From Chthonomonas calidirosea (GTDB lineage: Bacteria; Armatimonadota; Chthonomonadetes; Chthonomonadales; CAJBBX01): a stretch of DNA of 64,000 nucleotides. A program made the position numbers and the translations under genes. The stretch spans positions 8,425 to 72,424 of the forward strand of contig DYKI01000008.1 in NCBI GenBank assembly GCA_020722705.1, in the 5' to 3' direction. Under the pieces are notes generated by a model, which saw only the letters and a list, made by a program, of their open reading frames with translations, was not told where the DNA came from and searched no databases. Every line of letters begins with the position of its first letter. Position 1 is the first letter of the stretch. Positions 1 through 64,000 of this stretch are shown here, piece by piece.

Positions 1-1
1 C

Positions 2-1447
2 GTCGAGGACCGCCCCGCCGATGCCGAGCTGATGGTGGCCGAGCTGAAGCGTTCCGGGTTCGATGTGCAGTGGCAACGCTCCGACACGGCGCGGAGCTTC
101 GAGGAGGCGCTCCATTCGGAGCCGGACATCGTGCTGGCCGACTACTCGCTGCCGGAGTTCGACGCGATCCGCGCGCTCGGCATCCTCCTGGAGACCGATC
201 GGTCCATTCCGCTGATCGTCGTCACGGGCCAGCTTGGCGACGAGGCCGCTGCCGAGTGCATGAAGCTCGGAGCATGCGACTACGTGCTCAAGGACCGGCT
301 GGCACACCTCGGCCCTGCGGTCGAGATTGCGCTCCAGCAGAGGCGCTTGGACCTGGAGCGGCGGCAGGCCGAGGCGGCGCTGGCAACAAGCGAGGAGCGG
401 CTCAAGCTCGTCCTCGAGGGCAGCCGCAACAGCTTCTGGGACTACGACCTCCGGACCGGGAGGATTGAGCGCAGTCCGCAACTTGCATTGATGCTTGGAT
501 ACGAACCGTCCGACATCGAGCGCATTGGCGCTGAATGGGATCGGATCATCCATCCCGACGACGCTCCCAGGGCGAATGCGGCGCTGCAAGCCCACATAGA
601 CGGGCGCAGCCCCGATTACGAGATCGAATACCGACTGAAGCGACGCACGGGCGAATGGATATGGGTGCTCGACCATGGCCGTGTGGTTGCGCACGATGCC
701 GACGGCACTCCGTTGCGTGTGGCAGGTACCCACAGGGACATCAGCGAAGCCAAGGCCACCAGGGAGCGCCTCACCGAGTCGCTTCAGCAGCTCCGGGCGC
801 TGGCACGCAGGCTGCAGACGGTTCGCGAGGAGGAGCGCGCAGGCATTGCCCGAGAAGTCCACGACGTTCTCGGCCAGGAGATGACCGGCCTGAAGATGGA
901 TGTCTCCTGGTTGGCGACCCGCCTTGGGAAAGTCGAAGACCTTGAGGATATCCATCCGCTGATCGAGAAGCTGCACACGATGTCGCACCACATTGACCTG
1001 ACGATCCAGAACATTCGCCGGATCTCGACCGAGCTCAGGCCTGCGGTGCTCGATGCGCTCGGCCTCGTTGCCGCCCTCGAATGGCAGGCCCATGACTTCA
1101 GCAAACGTACCGGCGTACCGTGCAGCTTCGCCAGCGAGTCCGACGACATTGAACTCGACAATGAACGCGCGACAGCGGTCTTCCGGATATTCCAGGAGTC
1201 GCTGACCAACGTCATACGCCATGCGCGGGCCACACAGGTTGAGGCGCGGCTGGCGGTTAGCGACGACGTCCTCATCTTGACCGTGCAGGACAACGGTGTC
1301 GGCATGCCGAAGAATATGGACATCGTCCAGAAGTCGCTTGGCCTGCTCGGCATGCAGGAGCGTGCCATGATCTTCGGCGGCAATGTCACCATCGTCGGCG
1401 GCCCCGGCGAAGGGACCAGAGTGGCGCTTCGAATGCCGCTCGCCTGA
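2..1447 (+). CDS. Hybrid sensor: receiver-PAS-histidine kinase (5' truncated)
   Basis: The reading frame is open from base 2 with no start codon, so the gene begins before the window. The first visible residues (VEDRPADAELM) are the beta1 acidic cluster of a receiver domain, and the phospho-acceptor Asp is in VLADYSLPEFD. A PAS/PAC sensor domain follows at about residues 130-250 (SFWDYDLRTGRIERS, then a PAC-like RLKRRTGEWIWVLDHGR). The kinase core is of the NarX/DegS HisKA_3 type, with the His in AREVHDVLGQEMTGLKMD and the HATPase motifs NVIRHARAT, DNGVGMP and GLLGMQERA. No membrane segment is visible, so the visible part looks cytoplasmic. The partner is probably the NarL-type regulator that starts 99 bp downstream. 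The signal sensed is unknown. Confidence 0.9.
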   Translation, partial: VEDRPADAELMVAELKRSGFDVQWQRSDTARSFEEALHSEPDIVLADYSLPEFDAIRALGILLETDRSIPLIVVTGQLGDEAAAECMKLGACDYVLKDRLAHLGPAVEIALQQRRLDLERRQAEAALATSEERLKLVLEGSRNSFWDYDLRTGRIERSPQLALMLGYEPSDIERIGAEWDRIIHPDDAPRANAALQAHIDGRSPDYEIEYRLKRRTGEWIWVLDHGRVVAHDADGTPLRVAGTHRDISEAKATRERLTESLQQLRALARRLQTVREEERAGIAREVHDVLGQEMTGLKMDVSWLATRLGKVEDLEDIHPLIEKLHTMSHHIDLTIQNIRRISTELRPAVLDALGLVAALEWQAHDFSKRTGVPCSFASESDDIELDNERATAVFRIFQESLTNVIRHARATQVEARLAVSDDVLILTVQDNGVGMPKNMDIVQKSLGLLGMQERAMIFGGNVTIVGGPGEGTRVALRMPLA

Positions 1448-1546
1448 CGCCTGCGCCGGTCGTGGCCGGATGGAGTACGACGCAAGACGCCACGCGGCGA
1501 ACACTGAGATGCGCCGGCGGCCATAGACCGTCACGGAGGAGAAGTG

Positions 1547-2179
1547 ATGCACAGCATCCTGATCGTTGACGACCATGCAGTAGTCCGAACGGGTATCAAG
1601 CAGATACTGGCGGACGCTTTCGCAGGAGCGGACATAGACGAGGCCGGCAATGCCGACGAGGCGCTGGGCAAGGTGCTCAAGCGCGAATACGGTCTTGTCA
1701 TCCTCGACATCAGCATGCCCGGCCGCAGCGGTCTTGAGGTGTTGCGTGACCTGAAGTACCAGCGTCCGACCATGCCGGTTCTGGTCCTTAGCGTCCATCC
1801 CGAAGATCAGATGGGTATCCGACTGCTGAAGGCAGGCGCATCTGGATACCTCAACAAAGACAGCGCCCCCGACGACCTGATCAAGGCGGTCGGCAAGGTG
1901 CTCGAAGGTGGCCGGTACATCAGCCCTACGCTGGCCGAGCGCCTGGTGCTCGACATCCAGACCGACAGCGGCAAACCGCCCCATGAGATCCTGTCGGATC
2001 GTGAGTACGAGGTCCTTTGTGCCATTGCGCGCGGCAAGGCAGTCAGCGAGATTGCGCGCGACCTTTCGCTCAGCGTCAAGACCGTCAGCACCTATCGCAC
2101 GCGCATCCTTGAGAAGATGCAGATGAAGACCAATGCCGAGTTGACGCACTATGCCGTGCGTCAGGGACTGGTGGACTGA
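1547..2179 (+). CDS. NarL/FixJ-family response regulator
   Basis: This is a DNA-binding response regulator of 210 residues, the usual length for the family. The receiver domain spans about residues 1-125, with the acidic pair in LIVDDH, phospho-acceptor Asp54 in LVILDISMPG and the conserved Lys in GYLNKDS. The C-terminal LuxR-type helix-turn-helix is at about 145-205 (LSDREYEVLCAIARGKAVSEIA, with KTVSTYRTRILEKM as the recognition region). ATG 1547 is preferred because GGAGGA lies six bases upstream; the GTG at 1544 would be only three bases from it. It follows the hybrid kinase on the same strand and is very likely its output partner. Its targets are not evident; the GH36 gene directly downstream is one candidate. 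Confidence 0.92.
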   Translation: MHSILIVDDHAVVRTGIKQILADAFAGADIDEAGNADEALGKVLKREYGLVILDISMPGRSGLEVLRDLKYQRPTMPVLVLSVHPEDQMGIRLLKAGASGYLNKDSAPDDLIKAVGKVLEGGRYISPTLAERLVLDIQTDSGKPPHEILSDREYEVLCAIARGKAVSEIARDLSLSVKTVSTYRTRILEKMQMKTNAELTHYAVRQGLVD

Positions 2180-2234
2180 CGAGCGCAACGGCATCGGCTC
2201 CGAACATCGGCCACAAGGTCGCGGTCCTGTGCAC

Positions 2235-4661
2235 ATGAGCGCCGAAGCTTTGTCGGTCATTGTTGGCGACGACGGCCTCGCCTCGGTCTCCGTTGCCGGA
2301 TGGCCGAAGCTCCGGCTTGACGGGCTTTCGTCCGCGGTTGCGATCGCCCAGGGCACGCTGCGGCGTGAGCAGGTGCGGGTTCGTCGTGACGGCGCCGGCC
2401 ACGTGGAGGTGGTCGAATCATTCGAGGCCGGACTGACGCTGAGGCGAAGCCTCTCCATCGGTGCCAGGCGGGTCGTTGTTCTCGCTTCCGAACTTGCCAA
2501 CGCTTCATCTGCGACTGTGGACGTTGCCGATGTCCGCCTGCTCAGAGCGTCGGGTGACGCCTTGCCGGGAGCGCAGGGTGGATCGCCGCGCGTGTACGAG
2601 CAGGGCTCCTACTGGTGTCGCGTCCGGCACTGGGGGGCTCCTGCGGCGTCGCCCGCCGGATCGGGCGAACAGGACGCGACGCAGGCTGCATCGGTCAGCG
2701 GCTCGCAGTACGTGTGGCTTGTCTATGACTCCGATGCCGCCATGGCGCTGCTGGTCGGGTTCGAAACCGGCGAGCGCTGGACGGGCGACATCCATACCGT
2801 CTGGCGGGGAGGCCGATTGACGGAATGGTCCGTCGGGTTGGGCTGCGGCCTGACGAGGCTCCAGGCGGGCGAGTCCTGGAAGCTCGAAACGCTGACGATC
2901 GCCGCCGGCAAGGACCCGTGGACGCTGTTGTGCGAGTATGGCGATCGTGTCCGCATGCGCCACCGTCCCCGGATCCTCGACCGCCCTCCAGTCTCCTGGT
3001 GCTCGTGGTACCCCTTCCGCCTGGGGGTCAGCGAGGAGCGTGTGCTCGCCAACGCCCGGATCGCCGCGGAGCGGCTTGAGCCGCTTGGCCTCGTGTACAT
3101 GCTGCTCGACCTGGGCTGGCAAGCCGGGTATCTGCCGTCCTCGTTCAGCGAGAACGATCAGTTCCCGTCGGGCCTTCGCGACCTGTCGGACCGTCTGGCC
3201 CGACTCGGGCTGAAGCTGGGGGCATGGTGCGCGCCGTTCACGATCAGCGAGCATGACCCGCTCGTGTCGGAGCATCCCGAATGGCTCCTCGGGGCCGGCG
3301 GCAGCGAGACGAAGGTCCCGCAATCAACCGGCACCTGGTTCTGAGAGCCGCACGGAAACACTTACGCGCTCGACCTCACCCATCGAGGCGCGCAGGACTG
3401 GCTGAGAAGCCGGATACGGTCCCTCGCCGACCGGGGAGTCCGCTACCTGAAGCCGGACTTCATCGGCGGTGTCACGGCCGGACACCTCACGGGCCGCACG
3501 GATCGCTCAATCGTGGCAGGAGGAGGGGCCGAAGCGGCACGCACCGGATTGGCCATCATCCGAGACGAGATGACAGGACCGGACAAGAGCGCGCTTGCCA
3601 TGAACTGCGGAGGCCCGGAACTGCCCGGCAAGGGCTGCCTGCCGCTCCTCTACACATGCGAGGACACGGGCAACACAGGCTACGTCGGTTGGAAGCACCT
3701 CGAGAACGACTACGGGCGCAACGTGGCCGGGCATCTCTGGAAGAACCGCCGGTGGGGCATCATCCAGCCGTCCTGTATGGTCGTCGGGCTGCCCGGCACG
3801 ATCGAGGAGGCGCGCACGCGGGCCACGGCGACGTTCCTTGCCGGCGGCCAGGTGGACATCGGCGATGACCTGGCCACCCTGCCTGAGGATCGGTGGCAGG
3901 TCCTGCTCGCGACGCTCCCACCCCTCGGTATCAGCGCGACGCCCGTGGATCTGTTTGAACCCATCGAGGCTGCGACACTCGCCTACGATGCGTCCGCAAG
4001 CGGACAAGGCGGCGAGGCTTCGCGCTCCATCGAGGCGGGTGCGTCGCGCGTCTGGAGGCTGCCCGTGCAGGCCGATTGGGACGCGTGGACACTGATCGGG
4101 TTGTTCAACTACGACACCAACGACGATGTGCCCTATGGCAAGGCTCAGATCACCCGCTTCCGCCTGCCCCTGCGCCGGCTTGGCCTCGATCCGAGCGCGA
4201 CGTTTTCGGTATACGAGTTCTGGTCTGCCCAGAACCTCGGCCGCTCTCCCTTCGACCGTCGAAGCCCGAAGGGCTATCGGCACCCTGGCGATGCCCGGTC
4301 GCTCATATCTTCTCCCGCACCGGATGTGTGGGAGGTGGGCTTCTTCGGACCGGGCGTGAAGCTGCTCGTCGTCAGGCCCTGCCGGCCGCACCCCTGGCCG
4401 TCGGGCACCACCTTCCACCAGTCAGGCGGCACGGAGCTGACGCAGGTGCGCTGGGACGGCGAACGCTTGACCGGCGTCTTGCGCAGGAACCGGGGCGAAA
4501 GCGGCTTGCTGGTGATCTCGGCGGATGGCTGGAGCCCCGTCGAGGCCAAGGTACACGGCAGAAAGGTGCCGGCACGCAAGGGAGCCGCCGATTCGGTTAT
4601 ACTTCCGATCACTTGCCATGGCGCCATGACCCGCTGGGAAGTGCGTTTCCGAAACCGCTAG
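2235..4661 (+). pseudogene. GH36-type alpha-galactosidase interrupted by in-frame TGA
   Basis: One frame encodes an alpha-galactosidase-like protein of about 808 codons. It has an N-terminal beta-sandwich (about 1-240), a TIM barrel starting near PPVSWCSWYPFR, and a C-terminal beta domain. A TGA at 3342-3344 (codon 370) interrupts it within GTWF-stop-EPHGNTYALDLTH, and the same frame then continues without shift to TAG at 4659-4661. The putative nucleophile Asp (YLKPDFIGG, codon 408) lies after the stop, so the upstream product could not be catalytic. Family resemblance suggests Trp at the stop, that is TGG to TGA. ATG 2235 was chosen because the alternative ATG 2151 lies inside the regulator gene. 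A sequencing error or readthrough cannot be excluded. The substrate is inferred to be alpha-galactosides. Confidence 0.8.
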
Positions 4662-4691
4662 ACAGACCTCCGAAATGCAACACTTGTCCGG

Positions 4692-4720
4692 TTGTCGGGC
4701 GCGCCGTCCTCTGCTATAAT
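4692..4720 (+). promoter_or_regulatory. Sigma70-type promoter of dnaA
   Basis: TTGTCG (4692-4697), a 17-bp spacer, and a perfect TATAAT (4715-4720) precede dnaA by 30 bp. The expected transcription start is near 4727, giving a short leader. No DnaA-box-like TTATCCACA was recognised in the 90 bp between the GH36 stop and dnaA, so autoregulation by DnaA is not evident. Confidence 0.7.
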
Positions 4721-4750
4721 GCGCGCCTACGGCTGGGCAGGCTACCCCGA

Positions 4751-6199
4751 ATGCGCTCTGACGGACAGCTCTCTTTTTCCGACAACGAGTACACCCTTGC
4801 GGCACGCCATGCGTGGGAGCGCGCTGTGCCCATGCTCGCCAACAAGGTCAGCAAGATCACCTACGAAAGCTACATTCGACCGATGAGGCCGGTGTCGCTC
4901 TGCGACGGTGAAATGGTCCTCGGCGTCGGCACGGCATTCGCCCGCGAGTGGGTCGAGAAACGGTGTCTGCCCGTCATCAAAGCGGCCCTCGACAGCGCGG
5001 TCGGGCAGCCTGTCAACGTAACCATCAAGCTTCTGCCCGGATCAGAACGCGATGACGGACCCTGCCAGGAGGTGCCCGAGCTTGCCCCGCCGGAGGAGGC
5101 ACAGCGGCCTTCCGAGCGGGTTCGCATGCGCGATTCGGCCTTCGAGGAAATGCGGGCGGAGATCTCGCTGGAGCTCTGCGATCGGTTCACGTTCGACACG
5201 TTCGTGGTTGGGCCCAGCAACCAGTTGGCCGTCGCCGCTGCCGAGGCCGTCGCGGACAGTCCCGGCTCTCTATACAACCCGTTGTTCATCTACGGGCCGT
5301 CCGGCCTCGGGAAGACCCACCTGCTGCACGCGATCGGGCGCCGGATACGAGAGGGAAAGCCCTGGACCCGACTGGCTGTCGTTGACGGCGAGACGTTCAC
5401 ACACCACTATGTCGCATCGCTGCGCGAGCGGAAGTCCGATCGCTTCCGGCGCTTCCTCAGGAGCATAGACGTGTGGCTCGTGGACGACATCGAGTTTCTC
5501 GCCGGCAAGGAGCACACGAAAGAGGAGTTCTTCCACACCTTCAACGCGCTGCACCAATCGGGCAGACAGATCGTGCTGACGAGCAACCGCAGCCCGCGTG
5601 ACCTGCGCACGATGGACGACCGCCTCCGAAGCCGGTTCGAGGCAGGACTCATCGCCGACATCTCGCCGCCATCACTGGAGACGCGTGTGGCCATACTCCA
5701 GTCACGGTGCGAGGCCGAGAACTGGACGGTGCCGTCGGAGGTGCTCTACTTCATTGCGGATGCCATTCAGTCCAACGTCCGAGCGCTCGAAGGCGCACTG
5801 ACGCGGCTGGTGGTGAACGCATCGGTGCTCAGAGCCCCCATAGACACGGACCTCGCTCAGGCGGTGCTCACCCATTTCTTCATAGGCAAGAGAACCTCGC
5901 CGCGCAAGCCGACGATGGCCCTCGAAGACATCGTCACCGCAGTTGCCGACTCCTTCGGCGTTACGCCGGAAATACTGCGAAGCCAGAGGCGTGACCGCAG
6001 GTCGTCATTGGCCCGTCAGGTGGCCATGTACCTCTGCAGGGAGATTGCGGACGCATCGTGCCGCGAGATCGGCGCGGTGCTCGGCGGACGCGATCACAGC
6101 ACGGTTCAGCGCGCCATCCAGAAGATAGAGGCGCAGATGCCGCTCGAGCCGGAGATTCGCTCCATCGTGCTCGAACTTCGGTCCCGTCTGACCCGTTAG
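4751..6199 (+). CDS. dnaA: Chromosomal replication initiator protein DnaA
   Basis: DnaA is the replication initiator ATPase that binds DnaA boxes at the origin. All four domains are present in 482 residues: domain I (about 1-95, KVSKITYESYIRPM), a short linker, the AAA+ core and the DNA-binding domain IV. Walker A is GPSGLGKTHL (about 182-191), Walker B is VWLVDDIEFL, sensor I is IVLTSNRSPRDL, and the signature helix-turn-helix is GRDHSTVQRAIQKIE near the C-terminus. Translation starts at ATG 4751, 30 bp after a clear promoter; the longer open frame upstream lies inside the GH36 gene. dnaN and recF, the usual neighbours, are absent. The gene sits instead between GH36 and a small minus-strand gene. 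Confidence 0.97.
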   Translation: MRSDGQLSFSDNEYTLAARHAWERAVPMLANKVSKITYESYIRPMRPVSLCDGEMVLGVGTAFAREWVEKRCLPVIKAALDSAVGQPVNVTIKLLPGSERDDGPCQEVPELAPPEEAQRPSERVRMRDSAFEEMRAEISLELCDRFTFDTFVVGPSNQLAVAAAEAVADSPGSLYNPLFIYGPSGLGKTHLLHAIGRRIREGKPWTRLAVVDGETFTHHYVASLRERKSDRFRRFLRSIDVWLVDDIEFLAGKEHTKEEFFHTFNALHQSGRQIVLTSNRSPRDLRTMDDRLRSRFEAGLIADISPPSLETRVAILQSRCEAENWTVPSEVLYFIADAIQSNVRALEGALTRLVVNASVLRAPIDTDLAQAVLTHFFIGKRTSPRKPTMALEDIVTAVADSFGVTPEILRSQRRDRRSSLARQVAMYLCREIADASCREIGAVLGGRDHSTVQRAIQKIEAQMPLEPEIRSIVLELRSRLTR

Positions 6200-6206
6200 C
6201 CGCGCG

Positions 6207-6542
6207 TCAGAGGTCCTCGACGGCGTCCAGCGCGTCCTTCGTCAGCAGACTGGCGACGGTGTCGCGCACCGCCACATACAACTGCAGAACTGCGAGCCGC
6301 AGCAGGTCGTCGGCAACGCGCGAGCTGTCGAGATGCACGGTCGCGACGCCGCGCTCGTTCACCAGAGTCACCACGACACTCCCCGCCGGAGCCTTCTGCA
6401 CGGTGGCCAGATAGCCGTTGCTCAGCCGCACCGAGTACTGCCCGCCATAGTCGCCCGAACGTTCCCAGACGAGCTTCCCATCGAGGGTCTTGCTCCTTAG
6501 CCTGTTCACAAGCTCAATATGACCGGCTGCCTGCTCGCGCAT
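6207..6542 (-). CDS. Uncharacterised 111-residue protein, likely leaderless
   Basis: A small acidic-to-neutral protein with no recognised family. It has an amphipathic N-terminal helix (HIELVNRLRSKTL), a central strand-rich part (GKLVWERSGDYGGQYSVRLSNGYLATVQK) and a C-terminal helix (RVADDLLRLAVLQLYVAV). It is convergent with dnaA, with 7 bp between the ends, and divergent from pyrG. A perfect TTGACA-N17-TATAAT lies upstream on this strand. The -10 box is followed by seven bases and then the ATG at 6542, so the message probably begins at or next to this codon. An alternative ATG at 6551 would overlap the -10 box and is less likely. The function is unknown. Confidence 0.65.
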   Translation of the reverse strand: MREQAAGHIELVNRLRSKTLDGKLVWERSGDYGGQYSVRLSNGYLATVQKAPAGSVVVTLVNERGVATVHLDSSRVADDLLRLAVLQLYVAVRDTVASLLTKDALDAVEDL

Positions 6543-6549
6543 GTCAGCC

Positions 6550-6578
6550 ATTATAGTCACCGGAATGGGGCATGTCAA
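6550..6578 (-). promoter_or_regulatory. Perfect consensus sigma70 promoter for the minus-strand gene
   Basis: Read on the minus strand, TTGACA (6578-6573), a 17-bp spacer and TATAAT (6555-6550) match the housekeeping consensus at 12 of 12 bases. Seven bases later comes ATG (6542), so no room remains for a leader or ribosome-binding site. On the opposite strand a TATAAT at 6604-6609 may serve pyrG, but no good -35 box accompanies it. Confidence 0.75.
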
Positions 6579-6718
6579 AGGCCGCAGGACGGGCTCGGTA
6601 CGATATAATGGAAAGGGCCACGGCGGAAGCAGAGCGCACCGAGAGCGAGAGCGTCGGTGTCGGGTACGGGTCGAGGCGATGCGGTCGGTCCCCTCCATCA
6701 CCAGCGAAGGGGTTTGCC

Positions 6719-8332
6719 ATGGCCAAGTTCATCTTCGTTACAGGCGGCGTCGTCAGCTCGGTCGGCAAAGGGATCACCACCGCCAGCCTGGGCCGCCTGC
6801 TCCGCAATCGCGGCTTCACCGTCACCGTCCAGAAGCTCGACCCCTACATCAACGTTGACGCCGGCACGATGAACCCCTATCAGCATGGCGAGGTGTTCGT
6901 GACCGAGGACGGCGCCGAGACGGACCTCGACCTGGGCCACTACGAGCGGTTCATTGACGTGAACCTGACGCGCCACTCCTCGGTCACCACCGGCAGCGTC
7001 TACAGCGAGGTGATCGCCAAGGAACGCAAAGGCGAGTACCTGGGCGGCTGCGTCCAGATGATCCCGCATATCACCAACGAGATCAAAGAGCGCATCCTGC
7101 GCGTCGCCGTTGATCCTCCGGCCGACGTTGTCATTGCCGAGATCGGCGGCACCGTCGGCGACATCGAAGGCCAGATATTCATCGAAGCCATCCGCCAGTT
7201 CCGCAAAGACGCCGGCCCGGGCAACACCCTATACGTGCATGTCACCCTGATACCGGAAGTCGGCCCCTGGAACGAGCTGAAAACGAAACCCACGCAGCAC
7301 TCGGTGATCAAGCTGCGCGAGATGGGCATCCAGCCGGATGTGCTGATCTGCCGAAGCAATCACCCCATGTCCGAAGAGATGCGAGACAAGCTCTCGCTCT
7401 TCTGCGATGTCCAGCGCGAAGCGGTCATCGAATCGCGCAACGCCGATACCATCTACGAGGTGCCGCTCCGATACGAGGAAATGGGGCTCGCCGACCTTGT
7501 CGTTACGAGGCTCGGTCTGGCGCGAACGGCTCCGGACATGGCGGAATGGCAGGGCATTGTGGACCGCATCAAGCGTCCCTCCCGCCGAGTTACAGTCGCG
7601 GCCGTCGGCAAGTACACCGACAACGGCGATGCCTACATCTCCATCGGTGAAGCGCTGAAGCACGGCGGCATCGCCAACGATTGCCATGTCGAGATTGACT
7701 GGGTGGATAGCGAGGAGCTCACAGAGGATAACTGCGCCGAACGGCTCTCGCGCGCGGATGCGATCGTCGTACCGGGCGGTTTCGGCCACCGTGGTATCGA
7801 AGGCAAGATCCTGGCCGTGCAGTATGCACGCGAAAGCCGCGTTCCTTATCTTGGGCTGTGCCTGGGCCTGCAGATGGCGGTGATCGAGTTTGCCCGGAAC
7901 GTGTGCGGCCTCAAGGCGGCCAACTCCGAAGAGATGGATCCCGCGACGCAGCATCCGGTCATCCACATTCTGCCGGAGCAGAGGAATGTCACCGACAAGG
8001 GCGCTTCCATGCGCCTCGGCGCCTATCGGTGCCAGATTGTCGGCGGAACCCTGGCCGAGAGGCTCTACGGCGATTCCCACGTGTACGAACGACACCGCCA
8101 CCGCTACGAGGTCAACAACGACTACCGGGACACGCTGAACCGCAATGGAATGATGTGTTCGGGCATCTCCCCGGACTACCGCCTTGTGGAAATCATCGAG
8201 ATCCCGTCTCATCCTTTCTTCATCGCGACCCAGTTTCATCCGGAGTTCAAATCGCGGCCCAATCGTGCGCATCCGCTCTTCCGAGGACTGGTGGAGGCCG
8301 CCCTCAAGGCTCAGGCCGTCAAGGATCAATAA
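6719..8332 (+). CDS. pyrG: CTP synthase
   Basis: CTP synthase aminates UTP to CTP using glutamine and ATP in the cytoplasm, the last step of pyrimidine nucleotide synthesis. The 537-residue protein has the usual full length. The synthetase domain opens with [19 protein letters not shown], including the P-loop, and contains [15 protein letters not shown] and GGTVGDIE. The class I glutamine amidotransferase domain follows at about 295-530, with PGGFGHRG, the nucleophile Cys in YLGLCLGLQ, and a late His-Pro-Glu in [13 protein letters not shown] 6719 is set by homology and by GAAGGGG upstream; the open frame extends further upstream but not with family similarity. The ABC transporter genes follow after 18 bp. 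Confidence 0.97.
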
Positions 8333-8350
8333 CGTGGGGACGTCCCGGCC

Positions 8351-9031
8351 ATGACGCCTCTGGTGGAGCTTCGCGCCGTGCGCAAGGAGTTCGGCGAGCG
8401 GGCCGTGCTGGGCGAAGTGAACCTGACGGTCCATCTCGGCGAGACGGTGGCCATCATGGGCCCATCCGGATCGGGCAAGAGCACGCTGCTGAACATCGTC
8501 GGCGGTCTGGACAAGCCGACATCCGGCCAGGCGATCGTCGCAGGCACGGACCTTGCAGCCATCGAGCCGCTCGAGGCAGCCGCCTACCGAGCACACGCCG
8601 TAGGCTTCGTGTTTCAGGAGCACCTCCTGCTTCCTCAGTTGACTGCCATCGAGAACGTCCTATTGCCGACGCTGGCCGCGGGCGCACCCGGATCCGTATC
8701 CCGCGCCATGGAGCTTCTGGAGCATGTTGGCGTGGCGCACCGGGCCGACGCGTTCCCGTGGGAGATGTCCGGCGGCGAGCGGCAGCGGACCGCCATCGCT
8801 CGCGCGCTGATGAACAAGCCCCATCTGCTCCTGTGCGACGAACCGACGGGCAACCTTGACCGTGAGACGGGGGCGAACGTCATTACGCTGCTGCTCGAAG
8901 CTGCTGCGCCCCATTCGTCCGACGCCGAGCGCAGCATGGCTGTAATCATGGTCACGCACAATCCTGACCACGCGGCGCGGTTCGCCCGGCGCTATGTGCT
9001 TGAGGCGGGCGCACTGCGCGAAGGTGCTTAG
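8351..9031 (+). CDS. LolD/MacB-type ABC transporter ATP-binding protein
   Basis: This is the ATPase subunit of an ABC system of the LolD/FtsE/MacB class (226 residues). Walker A is MGPSGSGKSTLL, the Q-loop is FVFQEHLLLP, the signature is EMSGGERQRTAIARAL, Walker B is LLLCDEPTGNLD, and the switch His is in VTHNPDHAARFA. The gene overlaps the start of the large FtsX-like permease by a few bases, so the two almost certainly form one complex. Such systems either extract lipoproteins from the inner membrane or act as mechanotransmitters rather than importers. Which of the two applies here cannot be told from sequence. Confidence 0.93.
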   Translation: MTPLVELRAVRKEFGERAVLGEVNLTVHLGETVAIMGPSGSGKSTLLNIVGGLDKPTSGQAIVAGTDLAAIEPLEAAAYRAHAVGFVFQEHLLLPQLTAIENVLLPTLAAGAPGSVSRAMELLEHVGVAHRADAFPWEMSGGERQRTAIARALMNKPHLLLCDEPTGNLDRETGANVITLLLEAAAPHSSDAERSMAVIMVTHNPDHAARFARRYVLEAGALREGA

Positions 9032-12000
9032 GGCGTTGCCGAAGGCTGCGACAGGCCGCTCCGTCGGCGCTCATACGGATGAGCGAGGCCTTCACGCGCT
9101 TCGGTTCGCCGTTCGCGGGCTCCGGCACTATGCCGGATCGGCTGCGGCGACGGCGTCCGGAGTGGCCGTTGCCGCGTGCGTCATTGCCGGGTCCCTCATT
9201 GCGGGCGACTCGGTCGCGACGACCCTGCGACGGTCGGCGTTGGCACGCATCGGCAAGGCGGACTATGCCGTTGTCGGCGCCAGACCGTTTCGAATGACAA
9301 CAGCCCGAGCCGTCATCACCGCGCCGGGCGTCGTCGCCTCAGCGCCCATCATCCTGCGATCCGGTTCCGCCCGGAACGCCGACACGGGCGCAGTCGCCGC
9401 AAGAGTTCAACTGATCGGCGCAGGCTCCGCCTTCTTCGAGATGGTGCCTCCGGGCGCCGGCCGGCGTCTCCGGCTGCAGGCTCGGGAGGCGGCGATCAGT
9501 GCGGCCCTCGCCGCCGATCTCGACCTCAGCGTCGGCGACGCCATCATCGCGCGACCGGCGGCAGCGGCGCAGGTTCCGGTGACATCCATCTTCGCGAAGC
9601 GCTCGCTGAACGATACGACACGATCGTTGCGATTGGAGGTCAAGGCCATCTTGCCTTCCGATGGAGCGGGCGGCTTCAGCCTCGGCTTCGAAAGCGGCGC
9701 ACGCCGCAACGTCATCGTGGATGCCGATTGGCTCGCGGACCAGCTTGACCAGGACGGCAACGTGGACACACAGCTTCTGAGCGTCCTTCCCGGCACCACG
9801 CCAGAGAGCATCGAGCAGGCAATCTTCAGGAACGCTTCGCCGGACGATCTCGGCCTGACCGTTGATGAGGACCCGCGGCGAGGCGCGGTAGTCGTGCGCG
9901 GCGCCGACGTGACCCTCACGAATGAACAGGTTGATGCCGTCCGGAGCCAGACAGGCATGCCAGGCGCGCGGTCCGACATCGGTTCCATGATGCTCGCCAC
10001 CAGCATCAAGGGCCGCGCCAAATCGGCGCACTACGCGGTGGTGGGCAACTCGCCCGATATTCCTGTCGCCGACGGTTCCATCGTTCTTAACGCATGGTTG
10101 GCCGAAGACCTCGGAGCCGGTATCGGGCAGAGCCTTGCCGTCGAGTGGCTTCGGCCCATGCCCGACGGCACTTACCCGGCGGAGGCCACGCGCTTGACGG
10201 TGACCGGCATTGTCCCGGTCGAGAGCGCCGAGGCTCAGGGATGGGTGACACCCCGGTTCAAGGGCATCACCGACGCCGAGCGCATATCCGATTGGGACCC
10301 GCCCTTCCCCGTTGACCTTTCGCGCATCACGCCTCGTGATGAGACCTACTGGGACCGGTACCGCGCGACGCCCAAGGCGTTCGTATCGCGCGACACGATC
10401 CGCCGCATGTGGGGTCTGGGCACGGACGGACCAACCGCCGCTGCAGGCGACGCGTGGGTGACGGCGATCCGCTTCACCGTCGGCGGGAAGGGGCAAGCGG
10501 CATCGAGCGCCGTCGGCGACATGGCCTCGGCGGTCCGTGAAATGATGCGGACGAGCGAGCGTCTCCGGTCTTTCGGCCCCAGGCTCCGCGCCCTCCGGGC
10601 CGAGGCTCTCGCCGCCGCCCAGGGCTCATCGGACTTTCGGGGCCTCATGCTTGGCATGAGCATGTTCATCGTGGCCTCGGGCATCGCACTGGCGGCCATG
10701 ATGCTGCGCATGTCGGCCGAGCGACGCGCCTCGGAGGCCGGGGTGCTTCTGGCGATTGGCTTCAGGCCCGAACGTGCGGCGGCGCTGAGCGCCCTGGAGG
10801 GGAGCCTCGCGGCGATCAGCGGCGCGGTTGTGGGGGGTGCGCTCGGCGCTCCCTTCGCGGCAGCGCTTGTCGTGGCGCTCAACTCCTGGTGGTCCGGGGC
10901 GGTGGCCGGCGAGCCGATCCATCTGCATGTGGATTGGACCGGCCCGGCGATCGGCGCGTTGTCGGCGTATGTTCTCGGAACGATCGCTGCATGGACGGCA
11001 GCGCGTCGAATGGCGCGCACGAACGTTGTTCGCCTGCTGGCCGGGTGGCGCGCAATGGCCTTTCAGACAAGTCAGACGGGTCGGACGAGTCGGACGAGTC
11101 GGACGGGTCTGACCCGGTCAGCCTATGCTTCGCTGGGCATTGCGGGAATGGCTGCTGCTCTTCTGGTTTCGCGCGGAGGCGGGCTGATCGCCGAAAGCGC
11201 CGCCGCCCTCGTGGGCGGCGCGCTGCTGCTCGTCTCGGGTTTGGCCGCCCTCGGAGCGCGGCTTGCAAGCGCTCGCATGATCGGCCGACGTCCCGATAGC
11301 CTCAGCATCCGCCGCATTGCGCATAGGAACGCATCGCTCCGCCGCGGCCAGAGCGTCCTCGTGGCCGGGATCATTGCAGGAGCGACCTTCCTGATTGTGG
11401 TCGTCGCGGCCAATGTCCGATCCGGAGCGGCCATTGATGTACGGGATCGCCGGTCGGGCGCCGGAGGCTTCGACCTGATCGCCCGCATCGGCGCTCCGCC
11501 GGCCATCGTGTTCGACACACCCGACGGGCGCGCCAACCTCGGATTCGATCCGGCGGACGAGGAAACGTTGCGCAACATCGAGGTGGTCCCCTTCCTGATC
11601 AGTCCCGGTACGGACGCCAGTTGTCTGAACCTTGCCAAGCCGACATCGCCGCGCGTCCTGGGCGTGCCCCGCGCCATGATCGAGCGCGGCGGGTTCTCCG
11701 TCCGGACCGATGGAGGACCAGACAACCCCTGGGAGCTGCTCGATCGCCCGGTCAGGCGAGGCGAGGCGCCTGCGTTCGGCGACGCCGAGAGCGTACGGTG
11801 GATACTCCAATCGCGTCTCGGGGGCAGGATCGTTCGTGACACGCCTGCGGGTCGGTTCGCGCTGCGCTTTGACGGTCTCATCAACTCCTCCATCTTCGCC
11901 GGCGAGGTTCTCGTGTCCGAGAAGCGCTTCCGGACCATGTTCCCCGGAATCCAGACACCCGGCTACTTCCTGATCCGGGCTCCGGATGGGATGGCTGACG

Positions 12001-12476
12001 CCGTCGCCGACGCACTCCGCCGAAACCTGGGCGATGCCGGGCTGGAGGTGCGGCACACACGCGAGGTGCTGGCTGACCTGATGAGCGTCCAGAACACCTA
12101 TCTGGCAGCGTTCCTCGTGCTCGGAGGGCTCGGCATAGCGCTCGGCTCGGTCGGCATGGGTGTCGTGCTGCTCCGCTCGGCCTACGAGAGACGCTCGGAA
12201 CTCGGCATCATGGCGGCCATTGGCTTCACACGGCGGCAGCTCGCCTCCATGATGCTCGGCGAGAGCGCCGCGCTCTTGCTGTACGGCACGGCCATCGGAC
12301 TGGCGGCGGGACTGGCGGCGGCAGCGCCGAGGATCGCGTCCGGCGAAACAAGCGCCAACTGGCTTGCGCCGACCGTGGCGATAGCCGGGATTCTGTTTTC
12401 GGGTTTCATTTCGTGCCTGGCTGCTGCATGGCGCGGCACTGCGGGATCGGTGGTGCGTTCCATACGTTCCGAGTGA
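9024..12476 (+). CDS. Large FtsX/MacB-like ABC permease
   Basis: A membrane protein of about 1150 residues that pairs with the preceding ATPase. Near the N-terminus is one membrane segment (AATASGVAVAACVIAGSLIAG), then a large extracytoplasmic domain of about 500 residues. An FtsX permease core follows (LMLGMSMFIVASGIALAAMMLRMSAERR, then EAGVLLAIGFRPERAA). A second periplasmic region leads to a C-terminal FtsX core (YLAAFLVLGGLGIALGSVGMGVVLL, ELGIMAAIGFTRRQLASMMLGE). The two halves indicate an internally duplicated permease. Between the cores is an in-frame 9-bp repeat encoding a Thr/Ser/Arg linker (about 11062-11115). The start is uncertain: no ATG fits, and GTG 9024 or TTG 9036 is likely. 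The substrate is unknown. Confidence 0.85.
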   Translation: MLRALPKAATGRSVGAHTDERGLHALRFAVRGLRHYAGSAAATASGVAVAACVIAGSLIAGDSVATTLRRSALARIGKADYAVVGARPFRMTTARAVITAPGVVASAPIILRSGSARNADTGAVAARVQLIGAGSAFFEMVPPGAGRRLRLQAREAAISAALAADLDLSVGDAIIARPAAAAQVPVTSIFAKRSLNDTTRSLRLEVKAILPSDGAGGFSLGFESGARRNVIVDADWLADQLDQDGNVDTQLLSVLPGTTPESIEQAIFRNASPDDLGLTVDEDPRRGAVVVRGADVTLTNEQVDAVRSQTGMPGARSDIGSMMLATSIKGRAKSAHYAVVGNSPDIPVADGSIVLNAWLAEDLGAGIGQSLAVEWLRPMPDGTYPAEATRLTVTGIVPVESAEAQGWVTPRFKGITDAERISDWDPPFPVDLSRITPRDETYWDRYRATPKAFVSRDTIRRMWGLGTDGPTAAAGDAWVTAIRFTVGGKGQAASSAVGDMASAVREMMRTSERLRSFGPRLRALRAEALAAAQGSSDFRGLMLGMSMFIVASGIALAAMMLRMSAERRASEAGVLLAIGFRPERAAALSALEGSLAAISGAVVGGALGAPFAAALVVALNSWWSGAVAGEPIHLHVDWTGPAIGALSAYVLGTIAAWTAARRMARTNVVRLLAGWRAMAFQTSQTGRTSRTSRTGLTRSAYASLGIAGMAAALLVSRGGGLIAESAAALVGGALLLVSGLAALGARLASARMIGRRPDSLSIRRIAHRNASLRRGQSVLVAGIIAGATFLIVVVAANVRSGAAIDVRDRRSGAGGFDLIARIGAPPAIVFDTPDGRANLGFDPADEETLRNIEVVPFLISPGTDASCLNLAKPTSPRVLGVPRAMIERGGFSVRTDGGPDNPWELLDRPVRRGEAPAFGDAESVRWILQSRLGGRIVRDTPAGRFALRFDGLINSSIFAGEVLVSEKRFRTMFPGIQTPGYFLIRAPDGMADAVADALRRNLGDAGLEVRHTREVLADLMSVQNTYLAAFLVLGGLGIALGSVGMGVVLLRSAYERRSELGIMAAIGFTRRQLASMMLGESAALLLYGTAIGLAAGLAAAAPRIASGETSANWLAPTVAIAGILFSGFISCLAAAWRGTAGSVVRSIRSE
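11062..11115 (+). repeat. 9-bp-period tandem repeat inside the permease gene (locus A1)
   Basis: About five units of GTCGGACGA-like sequence (clear copies at 11071, 11080, 11089, 11098; degenerate copies at both edges). Because the unit is three codons long it stays in frame and is translated as a Thr-Ser/Gly-Arg linker (TGRTSRTSRTG) between the two permease halves. It is one of seven related loci in the window. Confidence 0.8.
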
Positions 12477-12548
12477 CCGTGTGGAGATTCCCGAAACCGC
12501 GTCTCCCTCACCTCCGTACCATCCTGTACCACACTACAGGAGATCACC

Positions 12549-13664
12549 ATGATGGCGCTGCGAGCGTCTTTGGTCGTAGTCATCCTGGCCGTTACGGGCA
12601 TTCGGACGTTCGGCCAGCCCGCCCCGATCGTCACCCACGACTTCGAGGGGACCGATCACGGCTGGCAGTCCATGGGAGCGAGCGGCCGGGTCACGCTGAC
12701 GACGGCCGAGGGCACCTTCAAGTCGGGCAAGTCGGCCCTGAAGTTCGAGTACCTGATCGAGCCTGGCGAGATGTCGGCGCTGATGCTTCCCATGGGCGAA
12801 TCGGCGCCGGCCGGCATGAAGTCCATTGCCTTCTGGGCGAAGTCGCCCGCCGCCATGCCCCTGCTGGTTGTCCTGCAAGAGCGAGGCGGAGGGCGCTATC
12901 AGGCCCTTGCGTTTATTCCGGCCAATCGCTGGCAGAGAGTTGAGCTTGCATTGAGCGATTTCACGCTGGGACGTGATAAGGACGATCCGAAAGACCCGAA
13001 CAACAAGCTCGACATCGAGCAGTTGGAGGCCGTTGCGGTTGCGGATCTCGCACAGATGCTTGCGGGCGTGCTTGACAGCAATCTCATCGAGATGCTCGGA
13101 ATCCGAACGGGTGCGCGCATGTTCTTCCTGGATGACATCACTGCGAGCACAGCGGCCCTTCCTGTTCCAACGCCTCATCCGGGCGAACTGATCATTGACG
13201 CATTCATGAGGCCTCAGATCGGATGGTTTGTGACCGGTCATGTGCGTGCGGAGGCGACCGCCGACAAACCGCTCGAAGGCAAGGGAATGCGGTTGGATTA
13301 CGCTCTGACCGAAGGCCAGATAGCGGCAGCGATGCGGGGAGTGCCGGAAGGGTTCCTGGCGAAGAGCGACAAGCTGCTGATGTCCATGGCATCGGCCAAG
13401 GCGACCTCCGTGATGGTTCAGTTGGAGGAGAGCAGCGGCGGCAAGTACAATGCCACCGTGGCGCTCGAAGGCGATCAGAAACTGCGGAAGGTATCGTTGC
13501 CGTTTGCCGATTTCACAGTCGCCGAGGACTCCAGGGACGATAACGGCAAGCTCGATCGCGCGCAGATCAAACAGATCATCATCGCGGACCTGAGCTTCTC
13601 CGGCGCAGGCGCGCCATCCAACACGCTGTGGATCGGACCCGTACGGGCTTCTAAAGTGGAATGA
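12549..13664 (+). CDS. Secreted protein with two CBM11-like beta-sandwich domains
   Basis: A 371-residue exported protein. The N-terminus is a signal peptide (LRASLVVVILAVTGIRTFGQ). Two similar domains follow, at about 28-200 and 205-370. Each opens with a fragment about an affected region or date (HDFEGTDHGWQSMG; IIDAFMRPQIGWFV) and contains a strand pattern ending in a calcium/interface-type stretch (LSDFTLGRDKDDPKDPNNKLD; FADFTVAEDSRDDNGKLD) and IADLSFSG. This layout resembles the complex I intermediate-associated/CBM11-like fold. No catalytic domain is visible, so it may bind polysaccharide or be a surface adhesin. AGGAGA lies just upstream of ATG 12549; ATG 12552 is equally possible. Its tail overlaps folP by 14 bp in convergent orientation. 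Confidence 0.75.
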   Translation: MMALRASLVVVILAVTGIRTFGQPAPIVTHDFEGTDHGWQSMGASGRVTLTTAEGTFKSGKSALKFEYLIEPGEMSALMLPMGESAPAGMKSIAFWAKSPAAMPLLVVLQERGGGRYQALAFIPANRWQRVELALSDFTLGRDKDDPKDPNNKLDIEQLEAVAVADLAQMLAGVLDSNLIEMLGIRTGARMFFLDDITASTAALPVPTPHPGELIIDAFMRPQIGWFVTGHVRAEATADKPLEGKGMRLDYALTEGQIAAAMRGVPEGFLAKSDKLLMSMASAKATSVMVQLEESSGGKYNATVALEGDQKLRKVSLPFADFTVAEDSRDDNGKLDRAQIKQIIIADLSFSGAGAPSNTLWIGPVRASKVE

Positions 13665-14493
13665 CGTTGCGCACCACGGCGTCCGTGACCGCGACAACCC
13701 TCCACATTTCGCGGACGTCGTGTACCCGGACGAGAGAGGCGCCGCCGGCGATCGCCAGGGCCACGGTTGCGGCGGTGCCTTCCGTCCGGTCTTCAGGCCC
13801 AACCCCACCCAGCAGGGCGCCAAGCATGCTCTTGCGCGATGTGCCCACCATCACCGGGTAGCCGAGTTTGGTGAACTCCCGGATCCGGCGCAGCATTTCG
13901 ATGTTGTGGTAGAGGGTCTTGCCGAAACCGAAACCGGGGTCAATCACGATCAGCTCACGCTCGATCCCCGCAGCCTCGGCGGCCTCGGCCCGAACGCGCA
14001 GGTATTCGGCCACCTCGGCAACTACATCATCGTATTGAGGGTCCGTCTGCATGGTCGCCGGAGTTCCAAGCATGTGCATCAGGCACACCGATGCTCCATG
14101 CGCCGCTATCACCTCTGCCATCTCGGGGTCGCCGGTCAGAGCCGAAACGTCGTTCACCATCGAGGCGCCGGCTTCGAGCGCAGCCCGGGCAACCTGGGCC
14201 TTCCGAGTGTCCACGCTGAGCACCAGGCCCGGCTCCGAGGCAAGGCCTTCGATGACGGGCATGATCCGTCGCAGCTCTTCATCGGCGGGCACGGGCTGTG
14301 CGCCGGGGCGCGTCGATTCGCCGCCCACGTCAATGATGTCGGCGCCGGCCGATGCCATCTCGACACCCCGCCGCAGCGCCGCATCACGCTGCAGGTAACG
14401 GTTTCCATCGGAGAACGAGTCCGGCGTCACATTGAGTATGCCCATGATGAGCGTGCGCCGCCCCTCTCGGGCAGCGCGCAGGAGTTCTCGCAT
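13651..14493 (-). CDS. folP: Dihydropteroate synthase
   Basis: FolP condenses 6-hydroxymethyl-dihydropterin diphosphate with p-aminobenzoate to give dihydropteroate in folate synthesis. The 280-residue protein carries the family motifs: LIMGILNVTPDSFSDG at the N-terminus, GADIIDVGGESTRPGA, VLSVDTRKAQVA, MVNDVSAL, LMHMLGTPATMQ, VIDPGFGFGKTLYHN, VGTSRKSMLG and a C-terminal VRVHDVREM. ATG 14493 fits the family length; the upstream extension of the frame reads through a dispersed repeat and has no similarity. There is no clear ribosome-binding site. The TPR gene lies upstream on the same strand, about 107 bp away. No other folate gene is adjacent. Confidence 0.93.
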   Translation of the reverse strand: MRELLRAAREGRRTLIMGILNVTPDSFSDGNRYLQRDAALRRGVEMASAGADIIDVGGESTRPGAQPVPADEELRRIMPVIEGLASEPGLVLSVDTRKAQVARAALEAGASMVNDVSALTGDPEMAEVIAAHGASVCLMHMLGTPATMQTDPQYDDVVAEVAEYLRVRAEAAEAAGIERELIVIDPGFGFGKTLYHNIEMLRRIREFTKLGYPVMVGTSRKSMLGALLGGVGPEDRTEGTAATVALAIAGGASLVRVHDVREMWRVVAVTDAVVRNVIPL

Positions 14494-14535
14494 GGAACGC
14501 TTGGATATGTTCAATCGGGCCTCCAGTGTGCTCGA

Positions 14536-14576
14536 GTCCCCGGTGGTTGAGGGCGAAGCGTATCGAAACCCAGGGG
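14536..14576. repeat. TTGAG/CGAAACC dispersed element (family E)
   Basis: Between folP and the TPR gene sits CCCCGGTGGTTGAG, then GGCGAAGCGTATCG, then AAACCCAGGGG. The ends form an imperfect inverted repeat. On the other strand it reads GGTTTCGATACGCTTCGCCC followed by TCAACCACC, a pattern that occurs as a dispersed intergenic repeat in many high-GC bacteria. That last statement is from general recollection, not from a search. Confidence 0.5.
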
Positions 14577-14599
14577 TCCTCGATGCCGTAGCGTTGGGC

Positions 14600-15409
14600 T
14601 CAGTGGTACGTTTTGGGTCTTCTGTCGCCGGGGATCCGGTCGAGGTCTTCGTCGGCAATGTCGGCCAGCCGCCGGAGACCGAGCATGGAGAGCCCATAGC
14701 CCCGCTCGGCGATTGCCCGTTCCGGATCGGCGATCACCTTGGCACGAAACAGAGGGTCGTCGGCTGCCAACAGCAGGATGCTGTGGAGCTGGTTCAGGTC
14801 CAGATCCTCGAGCTGATCGTAGATGGCGTCGTTCAGTGCCGGGTCGTCCGAGATTTGCAGCACCGCCTCGAACTCTGCGATGGCCAGGCGGAACTCGCCC
14901 TTGTGCTGCAGGAGCATGGCCTTTCTGAATCGTAGCAGAGGATCGGCCGGATTCATACGGATCATTTCGGATGCAACGCGTATCGCGCCGTCCGTATCAC
15001 CCATGCCCATGTAGGCAGCGCCCAGAGCATCGCGGGCCGCCATGTGTTTCGGCGAGACCTTCAGAAGGTCGCGGCTGGCCCGGGCGGCGCCCCTGTAGTC
15101 TCTGGCCTGCAGCAGGAGAGCGATGACGGCCTCCCGCGCCGCTATGCGATGCGGTTTGCGCTCGATGGCCTTCTGTGCAGACATCACGGCATCGCCCACG
15201 CGTCCGAGAGACCTGTAAAGGCTTGCCTGCCTCAAGTAGCAGTCGTACGGGTCGGCCCCGAAGCCTATCGCGGCATCGAGGCTGTCTATCGCGGCAGCAT
15301 AATCGCCCTGTCGGGCGAGCCGCCTGGCCCGCCGCAATGCACGCGCCGCGTCAAGCGTCGCCTGAGCGCCGTCAGGGTGATCGGTCGTTATTTCTCGCTG
15401 GTCGGTCAA
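14600..15409 (-). CDS. Tetratricopeptide-repeat protein
   Basis: About 270 residues made of helical TPR pairs. Typical signatures are ALRRARRLARQGDYAAAIDS, YLRQASLYRSLGRVGDAVMS, GAAYMGMGDTDGAIRVASE and LLRFRKAMLLQHKGEFRLAI. The last 60 residues differ: DDPLFRAKVIADPERAIAER, then GYGLSMLGLRRLADI, which resembles the short Nif11/leader-like helical tail. No signal peptide is visible, so a cytoplasmic scaffold role is inferred. The start is uncertain. The frame is open to 15598 but those extra residues translate the intergenic repeat at 15517-15552 (SDPSDPSDPS), so TTG 15409 or a nearby codon is preferred. Confidence 0.7.
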   Translation of the reverse strand: MTDQREITTDHPDGAQATLDAARALRRARRLARQGDYAAAIDSLDAAIGFGADPYDCYLRQASLYRSLGRVGDAVMSAQKAIERKPHRIAAREAVIALLLQARDYRGAARASRDLLKVSPKHMAARDALGAAYMGMGDTDGAIRVASEMIRMNPADPLLRFRKAMLLQHKGEFRLAIAEFEAVLQISDDPALNDAIYDQLEDLDLNQLHSILLLAADDPLFRAKVIADPERAIAERGYGLSMLGLRRLADIADEDLDRIPGDRRPKTYH

Positions 15410-15516
15410 GTCACTTAACTCGGTAAGCTGTCGTTCGGCATGGGCCGCAACGCAGCATGTGCGGATCCCATGATCCGCTATACCATTCTCCGCTGCTGTG
15501 GCGTTTCCTTCTTTTT

Positions 15517-15552
15517 CGGACGGATCGGAGGGATCGGACGGATCGGACAGCA
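15517..15552. repeat. 9-bp-period tandem repeat (locus A2)
   Basis: Four units of CGGACGGAT type (15517, 15526, 15535, 15544). They lie in the 262-bp region between the divergent TPR gene and the URO-D family gene. The rest of that region shows no gene; a TAGACT at 15612 might be a weak -10 box for the downstream gene. Confidence 0.75.
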
Positions 15553-15671
15553 GCGCCGGCCAATGAAATACTCGCCGTGCCGGGGGAGATTCGTGCACAC
15601 ATCGAAACTGGTAGACTCATCCGAGCGCGGCGACGCCTATGCCGCACGAACCGCCCACCGAAGGAACATCC

Positions 15672-16808
15672 ATGACCACCGACCTCCAGCGATTCCTTGA
15701 CTGCATGGAATACCGAACGTCGGATCGGCGCCCCAATCACGAGCTGGGAGTGTGGCCCCAGACGATCGTCCGGTGGCAGCAAGAGGCTCCTGAAGCCATC
15801 GCGGGCTTCACGTGGAACTGGTTCTGGGCGGAGGATGGGATCGCTCTCGACCGACGCGACTACATACCGGTGCACTACGGGTTCATCCCGCCCTTCGAGC
15901 ACACGATGATCGAGGAGACCAGCGAGTACGAAGTCTTCCGCGACAGCCTCGGCATCGTCCGAAAGGCGCTGAAGGCCGGGACCGTCGGCGGCGGGCGAAT
16001 GTGCATGGATCAGTACCTTGAGCACCCTGTCAAGACGCCGGCCGACTTCTTGGACATCAAGCGCAGGCTCGTTGCAGCCCTTCCCGAGCGGTACCCTGCC
16101 GATCTTGATGCTCGTGTTGAGGCCTGGAAGCACCGCGACTGCCCTCTGGCGCTGGGGGTCAACTGCGCCGCCAACGGGTTCTATTGGCGCGCTCGCGAGT
16201 TCATGGGAACCGAAGAGCTTTCCGTAGCATGGTACGACTACCCGGACCTGATGCACGAGATGATGGAGTTCTTCGCCGACTTCATCATCGAGACGAGCCG
16301 ACCGGTGCTCGAGCGCCTTTCGGTCGAGTACTTCACCCTCAACGAGGACCTGGCCATGAAGAGCGGGCCGCTGCTGAGTCCCGCTGCGTATCGTCGGTTC
16401 ATCTTCCCGCACCTTCGGCGCATGGTGGAGTTCATGAAGGGTAACGGCGTGCGCTATTTTGCCGTCGATACCGATGGCAACCCGACGCCGCTGATCCCGC
16501 TCATGATGGATGCCGGAGTGGACGTCATCTGGCCGATCGAGCGGGCATCGGAGGTCGGGCCGGTAGAGTGGCGCGCCAGGTTCGGGAAGGGACTGAGGCT
16601 TTGGGGCGGCGTTGACAAGCGGGAGATCGCGCGCGGGCCGGAAGCGATTCGTACGCATCTGCGCGAGTTCATCCCGCTGATCGAGGAGGGCGGATTCATA
16701 CCAACTGTTGATCACACGGTCCCGCCCGATACCTCGTGGGACAACTTCAGGTACTACATGGACGCCAAGACGGCTCTGCTGGAGGGCAGGTTCGGCGAGC
16801 TGGAGTAG
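15672..16808 (+). CDS. Uroporphyrinogen decarboxylase (URO-D) superfamily protein
   Basis: A 378-residue TIM-barrel protein of the URO-D/methyltransferase superfamily. Family features are the final glycine-rich strand LRLWGGVDKREIARGPEAIR, then GGFIPTVDHTVPPDTSWDNF, and the metal/substrate strand YFAVDTDGNPTPLIPLMMDAGV. It lacks the canonical HemE N-terminal substrate motif (RxPVWxMRQAGR), so haem synthesis is unlikely. Members of this branch are usually corrinoid methyltransferase-like proteins or uncharacterised enzymes found with carbohydrate genes. AAGGA precedes ATG 15672. It stands alone on its strand; the LolA-like gene follows after a 9-bp repeat. Confidence 0.82.
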   Translation: MTTDLQRFLDCMEYRTSDRRPNHELGVWPQTIVRWQQEAPEAIAGFTWNWFWAEDGIALDRRDYIPVHYGFIPPFEHTMIEETSEYEVFRDSLGIVRKALKAGTVGGGRMCMDQYLEHPVKTPADFLDIKRRLVAALPERYPADLDARVEAWKHRDCPLALGVNCAANGFYWRAREFMGTEELSVAWYDYPDLMHEMMEFFADFIIETSRPVLERLSVEYFTLNEDLAMKSGPLLSPAAYRRFIFPHLRRMVEFMKGNGVRYFAVDTDGNPTPLIPLMMDAGVDVIWPIERASEVGPVEWRARFGKGLRLWGGVDKREIARGPEAIRTHLREFIPLIEEGGFIPTVDHTVPPDTSWDNFRYYMDAKTALLEGRFGELE

Positions 16809-16826
16809 CGGAGCATACTGACTGCC

Positions 16827-16862
16827 TTGTCCGACTTGTCCGACTTGTCCGACCCGTCCGAT
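16827..16862. repeat. 9-bp-period tandem repeat (locus A3)
   Basis: Three exact TTGTCCGAC units (16827, 16836, 16845) plus a diverged CCGTCCGAT. They lie in the 92-bp gap between the URO-D gene and the LolA-like gene, about 40 bp before the latter's start. The orientation is opposite to loci A1, A2, A6 and A7. Confidence 0.8.
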
Positions 16863-16900
16863 TCGCCCATGCCGCTCGCCATAGAAGGAGGCTCGTGCGA

Positions 16901-17605
16901 ATGACACTTGCCACGATCGCGCTGGCGGCGCTGACAGCCGCACAATCGGCCCAGACGCCGACTGCCGGCGGCCCAACTCCGCGCGACATTCTGCTGAAAG
17001 CTCTCGACGTCTACGCGGCGGCTCGCACCTACGACGCGCAGTGGACCTATGCGTTGGCCAGGGGTGCCGACACACAGGAAATGCAGATGGAGGTCCGCGC
17101 CAAGGCGCCGGCTCGGCTCATCTTTCGTGTGAGTGCGGGCAAGGGCGCGAAAGCAGCAAAGGATCGGCTGGTGCCTGAAATGCTGGTCGTGCTCGACGGC
17201 GCCCACGCCTGGTATCAGAACACGACCGAGAAGACCTACTTCAAGATAGCGCTGCCGAAAGAGCCCAAATACACCCCGCTCATGTTCTTCCCCCATATCG
17301 CGGCAAGTGGCGAAGTGCGCCGTCTGCCGGACACTCAGTCAGATGGCAAGACCGTGCATGTCCTGGAAGCCGACCGAGCGGAGGGCGGCACGACGCGCAT
17401 GGAGATTGATGCGGCATCCCATCGCATCCGCAGGATCGTCGTCGAGAACATCATTGCGTTCATTAAACACGTCTCTACGATCACCGTGCAGCGTGAGACA
17501 TTCGACGGCGAGATCGCCGACAAGGTCTTCACGTACAAGCCGCCGCGAGGCTTCAAGGAGATCGCTGCGCCCCCCGGCGCCGGCGCCATGTTCGGCCAGC
17601 CGTAG
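16901..17605 (+). CDS. Exported LolA/DUF2092-like lipoprotein-carrier-fold protein
   Basis: A 234-residue secreted protein. The N-terminus is a signal peptide (MTLATIALAALTAAQSAQT). The body resembles the LolA-like half-barrel: a helix with AARTYDAQWTYAL, alternating strands (MQMEVRAKAPARLIFRVS; MLVVLDGAHAWYQNTTEKTY), then TTRMEIDAASHRIRRIVVEN and a final FTYKPPRGFKEI, typical of DUF2092 and LolA relatives. These proteins bind acyl chains or carry lipoproteins in the periplasm; the exact role here is inferred. GGAGG lies 9 bp before ATG 16901; GTG 16895 is an alternative start adding Val-Arg. The 3' end is convergent with the VWA-like gene, 33 bp away. Confidence 0.72.
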   Translation: MTLATIALAALTAAQSAQTPTAGGPTPRDILLKALDVYAAARTYDAQWTYALARGADTQEMQMEVRAKAPARLIFRVSAGKGAKAAKDRLVPEMLVVLDGAHAWYQNTTEKTYFKIALPKEPKYTPLMFFPHIAASGEVRRLPDTQSDGKTVHVLEADRAEGGTTRMEIDAASHRIRRIVVENIIAFIKHVSTITVQRETFDGEIADKVFTYKPPRGFKEIAAPPGAGAMFGQP

Positions 17606-17638
17606 GCTGCGGTCAGGTATCCGCCGATCGGCTGATCT

Positions 17639-18670
17639 CTACGGGCGTTCATGATGCTTGCGGGAGGGCGAGCCCGCACGGGCGCCGGGCCTGAGCCACG
17701 CGAACGCGCCATTGGTGGTGATCGCAAGGTCCCGAAGCGCGGCGGCAATGTCGGACGCCGTTCCGTCACCCACAGCCAGAGCAATGACACGCGGTACCGT
17801 AGGGGCGCGATTCATGGCGCCCTCCCGGAGACGAGCCGTCTCCTCAACCGGGTACTCGCCCTCGCCCATCACGATAGCCACGACGTGGGTGACCCCTTCC
17901 ATCCCCATCGCTCGGGCAAGACCGGCAACGGATCGTGCCGACGCAGCAGGCGCAACCGTATCCAGGTTCGACCAGCGTATGGTATCCGTGCGCTCCGCGA
18001 TCGTCTGCCAGCCCCCAAGCAGGTCCGTTCCTTGAGCATCGAGGAGCACTACGGTGAACCGGTCGCGCGGGCCCAACTCGGCGACAGCAGCCTTGATTTG
18101 ATTCCGCGCCGCCTCCAGCCTGCGGGCATCGCCAACACCGATGGCAGGATCGAGGCAGTACGCCACCGACACCGGCGGCGGATCGGGAGCCGCACGCTCA
18201 AACAACGTGCGCCGTGCATCGGCCTGACTGGTCTGCTCTCCGTTCTGCCTCTCGCGTCGCCGAACAAAGGGGATGCCGCGATCGAGGTCGAGGGAGTTCC
18301 AGCCCCAGGGAGTCGGAGCCGGCGGCTCGGGCTCGCCGCGCGTGGGCCGCACATCCTGCCCGGTGACGCTCAGGACCGGAGCGTTGAAGCGCCGGGATGG
18401 ATCGAGCAACGGGACCCGCGATGGCGGCGTCGGCGGCCCGTAGATCGGCGGCTCAGGCGACGGGGGGCCATAGATGGGAGGCAACGGTTCGCCCGTGCGA
18501 TGGGACGGATCGGACCGATCCGTCCGATCCGTCCGATCCGTCCGATCCGTCCGATCCGTCCGATCCGACACCGGGGATCCGTAGGGCCAAATCACAATCG
18601 TCGTCACGATGGCGACGAACATGACGGCGATGGCAAGAACCTGAACGACCGACGCCAGGCGCACTCTCAC
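17639..18670 (-). CDS. Membrane-anchored VWA-like protein with repeat-encoded linker
   Basis: A 343-residue protein with an N-terminal membrane anchor (VVQVLAIAVMFVAIVTTIVIW), then a low-complexity region and a C-terminal von Willebrand A-like domain. The low-complexity region begins with a Thr-Asp-Arg array encoded by the 9-bp repeat, then proline-rich segments with repeated PPIYGPPSPEPPIYGPP. The VWA-like part has VSVAYCLDPAIGVGDARRLE in place of the DxSxS MIDAS, RFTVVLLDAQGTDLL and THVVAIVMGEGEYP, so metal binding is doubtful. GTG 18670 is the likely start; GTG 18664 is possible. Its function is unknown. It is followed convergently by the LolA-like gene and lies downstream of the ApbE gene on the same strand. 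Confidence 0.7.
   Translation of the reverse strand: MRVRLASVVQVLAIAVMFVAIVTTIVIWPYGSPVSDRTDRTDRTDRTDRTDRSDPSHRTGEPLPPIYGPPSPEPPIYGPPTPPSRVPLLDPSRRFNAPVLSVTGQDVRPTRGEPEPPAPTPWGWNSLDLDRGIPFVRRRERQNGEQTSQADARRTLFERAAPDPPPVSVAYCLDPAIGVGDARRLEAARNQIKAAVAELGPRDRFTVVLLDAQGTDLLGGWQTIAERTDTIRWSNLDTVAPAASARSVAGLARAMGMEGVTHVVAIVMGEGEYPVEETARLREGAMNRAPTVPRVIALAVGDGTASDIAAALRDLAITTNGAFAWLRPGARAGSPSRKHHERP
18513..18566. repeat. Perfect 9-bp tandem repeat inside the VWA-like gene (locus A4)
   Basis: Five identical GTCCGATCC units (18522-18566) with one GACCGATCC unit before them, the most homogeneous of the seven loci. Immediately left (18504-18512) the sequence flips to GACGGATCG, making a small palindrome at the array edge. 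In the minus-strand protein it is read as TDRTDRTDRTDR. Confidence 0.85.
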
Positions 18671-18687
18671 GTATCGCCTCTCAACGT

Positions 18688-19668
18688 TCAGTGCGGCTCA
18701 GCAGTGCGGATAAAGCATCGTACTCCGGGGTACTGCTCAACCAGGCGACGCCCGGCCTCCTGCCCCATCGCCGCCACCGCCGTGGCCAGGCCGTCGGAGA
18801 GCTCACCGCGCGGCGCAATGATCATCACGGCAATGCGGTTCGTAATCCCCAGCCCTGTCCGGGCGTCCACAATGTGAGAATAGCGGACGCCGGCAAACTC
18901 GACGAACTGCTCGGTATCGCCCGATGTGGACACCGCGCAGTTCGACAGGATCATGACCCCGTCGTCGGCGCCCTGAGGACCGCTCTCCAGGCCGTCTCCA
19001 TAAACCTCCAGTACGGGCAATGTGCGGATTCGCCAGCCTGCCGTTCCGGGAGGCTTCGCGCCCAGGACGATGTCGCCGCCCATCTCGACGAGGGCGCTCC
19101 GAATGCGATGGCGCTTCAGCACTTCGAGCGCCGCATCGCACGCGCAGCCTTTGGCAATCCCTCCAAGATCGAGGCGCATCCCTTCTCTGGACAGGGTGAC
19201 GGTTCGACGCTTGCGGTCGAGCTCCATGTACCGCCATCCCACTGCGGCCCGAGCGGCCTCGAGCTCGGCAACAGGCGGAAGCCGGCCCTCTTTGCGCGCT
19301 TTCCGCCAGAGAGCGATGACCGGTCCGATGGTCGGGTCAAACGCCCCTCCGCTGCGCTCCGCGATTTCACGAGCTCGGAGGAGGACGCGAAAGAGATCGG
19401 GGCTGACGGGAGTGGGACGATGCACCGCCTCCCGGCACAGCCGGTTGATCTCGCTCACCGGCCTGTAGTCGCTCATGGCGTTCTCGAGCGCCTCAATGCG
19501 GGCGAACGCCGCTTTCGCTGCCGACTCGGCTCGCTCCTCGCTCTCCGCGTACATCACGATGCGCGTTTGCACGCCCATGTGAACTTCGGTATACTGGAAA
19601 CGATTCGGCCCCGTGCCGACGCAAGCCCTGCCGACCGTCATCAGCGCCCCTGCGACGGCGAGGGTCAT
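18688..19668 (-). CDS. apbE: FAD:protein FMN transferase (ApbE family)
   Basis: ApbE proteins attach FMN covalently to threonine of target flavoproteins outside the cytoplasmic membrane. The 326-residue protein carries the family motifs YTEVHMGVQTRI, ENAMSDYRPVSEINRLC, GGAFDPTIGPVIALWRKA, LDLGGIAKGCACDAA, ALVEMGGDIVLG and YSHIVDARTGLGI, the last giving the Mg-binding Asp-x-x-Thr-Gly. The N-terminus contains a hydrophobic stretch (MTLAVAGALMTVGRAC) that may be a signal or lipoprotein anchor. The start is uncertain: ATG 19668 avoids overlap with the divergent SUMF1 gene, but GTG 19698 has GGAG upstream. No NQR/RNF target gene is in the window. Confidence 0.88.
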   Translation of the reverse strand: MTLAVAGALMTVGRACVGTGPNRFQYTEVHMGVQTRIVMYAESEERAESAAKAAFARIEALENAMSDYRPVSEINRLCREAVHRPTPVSPDLFRVLLRAREIAERSGGAFDPTIGPVIALWRKARKEGRLPPVAELEAARAAVGWRYMELDRKRRTVTLSREGMRLDLGGIAKGCACDAALEVLKRHRIRSALVEMGGDIVLGAKPPGTAGWRIRTLPVLEVYGDGLESGPQGADDGVMILSNCAVSTSGDTEQFVEFAGVRYSHIVDARTGLGITNRIAVMIIAPRGELSDGLATAVAAMGQEAGRRLVEQYPGVRCFIRTAEPH

Positions 19669-19690
19669 GCCGGGAGGTTTAGGCCAGCCT

Positions 19691-20608
19691 GTGATCACGC
19701 GTAACACTCCGTTCGTTCCCCACTTTGCAACGATTCTCTTCGTGTCATACGCTGCTATGGTAGCACTCTGCTTCGGCGTATGCGAAGCTCGCGCGCAGTC
19801 GGGCAAGCCGAAGAAGCAGCCCGGGAAGCCCGCGTCTGCAGCGCAGAAGAAACCTGCCGCCGCTGCTCCGGCGACGCTCAGTGTCAGGATACCGGGCACC
19901 ACCGTCACGCTCGAAATGGTGCGCGTCCCAGCCGGCATCGTCACCGTGGCCGACCCTCGCAAGAAGGGCGTACCGAAGAAGGTGCCGGTCAAGGCGTTCT
20001 GGATCGCGCGCCGAGAGACCACCTGGGAAGCCTACGACCCCTTTGTCTTCGGCCTCGATCCAAGCGGAGCCGTGCAGGCGCCTGCAGGCTTTGATGCCCT
20101 TGCGCGCCCGAGCAAGCCGTACATTCCGCCCGATCTCGGCTGGGGACACAATGGCTTTCCTGTGATCAACGTGACGCATCACGCAGCGACTCAGTACTGC
20201 GCATGGCTCTCGGCCCTGACCCGACGCAAGTTCCGCCTGCCCACCGAAGCCGAATGGGAGTGGGCTTGCCGTGGCGCAAAGGCAGGTGCCGCACCCAAAG
20301 GCCCGGCTCTCGACGCCGTGGCCTGGCATCAGGGCAACAGCGGAGGTCAGACCCGTGCTTCGGGCGGCAAGAAGGCAAACCCGCTGGGGCTTGTGGACAT
20401 GCTCGGCAACGCGGGAGAGTGGGCCAACGATCTGGCAGGCAAGCCCGTCTTGTGCGGCGGCAGCTACGCCGATGCGCCCGCCAACGTGCATCCTGGCATG
20501 CGCGAGTACCAGACGTACGACTGGAATGCCACCGATCCCCAGATGCCCAAGAGCAAATGGTGGTTGAGCGACGGCTCGTTTGTTGGGTTCCGGGTGGTGT
20601 GTGAGTAG
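19691..20608 (+). CDS. Exported SUMF1/formylglycine-generating-enzyme-fold protein
   Basis: A protein of about 305 residues with a signal peptide (FATILFVSYAAMVALCFGVC), a Lys/Pro/Ala-rich linker (KPKKQPGKPASAAQKKPAAA), and a SUMF1 domain at about 90-305. Diagnostic motifs are PVKAFWIARRETTWEAYDPF, PVINVTHHAATQYCAWLSAL, RLPTEAEWEWACRGA, LGLVDMLGNAGEWANDLAG and the terminal FVGFRVVCE. The paired cysteines of the copper site in true sulfatase-activating FGE are not evident, and no sulfatase gene is nearby, so another role for the fold is more likely. GTG 19691 gives the best signal peptide; GTG 19742 or ATG 19757 are alternatives. Confidence 0.8.
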   Translation: MITRNTPFVPHFATILFVSYAAMVALCFGVCEARAQSGKPKKQPGKPASAAQKKPAAAAPATLSVRIPGTTVTLEMVRVPAGIVTVADPRKKGVPKKVPVKAFWIARRETTWEAYDPFVFGLDPSGAVQAPAGFDALARPSKPYIPPDLGWGHNGFPVINVTHHAATQYCAWLSALTRRKFRLPTEAEWEWACRGAKAGAAPKGPALDAVAWHQGNSGGQTRASGGKKANPLGLVDMLGNAGEWANDLAGKPVLCGGSYADAPANVHPGMREYQTYDWNATDPQMPKSKWWLSDGSFVGFRVVCE

Positions 20609-20645
20609 GACCGGGCGGATCCGACCAATGGGACAGATCCAAGGA
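20608..20645. repeat. Degenerate 9-bp repeat (locus A5)
   Basis: GGACCGGGC, GGATCCGAC, CAATGGGAC and AGATCCAAG run in phase with a 9-bp period across the gap between the SUMF1 gene and the oxidoreductase gene. The units are diverged, so it is the weakest member of the family. Confidence 0.5.
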
Positions 20646-20655
20646 AAGGGAAGAC

Positions 20656-21930
20656 ATGAGCGACGGTAACGTGAACATGACGCGTAGAGAGGTCATTGGA
20701 GCATCGGCGCTGGCCGCGGCGTCAGCCCTGATGGCGGGGACCAACTACGCATTCGCGCAGGGGTCCGATAAGATCAAGGTCGGGCTCGTCGGATGCGGTG
20801 GACGAGGCACGGGCGCCGCCCATGACTGCGCCCACGCCGATCAGGGAGTGGTCATTTGGGCGCTTGGCGACCTGTTCAAGGATCGCCTTGACGGATGCCG
20901 CAACTCCCTGGGCGACCTGAAAGAGCAGGCTTCGGTGACCGACGACCGCTGCTTCGTCGGTCTCGATGCTTACCGGAAAGTGATCGCCAGCGGTGTGGAC
21001 CTCGTAATCCTGGCCACGCACCCCGGTTTCAGGCCCCCGCACTTCAAGGCCGCAGTCGAGGCCGGCAAGCACGTCTTCATGGAAAAGCCCGTAGGGACCG
21101 ATGCGCCGGGGATACGCACGATCCTTGAGGCAGCCGAGCTTGCCACCCGGAAGAAGCTCTGCGTCGTGACGGGCACGCAGCGACGCCATCAGCAGAGCTA
21201 CATCGAGACCATCAAGCGCATCCACGATGGGGCGATCGGCAAGATCGTCGGCGGCCAGGTCTACTGGAACGGCGGAGGCGTCGGCAACGGCGTGAACCCG
21301 AAGCAGCCCGGCCAGACCGACCTCGAGTGGATGGTTCGCCACTGGTACCAGTTCACGTGGCTCTGCGGCGACAACATCGTCGAGCAGCACGTGCACAACA
21401 TTGACATCGCCAACTGGGTCATGCAATCCCATCCCCTCAAGTGCATCGCAACCGGCGGTCGCGCCCAGAGAAACGACCCGGCGAGGTTCCCTCAGGCGTT
21501 CGACAACTTCTCGGTGGACTTCGTCTACCCGGACGATATCCACATCCTCAGCATGTGCCGCCACTGGGACAACACACCGGGCAACGTCTTGGAGCGCTTC
21601 GCCGGCACCAAAGGCTTCTCCAACCCCGGCTGGAACATCTGGGGCGAGACCAACTGGACCTTCAGCGGCAAGAGCCCGAACCCATACGTGCAGGAGCATG
21701 TGGACCTGATCAAGGCCATCCGCTCGGGCAGCCCGATCAATGAGGCACGACGGGTCGCCGAGAGCACTCTCAGCGCGATCATGGGCCGAACCGCCGCCTA
21801 CACGGGGCAGGAGATCACGTGGGAGCAGATGCTCAACTCGCAGGAGAACCTGTTCCCCGACCTCTCCGATCCGAAGGCGCCCATTCCGGTGCGTCCGCCG
21901 GCCGTCCCCGGCCAAACGAAGTTCGTCTGA
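20656..21930 (+). CDS. Tat-exported Gfo/Idh/MocA-family oxidoreductase
   Basis: A 424-residue NAD(P)-dependent oxidoreductase. The N-terminus has a twin-arginine signal (MTRREVIGASALAAASALMAG), so it is folded with its cofactor before export. The Rossmann motif is KVGLVGCGGRGTGAAHDC, and the family EKP motif is in HVFMEKPVGTDAPG. A later helix (WLCGDNIVEQHVHNIDIANW) supplies the usual catalytic His. The C-terminus (SLCR-type region, then NLFPDLSDPKAPIPVRPPAVPG) matches the planctomycete/Armatimonadota exported subgroup, which is thought to act on sugars or inositols. AAGGAAAGGG precedes ATG 20656. It probably forms an exported sugar-degrading set with the two Tat-like proteins downstream. Confidence 0.9.
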   Translation: MSDGNVNMTRREVIGASALAAASALMAGTNYAFAQGSDKIKVGLVGCGGRGTGAAHDCAHADQGVVIWALGDLFKDRLDGCRNSLGDLKEQASVTDDRCFVGLDAYRKVIASGVDLVILATHPGFRPPHFKAAVEAGKHVFMEKPVGTDAPGIRTILEAAELATRKKLCVVTGTQRRHQQSYIETIKRIHDGAIGKIVGGQVYWNGGGVGNGVNPKQPGQTDLEWMVRHWYQFTWLCGDNIVEQHVHNIDIANWVMQSHPLKCIATGGRAQRNDPARFPQAFDNFSVDFVYPDDIHILSMCRHWDNTPGNVLERFAGTKGFSNPGWNIWGETNWTFSGKSPNPYVQEHVDLIKAIRSGSPINEARRVAESTLSAIMGRTAAYTGQEITWEQMLNSQENLFPDLSDPKAPIPVRPPAVPGQTKFV

Positions 21931-21942
21931 AAGCTGAGCGCG

Positions 21943-22021
21943 GAGGCTCCCGCCGAGCCGCAGGACGCAAGTCCGATAGAACCGGGAGGGCGAGGCTCCC
22001 GCCGAGCCGCAAGACGCAAGT
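21943..22021. repeat. Two direct copies of the GAGGCTCCCGCCGAGCC element (family B)
   Basis: The gap between the oxidoreductase and isomerase genes holds two 30-bp copies, 21943-21972 and 21992-22021, that differ at one base. Each reads GAGGCTCCCGCCGAGCCGCA and then RGACGCAAGT. The second copy is preceded by CCGGGAGGGC, completing the longer form also seen inverted at 34620-34646 and 59079-59105. The copies are 49 bp apart start to start and fill most of the intergenic space. Confidence 0.85.
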
Positions 22022-22041
22022 TTGACAGAGCGAGAAAGAAC

Positions 22042-22917
22042 ATGCCAATGAACCGTCGTGAACTGCTTGCGGCTTCGGCCGCTGTCGGTGTGGCCGCCGC
22101 CGTGCCGAGCGGAGCGCGCCAGAGCGTTCCGAAAGCGAAGCTGCTGCTGTCGAGCCAGGAGGGCATTATCCCGGCCAGGGATTTGGCCGAACGGCTGGCC
22201 AAGATGGAGAAGTGGGGCTTCGACGGCATTGAGGTCGGCGGCGGAGGCTTCCCCGGCAGGGTTGAGGAGCTCCAGAAGGCCCTGGCCAACAGCAAGCTCA
22301 AGATCAGTGCCATTTGCGCAGGCACTCCCGGCGGTCCGCTGATCAACGAGGACCCCGAAACACGCAAGAAAGCCGTGGCCGCCATCAAGGAACTGCTCAC
22401 CTGCGCGGGCGAGCTGAAGTCCACCGGCGTGATCATCGTGCCGGCGTTCAACGGTCAGACCACCCTCAACCATGTCGAGGCGCGAAAGGCGCTCATGGAC
22501 CTCCTGCCGGAAATCGGTGAGCACGGCGCCAAGGTCGGCGGACGCATCCTCATGGAGCCTCTCAACCGGGGCGAGGCATGGTTCCTGCGGCTGCTGGCTG
22601 ATGCCGCCGCCATGTGCCGCGAGGTCAACAGCCCCGGTGTGGCCATGATGGGCGACTTCTACCACATGAACATCGAAGAGCCCAGCGACATGGGTGCCTT
22701 CATCTCCGGCGGCAAGTGGCTCCATCATGTCCACCTTGCCTCGCGCAAGCGAGTCCTTCCCGGCCAGGACGAGCGCGATTTCACCAACGGCTTCAAGGGG
22801 CTGAAGCTCATCGGCTATCAGGACTACTGCAGCCTCGAATGCGGCTGCGACGGCGACCGCGAGGTCGAGATACCGAAGGCGGTGAAGTTCCTCCGCGGTC
22901 AGTGGGCCAAAGCGTGA
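22042..22917 (+). CDS. Exported sugar phosphate isomerase/epimerase-like TIM barrel
   Basis: A 291-residue protein of the xylose-isomerase-like TIM-barrel superfamily. The N-terminus is a Tat-like signal (MNRRELLAASAAVGVAAAVP). Barrel motifs include ARDLAERLAKMEKWGFDGIE, GRILMEPLNRGEAWFL with the metal-ligand Glu, VAMMGDFYHMNIEE with Asp/His, and WLHHVHLASRKRVLPG with the C-terminal metal His. Conserved Glu/Asp/His positions suggest an active metal-dependent isomerase or epimerase; the substrate is unknown. GAGAAAGA precedes ATG 22042 (ATG 22048 is possible). It lies between two other exported enzymes on the same strand and is followed by a strong hairpin. Confidence 0.85.
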   Translation: MPMNRRELLAASAAVGVAAAVPSGARQSVPKAKLLLSSQEGIIPARDLAERLAKMEKWGFDGIEVGGGGFPGRVEELQKALANSKLKISAICAGTPGGPLINEDPETRKKAVAAIKELLTCAGELKSTGVIIVPAFNGQTTLNHVEARKALMDLLPEIGEHGAKVGGRILMEPLNRGEAWFLRLLADAAAMCREVNSPGVAMMGDFYHMNIEEPSDMGAFISGGKWLHHVHLASRKRVLPGQDERDFTNGFKGLKLIGYQDYCSLECGCDGDREVEIPKAVKFLRGQWAKA

Positions 22918-22929
22918 TCTGACAGCGTC

Positions 22930-22956
22930 GCCCTCGGGACGTGAAGGCCCGAGGGC
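22930..22956 (+). terminator. Hairpin terminator after the isomerase gene
   Basis: GCCCTCGGG (22930-22938) and CCCGAGGGC (22948-22956) form a perfect 9-bp stem with a 9-base loop, followed by ATTTCAGCTCTT. It sits 12 bp after the isomerase stop. The T-run is short, so termination could be partial. Confidence 0.65.
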
Positions 22957-23025
22957 ATTTCAGCTCTTCGTCCTGAAGGACCCGATGCCTCCAACGGCGA
23001 ACGTGCCGGCGGAGGAGGTACTGCC

Positions 23026-24018
23026 ATGGACGCACGATGTCTGGTCACGCGACGCGATCTTCTGCGATCTACAGCCATAGCCGGCAGCTCAGTTCTCGCT
23101 GCCCGCAGCGTCGGCGAACCGATCGGCACATCCGGGTTGGCCGCCGGCGGGCCGACGTCATCGGTCGAGCCCATCCCCTCAGGCAAGATCGGCAACGTAA
23201 CGATCGGCCGCATGCTCCTCGGCGGCAATCTCATCGGTGGGTGGCTCCATTGCCGCGACCTGAAGTACGTCGGCCGGCTCTTCCGCGCCTATTGCACCGA
23301 GGAGAAGATACTCCAGACCATCGCGCTCGCCGAGCAGCACGGCATCAACACGGTGTTCGAGACCGGCGGTGACTTCGTCCGGCGGCACAATCGAACCAAC
23401 GGCGGCAAGATGCAGTTCATCCCGCATATCGAGGTGGATGCCGATCGCTCGGAGCAGGCCCTGAAGGATCACATCAAGGCTCAGGTGGAGACCGGCGCGT
23501 GCGCCCTCTACATCTGGGGCGTGTCGTCGGACAGGCTGGTCTACACAGGACATGCGAACAAGCTGGCGCAAGCGGTGGAGCTGGCCAAGGACACCGGTTT
23601 GCCTGTCGGCGTCGGCACCCATAGCCTGACCGTCGTCAAGGAGTGCGAGCGGCTCAGGGCTCCCGTGGACTTCTATGTGAAGACCCTGCACCGCGACGAT
23701 TACCCCTCGGCCACTCCGAAGGAGCGCCGTAAGGACTTCATGTGGATGACCGGCGAGGGCGGCTACTACGACAACATGTGGTGCATTGACGCCGAGGAGA
23801 CCATCGCCTTCATGAAGCAGATCGCCAAGCCGTGGATCGCCTTCAAGGTGCTCGCCGCAGGCGCCTATCTGCCGCGTGATGGGTTCCAGTACGCGATCGC
23901 CAACGGAGCGGACTTCATCGCTGTCGGCATGTTCGACTTTCAGATCGCCGAAAACTGCGCCACGCTCAACAAGGTCCTTGCCGACAACGCACGCAGGGAG
24001 CGCAAGTGGTATGGATAG
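23026..24018 (+). CDS. Exported TIM-barrel protein of unknown function
   Basis: A 330-residue protein with a twin-arginine-type signal (VTRRDLLRSTAIAGSSVLAA). The rest looks like a TIM barrel with an aldo/keto-reductase flavour: IGRMLLGGNLIGGWLHCRDL, ILQTIALAEQHGINTVFETG, ACALYIWGVSSDRLVYTGH, PVGVGTHSLTVVKECE, WIAFKVLAAGAYLP and ADFIAVGMFDFQIAEN. The catalytic Tyr/Lys/His set of the reductases could not be assigned, so no reaction is claimed. GGAGGAGG precedes ATG 23026. It follows the oxidoreductase and isomerase genes and may act on the same sugar, although the hairpin between them would reduce co-transcription. Confidence 0.7.
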   Translation: MDARCLVTRRDLLRSTAIAGSSVLAARSVGEPIGTSGLAAGGPTSSVEPIPSGKIGNVTIGRMLLGGNLIGGWLHCRDLKYVGRLFRAYCTEEKILQTIALAEQHGINTVFETGGDFVRRHNRTNGGKMQFIPHIEVDADRSEQALKDHIKAQVETGACALYIWGVSSDRLVYTGHANKLAQAVELAKDTGLPVGVGTHSLTVVKECERLRAPVDFYVKTLHRDDYPSATPKERRKDFMWMTGEGGYYDNMWCIDAEETIAFMKQIAKPWIAFKVLAAGAYLPRDGFQYAIANGADFIAVGMFDFQIAENCATLNKVLADNARRERKWYG

Positions 24019-24086
24019 GCGCTCCATGCGACGGTTGCGCCGTGTCGCAGCCCTGATGCCCTGGGCCTTGACCGCCGCAGACGGTT

Positions 24087-24170
24087 CCTTGTACAGGTTG
24101 GATCGCCTGCTTCAAGGATCCCGATGGCAACCTCAGCGGGATCGTGGAGGTGGACGAGACGGCGGCATAG
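24087..24170 (+). pseudogene. Possible remnant of an IS1595-type transposase
   Basis: One frame reads FKDPDGNLSGIVEVDETAA and then TAG. The SGIVEVDET stretch matches the conserved start of the ISXO2-like DDE domain (VEVDETYIGG). Nothing further of the transposase can be followed in any frame, and no terminal inverted repeats were found. The match is short and may be chance. Confidence 0.3.
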
Positions 24171-24177
24171 CCGTGGT

Positions 24178-24198
24178 GGGGCCGCCACCGGCGGCCCC
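24178..24198. other. Perfect 9-bp stem hairpin
   Basis: GGGGCCGCC and GGCGGCCCC flank a 3-base ACC loop in the 279-bp gap before the toxin-antitoxin genes. There is no T-run on either side, so it may be a weak terminator of the upstream unit or a repeat relic. Apart from this and the possible transposase remnant the gap holds nothing recognisable. Confidence 0.55.
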
Positions 24199-24297
24199 AT
24201 GCCCTGAGGCCGCGACTGAAGGCGGGACCACCTGGGGTACCGTGGCATATGATCGTGGCCGCGACCGCGACGGGCAGGCAAACGGGACAAAGTACGG

Positions 24298-24729
24298 ATG
24301 AGACTCGATCTTTCATCTCTCAGGAACGCAATCGGACAGGTGGAGAGCGCGCTCGCCTATCACGGCTCCGAGATCGCACAGTCCGACCCCGATCTCGCTC
24401 TCCACCTCAGGGCAGCAGCCATTCAGGCATTCGAGTTCACCTATGAGCTATGCATCAAGATGCTTCGACGGTACCTTGCCGCAACCGAGCCCAACCCGTC
24501 TGCGGTGACGGACATGACGTTCCACGACCTGATCCGCCTGGGCTGGGAGCGGGGCTTGCTCCAAGCAGATATCGTCGCGTGGAGGGACTTCCGCAGTGAT
24601 CGAGGCGCCACGAGCCACGCATACGATCAGCGGAAAGCTCAGGAGGTGTTTGAGGCTATACCGGCGTTCCTGGCGGAGGCGAAGCATCTGCTGGAGCGCC
24701 TCGCGGAACGTCAGGTGAACGTCGAATGA
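24298..24729 (+). CDS. HI0074-family nucleotidyltransferase substrate-binding protein
   Basis: A 143-residue all-helical protein. The motif region FEFTYELCIKMLRRYLAA followed by IRLGWERGLL, WRDFRSDRGATSHAYD and VFEAIPAFLAEAKHLLERL is typical of the HI0074 (NTase substrate-binding) family, related to HepT. With the minimal nucleotidyltransferase that starts in its last four bases (ATGA overlap) it forms a HI0074/HI0073-type module, currently viewed as toxin-antitoxin-like. The order here is binding protein first. No clear ribosome-binding site is visible before ATG 24298. The RNase RxxxxH motif of HepT toxins is only partly matched (RSDRGATSH), so toxicity is uncertain. Confidence 0.85.
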   Translation: MRLDLSSLRNAIGQVESALAYHGSEIAQSDPDLALHLRAAAIQAFEFTYELCIKMLRRYLAATEPNPSAVTDMTFHDLIRLGWERGLLQADIVAWRDFRSDRGATSHAYDQRKAQEVFEAIPAFLAEAKHLLERLAERQVNVE

Positions 24730-25052
24730 TCGGCACACGCCCCGACATCGAACCCGCGCACCTGGCCATCGTTCGACAAGCCCTGCGTGAAGCATTGCCC
24801 TCCGACGCTCGCGTGTGGGTGTTCGGCTCGCGCGCCACGGGGCGCGCGCGTCGCACGTCGGACCTTGACCTCGCCGTAGATGCCGGGCGTCCTCTGACCA
24901 GGCGGGAGATTTCTTTGCTGCGCAACATCTTCGAGGAGTCGGACCTGCCCTATCGCGTGGATGTCGTGGACTGGCACTGCGCAACCGCCGGCTTTCGGGA
25001 GGCAACTGAAGGCGATCTGATGGCGCTTGGTCTCATCGCCGACGAGGAGTGA
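24726..25052 (+). CDS. Minimal nucleotidyltransferase (MNT/HI0073 type)
   Basis: A 108-residue polymerase-beta-like nucleotidyltransferase. The active-site signature is present as VWVFGSRATGRARRTSDLDL, with the GS pair and the DxD metal ligands, and the third carboxylate is in YRVDVVDWH. In MntA-HepT systems such proteins AMPylate and neutralise the partner toxin; in HI0073/HI0074 pairs the activity is not settled. It overlaps the partner gene by four bases (ATGA), so the two are translationally coupled. Its stop is immediately followed by the next gene, whose ATG is two bases later, so that gene's GAGGAG ribosome-binding site lies in this coding sequence. Confidence 0.9.
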   Translation: MIGTRPDIEPAHLAIVRQALREALPSDARVWVFGSRATGRARRTSDLDLAVDAGRPLTRREISLLRNIFEESDLPYRVDVVDWHCATAGFREATEGDLMALGLIADEE

Positions 25053-25053
25053 T

Positions 25054-26166
25054 ATGAACCGCCATCTCGGCGTCGCAGCGCTGGTCGTTGCCATGCTGGT
25101 TCTCGCCGCGGCTCAGGCACACCAACTGGGCCGGCCGACCGCTCGGTCACGCACGTTCCGGATGGGGTTCACGCCGTGGCCATCCGAACTGAGCGTCCGC
25201 GGTCTCAGAACCGCCGAGGAGTTCATCCAGAAGCATGGCGACCTCGTGTCGCTCATGTTCATCGGCGGCGTGCCGTGGCAGGAAGCGCTCGATGGCAAGC
25301 CGTTTTCGGCTGATGTGCAGAGCAAGCTCGCCTACAAGCCGCCCCGGGGGCACAAGCTGTTCGTGTCCATCTCGCCCCTCAACATGGGTCGGAACGGCCT
25401 GGCGCCCCACTGGGGGGAACGCGAGAACATGCCGCTTCCGGACGAGTGGGCCAAACGCCGTTTCAACGACCCGAAGGTGGTCCGCGCCATGACCGCATTC
25501 GCCCTCCGATCGGTTGCGGCCCTGAAGCCGGAATGGCTTGCCATCGGCGTCGAATCGAACGCCCTTCTGTCGCACGACAAGGCCGCCTGGCGTGACTACA
25601 AAGAGATGCACCGCGCCGTCTACGCCTCCGTCAAGCGGCGTCATCCCAGGCTCCCGGTCTTCTTCACGACCGAGGTGAACCACTACCTCGAGCGCGCGAC
25701 GGAGGCCCGGGGATCCGGTCAGGAACGCGAGGTTGCCGACCTGATGCGCCACAGCGACCTATTCGCGATGAGCTACTACCCGCATATGTCCTACGACACG
25801 CACTGGCCCATCCCGTCGGGCTTCTTCGACTTCGCCAAGCGGTTCCGGAAGCCGATCGCCGTGAGCGAGACGGGCATGTCCTCGAAGGCTGTCACCGTGA
25901 GAGGCCTGAAGCTGCGCGGCGATCCGGCCGACCAGAAGCAGTACTATGAAGCGCTGCTTGGCGCTGCATCTCGAGATCGGTACCGGTTTGTGGTCACTTT
26001 CTGCACGACCGACTATGACCGCCTGCTGCCGGCCCTTCCCGCCGAAGCCCGCGAGATCGCCAACATCTGGACCTATACCGGCCTGCAGACATCGGACGGC
26101 GCTCCGAAGCCGGCGCAGGAGGTCTGGGACCGATGGCGCCGAGTGCCTCTCGGCTCGGGGTTGTAG
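25054..26166 (+). CDS. Secreted clan-A-like glycoside hydrolase
   Basis: A 370-residue exported protein with a signal peptide (LGVAALVVAMLVLAAAQAHQ). The body is a TIM barrel reminiscent of GH53 and related clan GH-A enzymes: FRMGFTPWPSELSVRGLRTA, LVSLMFIGGVPWQEAL, KPEWLAIGVESNALL with a candidate acid/base Glu after the fourth strand, FFTTEVNHYLE, LFAMSYYPHMSYD, and PIAVSETGMSSKAV with a candidate nucleophile Glu after the seventh strand. Both Glu are retained, so activity is plausible; the substrate is unknown. It starts two bases after the nucleotidyltransferase stop, though a functional link is unlikely. It is convergent with the next gene, with one base between the stops. Confidence 0.72.
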   Translation: MNRHLGVAALVVAMLVLAAAQAHQLGRPTARSRTFRMGFTPWPSELSVRGLRTAEEFIQKHGDLVSLMFIGGVPWQEALDGKPFSADVQSKLAYKPPRGHKLFVSISPLNMGRNGLAPHWGERENMPLPDEWAKRRFNDPKVVRAMTAFALRSVAALKPEWLAIGVESNALLSHDKAAWRDYKEMHRAVYASVKRRHPRLPVFFTTEVNHYLERATEARGSGQEREVADLMRHSDLFAMSYYPHMSYDTHWPIPSGFFDFAKRFRKPIAVSETGMSSKAVTVRGLKLRGDPADQKQYYEALLGAASRDRYRFVVTFCTTDYDRLLPALPAEAREIANIWTYTGLQTSDGAPKPAQEVWDRWRRVPLGSGL

Positions 26167-26167
26167 G

Positions 26168-26689
26168 CTACCACCACCAGCGGTAGCCATATTGCCCGCG
26201 AGGGTCCGGCTTGTCCAGGTCGGTCCAGTCGGGCACCCAGCGGTATCGCAGCAGCCAGACAGCCCCGGAGGCGATGAGCAGTACGATGGCCCCGACGAGA
26301 TACCAGTAGGCTTGCCGCAGGCCGAAGACGACCGGACCGGCCGGGACGAAGCGATGGACGCTGCCGTAGTCCTCTCCTGTGAACTCGCCCCACAGAAGGA
26401 CGGCGCCCAGCAACAGCGCAATGGAGATCGCTCGGCACACCGAGGCTGCAATGCGTCCGCGGGAGCGTTCAGCTTCTTTGCGGCCTGCTTCCATGCGCGC
26501 ATGCTGCTGCTCGAGCGCGCGCTTCAGCTCGGCAGCCTCGGTGTGGTCCGGCTCGATGTCGAGCAATGCCTGGACGGCCCGAAGCGCCTCGGGAAGCTCG
26601 CCACGAACGCGATGGAGGTATGCCTGCCTCAGCAGGAAGTCGGCTGACCGATCGTCAAGCCCGGACGTCTTGCGTTGATTGGGTTTCAT
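26168..26689 (-). CDS. Small TPR protein with two C-terminal membrane segments
   Basis: A 173-residue protein. Residues 15-65 form a TPR-like pair (ADFLLRQAYLHRVRGELPEA, then QALLDIEPDHTEAAELKRAL) with a charged coiled segment after it (EQQHARMEAGRKEAERSRGR). Two membrane helices follow (ISIALLLGAVLLWGEF and YWYLVGAIVLLIASGAVWLL), and the tail is Trp/Tyr-rich (YGYRWWW). The TPR part would face the cytoplasm. No family or function is recognised. AGGAT lies 8 bp before ATG 26689. The gene is divergent from the alpha/beta hydrolase. Confidence 0.7.
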   Translation of the reverse strand: MKPNQRKTSGLDDRSADFLLRQAYLHRVRGELPEALRAVQALLDIEPDHTEAAELKRALEQQHARMEAGRKEAERSRGRIAASVCRAISIALLLGAVLLWGEFTGEDYGSVHRFVPAGPVVFGLRQAYWYLVGAIVLLIASGAVWLLRYRWVPDWTDLDKPDPRGQYGYRWWW

Positions 26690-26740
26690 CGCCGTTATCC
26701 TATTCTACACGGCTTCGAGCGCTGCGGTATCATGCCATCC

Positions 26741-27802
26741 ATGACCGAATCAGCCGACAGCGTGGGCACCCGAAGCTACCACGACATCGAAGCGCCTGCC
26801 ATCGAATGGGAAGCGCCTCGAACCGGGGCCGAGTGGCAGGCTCGACGTCGCACGGTCGTTCGCGTCCTGCGGAGAGCGCTGGGCGCACTTCCGGCGCGAC
26901 CCCGCCTCCCGGATGTCGAGACCGTTTCCACGGAAGATGCGGGCACCTGCCGCATCGAACGATTCCGGTTCCACAACGGCGTTGACGCCACCGTGCCGGG
27001 CATTCTGGTCATTCCTCATGGCCTCCGGTCTCCTGCGCCGGCCATCCAGTTTCTCCATCAGCACGGGGGGCATTACGGCTCGGGCGGCAAATCGGAGATG
27101 CTCAGAGACGGCTGGCCTGTCGAGGGTACCGCAGCCGAGGCGCTTACGCGACGCGGCTATGTTGTGATCGCAATAGATGCCTACTGCTTCGGCGAGCGTT
27201 CCGGCCATGGCCCCGGCGGACTGCGCGAAACCGGTGCGGCGGAGGAGGCGTCCCTTTTCAAGACGCACCTCTGGCGCGGGCGCACGCTCTGGGGCATGAT
27301 GCTGCGCGATGAGCAGATGGCGCTGGACTACCTGTGCTCGAGGCCCGAGGTGGATGCGACGCGCATCGGGACGTTCGGCATGAGCATGGGAAGCACGCGT
27401 GCATGGTGGCTCGCGGCACTGGATCGCCGGATACGGGCGACCGTCGCCGTCGCGTGCCTGACCCGTTATCAGGAGTTGATCAGCGCAGGCGCGCCGGCTG
27501 CACACGGGATCTACTACTTCGTTCCGGGCATTCTTCGGCACTTCGATTCCGAGAGCATCGTTGCCTGCATCGCTCCGCGGGCTCTGCTGACTCTGACGGG
27601 CGACAGCGACGACGGATCACCAGCAAGCGGAGTGCGCAAGATCAACGCTGCGGTGGCATCGGTATACGATGTGCTTGGCGCATCGGATCGGTTCAGGGCA
27701 GTCGTGTATGCCCGGACCGGGCATGTGTTCACAGACGAGATGTGGGCAGAAACACTCGCGTGGCTCGATCGGCATCTGTGCATGGCCCTGGAAGGGCGCT
27801 GA
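26741..27802 (+). CDS. Alpha/beta hydrolase (acetyl-xylan-esterase/dienelactone-hydrolase-like)
   Basis: A 353-residue cytoplasmic hydrolase. Catalytic residues are visible: nucleophile Ser in GTFGMSMGSTRAWW, Asp in TLTGDSDDGSP and His in YARTGHVFTDEMW. The N-terminal region (VDATVPGILVIPHGLRSPAP, then IQFLHQHGGHYGSGG) resembles the Abhydrolase_7 and acetyl-xylan-esterase group, where it forms the oxyanion hole. Likely substrates are ester-bearing sugars or small esters. No ribosome-binding site is seen. TATCAT at 26728-26733 followed by seven bases and ATG 26741 suggests a leaderless start, although no -35 box was found; ATG 26732 is the alternative. The AI-2E gene begins six bases after its stop. 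Confidence 0.85.
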   Translation: MTESADSVGTRSYHDIEAPAIEWEAPRTGAEWQARRRTVVRVLRRALGALPARPRLPDVETVSTEDAGTCRIERFRFHNGVDATVPGILVIPHGLRSPAPAIQFLHQHGGHYGSGGKSEMLRDGWPVEGTAAEALTRRGYVVIAIDAYCFGERSGHGPGGLRETGAAEEASLFKTHLWRGRTLWGMMLRDEQMALDYLCSRPEVDATRIGTFGMSMGSTRAWWLAALDRRIRATVAVACLTRYQELISAGAPAAHGIYYFVPGILRHFDSESIVACIAPRALLTLTGDSDDGSPASGVRKINAAVASVYDVLGASDRFRAVVYARTGHVFTDEMWAETLAWLDRHLCMALEGR

Positions 27803-27807
27803 CGGCA

Positions 27808-28884
27808 TTGGACGGCGAACGCGTGGTCACGATCCGCAATCTTCGATCGCTGGTGATCTGGGCGCTGGCAGGATATCTCCTCCTCAGGCTCGGAGAGGCC
27901 GTCGCGCAGGCGCTGCTGATCTTCGGCGTGGCCATCTTCGGGGCAACGGTACTGGACGGTCCCATCCGGCACCTCGACCGGCGAGGCCTCTCGCGGGCTT
28001 CCTCGGTCGCGATTATCCTGCTGCTGGCTGCCATCGTGGCGACGACCGTGGTCCTCGTGTCGGCCAGGCCGCTGATGATCGAGCTCCGCGACATTGTCGA
28101 GAAGGCCCCGGACTACGGTCAGGCCATCGAGCGACGCGTCAAGGAGTACGCCGGTCAGTATCCTTTCATCGGTGAACAGCTCACGAACGGCGGCGTGTCT
28201 GCCACACTGAGTTCGTTCGGACGCAGTGTGGCTTCGAGGCTCGGGAAGCTCTCCGTCAGTCTGCTGAGCGGTCTGCTCGCTGGGGTCCTGATCTTCGTCA
28301 CGGCGCTCTACGCCGTCGTGGACCCCAAGCCGCTCGTGCGCGGGGTTGTGATGGCCGCTCCGCGCTCGTATCAGCGCGTGACCTTGAGGATCGTTGTCGG
28401 GATCAGCGAACAGGTGCAGGCATGGGCACGGGCGACGCTATGGCTGATGCTGATCGTCGGCGTCGCCTGCGGAATCGGGCTATGGGCCATCGGTGTGCGC
28501 TCGGCACTCCTCTTCGGCGTGCTCGCAGGTATCGGAGAGGCGATCCCGACCATCGGCCCCATCCTCACGGCAATACCGCCGGCTCTGGTGGCATTCGCCG
28601 ACGATCCGGTGAAAGCCCTCTGGGTCCTGGTGCTCTTCCTGGTTGTTCAGCAGCTTGAGCAGCAGATTCTGGTGCCCAGGATCATGGCCGCCGCGCTGAA
28701 GCTGCACCCCGTGTCGGTCCTCTTCTTCGTCGTGGCTCTCGGTGGCGTTCTTGGGCCGCTCGGGATTCTGCTGGCCACGCCGCTGGCCGCCGCCATCAAG
28801 GTCGCCAACCGGGAGCTTCGCGCCGATGCCGAACGCAAGCGACGGCACGATGCGCGTTTGGCAGAGGAGGAATCCACGAAGTGA
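27808..28884 (+). CDS. AI-2E/PerM family transporter
   Basis: A polytopic membrane protein of about 358 residues in the AI-2E (YdiK/PerM/TqsA) family. Membrane segments are visible at RSLVIWALAGYLLL, ALLIFGVAIFGATVL, SVAIILLLAAIVATTVVLV, LLSGLLAGVLIFVTALYAV, LWLMLIVGVACGIGLWAIGV, LLFGVLAGIGEAIPTIGPIL, ALWVLVLFLVVQQLEQQILV and LFFVVALGGVLGPLGILLATPL. The motif IPTIGPILTAIPPALVAF and the late VQQLEQQILVPRIM are hallmark features. Members export small molecules or sodium; the substrate here is unknown. TTG 27808 follows GAAGGG by 11 bp; GTG 27823 is an alternative. It overlaps the next gene through TGATG. Confidence 0.85.
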   Translation: MDGERVVTIRNLRSLVIWALAGYLLLRLGEAVAQALLIFGVAIFGATVLDGPIRHLDRRGLSRASSVAIILLLAAIVATTVVLVSARPLMIELRDIVEKAPDYGQAIERRVKEYAGQYPFIGEQLTNGGVSATLSSFGRSVASRLGKLSVSLLSGLLAGVLIFVTALYAVVDPKPLVRGVVMAAPRSYQRVTLRIVVGISEQVQAWARATLWLMLIVGVACGIGLWAIGVRSALLFGVLAGIGEAIPTIGPILTAIPPALVAFADDPVKALWVLVLFLVVQQLEQQILVPRIMAAALKLHPVSVLFFVVALGGVLGPLGILLATPLAAAIKVANRELRADAERKRRHDARLAEEESTK

Positions 28885-30083
28885 TGCGAGCAGCAGGCTG
28901 GGGCCTTTTGGCCCTTGTCGCCGTTTGGAGTGCGCGGGGAGGATCCGATTGGCCGCGGTTTCGGGGTCCCGCGGGTGATGGCATTTCGACCGAACGGGGC
29001 ATCCGCAAGGATTGGAAAGCGCGCCCTCCGGCGATCCTCTGGCGCGTTGACATGGGCGACGACGGCTACGCCGGACCCTCGGTCGCTGGCGGAACGGTGT
29101 TCATCGTTGACCATCAGGGCGAAAACGACGTTGTTCGTGCGCTCGATCTGAAGACCGGCAAAGAGCGTTGGCGCTGCCCGTATGCCGAGGGCAGCCGCAA
29201 CGTCTACGGGTTCGCGCGGGCCACGCCGACGGTCGCGAACGGAAGAGTGTACACGCTGAGCCGAGAGGGTCGCCTGCTGTGCCTCGATGCTCGCAATGGG
29301 CGGCTCGTCTGGCAGGTGCATCTCAAGGCGGATCTCAAGGGCGAGTCGCCCATGTGGGGCTATGCCGCGCCGCCGCTGCTCGATGGAAAGCGCCTGATCG
29401 TCTGGCCCGGAGGCAAGCAAGGGGCCATGGCCGCCCTCGATCCGGATACGGGCAAGGCGCTGCTGCGCGGAGGAGCCGATGATGTACCGGGCTACGGCAT
29501 GCCCGTGGCTGCCACGCTTGCCGGCAGGCGGCAATACGTGATGACCGTCTGGAAGGGCTTCGTCGGCGTAGCCGCGGATACGGGCGACGTGCTGTGGCGC
29601 ATACCCTGGGCGACGACCGACGGCACCAACGTCGCGTGCCCGATTGTGATCGGTGACAGCGTTTTCGTGACCAGTTCCTACGACATGGGCTGCGCGCTCT
29701 ACCGCATAGGGCCGTCGGGTCCGGAAGAGCGATGGCGCAACAAGGAGCTGCGCGCACACATGAACACGCCCGTTCTGCTTGGCGGCAATCTCTACGGTAT
29801 CGGTGATCCGACGTACCTCGTGTGTCTCGACCCGGCCACCGGCAAGGCTCGGTGGAAGGAGCCAGGCTTCGAGAAGGGCGGTCTGGTTGCCGTTGACGGC
29901 GTGCTGATTGCGATGCATGGAGGCCGCGGCGACGTCGTCATGGTGAAGGTTAACCCGGATCGGTACGAGGAACTCGGGCGCTTCACCCCGCTCGGCGGGC
30001 AGAGCTGGAGCCCACCCATCGTCGCCGACGGAAAGCTCATCGTCCGCAACCGCAAGACGCTCGCGTGCATTGACCTGAAGTAA
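28884..30083 (+). CDS. Exported PQQ-like beta-propeller protein
   Basis: A 399-residue protein with a short signal peptide (MRAAGWGLLALVAVWSARGG) and then WD/PQQ-like repeats. The opening DWPRFRGPAGDGISTE is the standard start of this exported family. Repeated blade motifs include VVRALDLKTGKERWRCPY, LLCLDARNGRLVWQVHL, MAALDPDTGKALLRGG, VGVAADTGDVLWRIPW and LVCLDPATGKARWKEP. No quinone-binding residues or haem motif are evident, so it is probably a BamB-like scaffold or a binding protein rather than a dehydrogenase. GAGGAGGAATCC inside the preceding gene is a good ribosome-binding site; GTG 28881 is an alternative start. A remnant of a related gene is at 37331. Confidence 0.87.
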   Translation: MRAAGWGLLALVAVWSARGGSDWPRFRGPAGDGISTERGIRKDWKARPPAILWRVDMGDDGYAGPSVAGGTVFIVDHQGENDVVRALDLKTGKERWRCPYAEGSRNVYGFARATPTVANGRVYTLSREGRLLCLDARNGRLVWQVHLKADLKGESPMWGYAAPPLLDGKRLIVWPGGKQGAMAALDPDTGKALLRGGADDVPGYGMPVAATLAGRRQYVMTVWKGFVGVAADTGDVLWRIPWATTDGTNVACPIVIGDSVFVTSSYDMGCALYRIGPSGPEERWRNKELRAHMNTPVLLGGNLYGIGDPTYLVCLDPATGKARWKEPGFEKGGLVAVDGVLIAMHGGRGDVVMVKVNPDRYEELGRFTPLGGQSWSPPIVADGKLIVRNRKTLACIDLK

Positions 30084-30140
30084 GCGGCGCACCCCGGTTG
30101 GGGGTCCGCATCCGGTCGTCTCTCAGTCGCGGCCGATGGG

Positions 30141-32369
30141 CTACGGCGCAGCGATGCGTACCGGCCTGTTGGCCTGCGTGGTGAACCGGCCGCCCGCGAG
30201 CGCTCCCCGGATACCGCCCGTGTCACAGACGATCGTCGTCGCATCGGGCTCGGTCAGCGCCTCCCAGGTGCCGCCCTTCAGGTCGAGCGACAGCCACGGA
30301 CGCCCGCCATGCTCAATGAGCAGACCACTCGCCGCGGCACTGCCGCCGGTGAGCACAGGAGCTCCGCCGACAGCAGCGATCTTGAACCTGCCCGGGGCCT
30401 TGCCGGGCTGCGCTTCGATACGCTGGCCTGTGTTGACGGCTTCCGTCACCATCGTGGCAAGCCGGCGTCGTGATTGCCCCAGGGGCCTGCCATCGAGGGA
30501 CACGATCATCAGCGCGCCGATCGGTGAGGCCGTTGTGAGCCGCCATGTCGGCTGCCCCGGCACACGGACGTACCATGACTTCTTGCCAATCTCGCCCGCG
30601 ATGACCATGGTCCTCGGCGTTGCCACGGTCAGCACCCCTTCCGCGGTGCAGCGGACGATCTGGCTCGTCGAGGAGACCAGCGGTGTGGGCAGATTCGCCC
30701 TGCGGGAGGAAGTGCGCGTACGACCGATGCCGGATGAGACCCTGCTGCGCCAGGCCGACATCATCCGCGCGTCAATGGCTGCGTCGAAGCGAGACGCCTC
30801 CGCCCTGGTGTACGACACCGAGATGGGTCCGCCGCCCGGGCTGATGTCGCCCCGCATGAACGCGAGCCCGCAAGGCCCGAACAGACGCCATACGGTGGGA
30901 TCGGCCTCGTGGGCAAAATCGGAGAGCGCCGGACGGCCTGATCGTGGAGCGATCGTACGGTAGCCGAAAAGCAGGAGCCCGTCAAGGTCCTGCAAGGCGG
31001 CGTAGGCCATCGTCTCCGGTCCCGAGACCGCCCGGAATCGGTTCGGCCAGGGCTGAGCCCACTCACGGATCACCACCGGCTTGCGGCCCCATCGGAGCGC
31101 GGCCATCCACGGAGCGCTGCCGTAGACCGACGCCGATCGGAGCGGATTGCTATCGTTGAAGAACAGACTGCCGACCCACTCTTTGCCTGCGAATGTCGGG
31201 TGATCATGGAACCGGTTGCCCGCCGTGAAGTCGAGGCTTGTCCACGATGCGGCGTCGGCGATGTATTCGTTGGACGTGACAGCCGTCACCGGCACGCGCA
31301 ACCCGATGGAGCGCAGGTAGGCGCGCATGGTGCTGAAGTAGGTCCGCTGCACATCGGTCAGAAACCGGACGTACTCGGAAGCCCGCGCCAAGTGTACGGA
31401 GCCCTCTGCCGGCAGAGTCGGGATGCGCACACTGTTGCGCCGAGGGTCCTCGTTTGGGGCGAGGCTCCCGGCGCCCCAGGCCCGTGCAAGGCCTTTCCTA
31501 TCCTTGTAATGCCTGACGAGCCACCGGTTCCATTGCCGTGCAAGCTCACGCCCATAGGTCACCAGCGAAGCATCGGCATCCCCTCTCCCGCGCACATCAG
31601 GCCCCGGCTTCGCACCCTGCGTCGGGCTCGGGAGAGGAAAGGGTGAGGGCAAGTACGATGCTTTGCGCAGGCGCTCTGTCTCGCCGCGCCTCAAGAAGAA
31701 CCCGCTCTCGTTGCATAGCTCAACAACGGCCAGGGCCGGATCGTCAACGTAACGCTTGCCAGTGTACGGATTCCGATGCGTCAAGAGACGCTGCGCGTAC
31801 TCCTTCTGTGCGCGGATCAGCGAAGGGTCGAACATGGCATAGGGCCTGCCTGCGCGTCCTATGCTGCCTGCTCCGGCAACTCCGTCAGCGGCATTGAACT
31901 CGCGCAGATCGAGCAAGTTCAGGTAGGCGTAGATGCCTCGCTTCGCGATCACCGCAAGCCACCGGTCGAGCCTGTCGAGACGATCGGGGTCCAGTCCGCC
32001 CCCATCGCTCCGAAGGATGCCGCCTGGAGCATCGAGCGCCTCGAACCGGACCATGTTGGCACCGGACCGCGACAGGATGTCGGCCACTCGCTCCATGGTC
32101 TGATCATCAACAAAGACACTGCGCCGACTGATGTTCACGCCCCAGAAACGGACGCGACGGCCATTCGGCCATGCGAACCGGCCATTACGGTCAACCGTCA
32201 GAAATCCATGCCGGCCCGCAGGCGGGTCGAGCAGAAACGAGAAATCGGCCAGTGACGAACTGGGTTCGATGCCCGTATCCAAGTCATAGCGTCCCGACGA
32301 AGCGCCGAGGAAGCTCGCCATGATGACGGTCAGCGATATCGCGCCGACAGCGCTCTTGTAGGCTATCAT
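30141..32369 (-). CDS. Secreted clan-A glycoside hydrolase with an inserted repeat
   Basis: A 742-residue exported enzyme. The N-terminus is a signal peptide (GAISLTVIMASFLGASSG). The catalytic TIM barrel begins at about 70 (RVRFWGVNISRRSVFVDD, SGANMVRFEALD), has the acid/base Glu in LAVVELCNESGFF and the probable nucleophile Glu in PVVIREWAQPWPN, and ends with DGLLLFGYRT. The C-terminal 200 residues form beta-sandwich domains. Between GETERLRKASYL and LVTYGRELARQW lies a Pro/Gly-rich insert (PSPFPLPSPTQGAKPGPDVR) that corresponds to a dispersed repeat in the DNA (31581-31650) and is unlike the rest of the fold. The substrate is unknown. GGAGCG precedes ATG 32369. Confidence 0.8.
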   Translation of the reverse strand: MIAYKSAVGAISLTVIMASFLGASSGRYDLDTGIEPSSSLADFSFLLDPPAGRHGFLTVDRNGRFAWPNGRRVRFWGVNISRRSVFVDDQTMERVADILSRSGANMVRFEALDAPGGILRSDGGGLDPDRLDRLDRWLAVIAKRGIYAYLNLLDLREFNAADGVAGAGSIGRAGRPYAMFDPSLIRAQKEYAQRLLTHRNPYTGKRYVDDPALAVVELCNESGFFLRRGETERLRKASYLPSPFPLPSPTQGAKPGPDVRGRGDADASLVTYGRELARQWNRWLVRHYKDRKGLARAWGAGSLAPNEDPRRNSVRIPTLPAEGSVHLARASEYVRFLTDVQRTYFSTMRAYLRSIGLRVPVTAVTSNEYIADAASWTSLDFTAGNRFHDHPTFAGKEWVGSLFFNDSNPLRSASVYGSAPWMAALRWGRKPVVIREWAQPWPNRFRAVSGPETMAYAALQDLDGLLLFGYRTIAPRSGRPALSDFAHEADPTVWRLFGPCGLAFMRGDISPGGGPISVSYTRAEASRFDAAIDARMMSAWRSRVSSGIGRTRTSSRRANLPTPLVSSTSQIVRCTAEGVLTVATPRTMVIAGEIGKKSWYVRVPGQPTWRLTTASPIGALMIVSLDGRPLGQSRRRLATMVTEAVNTGQRIEAQPGKAPGRFKIAAVGGAPVLTGGSAAASGLLIEHGGRPWLSLDLKGGTWEALTEPDATTIVCDTGGIRGALAGGRFTTQANRPVRIAAP
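31581..31650. repeat. CCTCTCCCG...CGGGAGAGG dispersed element inside the hydrolase gene (family D)
   Basis: A perfect 9-bp inverted repeat (CCTCTCCCG 31582-31590; CGGGAGAGG 31629-31637) encloses a 38-base loop, followed by AAAGGGTGAGGGC. In the minus-strand gene it is read as the Pro/Gly-rich insert. The style is that of intergenic repeats that occur in multiple copies in large high-GC genomes; only one full copy is seen in this window. Confidence 0.6.
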
Positions 32370-32454
32370 GAATCGCTCCAGCTCGCATTATGGCCGGAAG
32401 TCCCGTCGCCCATGATGTGACCGAGACGTGAACGCACTCGAGAGGATCGTACCC

Positions 32455-32985
32455 ATGCGACTGCATGCCATATCCATAGGGCTCGTATGCGCCCTGCTTG
32501 CTCCCCAGATCGGCGCCCATGCCCAGAAGTCGAAGGCCACGGCCTCCGTGAAGGCCCCTAGCGCAGCGAACCGGTTCGTGACCGTCGTCGAGTTCCAGCG
32601 CGCCAGGCGCGCCGCAGGCACCAACGTGAGCATCGAAGGGTACGTTGTCCTTTCACAGCCGGTCGGTAGCCGATCGGCTCGGCTGAACCTGGTGGACTCG
32701 ACCGACAAAGTCCTGAGCGCGCTTGAGGCGAAGCAATCGGCCAAGACCGCTGTGCGCTGCAGCGTTCCTCTCGGCAGCAAGCGGAAGCCGCGTTGGGCGA
32801 TGACGGCGAAGGGGCTGCATAAGCTCTGCATGTACACCGTCAAGGGCAAACGATGCGTGGCCGTCAACGACAGCCCGGTTAAGATCCGCATTCAGGGCAA
32901 AGTCGGCAAAGACAGGGTCAGTCTGGCAACGGTCACGAAGATCGAGTACCACGACGATTTTGGCGAGTGGCGCGAGCTGAAGTGA
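32455..32985 (+). CDS. Secreted small protein with OB-like beta fold, unknown function
   Basis: A 176-residue exported protein with a signal peptide (MRLHAISIGLVCALLAPQIGA) and a basic linker (QKSKATASVKAPSAA). The body has the strand pattern of an OB-like domain: NVSIEGYVVLSQPVGS, ARLNLVDSTDKVL, then KIRIQGKVGKDRVSLATVTK. No family is recognised. GAGAGGA lies upstream of ATG 32455; the open frame extends 27 bp further but the extra residues lack signal character. It is divergent from the glycoside hydrolase and followed by the PrsA-like gene, which has its own promoter. Confidence 0.65.
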   Translation: MRLHAISIGLVCALLAPQIGAHAQKSKATASVKAPSAANRFVTVVEFQRARRAAGTNVSIEGYVVLSQPVGSRSARLNLVDSTDKVLSALEAKQSAKTAVRCSVPLGSKRKPRWAMTAKGLHKLCMYTVKGKRCVAVNDSPVKIRIQGKVGKDRVSLATVTKIEYHDDFGEWRELK

Positions 32986-33024
32986 CCGTTCGCGGCCGCC
33001 CGGCAGCCGAGGGGTCCCGTTGGT

Positions 33025-33054
33025 TTGACGGGGCGTTTTGGCCCATGTTATACT
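33025..33054 (+). promoter_or_regulatory. Extended -10 sigma70-type promoter of the prsA-mazG pair
   Basis: TTGACG (33025-33030), an 18-bp spacer, then TATACT (33049-33054) preceded by TG one base away (extended -10 form). It lies 65 bp before the TTG start of the isomerase gene and within no other gene. Confidence 0.7.
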
Positions 33055-33119
33055 GCGCTCCGTGCATCATGCCCGGGGTGCGTGTGGTAAGCGTTCGCCC
33101 TCGGCGGGGAGAAAATACG

Positions 33120-34172
33120 TTGACACGTTTTGTCGTAAGCGTTTTGGCCGCGATCGGCCTGGCTGTCGCCGTGGCGGGCTGCGGCGGTCCGAAGGTGATT
33201 GCCCGCGTCAACAATGAAACGATCACCGAGAAGGATTATTACGACCGCCTGCAGCAGGTTGACGCGGTCGAGTTGGGGGCATCCGCACAGATGCGTGGAC
33301 CGGCGCTTGCCGGCGAGTTCGCCATGCAGGCCCTGATTACCGAGAAGGTCGTCCTCCAACTCGCGGCCCAGAAGGGCGCAACGCCCACCGATGCCGAGAT
33401 CGCCGGCTACATGGCTTTCGCCAAGAGGTACCCGCAGGCCGTCGGTCCGGGAGCACAGAATCCCTTCCGATCCGAGGCGGCCGCTCGTCGGGAGGCCAGG
33501 CTTCAGGTCGCCATCCGCAATCTCACGGCCAAGCCGCTCAACATCACCGCGGCTGAGATTCAGGACGAGTACAACAAGGCCAAGCAGTCGCTTGTCGAGC
33601 CGCGGCAGTATCGCCTGCGCCTGATCGAGGTCGCAAGCGAGAGCAAGGCGAAAGATGCTCTGGCGCAGCTCGCGAAGGGCATCTCGTTCGAAACAGTTGC
33701 GCTGACTCAATCGGATGATCCCGTGGCCAAGGCACGAAGCGGCGATGTCGGATTCATGCCGGAACCCAGCATCCCGCCGCTGCTCCTTGACGCCATCAAG
33801 AAGCTCAAGCCCGGCGAGTACACCAAGCAAGCGATTCGAGTGGCGGCGCCTCCATCGCCGCAGGGTCAGCGGGCGCCCGTCGGTCCGCACTGGCTCGTGG
33901 CCCAACTGGTCGAGATCAAGGAGCCCAGGCAGATACCGCTGGAAGAGATCAAGTACGGCATCGAGAATGCGCTGATCAATAAGAAGGACCCCAATGCCGG
34001 GCAGCGGGTGTCGGGGTTGCTGCGTGACTTCATGAAGGGCGCGAAGATCGAGGTCACGCTCAAGGGCTATGAGGATCTGGCCAAGAAACTCAAAGAGAGC
34101 GCCCAGGCCCCGGTTGTCCCTCCAGGAGCGGCGTCCCCTCCCGCGGTCCCAGCCCAACGTCCCAGGCCGTGA
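33120..34172 (+). CDS. SurA/PrsA-type peptidyl-prolyl isomerase lipoprotein
   Basis: A 350-residue periplasmic or surface chaperone. The lipoprotein signal is LTRFVVSVLAAIGLAVAVAG followed by the lipid-anchored Cys. The SurA_N-like helical region is at about 28-165 (VIARVNNETITEKDYYDRLQ, MQALITEKVVLQLAAQKG, PTDAEIAGYMAFAKRYPQ). The parvulin domain is at about 180-290 (RQYRLRLIEVASESKAKDAL, LTQSDDPVAKARSGDVGFMP, LKPGEYTKQAIRV), and a Pro/Ala-rich tail closes the protein. The start is TTG 33120: GGGGAG precedes it and it gives a perfect lipoprotein signal. It shares a GTGA overlap with the mazG-like gene, so the two are coupled. Confidence 0.88.
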   Translation: MTRFVVSVLAAIGLAVAVAGCGGPKVIARVNNETITEKDYYDRLQQVDAVELGASAQMRGPALAGEFAMQALITEKVVLQLAAQKGATPTDAEIAGYMAFAKRYPQAVGPGAQNPFRSEAAARREARLQVAIRNLTAKPLNITAAEIQDEYNKAKQSLVEPRQYRLRLIEVASESKAKDALAQLAKGISFETVALTQSDDPVAKARSGDVGFMPEPSIPPLLLDAIKKLKPGEYTKQAIRVAAPPSPQGQRAPVGPHWLVAQLVEIKEPRQIPLEEIKYGIENALINKKDPNAGQRVSGLLRDFMKGAKIEVTLKGYEDLAKKLKESAQAPVVPPGAASPPAVPAQRPRP

Positions 34173-35758
34173 TCCGCATCGTGGGGCTCGGTCCCGAAGG
34201 GCCCGATGGCATGTCGGTGGCCGCGCGCGACGCACTCCGCGCGGCCACCGGTCCATGGGACAACTTGCCGGCCACGGCGGCTGAGCGCGACCAGTCCAGC
34301 CTCCATCCGTCCCATGCCTTGATCTTGCGCACCGAGCGCCACCCGGCTGTTGCGTTCCTTGCGGAGGAGGCGATCCCATACACCACCTGTGACGATCTCT
34401 ATGAGCGCCTCCCCGACTTCGCCGCGGTCTACGATGCCATCGCGGATCGGATCATGGCTCATGCCGCCGAGGGCGATGTGACGTATGCCGTCCCCGGACA
34501 CCCCTGCGTAGGTGAGGAAGCTGTTCGGCTCATTGTCGAGCGAGCGAAGGCGGCGGCGATCCCAGTGGAGATAGTGGGTTCGCCCAGCTTCATCGAGCCG
34601 ACTCTGGCGGCGGTGAGTCGGCTTGGCGGGAGCCTCGCCCTCCCGGAGCCGTTGCTTGTGGTGGACGCCTTGACATTGGCAGACCTCAAACCCACTCAGG
34701 CATGCACCGGGTTCGCCTCCATGACCGATGCGGCGCTCCTGATCTACCAGGTCTACGACCGCGACACGGCGTCTGCGGTCAAGCTCGCGCTGCTTGAAAC
34801 GCGTCCTGATGATCATGAAGTGGTGGTTGTTCGGTCGGCCGGAATGGCCGGCTCGCAAGCCGTGGAGCGGATCCCGCTAAGGCTGCTGGATCGCATTGCC
34901 CCGGACCACCTTACCAGCGTCTACGTGCCTGCCGTTCCTGAAGACAGGCGGGTGCGCGGATTTGCCGACCTGGTTCGTGTGATGGCGCGCCTTCGAAGCG
35001 AAGACGGCTGCCCGTGGGACCGCAAGCAGGACCATGGCACGTTGCGCAAGTGGCTTCTTGAGGAATGCTACGAAGCTGTCGAAGCCATAGACGAGGGCGA
35101 TCTGGCTGCCCTCTGCGATGAGCTGGGCGATGTGATGCTCCAGATCGTGTTTCATGCGCAGGTGGCCACCGAGAGCGGCGCGTTCACAATCGCGGATGTG
35201 ATCGAGGCCATTGTGACCAAACTCGTGCGCCGACACCCGCACGTCTTCGGCGATGGAGAGGCGGACACCCCGGAAGACGTCGTGCGGACCTGGGAGGCGA
35301 TCAAACGAGCGGAGCGAGCGGAAGGGCCAAGCCCCAGCCAAGCCCAGCGACGATCGGCTCTCGACGGTGTTCCGCCGGCGCTGCCGGCCCTGAGCCGAGC
35401 CCAGAAAACCAGCGCTCGTGCCGCGAAGGTCGGCTTCGACTGGCCGAATGCCTACGCCGTGCTCGACAAGGTCGCCGAGGAGCATGCCGAGATACGCAGC
35501 GCCCTGGAGTCGGGCGACATGGAGGCGGTAAAGCGGGAGATCGGCGACCTGTTGTTCGCCGTCGTGAACCTTGCCAGATGGACCGACGTGGACGCCGAAG
35601 AGGCGCTGCGCGAAATGCTTCAGCGCTTCGTTGCCCGATTCCATTCGATGGAAGAGCAGCTCGAAGCCATGCAGCGCACCATGGATACGATGACGATCGG
35701 CGAGCTGGACGAGCTGTGGGAGAGCGCCAAGCGCGACGAAGCCGCCCGCGGCGCGTGA
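34169..35758 (+). CDS. mazG: YabN-type tetrapyrrole methylase-MazG pyrophosphohydrolase fusion
   Basis: A 529-residue fusion. Residues 1-225 are a tetrapyrrole (corrin/porphyrin) methylase-like domain (RIVGLGPEGPDGMSVAARDA, VTYAVPGHPCVGEEAVRLIV). Residues 250-525 are two MazG helical halves (RLRSEDGCPWDRKQDHGTLR, LLEECYEAVEAIDEGDLAAL, CDELGDVMLQIVFHAQ, then VKREIGDLLFAVVNLARW). The EExxE and ExxD nucleotide-Mg ligands are retained, so it should hydrolyse noncanonical NTPs. Start GTG 34169 overlaps the previous stop as GTGA. At residues 150-160 the segment RLGGSLALPEP is encoded by a family-B repeat and replaces the usual short loop before VVDALTL. Confidence 0.9.
   Translation: MIRIVGLGPEGPDGMSVAARDALRAATGPWDNLPATAAERDQSSLHPSHALILRTERHPAVAFLAEEAIPYTTCDDLYERLPDFAAVYDAIADRIMAHAAEGDVTYAVPGHPCVGEEAVRLIVERAKAAAIPVEIVGSPSFIEPTLAAVSRLGGSLALPEPLLVVDALTLADLKPTQACTGFASMTDAALLIYQVYDRDTASAVKLALLETRPDDHEVVVVRSAGMAGSQAVERIPLRLLDRIAPDHLTSVYVPAVPEDRRVRGFADLVRVMARLRSEDGCPWDRKQDHGTLRKWLLEECYEAVEAIDEGDLAALCDELGDVMLQIVFHAQVATESGAFTIADVIEAIVTKLVRRHPHVFGDGEADTPEDVVRTWEAIKRAERAEGPSPSQAQRRSALDGVPPALPALSRAQKTSARAAKVGFDWPNAYAVLDKVAEEHAEIRSALESGDMEAVKREIGDLLFAVVNLARWTDVDAEEALREMLQRFVARFHSMEEQLEAMQRTMDTMTIGELDELWESAKRDEAARGA
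34620..34646. repeat. Family-B element embedded in the mazG fusion gene
   Basis: The 27 bp match the reverse complement of the intergenic copy at 21982-22008 at 26 of 27 positions; the core is GGCGGGAGCCTCGCCCTCCC. It is in frame and contributes the residues RLGGSLALPE to the methylase-like domain. Confidence 0.8.
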
Positions 35759-35772
35759 ACCTCGGAGGTCCG

Positions 35773-36831
35773 ATGGCGCCACTGCTCGACGTTCGCAACC
35801 TCACGGCGTCCTTCTCGGTGGGTAACGCCTGGGTCCCGGCCGTTCGCAATGTCTCGTTTGCCCTTGATCGCGGCGAAGTCGTCGGGCTCGTGGGCGAGTC
35901 GGGATGCGGCAAATCCGCAACAGCCCTCTCCCTGATGAGACTTCTCCCCGACCCGGCGGGACGCATCACATCGGGGAGCGTCCTGCTCGACGGCGTTGAC
36001 GTGCTGAGCATGGACGATACCCAGCTCAGGCAGACGCGCGGGGGCAGGATCGCCATGGTCTTCCAGGACCCGTTCTCGTGCCTCAACCCTACGATGACGC
36101 TCGGCGATCAGGTTATCGAGGCCGTGCGGGCGCATTCGGGTCTGAGCCGACAGGAGGCGCGGCAGAAGACGCTCGATCTTCTGCGATCGGTGCACATGCC
36201 GATGCCCGAACTGCGCATGAAGCAGTACCCGCACCAGGTCAGCGGCGGTCAGCGGCAGAGGGTGATGATCGCCATGGCCTTTGCGGGCAATCCCGAGCTG
36301 ATCATCGCCGACGAACCGACGACCGCGCTCGATGTGACGGTTCAGGCACAGGTGCTCGCGCTGATGCTCGATCTGCGCGCCCGGACCGGAGCCGCGATCC
36401 TCCTGATCACCCATGACCTTGGCGTTGTGGCCGAGACATGCGACCGGATGATGGTCATGTATGCCGGGCGCATCGTCGAGGAAGGACCGACCCAATCGGT
36501 GTTCAGCCGCCCAGGGCACCCGTACACGAAAGGGCTGCTCGCATCACTGCCCACCATCGAGGGCCCAAGGAGCGCTCGGCTGCCATCCATTCCCGGGCAG
36601 CCGCCGGCCCCTGCCGAAGTTGCGGGCGGTTGCGCGTTTGCCGATCGGTGCCCCGATGTGATGGAGCGCTGCCGCCAGGCCGAGCCTGAGCGAATCGAGA
36701 TTGGACCCGGCATCGGCGTCCGATGCTGGCTCCATGCCGCGCCGCAGGGGGCTGGAAGCTTGGATGACCGGAACCCCGCAGCCTGCGACGACGCTGCAGA
36801 TAGTCCTTCAGTCGAGACCGGAATCGGATGA
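35773..36831 (+). CDS. Oligopeptide/dipeptide ABC transporter ATP-binding protein (OppD/DppD type)
   Basis: A 352-residue ATPase of the peptide/nickel importer class. Motifs: Walker A GLVGESGCGKSATALSLM, Q-loop MVFQDPFSCLNPTM, signature HQVSGGQRQRVMIAMAF, Walker B LIIADEPTTALDVT, and switch LITHDLGVVAETCDRM. The C-terminal OppD extension is present (GHPYTKGLLASLP, and the cysteine pattern CAFADRCPDVMERC for the iron-sulfur-like site). CGGAGGTC precedes ATG 35773. The usual partners OppF, permeases and binding protein are not adjacent, so this is an orphan in the window. Its 3' end overlaps the convergent fmdB-like gene by 24 bp. Confidence 0.92.
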   Translation: MAPLLDVRNLTASFSVGNAWVPAVRNVSFALDRGEVVGLVGESGCGKSATALSLMRLLPDPAGRITSGSVLLDGVDVLSMDDTQLRQTRGGRIAMVFQDPFSCLNPTMTLGDQVIEAVRAHSGLSRQEARQKTLDLLRSVHMPMPELRMKQYPHQVSGGQRQRVMIAMAFAGNPELIIADEPTTALDVTVQAQVLALMLDLRARTGAAILLITHDLGVVAETCDRMMVMYAGRIVEEGPTQSVFSRPGHPYTKGLLASLPTIEGPRSARLPSIPGQPPAPAEVAGGCAFADRCPDVMERCRQAEPERIEIGPGIGVRCWLHAAPQGAGSLDDRNPAACDDAADSPSVETGIG

Positions 36832-37176
36832 CGCGGCCATGTCAGGAGACTCGCCATCGGGCCCTTCGCCCGACATCTCCTCTTCGAGGGCCTGTTCGAA
36901 GTCGTCGCCCAGGTCTTCATCCATGGCGGCGCTCATGTCCTTCATCCAGCGCCTCATGGCACCGGGATCGTTCTCAATGTCACCGTACTTCGACTCGTCG
37001 CAAAGCGAATCGAGCGCATCGTCTTCCGAGCGCACCCGCGCAAATCTGGAGACGCGTTTGGTGGCGTCGGTTGAGCCGCAACGAGGGCACGCAATCGGCT
37101 TCGGCTTTGCGACGACACCAACCAGTGCGCTGAACTTCTTGCGGCAAGCGTTGCATGTGAACTCGAAGATCGGCAT
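36808..37176 (-). CDS. FmdB-family zinc-ribbon protein
   Basis: A 122-residue protein. The N-terminal 40 residues are the FmdB/CxxC_CXXC_SSSS putative regulatory zinc ribbon: MPIFEFTCNACRKKFSALVG with the first CxxC and IACPRCGSTDATKRVSRFAR with the second. The remaining 80 residues are strongly acidic and helical (DEDLGDDFEQALEEEMSGEG). Members are small regulators or chaperone-like proteins of unclear function. It is encoded alone on the minus strand and its end overlaps the ABC ATPase gene. The 150 bp between its start and the next gene contain no other feature. Confidence 0.85.
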   Translation of the reverse strand: MPIFEFTCNACRKKFSALVGVVAKPKPIACPRCGSTDATKRVSRFARVRSEDDALDSLCDESKYGDIENDPGAMRRWMKDMSAAMDEDLGDDFEQALEEEMSGEGPDGESPDMAASSDSGLD

Positions 37177-37330
37177 ATGTGGCGCACAAAACCTCCCGGA
37201 ACGGAGATATCACGAACCGATTCTACCCGCGCCGACAGCTCGATCCGGTCTCAGTCTGCGTGGCGGCTCAGCGCGAAGGGTATCCCGCTCCCGTAGCCCG
37301 GCGGCTCGGACCTCCGAGCGAAGGAGCAGT

Positions 37331-37640
37331 ATGTTGACCGACAGAGTCCGGATGAGGCGGCTGCTTGCCGCGTCCGCGATGGTGTCCGTCTGCTCCACTG
37401 CTGGCCCGTCCGACAGCCCTCGGCTCATCCGTTCGCCGGAGGCAGGCCGGCCTCAGTGGCGGGGCGCCAGGAGGGACGGCGTCACGTTCGATAGAGGCCT
37501 CCTGTCCCGATGGCCGCAGGGTGGCCCGCCCGTTCTGTGGTCGGCCGAGGGCATCCGTCGCAGCGCTCGATGTTCGTACCGGCGAGACTGTATGGACAAG
37601 CCCGGTTGTGGGCCTGACCGCAGCGCATGGAGCATCCATA
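37331..37640 (+). pseudogene. Remnant of an exported PQQ-like propeller gene
   Basis: AAGGAG and ATG 37331 start a frame that reads a signal-like MLTDRVRMRRLLAASAMVSV and then RPQWRGARRDGVTFDRGLLS, WPQGGPPVLWSAEGI. This is the standard opening of PQQ-like propeller proteins. The next recognisable piece, ALDVRTGETVWTSPVVG, is in another frame only about 30 bp later, although intact relatives have dozens of residues between. The middle has therefore been deleted with a frame change, and no later blades follow. The second piece is in frame with, and runs directly into, the M15 peptidase gene. Confidence 0.65.
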
Positions 37641-37643
37641 CCG

Positions 37644-38264
37644 ATGAAATACCATCTCTTGATATTGGCCGTTCTGGCGATGGCTTCGCCGCCACACTCT
37701 CCGTCACACGGCCGCCAAGCTCCCATCGTCGTGGACAGCCGGATGACGCTCGCCCAGGCGTTGCGCGGCACGCGTGCGCCCGATCGCATACGCCGATCCC
37801 TTGCCCTTGTTGATGTGCGCTACAGAGGCTACGACAGCAGGCTGCATCAAGGCCAGATCGTCGTCCGGAAGGATCTGGCCGCCGAAGTGGCCGCCATATT
37901 CCGCGAGCTCGAACGCCTGCGGTTCCCGATCCAGCGCGTCATACCCGTCGTGCACTACGGGTGGTCCGACGCCGCATCCATGGCCTCCAACAACACCTCG
38001 GGCTTCAACTATCGCCGCAAGCCCGGCGAAAGCGGGATGTCGCGCCACGCGTTCGGTACCGCCATTGACATCAACCCCGCCCAGAATCCGTACATCCGGG
38101 GCAAGGTCGTCATGCCGCCCGGCGCGAGGCATCGTGTCGGGGTGCCCGGTACGCTTACCGATGGCCCTGTGGTGCGGGCCTTTACCCGGCGAGGGTGGCG
38201 ATGGGGCGGCCACTTCCGGAAGCACAAAGATTGGCAGCACTTCGACAAGCCCGCTCGGTCCTGA
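37644..38264 (+). CDS. Secreted M15-family (VanY/CwlK-like) peptidase
   Basis: A 206-residue exported peptidase with a signal peptide (MKYHLLILAVLAMASPPHSP). The M15 zinc site is visible: His and Asp in MSRHAFGTAIDINPAQNPY and the final His in DWQHFDK. Other family features are VVRKDLAAEVAAIFRELERL and VVHYGWSDAASMASNNTSGF. It should cleave D-amino-acid-containing peptide links in peptidoglycan. ATG 37644 is chosen for the signal peptide; the frame is open upstream through the propeller remnant. A short hairpin with a T-run follows the gene. Confidence 0.87.
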   Translation: MKYHLLILAVLAMASPPHSPSHGRQAPIVVDSRMTLAQALRGTRAPDRIRRSLALVDVRYRGYDSRLHQGQIVVRKDLAAEVAAIFRELERLRFPIQRVIPVVHYGWSDAASMASNNTSGFNYRRKPGESGMSRHAFGTAIDINPAQNPYIRGKVVMPPGARHRVGVPGTLTDGPVVRAFTRRGWRWGGHFRKHKDWQHFDKPARS

Positions 38265-38274
38265 AGGTGGCGTC

Positions 38275-38296
38275 GCCGGCCGCTCACCGGCCTTTT
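38275..38296 (+). terminator. Small hairpin with TTTT after the M15 gene
   Basis: GCCGG (38275-38279), a 7-base loop and CCGGC (38287-38291) are followed by CTTTT. The stem is only 5 bp, so this is a weak but plausible intrinsic terminator. Confidence 0.45.
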
Positions 38297-38357
38297 CCCC
38301 CAGCCCCGCTTTGTGCGGCACGCCCGGCACCCCGAAGCCATCGCCATGTGGTGAATG

Positions 38358-38978
38358 ATGGGCAACTTCCCGTGCGGCGCAGCCGACCCCGTGCTCTGGC
38401 ACAACGTGGACCGGCCTGAGATCGGGCGTCACCCCGAGCGGTTCGTCAAGCACGCCTGGGAGGGCTGTTGGGCCTACAGGACGCCCACGCACCGGCGATC
38501 CGCGCTTGCCAGCCTGAAGCGCCTGCTCGTTGACGATCTCAAACTCACGCCCGACTACCGGCCCATGACCGCCTATCCGTTCTGCGATCCGGCGCCCGAC
38601 GGGTTCCGCTATCTCCGCAAGGTCGTGGAGACACTGGGCCGCAACAACGCGGACCGCATCTTCATGACCGACCTCAAGTCTGAGCGGCACCATGCCGAGA
38701 CACCCGATACCATCCTGAAGCGCGACGGTCGCACAGGCACCGACAAGCTGCGCCGGCACCTTTCCAAGTGCCGGGAGTATGGTCTCGCGGGTTGGTGGGC
38801 CTGGGCCTGTCAGGACACCCGCAAATCCAGCACGGGGATTCGCAGGATGGATGGAACGCGGAAGGAGGAGCTGGCCGCCGCCATCCGTAAGGTGCCATCC
38901 GCTTCCTCGCAGAGGATCGGCATGTCGGCGCCTGCCGCGGAGACGAAAGGGGATGCGAGGCGCGATGGAGTATCATGA
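38358..38978 (+). CDS. Fragmentary hydrolase-like protein, function unknown
   Basis: A 206-residue open frame with no signal peptide and no clear ribosome-binding site. It reads like the C-terminal half of a TIM-barrel glycoside hydrolase: WHNVDRPEIGRHPERFVKHA, DGFRYLRKVVETLGRNNADR, a late strand GLAGWWAWACQDTRKSS, and the terminal helix GTRKEELAAAIRKV. The N-terminal barrel strands are missing upstream, where the M15 gene ends. It may be a truncated gene relic; ATG 38355 and 38358 are both possible starts. It ends inside the operator-like palindrome of the toxin-antitoxin pair. Confidence 0.4.
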   Translation: MGNFPCGAADPVLWHNVDRPEIGRHPERFVKHAWEGCWAYRTPTHRRSALASLKRLLVDDLKLTPDYRPMTAYPFCDPAPDGFRYLRKVVETLGRNNADRIFMTDLKSERHHAETPDTILKRDGRTGTDKLRRHLSKCREYGLAGWWAWACQDTRKSSTGIRRMDGTRKEELAAAIRKVPSASSQRIGMSAPAAETKGDARRDGVS

Positions 38979-38984
38979 CTCCAT
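38965..38984. promoter_or_regulatory. Palindromic operator candidate of the CopG-MazF module
   Basis: ATGGAGT, a 6-base ATCATG centre, and ACTCCAT form a perfect 7-bp inverted repeat 21 bp before the antitoxin start. TATCAT inside it (38971-38976) and TATCAT just after (38985-38990 region) could act as -10 boxes, although no good -35 was found. Autorepression of this kind of module by the ribbon-helix-helix antitoxin is established for the family. Confidence 0.5.
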
Positions 38985-39005
38985 ATCATCAGGAGACTTC
39001 AGCCA

Positions 39006-39263
39006 ATGGTGTCATCCCATGCTGTCAAGTCGTTCACCGTCCGTCTGCCGGCAGACCGATACGAGGCCGTTCGTGCGGTGGCCCGGGCGAGGCGGAAGAG
39101 CGTGAACGCCATCGTCGCGGAGAGCTTGGCAAACTTGATCCGTGACGAAGAGCAGCGCAAGCTGGCCATGTGGTTTGACGAGTTAGGCGCTTGCCAAGAT
39201 GAGTGTGATGTTGAGTTCGCGTTCGCCGGTCAGAGCGAGGTCGTCCTCGATGGTCCCAGATGA
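39006..39263 (+). CDS. Ribbon-helix-helix (CopG/Arc-type) antitoxin
   Basis: An 85-residue protein. Residues 7-45 are a ribbon-helix-helix domain (KSFTVRLPADRYEAVRAVAR, RRKSVNAIVAESLANLI), which binds DNA as a dimer through the strand FTVRL. The C-terminal tail is acidic (WFDELGACQDECDVEFAF) and probably wraps and inhibits the toxin. AGGAGA lies 10 bp before ATG 39006. The gene overlaps the toxin start by 14 bp, ensuring coupled translation. A palindrome upstream is the likely operator. Confidence 0.85.
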   Translation: MVSSHAVKSFTVRLPADRYEAVRAVARARRKSVNAIVAESLANLIRDEEQRKLAMWFDELGACQDECDVEFAFAGQSEVVLDGPR

Positions 39264-39624
39264 CGCCGCGTCGTCTCCCGTGGCCGTCCGTCAAGGGGAG
39301 ATACACTGGGTTGACTGGTCACCCGGAAGAGGATCCGAACAGGCGGGTAGGCGGCCGGCCCTGATCGTTCAGGTGGATGCCGCCAACCTGAGCGCAACCT
39401 ACCCGAACACCGTCGTCGCGACGATCAGCTCCGTGGGCCGAGAGCTGTTCACACACGTCGCACTCGACCCGACCGAGCAGAACGGCCTCAAACAACGCTC
39501 CTACGTCAAGTGCGAGCAGTTGCTCACGATCAGCAAGAGCAGATTGGCTGGACGGCTCGGCCGCATCACCGAAGACGAGATGGCCCGCGTGGCCCAGGCG
39601 ATCAGGTACGTGTTCGGCCTGTAG
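39250..39624 (+). CDS. mazF: MazF/PemK-family endoribonuclease toxin
   Basis: A 124-residue toxin of the CcdB/MazF fold. Family motifs: RQGEIHWVDWSPGRGSEQAG (start of the barrel with the catalytic Arg region), RRPALIVQVDAANLSATYPN, TVVATISSVG, LKQRSYVKCEQLLTISKSRL and the C-terminal helix EDEMARVAQAIRYVFGL. MazF proteins cut single-stranded mRNA at short sequences. ATG 39250 overlaps the antitoxin gene by 14 bp; no separate ribosome-binding site is needed if translation is coupled. The antitoxin is ribbon-helix-helix rather than the AbrB-like MazE. Confidence 0.9.
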   Translation: MVPDDAASSPVAVRQGEIHWVDWSPGRGSEQAGRRPALIVQVDAANLSATYPNTVVATISSVGRELFTHVALDPTEQNGLKQRSYVKCEQLLTISKSRLAGRLGRITEDEMARVAQAIRYVFGL

Positions 39625-39697
39625 CCGCGAATCGGCTCCCGCAAGCACACGCTCGATTCCTGCAGGACTGTTCCACCCGGTTGCCGAACCGACGCCC

Positions 39698-40687
39698 ATG
39701 ATGTCGAGCGTATCGGTCGGGACCAACTTGGACCGGCGCGCTATCTGGCGCGAGGCCGGGGTGTACGCTGTGCTCGTGGCGCTGTATGTGGTCATGGCGG
39801 CGACGGAGCCGTCGTTCCGCGGCTGGGTGAACCTGCGCAACGTGCTGACTCAGATATCCATGGTCGCCATCGTCGCCGTGGGCATGACGTACGTTATCCT
39901 CACGGGCGGCATTGACCTGTCGGTAGGTTCGGTGGCGGCGCTGAGCGCGTGCGTGCCCGCGATCCTCATGGCCGAGCACGGATGGGGTGCAGGGGCTGGA
40001 CTGGCGCTTACGCTGGCCATTGGCGCGGGGCTCGGTCTGGTCAATGGTCTGGCCATCTCGTTCGTCGGGCTGCCGCCCTTCATCGCCACGCTGGCGCTCA
40101 TGGTCATGGCGCGCGGGCTCGCCTTCGTGGTGAGCGGAGGCGGGGCCATCTATCGCATGCCGCCGGGCTACCTCTGGTTCGGGTCCGGCAATCTCGCCGA
40201 GGGCGTCCCGCTCATCGAAAAGCTTCCGGTCATGATCGTGCTCATGTTCGCGTTCTTCATCGTGGGGCATATCGTGCTGCAGCGAACGCGCCTGGGCCGA
40301 TACGTGTACAGCGTCGGGAGCAACGAGGAGGCATCGCGCCTTTCCGGCGTGCCTACGAACCGCGTCAAGATCTTCGGCTACACGATGTGCGGAGCGCTGT
40401 CGGGCCTGGCGGGCCTCCTGTACACGGGCTACGTTGGTGCGGCCGAACCCACCATCGGCGACGGGCTCGAGCTCGATGCAATCGCGGCGGTGGTGATCGG
40501 TGGAACGAGCCTGAGCGGCGGACAGGGCAACCTGCCGGGTACCTTCGCCGGCGCTCTGCTGATTGGCCTCGTGCGCAACGGCCTCAACCTCATGCAGGTC
40601 AACTCGAACTATCAGCGCGTCGCCATCGGCGCGATCATCTTCGTTGCCGTCATGATTGACATGTTCCAGAAGCGACGGTCCAAGTAG
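39698..40687 (+). CDS. Ribose/sugar ABC transporter permease (RbsC-like)
   Basis: A 329-residue polytopic permease of the carbohydrate uptake 2 (CUT2) class. It has about 9-10 membrane segments, beginning with GVYAVLVALYVVMAATE, and the family motifs VGMTYVILTGGIDLSVGSVA, GLPPFIATLALMVMARGLAF, SVGSNEEASRLSGV, AVVIGGTSLSGGQGNLPGTF and GLVRNGLNLMQVNSNYQ. The EAA-like loop for ATPase contact is in RLSGVPTNRVKIFGY. The CUT2 ATPase normally encoded just upstream is absent; a toxin-antitoxin pair occupies that place. The binding protein is 827 bp downstream, beyond two small genes. Confidence 0.93.
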   Translation: MMSSVSVGTNLDRRAIWREAGVYAVLVALYVVMAATEPSFRGWVNLRNVLTQISMVAIVAVGMTYVILTGGIDLSVGSVAALSACVPAILMAEHGWGAGAGLALTLAIGAGLGLVNGLAISFVGLPPFIATLALMVMARGLAFVVSGGGAIYRMPPGYLWFGSGNLAEGVPLIEKLPVMIVLMFAFFIVGHIVLQRTRLGRYVYSVGSNEEASRLSGVPTNRVKIFGYTMCGALSGLAGLLYTGYVGAAEPTIGDGLELDAIAAVVIGGTSLSGGQGNLPGTFAGALLIGLVRNGLNLMQVNSNYQRVAIGAIIFVAVMIDMFQKRRSK

Positions 40688-40711
40688 GCTCGCCGGCAAA
40701 GCTAGGGTAAT

Positions 40712-40966
40712 ATGGACACAATGAACGCTGACAACGCGTACTTTGCGGCCGAGTTGCTGTTCGGGCGCCCATCATTCCTGATCGGTACTGCTGCGGTTAT
40801 GGATTTCGCTGGGGCACTCGATCAGTATAACGTGTCCTCTTCACCTGAGGAAGCGGATGCGCGTGCACTCGCCACGGATTGGCGGGCCGTCGGGCGTGAT
40901 ATGGCCACCGCCTTAGAGAGGTTCGCGGTTGAGCGCCAGCAAGCCGCGCATTCCGGCCCGCGCTGA
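40712..40966 (+). CDS. Small protein of unknown function preceding a DUF2335 gene
   Basis: An 84-residue protein without signal or membrane segments. The visible pattern is AELLFGRPSFLIGTAAVMDF, then ALDQYNVSSSPEEADARALA, TDWRAVGRDMATALERFAVE. It overlaps the DUF2335 gene by 38 bp, and such small partners are commonly found beside DUF2335 genes, where they may be antitoxin-like or phage-related; this is inference. No clear ribosome-binding site precedes ATG 40712. Confidence 0.6.
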   Translation: MDTMNADNAYFAAELLFGRPSFLIGTAAVMDFAGALDQYNVSSSPEEADARALATDWRAVGRDMATALERFAVERQQAAHSGPR

Positions 40967-41372
40967 GCAGTCGGGCTCAACCGGCCCCCACGCCCTAACC
41001 GTTCACTCACAGCAGTTCGTCGGCCCTCTGCCGCCGCCCGACGCGCTCCGCCTCTACGAAGAGACGCTGCCCGGCGCAGCCGATCGAATCATCGCAATGG
41101 CTGAACAACAGGCCGCCCACAGGCAACGCATAGAGTCGCTGGCGGTTCAGACTCAGGCACGTCGCTCCATTTACGGGCTCTGGATCGGCGGCAGCCTCTC
41201 GTTCGCGACCATACTGCTTGCTGCGGCTCTGGCGTTCACAGGTCATCAGACTGCAGGAATCGCCTTTGCCGGCATGAACATCGCGGGGCTGGCGGGCGTG
41301 TTCGTGTATGGCTCCGTCTCGATGCGCAGAGAGCGCGAGGAGAAGGCACGGATCAGCGCGGGCCAGGGCTAA
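40929..41372 (+). CDS. DUF2335 two-helix membrane protein
   Basis: A 147-residue protein. The conserved DUF2335 region starts at about 28: QQFVGPLPPPDALRLYEETL, PGAADRIIAMAEQQAAHRQR, followed by two membrane helices (YGLWIGGSLSFATILLAAAL and GIAFAGMNIAGLAGVFVYGS). The family is unassigned and often found near mobile genes and phages. TTG 40929 is the probable start, inside the previous gene; later starts are possible. With its neighbour it interrupts what would otherwise be a contiguous sugar ABC operon. Confidence 0.8.
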   Translation: MSASKPRIPARAEQSGSTGPHALTVHSQQFVGPLPPPDALRLYEETLPGAADRIIAMAEQQAAHRQRIESLAVQTQARRSIYGLWIGGSLSFATILLAAALAFTGHQTAGIAFAGMNIAGLAGVFVYGSVSMRREREEKARISAGQG

Positions 41373-41513
41373 AGGCATGTTTGATCCTGCCCCAGTTACT
41401 CTTGGTGTTGCGATGCTGCCGTTCCGGGGACCACAGCCACTTGGAGCCATTCGCGCGTTCCCGCTTCACGCGGCCTCGCACGCTGTCACAACGTCACAGG
41501 AGACGCATCTGAC

Positions 41514-42491
41514 ATGAAACGCCTAATCGTGGCAACCGTCGTCACGCTCGTGATCGCGTTGGCCGGATGCTCGCAGAAGAAGCCCGACGCACCTGTTGCG
41601 GGCGCCAATCAGCCGATGGACAAGCCCGAGAAGGTCTCGGTGGTGATCATCTCGCCGGCCCTGACGAGCGTGTTCCATCAGGAGTTCGTCAAGGGCGCCG
41701 AGGAGGCCGCCAGGCAGCGCGGATGGGACTTCAGCCACCTCGAGCCCGACAAGGAAACCAACTCCGCCGACCAGGTCGCCAAGGTCCAGGACAGCATCCA
41801 GCGGGGCGTGTCGGCCATCAGCATCTGCGCCGTCAACGACGAAGCCCTCTCGCAGGCCGTGAAGAAGGCGAACGATGCAGGCGTGCCGATCTTCGTGCAT
41901 AACTCCATTACCCCCGTGCCCGAAGGCAAGGTCGAGGCCTATGTGGGCTACGACCAGTTCGAGGGTGGCCGCAAGTGCGGTGAGAAGGCGCTGGCGCTGC
42001 TCAAAGCGAAGTATGGCGGCGTTGCCAGGGGCAAGGTGGCCATCCTCGAAGGCACGGCGGGCATCCATACCACCGAGCGCGCAGGCGGCTTCCGCAAGGC
42101 GCTCGAAGGCACACAGGTTCAGATCGTCGCGTCGCAGTCGGCCAACTGGCTCCGCAAAGAGGGAGCCGACCGCACCACCGAGTTCCTGCAGAAGTACCCT
42201 GACCTCGACCTGGTCTTCGGGTGCTCCGATGCCATGGCTCAGGGGGCCGCCCAGGCCGCAAAGCAGGCCGGCAAGACCATCTTCACCATCGGCCTCGACG
42301 GCAACCCCGACGCGCTGGCCGACGTTCAGGCAGGCACCCTGACCGCCACGCTGGTCGTGTTCCCGCGCCAAATGGGCATCCGTACGATCGAGACCATCGA
42401 GAAGCGCCTCAGGGGCGAAACCGTCGGCCCCATCGAGAAGATCGAAACCGAAGTCGCCGACAAGGAGAACGCTGGGAAGTTCGTCAAGTGA
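41514..42491 (+). CDS. Sugar-binding lipoprotein of an Rbs-type ABC transporter
   Basis: A 325-residue periplasmic binding protein. The lipoprotein signal is MKRLIVATVVTLVIALAGC. The Peripla_BP_4 (RbsB-like) domain begins with KVSVVIISPALTSVFHQEFV, has VQDSIQRGVSAISICAVNDE, GVPIFVHNSITPVPEGKVEA, KVAILEGTAGIHTTERAGGF, LVFGCSDAMAQGAAQAAKQA and the late GLDGNPDALADVQAGTLTAT. It would deliver a pentose or hexose to the permease encoded at 39698. CACAGGAGACGCATCTGAC precedes ATG 41514. A 9-bp repeat array follows the stop. Confidence 0.92.
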   Translation: MKRLIVATVVTLVIALAGCSQKKPDAPVAGANQPMDKPEKVSVVIISPALTSVFHQEFVKGAEEAARQRGWDFSHLEPDKETNSADQVAKVQDSIQRGVSAISICAVNDEALSQAVKKANDAGVPIFVHNSITPVPEGKVEAYVGYDQFEGGRKCGEKALALLKAKYGGVARGKVAILEGTAGIHTTERAGGFRKALEGTQVQIVASQSANWLRKEGADRTTEFLQKYPDLDLVFGCSDAMAQGAAQAAKQAGKTIFTIGLDGNPDALADVQAGTLTATLVVFPRQMGIRTIETIEKRLRGETVGPIEKIETEVADKENAGKFVK

Positions 42492-42503
42492 GTGGCGGGC
42501 GTG

Positions 42504-42548
42504 ATCGGACAGATCAGACAGATAGGACAGATAGGACGAATAGGACAG
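42504..42548. repeat. 9-bp-period tandem repeat (locus A6)
   Basis: Five units: GATCGGACA, GATCAGACA, GATAGGACA, GATAGGACG, AATAGGACA. They fill the gap between the sugar-binding protein gene and the DUF4838 gene, ending 37 bp before the latter's start. Confidence 0.82.
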
Positions 42549-42585
42549 GTCCCCAACCGCGCCTACGGGCAACAGTTGTAGCCCC

Positions 42586-44334
42586 ATGATCCTTCCCATC
42601 TGCGTGGCCTGCGTATCCGTTGTGGCAGCCCCTGTAGTGCCGGCCCGAGACGGAAAGAGCGCTTACCGGATCGCCATACCGGATAGACCCTCGCCTGCGG
42701 CAAAGTATGCTGCATCGGAGTTTCAGCGGCTCCTGCTTGGGGTGTCCGGCGTTCGGCTGGCCCTGGTGCCCGAGTCGAAGCTCGCGCGGGCGCCTGCGGT
42801 GCATGTCGGCTGGACGCGACGTGCCCGGGCGATCTTTCGCTCGTCCATGCCGTCGCCGGAAGACGGCGTCGGCATACGCACCGCCGGGCGCGACCTGGCG
42901 CTTGTCGGCGGCAACGAGCGGGGCACGGTCTACGCCGTGTACGTGTTCTTTGAGCGGTACCTGGGCGTCCGCTATCTGGCCCACGACTGCACCGTCATCC
43001 CCAAACGCAGCGAAGTCGTTCTTCCCGAGATCAGCTTCGTCTATGCGCCGCCGTTCATGTACCGAGAAACGCTCTACCACGACGCGCGTCCTAAGGCCAT
43101 CGCAGCGCCCCAGCGCCTGAACGGCCCGACGACCGAGTGCGACTCGAGCGTGGGCGGCAAGATCGCGTTCCACCCCTATGTTCACAGCTTCTGCAAGCTC
43201 GTGCCGCCCGAGAAGTACTTCGCCGAGCACCCCGAGTACTTCAGCCTCGTGGGAGGCAAGCGGGTAGGTGAAAGCGTCCACGGCCAGCTATGCCTGACCA
43301 ATCCCGATGTGCTCCGTATCGCGACCGCTCAGGTGCTCGAGTGGATCCGTGAGCATCCTGATGTGCCGATCATGGACGTCTCCCAGAACGACGGCAACGG
43401 CGCATGCGAGTGCGAAGCCTGCCGCGCCGTTGAGGCCGAGGAGGAGAGCGCCCACGGTCCGATCATGCGGTTCGTCAATGCCATTGCCGACGAAGTGAAG
43501 AAGCGCCACCCAGACAAGTGGGTCGAGACGCTGGCCTATGCCTACTCGACCAAACCCCCCGCCAAGGCACGTCCGAGGGACAATGTGATCATCCGCCTGT
43601 GCCACGCGGGCTGTTATCACCACGGCTTCGAGGCATGCGGGCTGGGCGCGAACCTGACCACCTACCTGGAAGGCTGGCGCAAGCTCACCCGCCGCATCTT
43701 TGTTTGGCACTATGCGGCGAACTTCGCACACTACGTCTCGCCCGTGTTCAACCTCGACGGCCTCGCAAAGGACCTCAAGGCATACGCGAAGCACGGCGTC
43801 AATGGGGTGATGGTGCAGGCCAACTATCAGGGACCCGGCGGCGAACTGGCCGAACTCCGCCAGTATCTGGCCGCTCAGCTTCTCTGGGACCCCACTCGGG
43901 ACCCAACGGAGATCCGCAGAGAGTTCTGCGACGGTTACTACGGCACGGCATCGGCACAGGTGCAGGCGTTCCTCTCGCTCATGGATCGCGAAGCGGCCCG
44001 GTCCGACACCCATGCGTTTGGTGCCTGGGATCCCTCGACCTCGGTGCGTCCCCAGTTCGTCAAGGAAGGGCTGGACACGCTCCAATCGGCCCGCGAGCGG
44101 TGCAGCAGCGATCAGCAGCGTGGCCGCGTAGACAAGCTCATGCTGCCGCTCTGGTACATGCAGCTTCAGTGGCCCGAGAAGTATGGCCTTAACGCGTCGG
44201 ATGCCCCGGGCCTTGTGGCGCGGTTCCGGAAGGTCGTGGAACGGTTCGGCATCACGCATGTGTGCGAAGGTGGCGCACCGAACATGGCCGGATGGCTGGA
44301 GGGAATGGCGAAGCGGCATCGGGCGCAGCCGTGA
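42586..44334 (+). CDS. DUF4838 glycosidase-like protein
   Basis: A 582-residue protein. The N-terminal 130 residues resemble the alpha-glucuronidase/GH20b-type beta domain (DRPSPAAKYAASEFQRLLLG, VHVGWTRRARAIF, ERGTVYAVYVFFERYLGVRY). From about 190 a DUF4838 barrel follows: FAEHPEYFSLVGGKRVGESV, DVSQNDGNGACECEACRAVE, VETLAYAYSTKPPAKARPRD, RIFVWHYAANFAHYVSPVFN and GVNGVMVQANYQGPGGELAE. The Asp/Cys-rich site (QNDGNGACECEAC) is hallmark for the family, which is presumed to act on uronic-acid or hexosamine polymers. A weak signal peptide (ILPICVACVSVVAAPVV) is present. It follows the sugar transporter genes. Confidence 0.82.
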   Translation: MILPICVACVSVVAAPVVPARDGKSAYRIAIPDRPSPAAKYAASEFQRLLLGVSGVRLALVPESKLARAPAVHVGWTRRARAIFRSSMPSPEDGVGIRTAGRDLALVGGNERGTVYAVYVFFERYLGVRYLAHDCTVIPKRSEVVLPEISFVYAPPFMYRETLYHDARPKAIAAPQRLNGPTTECDSSVGGKIAFHPYVHSFCKLVPPEKYFAEHPEYFSLVGGKRVGESVHGQLCLTNPDVLRIATAQVLEWIREHPDVPIMDVSQNDGNGACECEACRAVEAEEESAHGPIMRFVNAIADEVKKRHPDKWVETLAYAYSTKPPAKARPRDNVIIRLCHAGCYHHGFEACGLGANLTTYLEGWRKLTRRIFVWHYAANFAHYVSPVFNLDGLAKDLKAYAKHGVNGVMVQANYQGPGGELAELRQYLAAQLLWDPTRDPTEIRREFCDGYYGTASAQVQAFLSLMDREAARSDTHAFGAWDPSTSVRPQFVKEGLDTLQSARERCSSDQQRGRVDKLMLPLWYMQLQWPEKYGLNASDAPGLVARFRKVVERFGITHVCEGGAPNMAGWLEGMAKRHRAQP

Positions 44335-44370
44335 TCCCGACGCGGGTCACGTGAGGACGCCGGCATGAGA

Positions 44371-44410
44371 ATGGCCGCGTCGCTCCCCGATGGCAGAGGG
44401 ACGCGGCCAT
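44371..44410. terminator. Bidirectional terminator-like inverted repeat
   Basis: ATGGCCGCGTC (44371-44381) and GACGCGGCCAT (44400-44410) are perfect 11-bp arms around an 18-base loop. It lies between the convergent DUF4838 and katG genes, the expected place for a shared terminator. There is no T-run. Confidence 0.6.
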
Positions 44411-44437
44411 GCGTCCGGCGGACGGCCCGGACGTCGC

Positions 44438-47166
<2,729 letters not shown>

Positions 47167-47190
47167 AGGACTTACGAGAGACTCTTATCT

Positions 47191-47240
47191 TATAGAGAAT
47201 GTTTCTCCATAGTATACGTCGGATGTGACTGCCGCGTCAA
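47191..47240 (-). promoter_or_regulatory. perR-katG promoter with overlapping operator
   Basis: On the minus strand TTGACG (47240-47235), an 18-bp spacer and TATACT (47216-47211) form the promoter. The palindrome TATAGAGAA-TGT-TTCTCCATA (47191-47211, 9-bp arms with one mismatch) begins on the last base of the -10 box and covers the expected start. This is where a Fur-family repressor would block transcription. Confidence 0.65.
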
Positions 47241-47274
47241 CATGGGCTCGGTCAATCACCGTAAGCGATGCTCG

Positions 47275-47304
47275 TACTCGTACTCGAAAGATCGAGTACG
47301 AGTA
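47275..47304. repeat. CGAGTA hairpin element (family C)
   Basis: TACTCGTACTCG (47275-47286), a 6-base AAAGAT loop and CGAGTACGAGTA (47293-47304) form a perfect 12-bp stem made of 6-bp direct repeats. It lies between the divergent perR and lysE-type genes, 110 bp from perR. There is no T-run, so a terminator role is unlikely. Confidence 0.7.
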
Positions 47305-47439
47305 GGCTCGAGGACGGCCGGCTCATCGGCAAGACGTTGTGCTTCGATTGCCTCGCCCCCAACGTGATCCGGATAGCCGCATGGGAGCGGCGCGGCATGG
47401 GCTACAATGCTCCATGCCAATCGCCCCACCCTATCAGCA

Positions 47440-48060
47440 ATGATCGCGGCCCTCATCTTCGGGATGGGGTTCGGCTTTGCCGCCGTGGTTCAGCCGGGCC
47501 CCATGCAGGCCTTTTTCCTCTCCAGAATCGCGCAGGTGGGATGGCGTCGGACCTTGCCTGCCTGTTTCGCCCCCATCATCAGCGATGGCCCCATCGCACT
47601 GCTCGTCCTGACCGTTCTTCGGCACGTTCCGGCAGGGCTCGCTCGCGGCATCCAGATCACCGGCGGCGTGGTGCTCCTCGCCCTCGCCTATTCGATTTTC
47701 CGGAATAGCCGTGCGGGAACCGTCGCGGCGGACGATGCCGATGCCGGTGCGCCGCGGAGCCTCGGTCAGGCCGTCGCGGTGAACATCGCCAACCCTGGCC
47801 CCTATCTGGGCTGGAGCCTGGTGCTCGGCCCCGAGGTGATGAGGCTCTGGCCGGACCATCCGGCGGCCGCTCTCGCGGTCATTGCCGGTTTCTATGCGGT
47901 CCTGACGGTCGGCAATGCGCTGACCATAGTGGCCATGGGCAGTCTTCAGTCGCTCGGCATGCAGACCATGCATCGCCTCGTCCCCATTTCGGCGGCAATC
48001 CTGGCCGGATTGGGAGTATACAGGATCGCCACCGGCGTGATAGCAGGTCACGTTGCGTGA
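47440..48060 (+). CDS. LysE/RhtB-family exporter
   Basis: A 206-residue membrane protein with six expected segments. It has the family start MIAALIFGMGFGFAAVVQPG followed by PMQAFFLSRIAQVGWRRTLP, then a segment with ISDGPIALLVLTVLRHVP, GGVVLLALAYSIFRNS, the motif AVAVNIANPGPYLGWSLVLG, and the C-terminal SAAILAGLGVYRIATG. The PGP motif after the first helix and the NxxNPGP motif match the family, which exports amino acids or similar small molecules. ATG 47440 gives the family start; the open frame begins at ATG 47407. A TACAAT at 47403 may be a -10 box. Its substrate is unknown. Confidence 0.82.
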   Translation: MIAALIFGMGFGFAAVVQPGPMQAFFLSRIAQVGWRRTLPACFAPIISDGPIALLVLTVLRHVPAGLARGIQITGGVVLLALAYSIFRNSRAGTVAADDADAGAPRSLGQAVAVNIANPGPYLGWSLVLGPEVMRLWPDHPAAALAVIAGFYAVLTVGNALTIVAMGSLQSLGMQTMHRLVPISAAILAGLGVYRIATGVIAGHVA

Positions 48061-48153
48061 CCCCGCCCGGCGGCTATAACCGTTCGTAGAACGACGATAC
48101 ATTGACACTGGCGCCATATCGAATGCGGGATGGCGCTCAGGAGGAAGCGCACT

Positions 48154-49074
48154 ATGCAGACAACGTGGCTGTTGGCGGCGATGCTGATCGCCGCTGTGGT
48201 TCCGCCAATGGCGGCCCGACCTTTCCCGAAGATCATCCTCGACACGGACATCGGCGACGACGTGGACGATGCCTACGCCCTCGGCTTGCTGGCCTCACGG
48301 AAGGACGTTCGTCTGCTCGGCGTGACCACGGCCTTCGGCGACACGGCCAAGCGCGCCGAGCTGGCCGCCAAGCTGCTGAGCGTCATGGGGCGCAAGGATG
48401 TGCCCGTCTGTGCCGGTCGCCCGAACGACAAGAAGATCGGCAGGCAGCACGAATGGGCGAAAGGCTTCCGGTCGCGCTCCATGCTGAAGATGGGCGCCGT
48501 GGCGTTCATGAAACGCGAGATCGAGCGCCATCCGGGCGAGGTCACCATCGTGCCCATCGGCGCGTTGACGAACGTTGGCGATCTGCTGGTGCAGCATCCT
48601 GAGGTCAAGCCGAAGATCAAGCGGATCGTCATGATGGGCGGCGCGGCCTTCGTCGGGTATGGCAATAAGCCGCCGGCAGAGATCGAATGGAACATCCGTT
48701 GCGATCCGGCGGCGGCGCGGACGGTGTTCGAAAGCGGGGTTCCGATCGTTATGGCCGGTCTCGACGCGACGACCGTGATGCAGCTCGATGCCGAGCGGCA
48801 GAAGCGCATGGCGGCCCACGGCACACGCACAACCGACGCCATCGCCGCCTTGCGCGAGCTGTGGGGCAACCCGACGCCGACCCTGTACGATCCGGTGGCC
48901 GTCGCCTACGCCTGCGGACACGCGTTCGCCGACGAAAGACCGGTGCACATCAGGATCGAAGGGGAAGGCATGACCCGTGTCGTCGAGGGGCCTCCGAACG
49001 CGATAGCGCTTGTCCATCCGCGCAAGGAGGAGTTCCTCGATTGGTACGTCGAGGCCATGCGAGCGACACCGTGA
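48154..49074 (+). CDS. Exported inosine-uridine-type nucleoside hydrolase
   Basis: A 306-residue enzyme that cleaves the N-glycosidic bond of nucleosides. The signal peptide is QTTWLLAAMLIAAVVPPMAA. The calcium-site signature is IILDTDIGDDVDDAYALGLL, followed by GVTTAFGDTAKRAELAAKLL, VTIVPIGALTNVGDLLVQHP, MMGGAAFVGYGNKPPAEIEW with the catalytic Asn/Glu region and NIRCDPAAARTVF, and TLYDPVAVAYAC as the late Asp-Pro-Val-Ala motif. AGGAGG lies nine bases before ATG 48154, making it the start rather than ATG 48130. It is a stand-alone gene, perhaps scavenging nucleosides in the periplasm. Confidence 0.9.
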   Translation: MQTTWLLAAMLIAAVVPPMAARPFPKIILDTDIGDDVDDAYALGLLASRKDVRLLGVTTAFGDTAKRAELAAKLLSVMGRKDVPVCAGRPNDKKIGRQHEWAKGFRSRSMLKMGAVAFMKREIERHPGEVTIVPIGALTNVGDLLVQHPEVKPKIKRIVMMGGAAFVGYGNKPPAEIEWNIRCDPAAARTVFESGVPIVMAGLDATTVMQLDAERQKRMAAHGTRTTDAIAALRELWGNPTPTLYDPVAVAYACGHAFADERPVHIRIEGEGMTRVVEGPPNAIALVHPRKEEFLDWYVEAMRATP

Positions 49075-49365
49075 GCGGGTTCGGCTGCCAGACACTGCCG
49101 TGAGCGTGGGCGCAATCGGCTGCTGCCGCCGGGCCGGCCTGGCGAAACCGCCTTGGCCACAGCTTCGGCATGGGTCGCCCGATCCGCATCTGCCATCGGC
49201 CCGGTGAACTCCTTCTCCAAGAGACGACGCGGAAGGTCCGCGCCCCGTGCGCTGCCGGCGGTGTGCCCTGTGCCAACCGACGCGAGCAAAAAAAGCCGAA
49301 AAGATACGGATGTCTACTTGACTTGGGGGGGGGTGATGTATTATGAGGGAAAGGAGGGTACACCG
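49075..49365. other. Noncoding gap with A-tract and promoter
   Basis: This 291-bp gap contains no credible gene. Its right end has an AAAAAAA tract (near 49288), the -35/-10 pair at 49318-49344 with a nine-G run in the spacer, and an AGGAGG ribosome-binding site for the small peptide gene. The left 200 bp show nothing recognisable. Confidence 0.6.
49318..49344 (+). promoter_or_regulatory. Promoter with nine-G tract in the spacer (possibly phase-variable)
   Basis: TTGACT (49318-49323) and TATTAT (49339-49344) are separated by only 15 bp, of which nine are consecutive G residues (49325-49333). Slipped-strand change of this tract by one or two bases would bring the spacing to the optimal 16-17. 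The hexamers are 5/6 matches to the consensus each. Confidence 0.5.
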
Positions 49366-49458
49366 ATGTCAGCAACACGTTTCCACCGGTTGGGTGTTCT
49401 CGTAGCGGTTACGGTGCTCGGTACAGCTTCGGCGCTGCCAACAGGGTTGATGGACTGA
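49366..49458 (+). CDS. 30-residue leader-like peptide
   Basis: A short open frame with a strong ribosome-binding site (AAGGAGGG, eight bases upstream). The product is MSATRFHRLGVLVAVTVLGT, then ASALPTGLMD. It has a basic start, a hydrophobic core and an ASA cleavage motif, and would release only about six residues. It stands between a distinctive promoter and the membrane-protein gene 53 bp downstream. It could be an exported peptide, a regulatory leader peptide, or a gene truncated by a stop. No family was recognised. Confidence 0.5.
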   Translation: MSATRFHRLGVLVAVTVLGTASALPTGLMD

Positions 49459-49511
49459 CCTCCGGCGCGTCGTTGGGAAGTGCAGATTCCGCATGGAGAG
49501 GTGGTGCACCG

Positions 49512-50216
49512 ATGAGAGAGAACAGACGTCAGGCCACCGCAGAAGCAAATGCGCGGCGCACAAGAGTGCTCAGATGGCGTTTGTCGGCCGTCGGAGTTCT
49601 CGTCGTACTGGCCGGCCTGGGCATTTGGCACCATCTGAGCTCTCGCCTGCCGTGTGATCCCGGGCTGAAGCGGTTCCGAGCCGCACTGGAGCGCCGGGAC
49701 TTCGATGACCTGTATGCCATGACGACGGATATCGAAAAGCAGCAGCTCGGCGTCACGAAGGCCATGGTTGAACGGGCGTTTCGGGAGACGGTATTCGGGC
49801 TCGCTCCCCGTGTCCGCACCCGCTTCGCCAGGATTGACACGCCGGCTCAGGTGACCGACCGCTGGGCATGGCGCACGCTCGCCATCCTTGACGCCAGGAC
49901 CGGGCGCTCCTTGCCGACGTTCCATCCCAGCGGCGAGTACATCTGCGTGGTTCGATTGTACAAGCAGAAGGACGGGGAGTGGCACGTTGTTATGGCCGAC
50001 GTCGTGCGCGGAATGCTCGCAGTGAATCACTATCGGCGCACAGTTGGCGACTACGACAGCCCTGCAGGCATCAAGCGGCGCAGAGAGATATCACGCACGG
50101 TACTGGGTTGGGGCTTTCGGGGAACACTTACGGAGCCGGAGTCAATGCAGGTCGCCGGCCAGTGGATTACGACAGGCGAGCCGCCCTTGCGTCTGTACAA
50201 GCTTGTAGGCCGATAA
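49512..50216 (+). CDS. Membrane-anchored protein of unknown function
   Basis: A 234-residue protein. The N-terminus is basic (MRENRRQATAEANARRTRVL) and followed by one membrane anchor (LSAVGVLVVLAGLGIWHHL). The extracytoplasmic part of about 180 residues resembles the NTF2/SnoaL-like pattern: KRFRAALERRDFDDLYAMTT, GEYICVVRLYKQKDGEWHVV and then RRTVGDYDSPAGIKRRREIS. No catalytic motif is seen. The gene follows the 30-residue peptide gene and precedes the pseudopilin, suggesting a common unit. The start is ATG 49512 by AGAGGTG upstream; the frame opens at 49473. Confidence 0.65.
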   Translation: MRENRRQATAEANARRTRVLRWRLSAVGVLVVLAGLGIWHHLSSRLPCDPGLKRFRAALERRDFDDLYAMTTDIEKQQLGVTKAMVERAFRETVFGLAPRVRTRFARIDTPAQVTDRWAWRTLAILDARTGRSLPTFHPSGEYICVVRLYKQKDGEWHVVMADVVRGMLAVNHYRRTVGDYDSPAGIKRRREISRTVLGWGFRGTLTEPESMQVAGQWITTGEPPLRLYKLVGR

Positions 50217-50377
50217 CCATACAACACTGGAGCATCGCCGAGACGGCGGACCGCCACCGGCTCGGAATCAGTCGGGCCTGGGCAGCGCCGACGGCACTCT
50301 GCCGGAGCGGTCGGCACCTGAGCGGAGGCGTCCGGGAGAAGCCTGAAGCGGGTCCATATGCCAGAAGGGGGATCGCA

Positions 50378-50971
50378 ATGTGGCCTCGGTCGAAGCGCAT
50401 GAGGTGTCCCGGGATGACGTTGGTGGAAGTGCTCGTGGTGGCGGCCATCCTCGGAGTGCTGGCCGCGTTGGTGATGACGGTGATGGGCCGGCTGCGCGAG
50501 GGAGCTCGGAGGACTGTCTGCCTCAGCAATCTCCACCAGATTCACCGTGCCTTGATGATGTACTCGCACGACTACGGCGGCGTGGACCCGGTCGTCGGTG
50601 GCCCGGTGTTAAGCTACTCGGACTTTGGCCTGCCGCCCTCCGAGGAGCGTTTCGGTGACGTGGACTTCCTGCCGATGTATCTGCCTGACCGGGCGGTATG
50701 GCGCTGTCCCAACGACACGCGGCCTAATCCGCCCTACAGACGTTCCTATTCGTTTTGCTGGTGCGATGACGAGAAGATGCCGCTTGGCGACCCCAACGGG
50801 CGTCCGGTCGGCGAGATCGCCTCCATCTGCGGCGACCGTCTGGCCCTGTTCCTCTGCGTAGATCATGGCTTCGGCGTCTACGAAGACAGCACGCTCGCCA
50901 TCGTCTTGCGGTGGAACGGCCAGGTGAAGGCGGAGTATCAACACATGCCGTTCCGCACCTGCTATGACTGA
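50378..50971 (+). CDS. Type II/IV pseudopilin-like protein
   Basis: A 197-residue prepilin-type protein. The N-terminal methylation motif is CPGMTLVEVLVVAAILGVLA, with cleavage expected after Gly before MTLVEV and the conserved Glu at +5. The next helix (RTVCLSNLHQIHRALMMYSH) and LPMYLPDRAVWRCPNDTRPN belong to the DUF1559/G-type pseudopilins common in Armatimonadota and Planctomycetota. It lacks the H-X9-DG tail of the second pseudopilin at 57153. GAAGGGGGATC precedes ATG 50378. Its last eight bases overlap the start of the thioredoxin-fold gene. Confidence 0.85.
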   Translation: MWPRSKRMRCPGMTLVEVLVVAAILGVLAALVMTVMGRLREGARRTVCLSNLHQIHRALMMYSHDYGGVDPVVGGPVLSYSDFGLPPSEERFGDVDFLPMYLPDRAVWRCPNDTRPNPPYRRSYSFCWCDDEKMPLGDPNGRPVGEIASICGDRLALFLCVDHGFGVYEDSTLAIVLRWNGQVKAEYQHMPFRTCYD

Positions 50972-51644
50972 CGCGGCCTCTGACCCCGAGGCAGAGCCCG
51001 AACAGGGCCCTTCGGGCAACGAAACAGCGCGGTCTTCAACCCACCGGGTGCGGCCCATGTTTGCGGTCGCCCTGGCAACCCTGTTGTCCGCGTATGTGGT
51101 CGTGGCGGTGGCCAACTGGAACGCAACCGGAATGTCGCCGGTGCGGCGCATGAGCGACGGCATTGCCGGGATGCGGCTGGCCGTCTGGAAATGGCGGTCA
51201 TCTCTCCGGGACCCGTCACCGGGCACAAGGCTCCCCACGCCGGGCAGTGTGCCGGACGCCGCGAAGACCGGTGCCGTTGACGTCGTCGTGTTCGCTGACG
51301 CAACGCCATCCTGCTGTGGCGGCAAAGCCGCCGGCGCTGCCAGCACGGTGGAACAGATGGCGCGAGAGAATGCAGGCCTCCGGAAAGTGAAATGGATCCT
51401 CGTCGTGGGTGGGTCCGAGGAAGCCTCGCAGGGTGAACCCGCGAGCGATTCGCCCCGGCTCTACTCGGCAGTGCGGGACAGAAGCGGAGCCCTTGCCAAA
51501 CGCTACAACTCCTACTTCACCCCGCGAACCTATATCCTGCGGGACGGAGCGCTCATGTGGGCGCAACCCTCACCCTCGGCCGACGACCTGATGCCGGTCA
51601 ACACGATTCTGGAGAATCTCAAGCGTGCCGTTGCGGGCCCGTGA
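50964..51644 (+). CDS. Membrane-anchored thioredoxin-fold protein with a vicinal Cys pair
   Basis: A 226-residue protein. After an acidic N-terminal tail comes a membrane anchor (MFAVALATLLSAYVVVAVAN), then at about 95-225 a redoxin/TlpA-like domain. Its first strand and active-site loop read VDVVVFADATPSCCGGKAAG, then LRKVKWILVVGGSEEAS, and the late motif RYNSYFTPRTYILRDGALMW supplies the cis-Pro (TPR). The active site therefore has adjacent cysteines (SCCG) where CxxC is expected. It overlaps the pseudopilin gene by eight bases, so the two are translated together; a redox role for exported partner proteins is inferred. Confidence 0.72.
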   Translation: MTDAASDPEAEPEQGPSGNETARSSTHRVRPMFAVALATLLSAYVVVAVANWNATGMSPVRRMSDGIAGMRLAVWKWRSSLRDPSPGTRLPTPGSVPDAAKTGAVDVVVFADATPSCCGGKAAGAASTVEQMARENAGLRKVKWILVVGGSEEASQGEPASDSPRLYSAVRDRSGALAKRYNSYFTPRTYILRDGALMWAQPSPSADDLMPVNTILENLKRAVAGP

Positions 51645-52088
51645 CTCCATACCACCCTCTCGGACGCCGTCGTGAGCGCCGCACATCGAGGCCGCGAGTG
51701 CATCGTCACGGGTGGCTCGGGCGCGCATCGGCCTGACCGTCAATGACTTGGTGATGCGGCGGCCCGGCAAGGCCGGAGGGACGGACACGGCGCACCGACG
51801 TTATGGGGCGGAGGCAGCCGCACCGCAACCGGCTGTCCGAAGCGGCCTCGTCCTCGCGCGGCCTGCTCGCCCAGTCCACGCGCGAGAGCGAGCCGGACCG
51901 GCCCGAGCGGCATGATGCCCGAAGGAACGGGACAACGGACCGGCATGCTGCCGGGTGAGGGCAAACCCGCGCGGACGCGCTGAACCAGGCCGGTCATGAT
52001 GGCCGGATGATGCAGGACACCCGCCGGACCGCGCGGAATACCTCGGCTGCAGGCCCGGTACCTTTTGCCTGCATGGAAAGGGATCATC
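51645..52088. other. 444-bp GC-rich gap without a recognised gene
   Basis: Only short frames without start signals or family similarity are present. No hairpin with a T-run and no member of the dispersed repeat families was found. The last bases hold AAAGGGATC, the probable ribosome-binding site of the esterase gene. Confidence 0.6.
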
Positions 52089-54290
52089 ATGCGCCCAACA
52101 TTCCACGGCCAACGCGCCTTAGCCTCGGCCCTCTGCGCCGCTCTCGTCCTCCTCGCCTCCGCGTCTCTCGCTCAGATTCGCCTGCCGAAGGTATTCGGAA
52201 GCCACATGGTGCTCCAGAGGGAGCGTCCTATCGTCGTCTGGGGCTGGGCACGGCCCAACGAGACGGTGACAGTGCGTCTGGGCACGAACGAAAGCAGGAC
52301 AAAGGCGACCGCGTCAGGGACCTGGCGAGTCACGCTTCCGGCCATGGCAGCCGGCGGACCGCATACGCTCGCGGTGTCGGGATCGAGCGCCGTGCGGCTG
52401 GACGACATCCTCATCGGCGATGTCTGGCTGTGCTCGGGCCAGTCCAACATGGAACAGGGGATCGCAATCTGCGACAATGCCGAGCGCGAGATTGCCGCAG
52501 CCTCGCATCCGAACATCCGCCTGCTGATGGTTCCGAACCGGTTCACCCCGGTGCCGCAAGACGACATCGAAGCCGCCTGGAAGGTCTGCAGCCCTGCCGC
52601 CATCGCTGAAGGCGGCTGGGGCGGGTTCTCCGCTGCCGCCTATTACTTCGGGCGTGAGCTGCAGCAGCGTCTCAACGTGCCGATCGGGCTGGTGGATGCC
52701 AGTTGGGGCGGAACCGTCATTCAGACATGGACCCCACCGGAAGGTTACGCCCAGGTTCCGGCCCTGAAGGACGAGTACCGCCGCGTTCTGCTCGGCAGTC
52801 CGGCCAGCGACGAACACAGGGTCGGGATGGCGCGTTTCCTTGAGACGGTTGAACGGTGGATCGCGGCGACCGCCGAAGCGCTGAAAGAACGGAAGCCATC
52901 GGCCCCAATGCCGACCATGCCGGCGGAGCTGCTCCCGCCGTCCGACGTGCAGCATGCGACGGCGCTGTACAACGGCATGATCCATCCTCTGGCGCCCATC
53001 GGCCTCCGCGGAGCCATCTGGTATCAGGGCGAGTCCAATCGCAGCGAGGGCCGACTGTACACCGAGCGGATGAAGGCGCTGATCGGCGGATGGCGCAAGG
53101 TGTTCGACAACCCCGAACTCCCGTTCTACTATGTGCAGATCGCGCCATTCAACTACGGCGGCAACCCGTCGGTCACCCCCGAGTTCTGGGAGGCCCAGAC
53201 TGCGGCGGAGGCTATCCCCAATACCGGCATGGCCGTCATCAACGACATCGGCAACCTTGCCGACATCCATCCGAAGAACAAGCAGGACCTGGGCAAGCGG
53301 CTCGCGCTGCTGGCATTGGCGGGCACATACGGCCAGAAGGTCGTGGCCCGCGGCCCGACGTTCAAGTCCATGAAGATCGAGGGCGAGCGCATACGCGTCA
53401 CCTTCGACAATGTCGGCGGCGGATTGACGAGCAGGGACGGCAAGCCCCTCGACTGGTTCGAGATCATTGACGCCGACGAAGGCGGTTTCGTCAAGGCAAC
53501 CGCGGAGATAGACGGTCCATCGGTCCTGCTCTCGGCGCCCGGAGTGAAGAAGCCTGTCGCGGTGCGGTTCGCATGGCACATGCTCGCCGAGCCGAACCTG
53601 CGCAACCGAGAGGGACTGCAGGCCAACTCGTTTCGCGCGGGCGATGTACCCAAACGCGACCTCCTGACCCTCAACGTGCCCGAGGCGAAGGACTACCGGC
53701 TCGTGTACGATCTCGATCTCGGCAAGCTCGGCCCGCAGGTGCGCTACGACGTTGACCGGCACGCCGACATCCGGGGCCCCTTCGATCGGATCGCTTACAT
53801 GCTGGAGCTCACCCTCCCATCGGGCGAAACGCAATACGCCTACGTCTCGATGGACGCCTTCACGGCAGATGCCTCCAAGATCGGCCTTCCGGCGCTTTCG
53901 TCCGGCGCCGTGTTCCGGCAGAACGTGACGAATATGAACGTGATCTCCAATGTGGCAGGGGTCGTTCCCGGCATGGGGCTCAAGGGCGGCAACATCGAGT
54001 TCTGGCCTAACAACTACGGCCCGCCCAACTCGAACAGTGTGCCGAACGCCTCGGGCGAGAAGTGGGACTTCGGCGATGAGCCCGGCGAACCGAGGGACGG
54101 CTACGGCTGCATGCAGGTCCACAACCACGAGGCGCGCCAGACGATCTTCGCCATCAACAACTGGAAGGCAGCGGGCAGCGCCGATATCGGGATCGGCAAC
54201 CGGCCCACCGACAACCCGGATTGGACCTTCGCCGCAAATGCGGGCACCTACATCGCGAAACGACTGCGTGTCCTGGTCCGCATGAAGTGA
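52089..54290 (+). CDS. Secreted sialate O-acetylesterase
   Basis: A 733-residue exported esterase of the SGNH/SIAE family, which removes O-acetyl groups from sialic acid or other sugars. The signal peptide is ALASALCAALVLLASASLAQ. Catalytic motifs: nucleophile Ser in DVWLCSGQSNMEQGI, oxyanion-type Gly/Asn in GLVDASWGGTVIQTW and IWYQGESNRSEGRL, and the Asp-x-x-His in NLADIHPKNKQDLG. A beta-sandwich of about 170 residues at the C-terminus (VRYDVDRHADIRGPFDRIAY, TQYAYVSMDAFTADASKIGL, GEKWDFGDEPGEPRDGYGCM) is probably carbohydrate-binding. The start is ATG 52089. The GH4 gene follows after 58 bp and may be part of the same unit. Confidence 0.92.
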   Translation: MRPTFHGQRALASALCAALVLLASASLAQIRLPKVFGSHMVLQRERPIVVWGWARPNETVTVRLGTNESRTKATASGTWRVTLPAMAAGGPHTLAVSGSSAVRLDDILIGDVWLCSGQSNMEQGIAICDNAEREIAAASHPNIRLLMVPNRFTPVPQDDIEAAWKVCSPAAIAEGGWGGFSAAAYYFGRELQQRLNVPIGLVDASWGGTVIQTWTPPEGYAQVPALKDEYRRVLLGSPASDEHRVGMARFLETVERWIAATAEALKERKPSAPMPTMPAELLPPSDVQHATALYNGMIHPLAPIGLRGAIWYQGESNRSEGRLYTERMKALIGGWRKVFDNPELPFYYVQIAPFNYGGNPSVTPEFWEAQTAAEAIPNTGMAVINDIGNLADIHPKNKQDLGKRLALLALAGTYGQKVVARGPTFKSMKIEGERIRVTFDNVGGGLTSRDGKPLDWFEIIDADEGGFVKATAEIDGPSVLLSAPGVKKPVAVRFAWHMLAEPNLRNREGLQANSFRAGDVPKRDLLTLNVPEAKDYRLVYDLDLGKLGPQVRYDVDRHADIRGPFDRIAYMLELTLPSGETQYAYVSMDAFTADASKIGLPALSSGAVFRQNVTNMNVISNVAGVVPGMGLKGGNIEFWPNNYGPPNSNSVPNASGEKWDFGDEPGEPRDGYGCMQVHNHEARQTIFAINNWKAAGSADIGIGNRPTDNPDWTFAANAGTYIAKRLRVLVRMK

Positions 54291-54348
54291 CCGAGACGAC
54301 CCACTATAGCCGGGCGCGCCTTCGCACACGGGCGCAGGGGAGCAAGCC

Positions 54349-55650
54349 ATGCCGAAGACGGTGATCATCGGGGCCGGGAGCGGGTTCGGCGCACGCCTGA
54401 GCATTGACATCCTGGCCCATCCGGAACTGCGCGAGGGCGTCATCGGACTCGTTGACATTGACAGGGAGAGCCTCGACCTGTCGGCGGAGTACGTTCGCAA
54501 AGTCGTCTCGCTCCACGGGTGCAATGTCCGTGTCGAAGCCTCAACGGACAGGACCCAACTGCTGGAAGGCGCCGATTTCGTGGTGGTCGCTATAGCCGTC
54601 GGCGGACCCGCCTACAGCGGCGCGCCCTACTACCACGAGATCGCCATCCCGAAGCGCTACGGAGTGAGTCAGCAGATCGGCGACACGATCGGGCCCGGCG
54701 GCCTCTTCCGGGGTTGGCGGACGGCTCCGGAGATGTGCGCGATCCTCAGGGACATGGAGCGCCTGTGTCCCAACGCCCTGATGCTGAACTACACGAACCC
54801 CATGGCGATGCTCTGCTGGATCATGAACGTGGCTTCGCCGGTGCGGAAGGTGGGCCTCTGCCACAGCGTCCAGGGAACGTTCGGCCAGCTTGCGAGCTAC
54901 ATCGGCAAGCCTCCCGCGGAGATGACCCATTGGGTGGCCGGCATCAACCACATGTCGTGGTTCCTCGAGCTCACGTGGCGGGGCGCCGACGCCTATCCGC
55001 TCTTGCGCGAGGCCATGGCTAACCCGGACATCCATGCCAAGGACACCGTCCGGTTCGAGATCATGCGGCACTTCGACTGCTTCGTGACCGAGTCGACTCC
55101 GCACATGTCCGAGTACGTCCCTTACTTCCGGAAGAGGCCCGAACTGATCGAACGGTTCGGCCTCCGCCATCGGGATCCCGAACCTGAGGCCAGGAGATCG
55201 CAGCGTTGGGCTGAGGACTCGCCGATGCGGAAGCAGTTGGACGGACGCGAACCCATCAGCCTCGTCGGCTCTCACGAGTACGCCTCGTTCATCATCAAGT
55301 CCATGTGGACCGATGTGCCCGGGCGCATCAACGGGAATGTCGCCAACGACGGCTGCATCGCCAACTTGCCGCAGGGATGCTGCGTCGAGGTGCCGTGCCT
55401 CGTTGACCGAACCGGCATACGGCCCTGCACGGTGGGCGCTCTGCCCTCGCAGCTCGCCGCGCTCAACGTGTCGAACATCGTCTCCCAGGGCATGGCGGTC
55501 GAGGCCTTTCTGGAGCAGGATCGTCGCAAGGCGCTGCAGGCAATCCAACTTGATCCGTTGACGGCTGCGGTTTGCTCGCTCGACGAGATCGAGGCCATGT
55601 TCGGGGAGATGGCAACGGCCGAGGGCGATCTTATTCCCTGGCTTCGGTAA
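54349..55650 (+). CDS. GH4-family NAD- and Mn-dependent glycosidase
   Basis: A 433-residue cytoplasmic glycosidase of the alpha-galactosidase/alpha-glucosidase/6-phospho-glucosidase GH4 family. The NAD site is VIIGAGSGFGARLSIDIL, with GLVDIDRESLDLSAEYVR. The metal Cys and His are in LCHSVQGTFGQLASYIG and GINHMSWFLEL, and LNYTNPMAMLCW is the conserved strand. The reaction runs through oxidation at C3. Sequence cannot tell whether galactoside or glucoside is the substrate; the MelA-like GLCHSVQ motif favours alpha-galactosides. It sits beside the ArsR-type gene, which may control it. ATG 54349 has GGGAGC upstream. Confidence 0.9.
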   Translation: MPKTVIIGAGSGFGARLSIDILAHPELREGVIGLVDIDRESLDLSAEYVRKVVSLHGCNVRVEASTDRTQLLEGADFVVVAIAVGGPAYSGAPYYHEIAIPKRYGVSQQIGDTIGPGGLFRGWRTAPEMCAILRDMERLCPNALMLNYTNPMAMLCWIMNVASPVRKVGLCHSVQGTFGQLASYIGKPPAEMTHWVAGINHMSWFLELTWRGADAYPLLREAMANPDIHAKDTVRFEIMRHFDCFVTESTPHMSEYVPYFRKRPELIERFGLRHRDPEPEARRSQRWAEDSPMRKQLDGREPISLVGSHEYASFIIKSMWTDVPGRINGNVANDGCIANLPQGCCVEVPCLVDRTGIRPCTVGALPSQLAALNVSNIVSQGMAVEAFLEQDRRKALQAIQLDPLTAAVCSLDEIEAMFGEMATAEGDLIPWLR

Positions 55651-55665
55651 TGTCCCCGCCGGCGC

Positions 55666-55694
55666 TTGCATAACAATCCGGTTTCTGCTATATT
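55666..55694 (+). promoter_or_regulatory. Extended -10 promoter of the ArsR-type gene
   Basis: TTGCAT (55666-55671), a 17-bp spacer and TATATT (55689-55694), with TG one base before the -10 box. Downstream, TAGCC-GAGA-GGCTA (55697-55710) is a small palindrome between promoter and start, and a candidate operator for the regulator. Confidence 0.65.
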
Positions 55695-55715
55695 GATAGC
55701 CGAGAGGCTAATGTA

Positions 55716-56714
55716 ATGCAGACCGGAGTGCTGGAACTGCATCTGCAGGACGGCGGGGCGACCTTTCGAGCGCTCTCTTCGGAGACGCGCATCCGCATCA
55801 TCGAGCTGCTCGGGGCGGGCGATCTCAACATCAACGAGATCGGAGCCGCGCTCGGGCTCGCCCAACCGACGGTTACCAAGCACGTACAGGTGCTCGATCA
55901 GGTCGGCCTCGTGGTCTGCGAGTACATGCCCGGCGCCCAGGGCATGCAGAAGCGATGCCGCCTTGCCGCCGAGCGGCTGGTGGTGTCACTGGCCCCGTTG
56001 CGTGAGCCCGACGACTGCATCGAAGAGGTGTCCATGCCGGTCGGGCTATATACATACGCTATGCCGAAACCGACGTGCGGCCTGGTCAACGCCGAGCGCG
56101 TCATCGGCTTCCTCGACGAACCGCAATCGTTCTACGATCCCGAGCGCGCATCGGCTCGTCTTCTCTGGATGGCGGATGGCTTCGCCGAATACACGTTTCC
56201 CAACACCCTGCCTTCGTCCATGCGCGTGGTGCGGCTCGAGTTTGCCGCCGAGGTTTGCTCCGAGTGCCCCGACTACAAGCACGACTACCCGTCGGACATA
56301 ACGGTGTGGATCAACGGTGTTGAGATCGGCACGTGGACGTCGCCCGGAGATTTCGGCGGCAAGCGGGGACGCCTCAACCCGGCGTGGTGGTCCGACCACA
56401 TGACCCAGTATGGAATGATGAAGGTCTGGTCGGTGGACCAGGGGGGATCGTATGTTGATGGGCTCGCGGCGTCGGCCAAGACCATCGGCGATCTGAATCT
56501 GGAACCCCACGGGCCCATCACCGTTCGCATCGGCATCAAGTCCGACGCTCGGCATGTGGGCGGGTTCAATCTCTTCGGCCGGGGTTTCGGCAACTACGAT
56601 CAGGATCCCACCATCCGTCTGCACTATGTTCCCAGAAACAACGCACAGCGGCGCCAAGCAGCATTCGACCAACGCGGAGGAGAGGCGCAGCCAGACCAAG
56701 GAGGCAACTCATGA
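55716..56714 (+). CDS. ArsR-type winged-helix regulator with large C-terminal domain
   Basis: A 332-residue regulator. Residues 10-85 are an ArsR winged helix (GGATFRALSSETRIRIIELL, GDLNINEIGAALGLAQPTVT, KHVQVLDQVGLVVCEYMPG). The remaining 240 residues form a beta-rich domain (VGLYTYAMPKPTCGLVNAER, VIGFLDEPQSFYDPERASAR, CPDYKHDYPSDITVWINGVE, TVRIGIKSDARHVGGFNLFG). This is a known two-domain type found near carbohydrate genes, presumably binding a sugar; the ligand is unknown. A good promoter and a palindrome precede it, suggesting autoregulation. It overlaps the next gene by ATGA. The GH4 gene upstream is the closest potential target. Confidence 0.82.
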   Translation: MQTGVLELHLQDGGATFRALSSETRIRIIELLGAGDLNINEIGAALGLAQPTVTKHVQVLDQVGLVVCEYMPGAQGMQKRCRLAAERLVVSLAPLREPDDCIEEVSMPVGLYTYAMPKPTCGLVNAERVIGFLDEPQSFYDPERASARLLWMADGFAEYTFPNTLPSSMRVVRLEFAAEVCSECPDYKHDYPSDITVWINGVEIGTWTSPGDFGGKRGRLNPAWWSDHMTQYGMMKVWSVDQGGSYVDGLAASAKTIGDLNLEPHGPITVRIGIKSDARHVGGFNLFGRGFGNYDQDPTIRLHYVPRNNAQRRQAAFDQRGGEAQPDQGGNS

Positions 56715-57082
56715 AAGCGCTCGATCGCGGTCCCACCGTGCCGACCTGGGCGGTGGCCGCCCTCTTGATCGTCGGGCTTGCAGTGCTCGGTTTCGTCGGC
56801 TTCAAGGCGATGACCGGCGGCGGCCCCCGGGACCCCAAGACGTACCCCAAGCAAGCGTATGAGCCGCCGGGATACAGCAGCAGAGGCGGCGGCAGTCCCT
56901 ATGGCCAGCGCCCTGCGAGCGCCGGAGCGCCGACAAGCGGGGGTAACCCCTACAGCGGCGCATACGGAGGGCGTCCGGGCGGACCGGCGATGCAGGGAGG
57001 AATGCCGGGAGGCATGCCGCAGCGCCCCGACGTTGGGGTCCGTGGTTCAAGTGGAGGTATGCAGGGCGGGTACGGCCGATAG
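56711..57082 (+). CDS. Single-pass protein with Gly/Pro-rich tail
   Basis: A 123-residue protein. It has one membrane segment ([20 protein letters not shown]) after a short N-terminus and a long flexible tail of Gly, Pro, Ser, Tyr and Met ([40 protein letters not shown]). The start overlaps the regulator stop as ATGA, so the genes are coupled. The pseudopilin gene follows 70 bp later. Such proteins often accompany Armatimonadota pseudopilin genes, but no function is known. Confidence 0.6.
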
Positions 57083-57152
57083 GGACGGACCCGCAAATCA
57101 CACCGAGGCGGGCGCCGATGCCCGCGAAATCAATCCAGCAAGGGAGGGTGAA

Positions 57153-57995
57153 GTGACACGCAAACAAGGCTTCACGCTGATTGAGCTGTTGGTGGTGATC
57201 GCGATCATAGCGATACTGGCTGCGATCCTGTTCCCCGTCTTCGCGCAAGCTCGGGAGAAAGCCCGGGCCATATCCTGCCTGTCCAACACTAAGCAGCTCG
57301 GAATGGCCATGCAGATGTTCGCTCAGGATTACGACGAGTATCTGCCGAAAGCCTGGTTCAACGATGAGCCGAGCTGGAACGGCTGCCCCAACGGCGGTCG
57401 CTATTGCTGGCCGTGGCGCGACCCCATGTGGGGCTGGGACTATGTGATCCAGGGCTACATCAAGAACAAGCAGATTTACCAGTGCCCGTCGGACTCGGAG
57501 AGCTGGGCACGGGGGCTCTGGAACGACACATGGGGCGGGCTCCCGGATGCCCCCGAAGCCGACAACATCCCGGGTTCCTACCGTCTCAACCTCAGCAACT
57601 ATCCCAACGGTCCATGGAATGCGCTGAAGCTCGCCGCCATTGACCGCGTCGCCGAGGCGATCCTCCTGGCCGAAAGCCGACCGGGCTGGAACGATGCGCA
57701 GTGGCATCAGGTCGCCACGTGGGAAGCGGACGAGGGGTACGTCTGCCGCGACTTTACCCACAACGTGGCTTTCGACCGTCACAGCAAGGTCGCAGACCGC
57801 AACGACGTGGCCATCAACGCCGCCGGAGGCTCCAACTACGTGTTCATGGACGGCCACGCCAAGTACATGACCTGGGGCGCAACGTGGGCACGCCTGGGCC
57901 CCGACGTCAACAAGGGAGGCCACATGGTCACACCCACCATGTGGAGGCTCGATTTCAGCGGCTGGGACGATCGCTGCAACTATCAGGCCCCGTAG
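57153..57995 (+). CDS. DUF1559-type pseudopilin with H-X9-DG tail
   Basis: A 280-residue prepilin-type protein. The N-terminus [20 protein letters not shown] has cleavage expected after Gly and Glu at +5. The following [20 protein letters not shown] and [20 protein letters not shown] are strongly characteristic of the large Armatimonadota pseudopilin family. The C-terminus holds the metal-ligand-like [20 protein letters not shown], then [10 protein letters not shown]. Such proteins occur in dozens of copies per genome and are thought to be surface or secretion-related. GTG 57153 follows GGGAGGG by seven bases. A 9-bp stem hairpin follows the stop. Confidence 0.92.
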
Positions 57996-58008
57996 CTCCG
58001 GCCTGACG

Positions 58009-58038
58009 CTCGCCGGGGCTCGTATGGGTCCCGGCGAG
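58009..58038 (+). terminator. Hairpin after the pseudopilin gene
   Basis: CTCGCCGGG (58009-58017) and CCCGGCGAG (58030-58038) form a perfect 9-bp stem around a 12-base loop, 13 bp after the stop. There is no T-run; it may stop transcription partly or be a repeat relic. Confidence 0.5.
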
Positions 58039-58057
58039 GCGGTTGGCATGGCGGCAT

Positions 58058-58084
58058 GGGACGGATGGGACCAATGGGACGGAT
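58058..58084. repeat. 9-bp-period repeat at the start of the GH43 gene (locus A7)
   Basis: Three units, GGGACGGAT, GGGACCAAT, GGGACGGAT. Because each unit ends in AT before G, every unit boundary creates an ATG, giving four in-frame candidate starts (58056, 58065, 58074, 58083). Confidence 0.75.
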
Positions 58085-59063
58085 GATGCTCGGTGCGGTG
58101 GCCAGCTTCCTTGGTGTGGGGGCTCTGCTTGCCGCGCCGGCGCATGATCAGCCCCGATCGGCCACCTACACTAACCCCGTGTGGGGAGCCGACTTCCCCG
58201 ACCCGCATATCATTCGCTGGAAGGGCAAGTACTACGCCTACGCGACTCACTCGGGGCCGGGCGGCTTCCAGGTTATGGAGTCCCGCGATCTCGTGAGCTG
58301 GACCCACAAGGGCGGATGCTTCGAGCCCCCGTGGTCCAAAGAGCATCTCTGGGCACCTGAAGTGGCCATCCACCGCGGCAAGCTGTACCTGACCTACTCG
58401 GCCTTGAACCCGCAAACGCGCAAGCACGACATCGGCATTGCGGTAAGCGCCAATCCGCTGGGGCCGTTCCACCACAAGGCCATACTCGTTCGTGCAGACG
58501 CCAACCGCGTCGGCGTCATTGACACGACGGTCTTCTTCGATCGGGACCGCAAACCGTATCTGCTCTACTCCGAAGAGGATCCGCGCCGCATCGTCATCCG
58601 CAGCATGGCTGACGATCTGTTGAGCGTGCGCGATGATCGGACCGTCCTTGTGCAGCCCGACCAGCCCCGCGAAAGGGGCGTCACCGAGGCTCCGACGCTG
58701 ATCTACCGCAACGGCGTGTACCATCTCTTCTTCTCCGTCGGCTGGTTCCAGTCCAACAAGGCCGATGCGTGCTATGCCGTTGCCCACGCGGCCTCGCGCC
58801 GCCTGCGCGGGCCCTACGTCAAGTCGCAGGCGCTGGTCCTTCAGACGGTGCCCGGCAAGGTCTATGGGCCGGGGCATCAGTGCATCATCACGACCCCCAG
58901 CGGCCAGACGTGGATCGCCTACCACGCATGGGACGACCGCAACGAGCCCCGATACGGCTCCAATCCGGTCGGACGAACGTTGCGCATAGACCGCTTGCTC
59001 TGGCGCGGCGACAGGCCCTATGTGAACGGTCCCAGCACGTCCCCTCAGCCCCGGCCCCGATGA
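58083..59063 (+). CDS. Exported GH43-family glycosidase
   Basis: A 326-residue five-bladed propeller enzyme that cleaves arabinose or xylose linkages. The signal peptide is GAVASFLGVGALLAAPAHD. Catalytic residues are visible: general base Asp in WGADFPDPHIIRW, pKa-modulating Asp in GVIDTTVFFDR and acid Glu in GVTEAPTLIYRNGVYH. The strand motifs (YYAYATHSGPGGFQVMESRD, LWAPEVAIHRGKLYLTYSAL) are standard. Translation may begin at 58056 instead of 58083, in which case the repeat would add MGRMGPMGR. The stop overlaps the next start as ATGA, so it is coupled to the sugar ABC genes. Confidence 0.88.
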   Translation: MMLGAVASFLGVGALLAAPAHDQPRSATYTNPVWGADFPDPHIIRWKGKYYAYATHSGPGGFQVMESRDLVSWTHKGGCFEPPWSKEHLWAPEVAIHRGKLYLTYSALNPQTRKHDIGIAVSANPLGPFHHKAILVRADANRVGVIDTTVFFDRDRKPYLLYSEEDPRRIVIRSMADDLLSVRDDRTVLVQPDQPRERGVTEAPTLIYRNGVYHLFFSVGWFQSNKADACYAVAHAASRRLRGPYVKSQALVLQTVPGKVYGPGHQCIITTPSGQTWIAYHAWDDRNEPRYGSNPVGRTLRIDRLLWRGDRPYVNGPSTSPQPRPR

Positions 59064-60343
59064 CGTTGCGCCTTTTCCGGCTCGGCTGGAGCCTCGCCCT
59101 CCCGGTCGCCGTGCTGGGGTTCTTGAGCGGCGGGTGTTTCCGCAAAGCGCCCGACACCATCGCCGAGCCCGGCGTGCTCAGGTTCTGGAACGGGTTCACC
59201 GGGCCCGACGGCGCAACGATGGAGCGCATGGTCAAGCGCTTCGAGAAGGACAGCGGCCTTCGGGTCAAGATGCAGATCATACCGTGGGCCACGTACTACG
59301 ACAAGCTCACGCTCTCGCTCGCCTATGGCGGAGCGCCCGATGTGTTCATCTGCCATGCCAACCGCCTGGCCGAGTTCGCGCGCTACAACGTGATGCGGCC
59401 CATTGACGACCTCATCGAAGGGGATGCCGCACTCGATCTGGACGACATGCTGCCCAACGTGCTCGCCGCCGCGCAGTATGAGGGCCGGCAGTTCGGCATT
59501 CCCCTCGATTGCCATCCGCAGGGCCTCTACTACAACGAGCGGCTGTTCAGAGAGGCCGGCATTGTGGACACGAACGGCAAGGCCAGGCCGCCCGCAACAC
59601 TCGAGGAGTTTCTTGAGGCAGCCCGGCGACTGACGAAGGACACCGACGGCGATGGCCGACCCGATCGCTGGGGCTTCGCCTTCACGTGGCTGAGGACCAA
59701 CTGGATCACGTTCATCAGCCAGTTCGGGGGATCCATCCTCAACGCCGATCTCACCCGGTCCGCCATCAACCAGCGGGCCAACGTCGAGGCCACACAGCTC
59801 ATGGCCGACATGATCACGCGCTGCCGAATCGCCCCCAAGCCCGAGGGTTTCGATTCGTGGATGGGATTCCGGCAGGGGCGCGTGGCCATGGCCATCGAAG
59901 GCATCTACATGCTGTCGAGCCTCGAAGAGCAGAAGGGACTCGAATATGGGGGAGCGCCCGTGCCGCGCTTCGGGCGTCGCATGGCGGCCTGGGGCGGATC
60001 CCATGTCATGTGCATGCCGAGGAAGCTGCCTGACGATCGGGTAAAGCTCGCATGGCGGTTCATGCGGTATCTCTCGGACCACAGCCTCGACTGGGCAGAG
60101 GGCGGCCAGATACCCATCCGAAAGTCGCTGCTCAAGCACCCGCGGTTTCTGGCCATGCGCGTGCAGCGTGCGTTCGCGCGCGAGCTGCCCTACGTGGTCT
60201 TCGAGCCGGCTTCCCACAAGTCCACCGAGATCATGCCCTTCTACGATGCGGCCATCGAGTCGTCGCTGCTGGGCCTGCAGACGCCCCAGGAGGCCCTCAA
60301 TGAGGCCCATCGGCGCATCGGGCAGGTGATGGCAAGGCCATGA
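59060..60343 (+). CDS. Sugar ABC transporter binding lipoprotein
   Basis: A 427-residue binding protein of the CUT1 class. The lipoprotein signal ends in VAVLGFLSGGC, with the Cys as the lipid anchor. The mature domain has the SBP_bac_1 pattern: GVLRFWNGFTGPDGATMERM, MQIIPWATYYDKLTLSLAYG, GAPDVFICHANRLAEFARYN, IPLDCHPQGLYYNERLFREA, and EEFLEAARRLTKDTDGDGRP. It binds oligosaccharides released by the GH43 enzyme, as inferred from the operon. Remarkably, its signal peptide (RLGWSLALPVAVLG) is encoded by a family-B dispersed repeat. ATGA overlaps join it to both neighbours. Confidence 0.92.
   Translation: MTLRLFRLGWSLALPVAVLGFLSGGCFRKAPDTIAEPGVLRFWNGFTGPDGATMERMVKRFEKDSGLRVKMQIIPWATYYDKLTLSLAYGGAPDVFICHANRLAEFARYNVMRPIDDLIEGDAALDLDDMLPNVLAAAQYEGRQFGIPLDCHPQGLYYNERLFREAGIVDTNGKARPPATLEEFLEAARRLTKDTDGDGRPDRWGFAFTWLRTNWITFISQFGGSILNADLTRSAINQRANVEATQLMADMITRCRIAPKPEGFDSWMGFRQGRVAMAIEGIYMLSSLEEQKGLEYGGAPVPRFGRRMAAWGGSHVMCMPRKLPDDRVKLAWRFMRYLSDHSLDWAEGGQIPIRKSLLKHPRFLAMRVQRAFARELPYVVFEPASHKSTEIMPFYDAAIESSLLGLQTPQEALNEAHRRIGQVMARP
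59079..59105. repeat. Family-B element forming a signal peptide
   Basis: Twenty-six of 27 bases match the inverted intergenic copy at 21982-22008 (core GCCTCGCCCTCCCGG, with one G-to-T change before it). It is read in frame as the residues RLGWSLALPV, the hydrophobic core of the lipoprotein signal. Confidence 0.8.
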
Positions 60344-61224
60344 TCCAGCGCACCGAGGAGCGGATGACCGCCTACGCGTTCATCGCGCCATACATCGTGC
60401 TGTTCATCGCATTTCTGGCGGTGCCGGTTGCGTACGGTCTCTACATCAGCCTGCACGACTGGCACGTTCTGGGTCAGAACCGGCCCTTCATCGGCTTCGC
60501 CAACTATGCAGCCCTGCTGAAGGACGATCTCTTCCACCGGGCTCTGCTCAACACGGCCTACTTCGCACTGCTGACGGTATTGCCGGGCAACGCCGTGTCG
60601 CTGCTGCTCGCGCTCGGTCTCAATGCGCGCGTGCGCGGCGAGACGCTGTTCAAGACGCTCTACTACCTTCCCGTGGTGCTTTCGGTCGCCGTGACGGCCA
60701 TCATCTGGCGCTGGCTCTACAGCACCGAGTTCGGCATCATCAACCATTACCTGTCGCTTCTCGGCGGTCCGCGCCCGGCGTGGCTCAACAGTCCGGCGCT
60801 GGCGATGCCGTCGCTGGCCGTGATGAGCATCTGGTGGGGAGCGGGCGGCAATATGCTGATCTACCTCGCCGGCTTGCGCGGCATCCCCGACGAGTACTAC
60901 GAGGCGGCGCGCATGGACGGTGCGGGAGTGTGGGCGCGGTTCCGGCATGTGACCATACCGCTGCTGAGGCCGACCCTGCTATTCTGCCTGGTCATGTCGC
61001 TGATCGGGTCGTCGCAGGTGTTCGGCCAGAGCTACATCCTGACCGGAGGAGGACCGCATTACAGTACGTTGACCGTCGTGCTGTACATGTATCAGACCGG
61101 CTTCAGCCTCTACCGGATGGGCTACGCGTGCGCCGTCGCCTATGTGCTCTTCGCGCTCGTGCTTGGCCTGACGTTCGTCCAGTATCGGCTGGTGGCCGGA
61201 CGGCGCGAGGATATGGCCGCATGA
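60340..61224 (+). CDS. Sugar ABC transporter permease (MalF/UgpA type)
   Basis: A 294-residue permease with six membrane segments. The N-terminal segment is YAFIAPYIVLFIAFLAVPVA, and the EAA loop that contacts the ATPase is EYYEAARMDGAGVWARFRHV followed by TIPLLRPTLLF. Other features are FKTLYYLPVVLSVAVTAIIW and YILTGGGPHYSTLTVVLYMY. It is coupled to the binding protein gene before it (ATGA) and to the second permease after it (ATGA). The shared ATPase of the MsiK type must be encoded elsewhere. Confidence 0.95.
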   Translation: MIQRTEERMTAYAFIAPYIVLFIAFLAVPVAYGLYISLHDWHVLGQNRPFIGFANYAALLKDDLFHRALLNTAYFALLTVLPGNAVSLLLALGLNARVRGETLFKTLYYLPVVLSVAVTAIIWRWLYSTEFGIINHYLSLLGGPRPAWLNSPALAMPSLAVMSIWWGAGGNMLIYLAGLRGIPDEYYEAARMDGAGVWARFRHVTIPLLRPTLLFCLVMSLIGSSQVFGQSYILTGGGPHYSTLTVVLYMYQTGFSLYRMGYACAVAYVLFALVLGLTFVQYRLVAGRREDMAA

Positions 61225-62045
61225 AAGCGGGTCGTTTCCTACTCCATCTCGCCCTGGGTGCCGCAGGGATCGTGTTCCTTGCACCGGTGGCATGGATGCT
61301 GGTCATGTCCTTTCTGCCGGAAAGCGAGATATTCCAGCCGGTGCCCCACTGGTGGCCGCAACACCCAACGTGGAGCAACTACATCGAGCTATGGAAGCGG
61401 GCCGAGGAGGCGCCCGTGCCGCGCTGGTTCTTCAATAGCGCACTGGTCGCCGCTGCCGGAACCAGCTCCTACCTGCTCTTGAGCAGCATGGCGGCCTATG
61501 CCTTCGCGCGCCTCAACTTTCCGGGGCGCGATCTGCTCTTCTTCGCGGTGCTGGCGACACTGGTGATCCCCGGCCAGGTCACCATCATCCCGGTCTTCCT
61601 GATCCTGCAGAAGCTCGGCTGGTTCAACACCTACTATGCGCTTATCGTACCGGGCCTGTCGGGAGCGTTCGGGGTGTTCCTGCTGCGTCAGTTCTTCCTG
61701 ACCATTCCGCGGGAACTTGAAGAAGCCGCCGTTATGGACGGCTGCGGCCGCGCCGCCATCTATCGGCGGATTATCCTGCCCATCGGCAAGCCGGCCATCG
61801 CGACGCTGGGCATCTTCTCGTTTCTCGGAGCATGGAACGACTTCATGCTGCCCCTGATCGCCGTGAACGAAAACGAGATGCGCACGCTGCCCGTCGGGCT
61901 CATGATCTTCCTTGGGCGCTACACCATGCAGTACGGGCTGGTCATGGCGGCCGCAGTCGTGGCCACGATCCCCGTCATCGCGATGTTCCTGATGTTCCAG
62001 CGGCACATCGTGCGCGGCGTCGTGCTCACCGGGCTGAAGGGCTGA
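61221..62045 (+). CDS. Sugar ABC transporter permease (MalG/UgpE type)
   Basis: A 274-residue permease with six membrane segments. The first is HLALGAAGIVFLAPVAWMLV, followed by the substrate-side ESEIFQPVPHWWPQHPTWSN. The core motif is YAFARLNFPGRDLLFFAVLA, and the EAA loop is RELEEAAVMDGCGRAAIYRR, IILPIGKPAIATLGIFSFLG. The stretch FLGAWNDFMLPLIAVNENEM is typical of the MalG type. It is the last gene of the GH43-binding protein-permease-permease operon; no ATPase gene follows. Confidence 0.95.
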   Translation: MKAGRFLLHLALGAAGIVFLAPVAWMLVMSFLPESEIFQPVPHWWPQHPTWSNYIELWKRAEEAPVPRWFFNSALVAAAGTSSYLLLSSMAAYAFARLNFPGRDLLFFAVLATLVIPGQVTIIPVFLILQKLGWFNTYYALIVPGLSGAFGVFLLRQFFLTIPRELEEAAVMDGCGRAAIYRRIILPIGKPAIATLGIFSFLGAWNDFMLPLIAVNENEMRTLPVGLMIFLGRYTMQYGLVMAAAVVATIPVIAMFLMFQRHIVRGVVLTGLKG

Positions 62046-62109
62046 TCACGCTGCGGGCAGAGCGCATGGGCGCCGGCTTCACCGAACGGCGGCCCCCCAT
62101 CCGATTGCA

Positions 62110-62138
62110 TTGACACCTCGGCGACCGTCCGGTATGAT
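62110..62138 (+). promoter_or_regulatory. Consensus promoter of nfeD, leaderless type
   Basis: TTGACA (62110-62115), a 17-bp spacer and TATGAT (62133-62138), followed by seven bases (GAACCCT) and ATG 62146. The layout is the same as at 6578-6540 on the minus strand. Confidence 0.7.
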
Positions 62139-62145
62139 GAACCCT

Positions 62146-63516
62146 ATGGACCGCAATCGCATTCTGCGACGAATGCTGGTGGCGGCGATGGCGCTCTGTG
62201 CGGTGGCGCTGAGCGTGGCCCAACCACGCGGCGGCGAGCGCTCCTTCGTGCTCATGCGCATGGATGGACCGATCATGCCGCCGACGAAGGACTGCTTCCG
62301 GCGGGCGCTGGACCGCGCAGTTCGAGATCGCGCCGAGCTGCTGCTGATCGAGATGAACACCCCGGGCGGACACGGCGAAACGATGCGCGACATCGCCCAG
62401 GACATCCTCAATGCGCGCGTCCCGGTTGTGGTGTATGTCACGCCATCGGGCGCAAGGGCGGCGAGCGCAGGCGCTGTGATCGGCCTCACCGCCCACGTAC
62501 TGGCCATGGCGCCGTCAACCAATATCGGAGCCGCCCATCCCGTCATGGGCACCGGGGGCGACATCCCGAAGGATATGCGCGACAAAGTCGTCAACGACAT
62601 GTCGGCGTTTCTGAGAACGGTTGCGGCGCGTCGCGGCAAGAGCGCCGACTGGGCCGAGAGCATCGTGCGCCGGAGCGTGGCGAGCACCGAGGCCGAAGCG
62701 CTCAAAGCTGGAGTGGCGGATCTGATCGCGGACGACCGGAAGGAGCTGTTCGCAAAGCTCGACGGACGCGAGGTGAAGCTCGGCGACGGCTCGAAGCGGA
62801 TGATGCGCACCATGGGGCTGCGCGCTCAGGAAGTGGAGCACTCGTGGGTCGAGCGCCTGCTGCTGCTGCTCTTCGACGGCAACGTGACCCTCATCCTCGG
62901 GGCGATCGCCTTCTACGGCATCATTGCCGAAGTTCAGAGTCCGGGCGCGATCTTCCCGGGCGTCATCGGCAGCATAGCCCTCGTGCTCTCGCTCTACTCC
63001 ATGTCGGTGTTGTCGGTGAATGCCGCCGGCGTCGCATTGCTCCTGCTCGCAGGGGTCCTCTTGGTCGTGGACATCTACGCGCCCACGCATGGCATCCTGA
63101 CTGCCGGAGGCATCACCGCCTTCATCTTCGGGGCGCTCATGCTGTTCCGGGATTCGAGCACAGGCGCGCAGGTTTCGCTGGTTGTGGTGTTGACGCTGGC
63201 GCTCGCGACGGCGGCGTTCTTCGTATTCGTGATCAGCAGCGTTATCCGTTCTCGGCGCATGCCCCCGGGAACAGGGCCGGAGTCCCTCTTGGGAGCTCAC
63301 GGCAGAGCGCGAACGGCTCTCGATCCCGGCGGCAACGTGTTCGTGGACGGGGCCATCTGGCAGGCGCTGAACGTCGGCGACGACCCGGTTGCGGCAGGCG
63401 ACGATGTTATCGTCCAGGGACGCAATGGGCTGGTGCTTCAGGTCGTGCGTGCCGAGGCTGCGGACCCCGAACCGGTGTACCGGTCTCGGCGACCTGCGCA
63501 AGAGGAGGGGGCGTAA
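62146..63516 (+). CDS. NfeD-type membrane-bound ClpP-class serine protease
   Basis: A 456-residue membrane protein of the NfeD1b class. The N-terminal signal or anchor is MLVAAMALCAVALSVAQP. The protease domain has LLIEMNTPGGHGETMRDIAQ, VYVTPSGARAASAGAVIGLT with the catalytic Ser (ASAG), and the Lys in the later helix region. Then come about four membrane segments (LILGAIAFYGIIAEVQSPGA, IFPGVIGSIALVLSLYSMSV, AAGVALLLLAGVLLVVDIYA, GGITAFIFGALMLFRDSSTG) and a C-terminal OB fold (GTGPESLLGAHGRARTALDP, DDVIVQGRNGLVLQVVRAEA). It is paired with the downstream slipin, a classic association in membrane microdomains. The message probably begins at the ATG. Confidence 0.92.
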   Translation: MDRNRILRRMLVAAMALCAVALSVAQPRGGERSFVLMRMDGPIMPPTKDCFRRALDRAVRDRAELLLIEMNTPGGHGETMRDIAQDILNARVPVVVYVTPSGARAASAGAVIGLTAHVLAMAPSTNIGAAHPVMGTGGDIPKDMRDKVVNDMSAFLRTVAARRGKSADWAESIVRRSVASTEAEALKAGVADLIADDRKELFAKLDGREVKLGDGSKRMMRTMGLRAQEVEHSWVERLLLLLFDGNVTLILGAIAFYGIIAEVQSPGAIFPGVIGSIALVLSLYSMSVLSVNAAGVALLLLAGVLLVVDIYAPTHGILTAGGITAFIFGALMLFRDSSTGAQVSLVVVLTLALATAAFFVFVISSVIRSRRMPPGTGPESLLGAHGRARTALDPGGNVFVDGAIWQALNVGDDPVAAGDDVIVQGRNGLVLQVVRAEAADPEPVYRSRRPAQEEGA

Positions 63517-63520
63517 AGCA

Positions 63521-64000
63521 ATGGGGGAGATCATCCTCTGGATCATCCAGCAGATAGGCTACGCGGGGCTCGTCATCGTCATTCTGGCCATCGTCATCCT
63601 GCCTGCTGCCGTTCGCATCCTGCCCGCATGGGAGCGCGCAATCGTGCTGAGGCTCGGCAAGTTCAACCGCGTGACGGGTCCGGGACCGATCATTCTGATC
63701 CCGTATGTTGATCGGGCCATCCGGGTGGATACGCGCATCCTCACGATGGACGTGCCGCGACAGGAGATGATGACCCGCGACAACGTGCCTGTTACCGTTG
63801 ATGCCATCGTGCTGTTCAAGGTCGTGGAGCCCCAGTTCGCGGTCCTCAACATCGAGAACTTCATCCGCACGACCTCGCTCATCGCCCAGACCACTCTGCG
63901 GAGCACCATAGGCCAGATCGAGCTTGACGAGCTGCTGGCTCAGCGCGACCAGGTCAACCAGCGCCTCCAGACGGTCATTGACGAGCAGACCGAGCCGTTC
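63521..64000 (+). CDS. Slipin/SPFH-domain protein (3' truncated)
   Basis: The first 160 codons of a stomatin-like protein that runs past the window. The membrane hairpin is LIVILAIVILPAAVRIL-like (GYAGLVIVILAIVILPAAV), then the SPFH domain (RAIVLRLGKFNRVTGPGPII, RVDTRILTMDVPRQEMMTRD, VPVTVDAIVLFKVVEPQFAV, TLRSTIGQIELDELLAQRDQ). Slipins oligomerise at the membrane and their C-terminus is a substrate of the NfeD protease encoded four bases upstream. AGGAGGGGG gives the ribosome-binding site before ATG 63521. Confidence 0.95.
   Translation, partial: MGEIILWIIQQIGYAGLVIVILAIVILPAAVRILPAWERAIVLRLGKFNRVTGPGPIILIPYVDRAIRVDTRILTMDVPRQEMMTRDNVPVTVDAIVLFKVVEPQFAVLNIENFIRTTSLIAQTTLRSTIGQIELDELLAQRDQVNQRLQTVIDEQTEPF

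Follow-up and report, generated by a model that had tools for sequence, protein, structure and literature searches.

The question raised by this locus is whether four consecutive reading frames in a 64,000-nucleotide stretch of a Chthonomonas calidirosea genome (the window), specifying a 30-residue peptide, a membrane protein (TM), a pseudopilin (PIL) and a thioredoxin-like protein (TRX), belong together as a small envelope system, as an earlier note on this DNA had proposed, and, if so, what such a system may do. The locus carries one copy of a cassette of four Armatimonadota genes, namely TRX, PIL, TM and a gene for a secreted cysteine-rich protein (CYS), and the shortest of the four frames is probably what is left of a CYS gene.

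The cluster in the window

All four open reading frames listed in the earlier note are exact in their coordinates (Table 1), and the strong ribosome-binding site claimed for the 30-residue peptide (GGAGG) and the claimed overlap of the fourth gene with the pseudopilin gene (8 nt) are both found in the sequence. Third-position GC in the TM, PIL and TRX frames (0.73, 0.82, and 0.76, respectively, versus 0.83-0.85 in flanking genes) fits coding sequence. The draft genome spans 4.57 Mb at 99.4% completeness and 5.8% contamination, and neither tRNA genes nor RNA families at gathering scores are found in the window. The genes flanking the cluster are unrelated to the cassette: the six that were searched are a nucleoside hydrolase, a SASA esterase, GH4, KatG, Fur and one unmatched, and no assembly ATPase, platform or secretin gene was identified among these six. 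At 44438-47166, katG follows the Fur-family gene closely on one strand, the two forming a familiar peroxide-response pair.

Table 1. Features of the cassette copy in the window
Feature	Position	Strand	Description
Promoter-like element	49318..49344	+	TTGACT 49318-49323; 15-nt spacer with G9 at 49325-49333; TATTAT 49339-49344
Ribosome-binding site of the 30-residue frame	49353..49357	+	GGAGG
30-residue frame	49366..49458	+	Predicted signal peptide and about 7 residues; probable truncated CYS gene
TM	49512..50216	+	234 aa; single-pass membrane protein, modelled NTF2-like extracytoplasmic domain; ATG start, TTG at 49473 possible
PIL	50378..50971	+	197 aa; pseudopilin, prepilin N-terminus, DUF1559-like start
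TRX	50964..51644	+	226 aa; membrane-anchored, AhpC/TSA-Redoxin-type, CC instead of CxxC; 8-nt overlap with PIL

A cassette that recurs in Armatimonadota

Searches of 61 genomes with both the TRX and the TM proteins revealed a second copy of the two in the same genome, on contig C130, as well as copies elsewhere. The C130 copy (L011) is intact, with the gene order TRX-CYS-TM-PIL. Profiles built from relatives were searched against 291 genomes of the phylum Armatimonadota, and 86 loci were annotated, chosen from strong TM matches (40 plus 35) and TRX matches (5) in addition to the starting loci. Gene clusters that combine PIL with one or more partners number 80, in 54 genomes, 34 of which have a cluster with at least three cassette parts. 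The usual order is TRX, PIL, CYS, TM: with genes grouped per strand, the profiles give TRX-PIL-CYS-TM in 15 of the 80 clusters, PIL-CYS-TM in 14, TRX-PIL-TM in 9, PIL-TM in 26 and other orders in 16, TRX being found by profile in 35 clusters altogether. Across the 291 genomes, TRX profile matches occur in 119 and CYS profile matches in 27 (32 matches), while the TM profile matches 60 genomes in its 6-row version and 166 in its 39-row version, totals that are not cassette counts, as ordinary NTF2-like proteins may be among the weaker TM matches. A scan of genome contigs with two narrow TRX motifs gave five loci, three of them from Chthonomonadales, Chthonomonadaceae or Chthonomonas, and the same cassette sequences occur in genomes of the window's own order and family. 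No TM was found on plasmids.

The linkage between TM and PIL is especially tight, and with it the proposal of an envelope gene set holds, the set being recurrent and the neighbours kept: for 80 of the 91 TM-profile matches examined, a cassette pilin lies at most 1.6 kb away on the same strand, and only 6 cassette pilins are found outside cassettes in 705.6 kb. Since the rows of alignment A5 omitted selected loci (L012, and the pilin-less or too partial matches L056, L058, L066, L067, L070, L078, L080, L081, and L085), held-out counts are reported separately; here 37 of 39 TM genes adjoin a cassette pilin, both misses being at contig ends, with TRX beside 8 of the 39 and CYS, by profile, beside 10. 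In the first batch of 52 TM matches, PIL is beside 43, TRX beside 22 and CYS beside 31. Six CYS matches fall at previously unseen places, five between PIL and TM (three of these with TRX upstream), and one with the pilin as its sole cassette neighbour. TM starts in the alignments were chosen by rule, and control gene calls are simple ORF picks, made without a trained gene finder. Orthologues of the genes in the window are thus clearly neighbours elsewhere, and the gene content, order and strand of the cassette, its domain identities and the architecture of CYS are observed features. The earlier remark that no described system has this content also agrees with the open-licence literature searched, in which no description of a TRX-PIL-CYS-TM cassette was found.

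The cassette proteins and the state of the window copy

PIL is the one securely identified part of the cassette, a type IV filament protein. Its assignment as a pseudopilin is secured by a match to Pfam N_methyl (PF07963; 28.1 bits versus a cut-off of 21.2, E 1.4e-06). The window PIL also scores 23.2 bits versus a cut-off of 23.3 (E 8.3e-05) against DUF1559 (PF07596), with only residues 39-67 matched, and nine of ten PIL relatives match this family at E<=0.1. One prepilin peptidase and six secretin matches are encoded in the genome on contigs other than that of the window, so the general machinery would be available in trans.

TRX begins with a membrane segment, followed by a domain of AhpC-TSA/Redoxin type. 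The thioredoxin fold earlier ascribed to it has its support at the level of the family, with 8 of 17 members matching AhpC-TSA and 9 of 17 matching Redoxin at E<=0.1, but the window protein taken alone matches no Pfam or NCBIfam model and owes the label thioredoxin-like to the matches of its family members. The CxxC motif is present in 24 of 37 cassette TRX matches and absent from 13, at least some of which are partial matches. In the window TRX, as in its paralogue in L011 and in L047 and L123, this active site of the thiol-disulfide oxidoreductases is replaced by a vicinal Cys-Cys. At two loci the TRX gene is split across two reading frames: L122 (G015:C1, 4494-5140, minus strand) and L131 (5816-6411), where a G10 run starts one of the frames.

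By modelling, TM is an NTF2-like domain protein anchored in the membrane. The model of a TM relative (pLDDT 86) has one membrane helix followed by an NTF2-like domain, and aligns with 4r1k (Z 8.9, rmsd 3.4, 117 aligned) and with the MecA-type N-domains of PBP2a/PBP3 (Z 8.2-8.5). No Pfam family was matched among 39 TM members, and Foldseek with the TM model returned nothing at E<=0.001, its best match (E 6.2e-3) being to another protein class.

CYS, as represented by the cassette relatives, is secreted, measures about 90-157 residues and contains 8-17 cysteines, three alignment columns being Cys in 31 of 31 rows. Among these 31 members there is no convincing match to Pfam, with four stray single matches (E 0.011-0.095) and nothing convincing for the methylamine dehydrogenase light chain, nor is there a convincing match to NCBIfam. 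The model of CYS, a signal helix and then three long strands, is weak (pLDDT 73), and a fold search with it matched nothing. By a fixed rule (a signal-like start, then at least 8 Cys), a secreted Cys-rich frame is found in 53 of 80 cassettes versus 0 of 108 control stretches. Where the gap between PIL and TM has no CYS profile match (40 cases), it measures 280-513 bp, the size of a CYS-type gene, in 27 and less than 180 bp in 13. As the strict rule fails in 27 of the 80 cassettes and some of the PIL-TM gaps are too small, CYS may be dispensable.

As judged by eye, the 30-residue peptide of the window starts with basic residues and continues with a hydrophobic core and an ASA|L-like end, followed by about seven more residues and a stop. 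Its frame lies directly upstream of TM, which is the CYS slot in most cassettes, including the intact L011. Given this signal-peptide form, this position and similar decay in the sister genome G001, the frame is probably a truncated CYS gene, 30 residues being too short to prove homology; inspection of 49459-49511 by eye, in all three frames, revealed no trace of CYS. The leader-like peptide of the earlier note is not borne out, as relatives have a complete Cys-rich secreted protein in the same slot, and a leader-peptide or attenuator reading was rejected in favor of the truncated gene. We consider it very unlikely that the frame specifies a real leader or signalling peptide: the strong GGAGG and the promoter-like element would suit one, but the signal-peptide form and the CYS slot argue otherwise, as does the decay of other copies in the genus, one of which (L012) lacks CYS and part of TRX, while another (L013) is a PIL-TRX fusion.

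The gene order of the window cluster is permuted. The order CYS*-TM-PIL-TRX in the window, the asterisk marking the 30-residue frame, is a cyclic permutation of the order TRX-CYS-TM-PIL of L011, as would be expected from tandem duplication and partial loss. The sister genome G001 presents further arrangements. In L012 (G001:C295, 6771-8300), TM and PIL are intact, TRX has an internal deletion and CYS is absent. L013 (G001:C85, 7875-8162, minus strand), with the N-terminus of PIL fused in frame to the C-terminus of TRX behind a promoter-like stretch, is a deletion remnant of a window-type cassette. In L057 (G001:C322, 3974-7190, minus strand), two PIL and two CYS genes surround one TM.

With nothing past the signal peptide, the CYS gene of the window probably yields no cargo, and, with CYS lost and CxxC missing, a working product from this copy is doubtful. 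The copy may even be a decaying pseudo-operon with no present function, a reading that the loss of CYS, the TRX without CxxC and the ruined copies of the sister genome would support, but which we hold to be somewhat unlikely, as three frames are intact with coding-like third-position GC, and as the intact L011 likewise has CC for CxxC. The C130 copy is the better subject.

Possible roles and known systems

We tentatively favor, with slightly less than even confidence, a dedicated unit for the oxidative folding and the pilin-borne export or display of a disulfide-rich protein, of which the window holds a rearranged copy with CYS deleted. Redox processing after export, proposed earlier, would fit a redox protein whose gene neighbours those of a Cys-rich secreted protein and of a pilin. 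We infer the interactions among the cassette proteins and the export route as follows. CYS, with its signal peptide and 8-17 cysteines, would leave via Sec; the membrane-anchored TRX would form or shuffle its disulfides, and the membrane-anchored NTF2-like TM would hold or chaperone it; the prepilin peptidase of the genome would cut PIL, which would join a type IV filament or a T2SS-like pseudopilus; and this structure would carry CYS out or display it. Against such a unit stand the presence of TRX in only 35 of 80 clusters and next to just 8 of the 39 TM genes held out, the lack of CxxC in the window TRX, the 27 of 80 cassettes in which CYS is missing by the strict rule, and the weak CYS model with no fold match; TRX may instead act on PIL or on general targets.

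If TRX acts on PIL, the cassette could be a pilus-maturation module, with TRX oxidising the PIL cysteines, CYS a minor structural or tip part, and the window copy working without it. This would agree with the two cysteine columns of PIL, one being Cys in 74 of 82 members and the other in 52 of 86, which the window PIL retains, with the intact frames of the window PIL, TM and TRX, and with the cassettes that have PIL and TM but no space for CYS. It is improbable in our view, as CYS has many more cysteines than PIL and no extra gene is commoner, and as TRX is often missing where PIL and TM persist.

Another alternative to the folding and export unit draws on divergence. In 195 cassette pairs with PIL identity of at least 35%, mean identity is 40% for PIL, 30% for CYS, 26% for TM and 27% for TRX. 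The faster divergence of CYS and TM than of PIL, the presence of several divergent copies in one genome, such as the four of G006, and the decay of copies within a genus would all suit a polymorphic competition cassette, with CYS as a secreted disulfide-rich antibacterial, TM as its membrane-anchored immunity protein, TRX as the folding enzyme and PIL as the exporter. We regard this as unlikely: none of seven proteins matches the PADLOC models of known phage-defence systems, a library that covers phage defence and not bacteriocins, the window TM is intact though CYS is lost, an NTF2-like fold is no immunity signature, and a private pilin per cassette would be unusual for a bacteriocin.

Beyond folding and export, poly-G/C runs at the window and at other cassettes suggest, with moderate strength and as a lead, phase variation. 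The G9 run in the window is the only G/C run of at least 7 in the 64 kb, the genome having 11 distinct runs of at least 9 (18 overlapping matches), and it lies in a promoter spacer, a homopolymer run there or in early codons being the mark of a phase-variable locus. The sequence TTGACNNNGGGGGGG occurs only once in the genome, at this promoter-like element, where a consensus promoter scan is empty because it requires a spacer of 16-18 nt and the spacer here is 15 nt. A related element precedes a decayed copy in G001; L057 has C9 in the same promoter-spacer position, L097 has C8 near TTGACA, and in L130 and L121 the run lies within the first codons of TRX or its frame. Runs of at least 8 within 250 bp upstream are found for 8 of 77 cassettes versus 0 of 267 control genes (Fisher 4.7e-6); with promoter-bearing intergenic gaps as the control, the figures are 5 of 51 versus 5 of 167 (p=0.056), both comparisons being post hoc, made on a lead already spotted. 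A broader extrapolation, which we find rather doubtful, is that of a phase-variable surface system of Armatimonadota in which each cassette would make a different disulfide-knotted protein, fold it with its own TRX, hold it by the NTF2-like membrane protein TM and present or release it on its own pseudopilin, poly-G/C runs in the promoter or the first codons switching expression.

Two observations concern other sites. No regulatory motif is claimed around TACNTCCGTCTACCTTG, as 16 rows match it with at most 5 mismatches versus 13 for the reversed pattern, the window appearing twice in each; the exact sequence occurs once in the genome, on C27 before secretin-like genes, and with 3 mismatches before the cassette L052. 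Also on C27, L153 (G000:C27, 1518-8505) holds three pairs in tandem, each with a small secreted protein and a larger one that is, by eye, like secretin N-domains, and the promoter of one pair (TTGTCC, a 17-nt spacer with G9, TAGAAT) resembles that of the window.

Pseudopilin genes with no known use can number in the dozens in an Armatimonadota genome. The available parts of the Fimbriimonas genome paper give 79 PulG-like pseudopilin genes and 13 AhpC/TSA proteins for that genome, and such a cassette is unmentioned in those parts (PMC4072686). The cassette links one class of pseudopilins to named partners, two of them in unannotated families, and to a possible cargo, so what a pseudopilin does beyond the classical machines can be tested directly. 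The cassette is also a compact model for surface proteins that depend on disulfides, in a phylum that has hardly been studied, and, should either surface display or competition prove to be its role, it would be a new kind of system.

Individual parts of the cassette resemble parts of known systems. TRX is like StoA/ResA in combining a membrane anchor with an AhpC-TSA/TlpA-like domain, and 2 of 17 TRX members match StoA, but so weakly (best 0.0013) that membership does not follow; in addition, the window TRX lacks CxxC. The TM model is like the N-termini of PBP2a/PBP3 (NTF2-like/MecA N-terminal domain), with a membrane helix and then an NTF2-like domain, but TM has no transpeptidase, and no Pfam match to such a family is found in 39 members. 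One system of similar logic is the methylamine dehydrogenase light chain with MauD/MauE, in which a small, Cys-rich secreted protein has a membrane-anchored, thioredoxin-like partner dedicated to it. The cassette shares this pairing, but TM has one membrane helix and not a MauE-type bundle, the cassette includes a pilin, and CYS has no convincing Pfam match. Another such system is sublancin, a disulfide-containing secreted product whose gene adjoins that of a thiol-disulfide oxidoreductase of its own, BdbB. The cassette likewise places a gene for a disulfide-type secreted product beside an oxidoreductase-type gene, but no ABC exporter is identified in the window cluster, the Cys-rich protein is larger, and a pilin and an NTF2-like partner are present. 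Finally, PIL shares the class III prepilin N-terminus with the pseudopilins of type IV filaments and of the T2SS (PF07963, DUF1559-type), the latter system having been reported in Armatimonadetes (PMC6668835). The cassette differs from these machines in that no ATPase, platform or secretin gene is identified beside the window cluster, and in that each cassette has a pilin of its own, in the company of CYS, TM and TRX.
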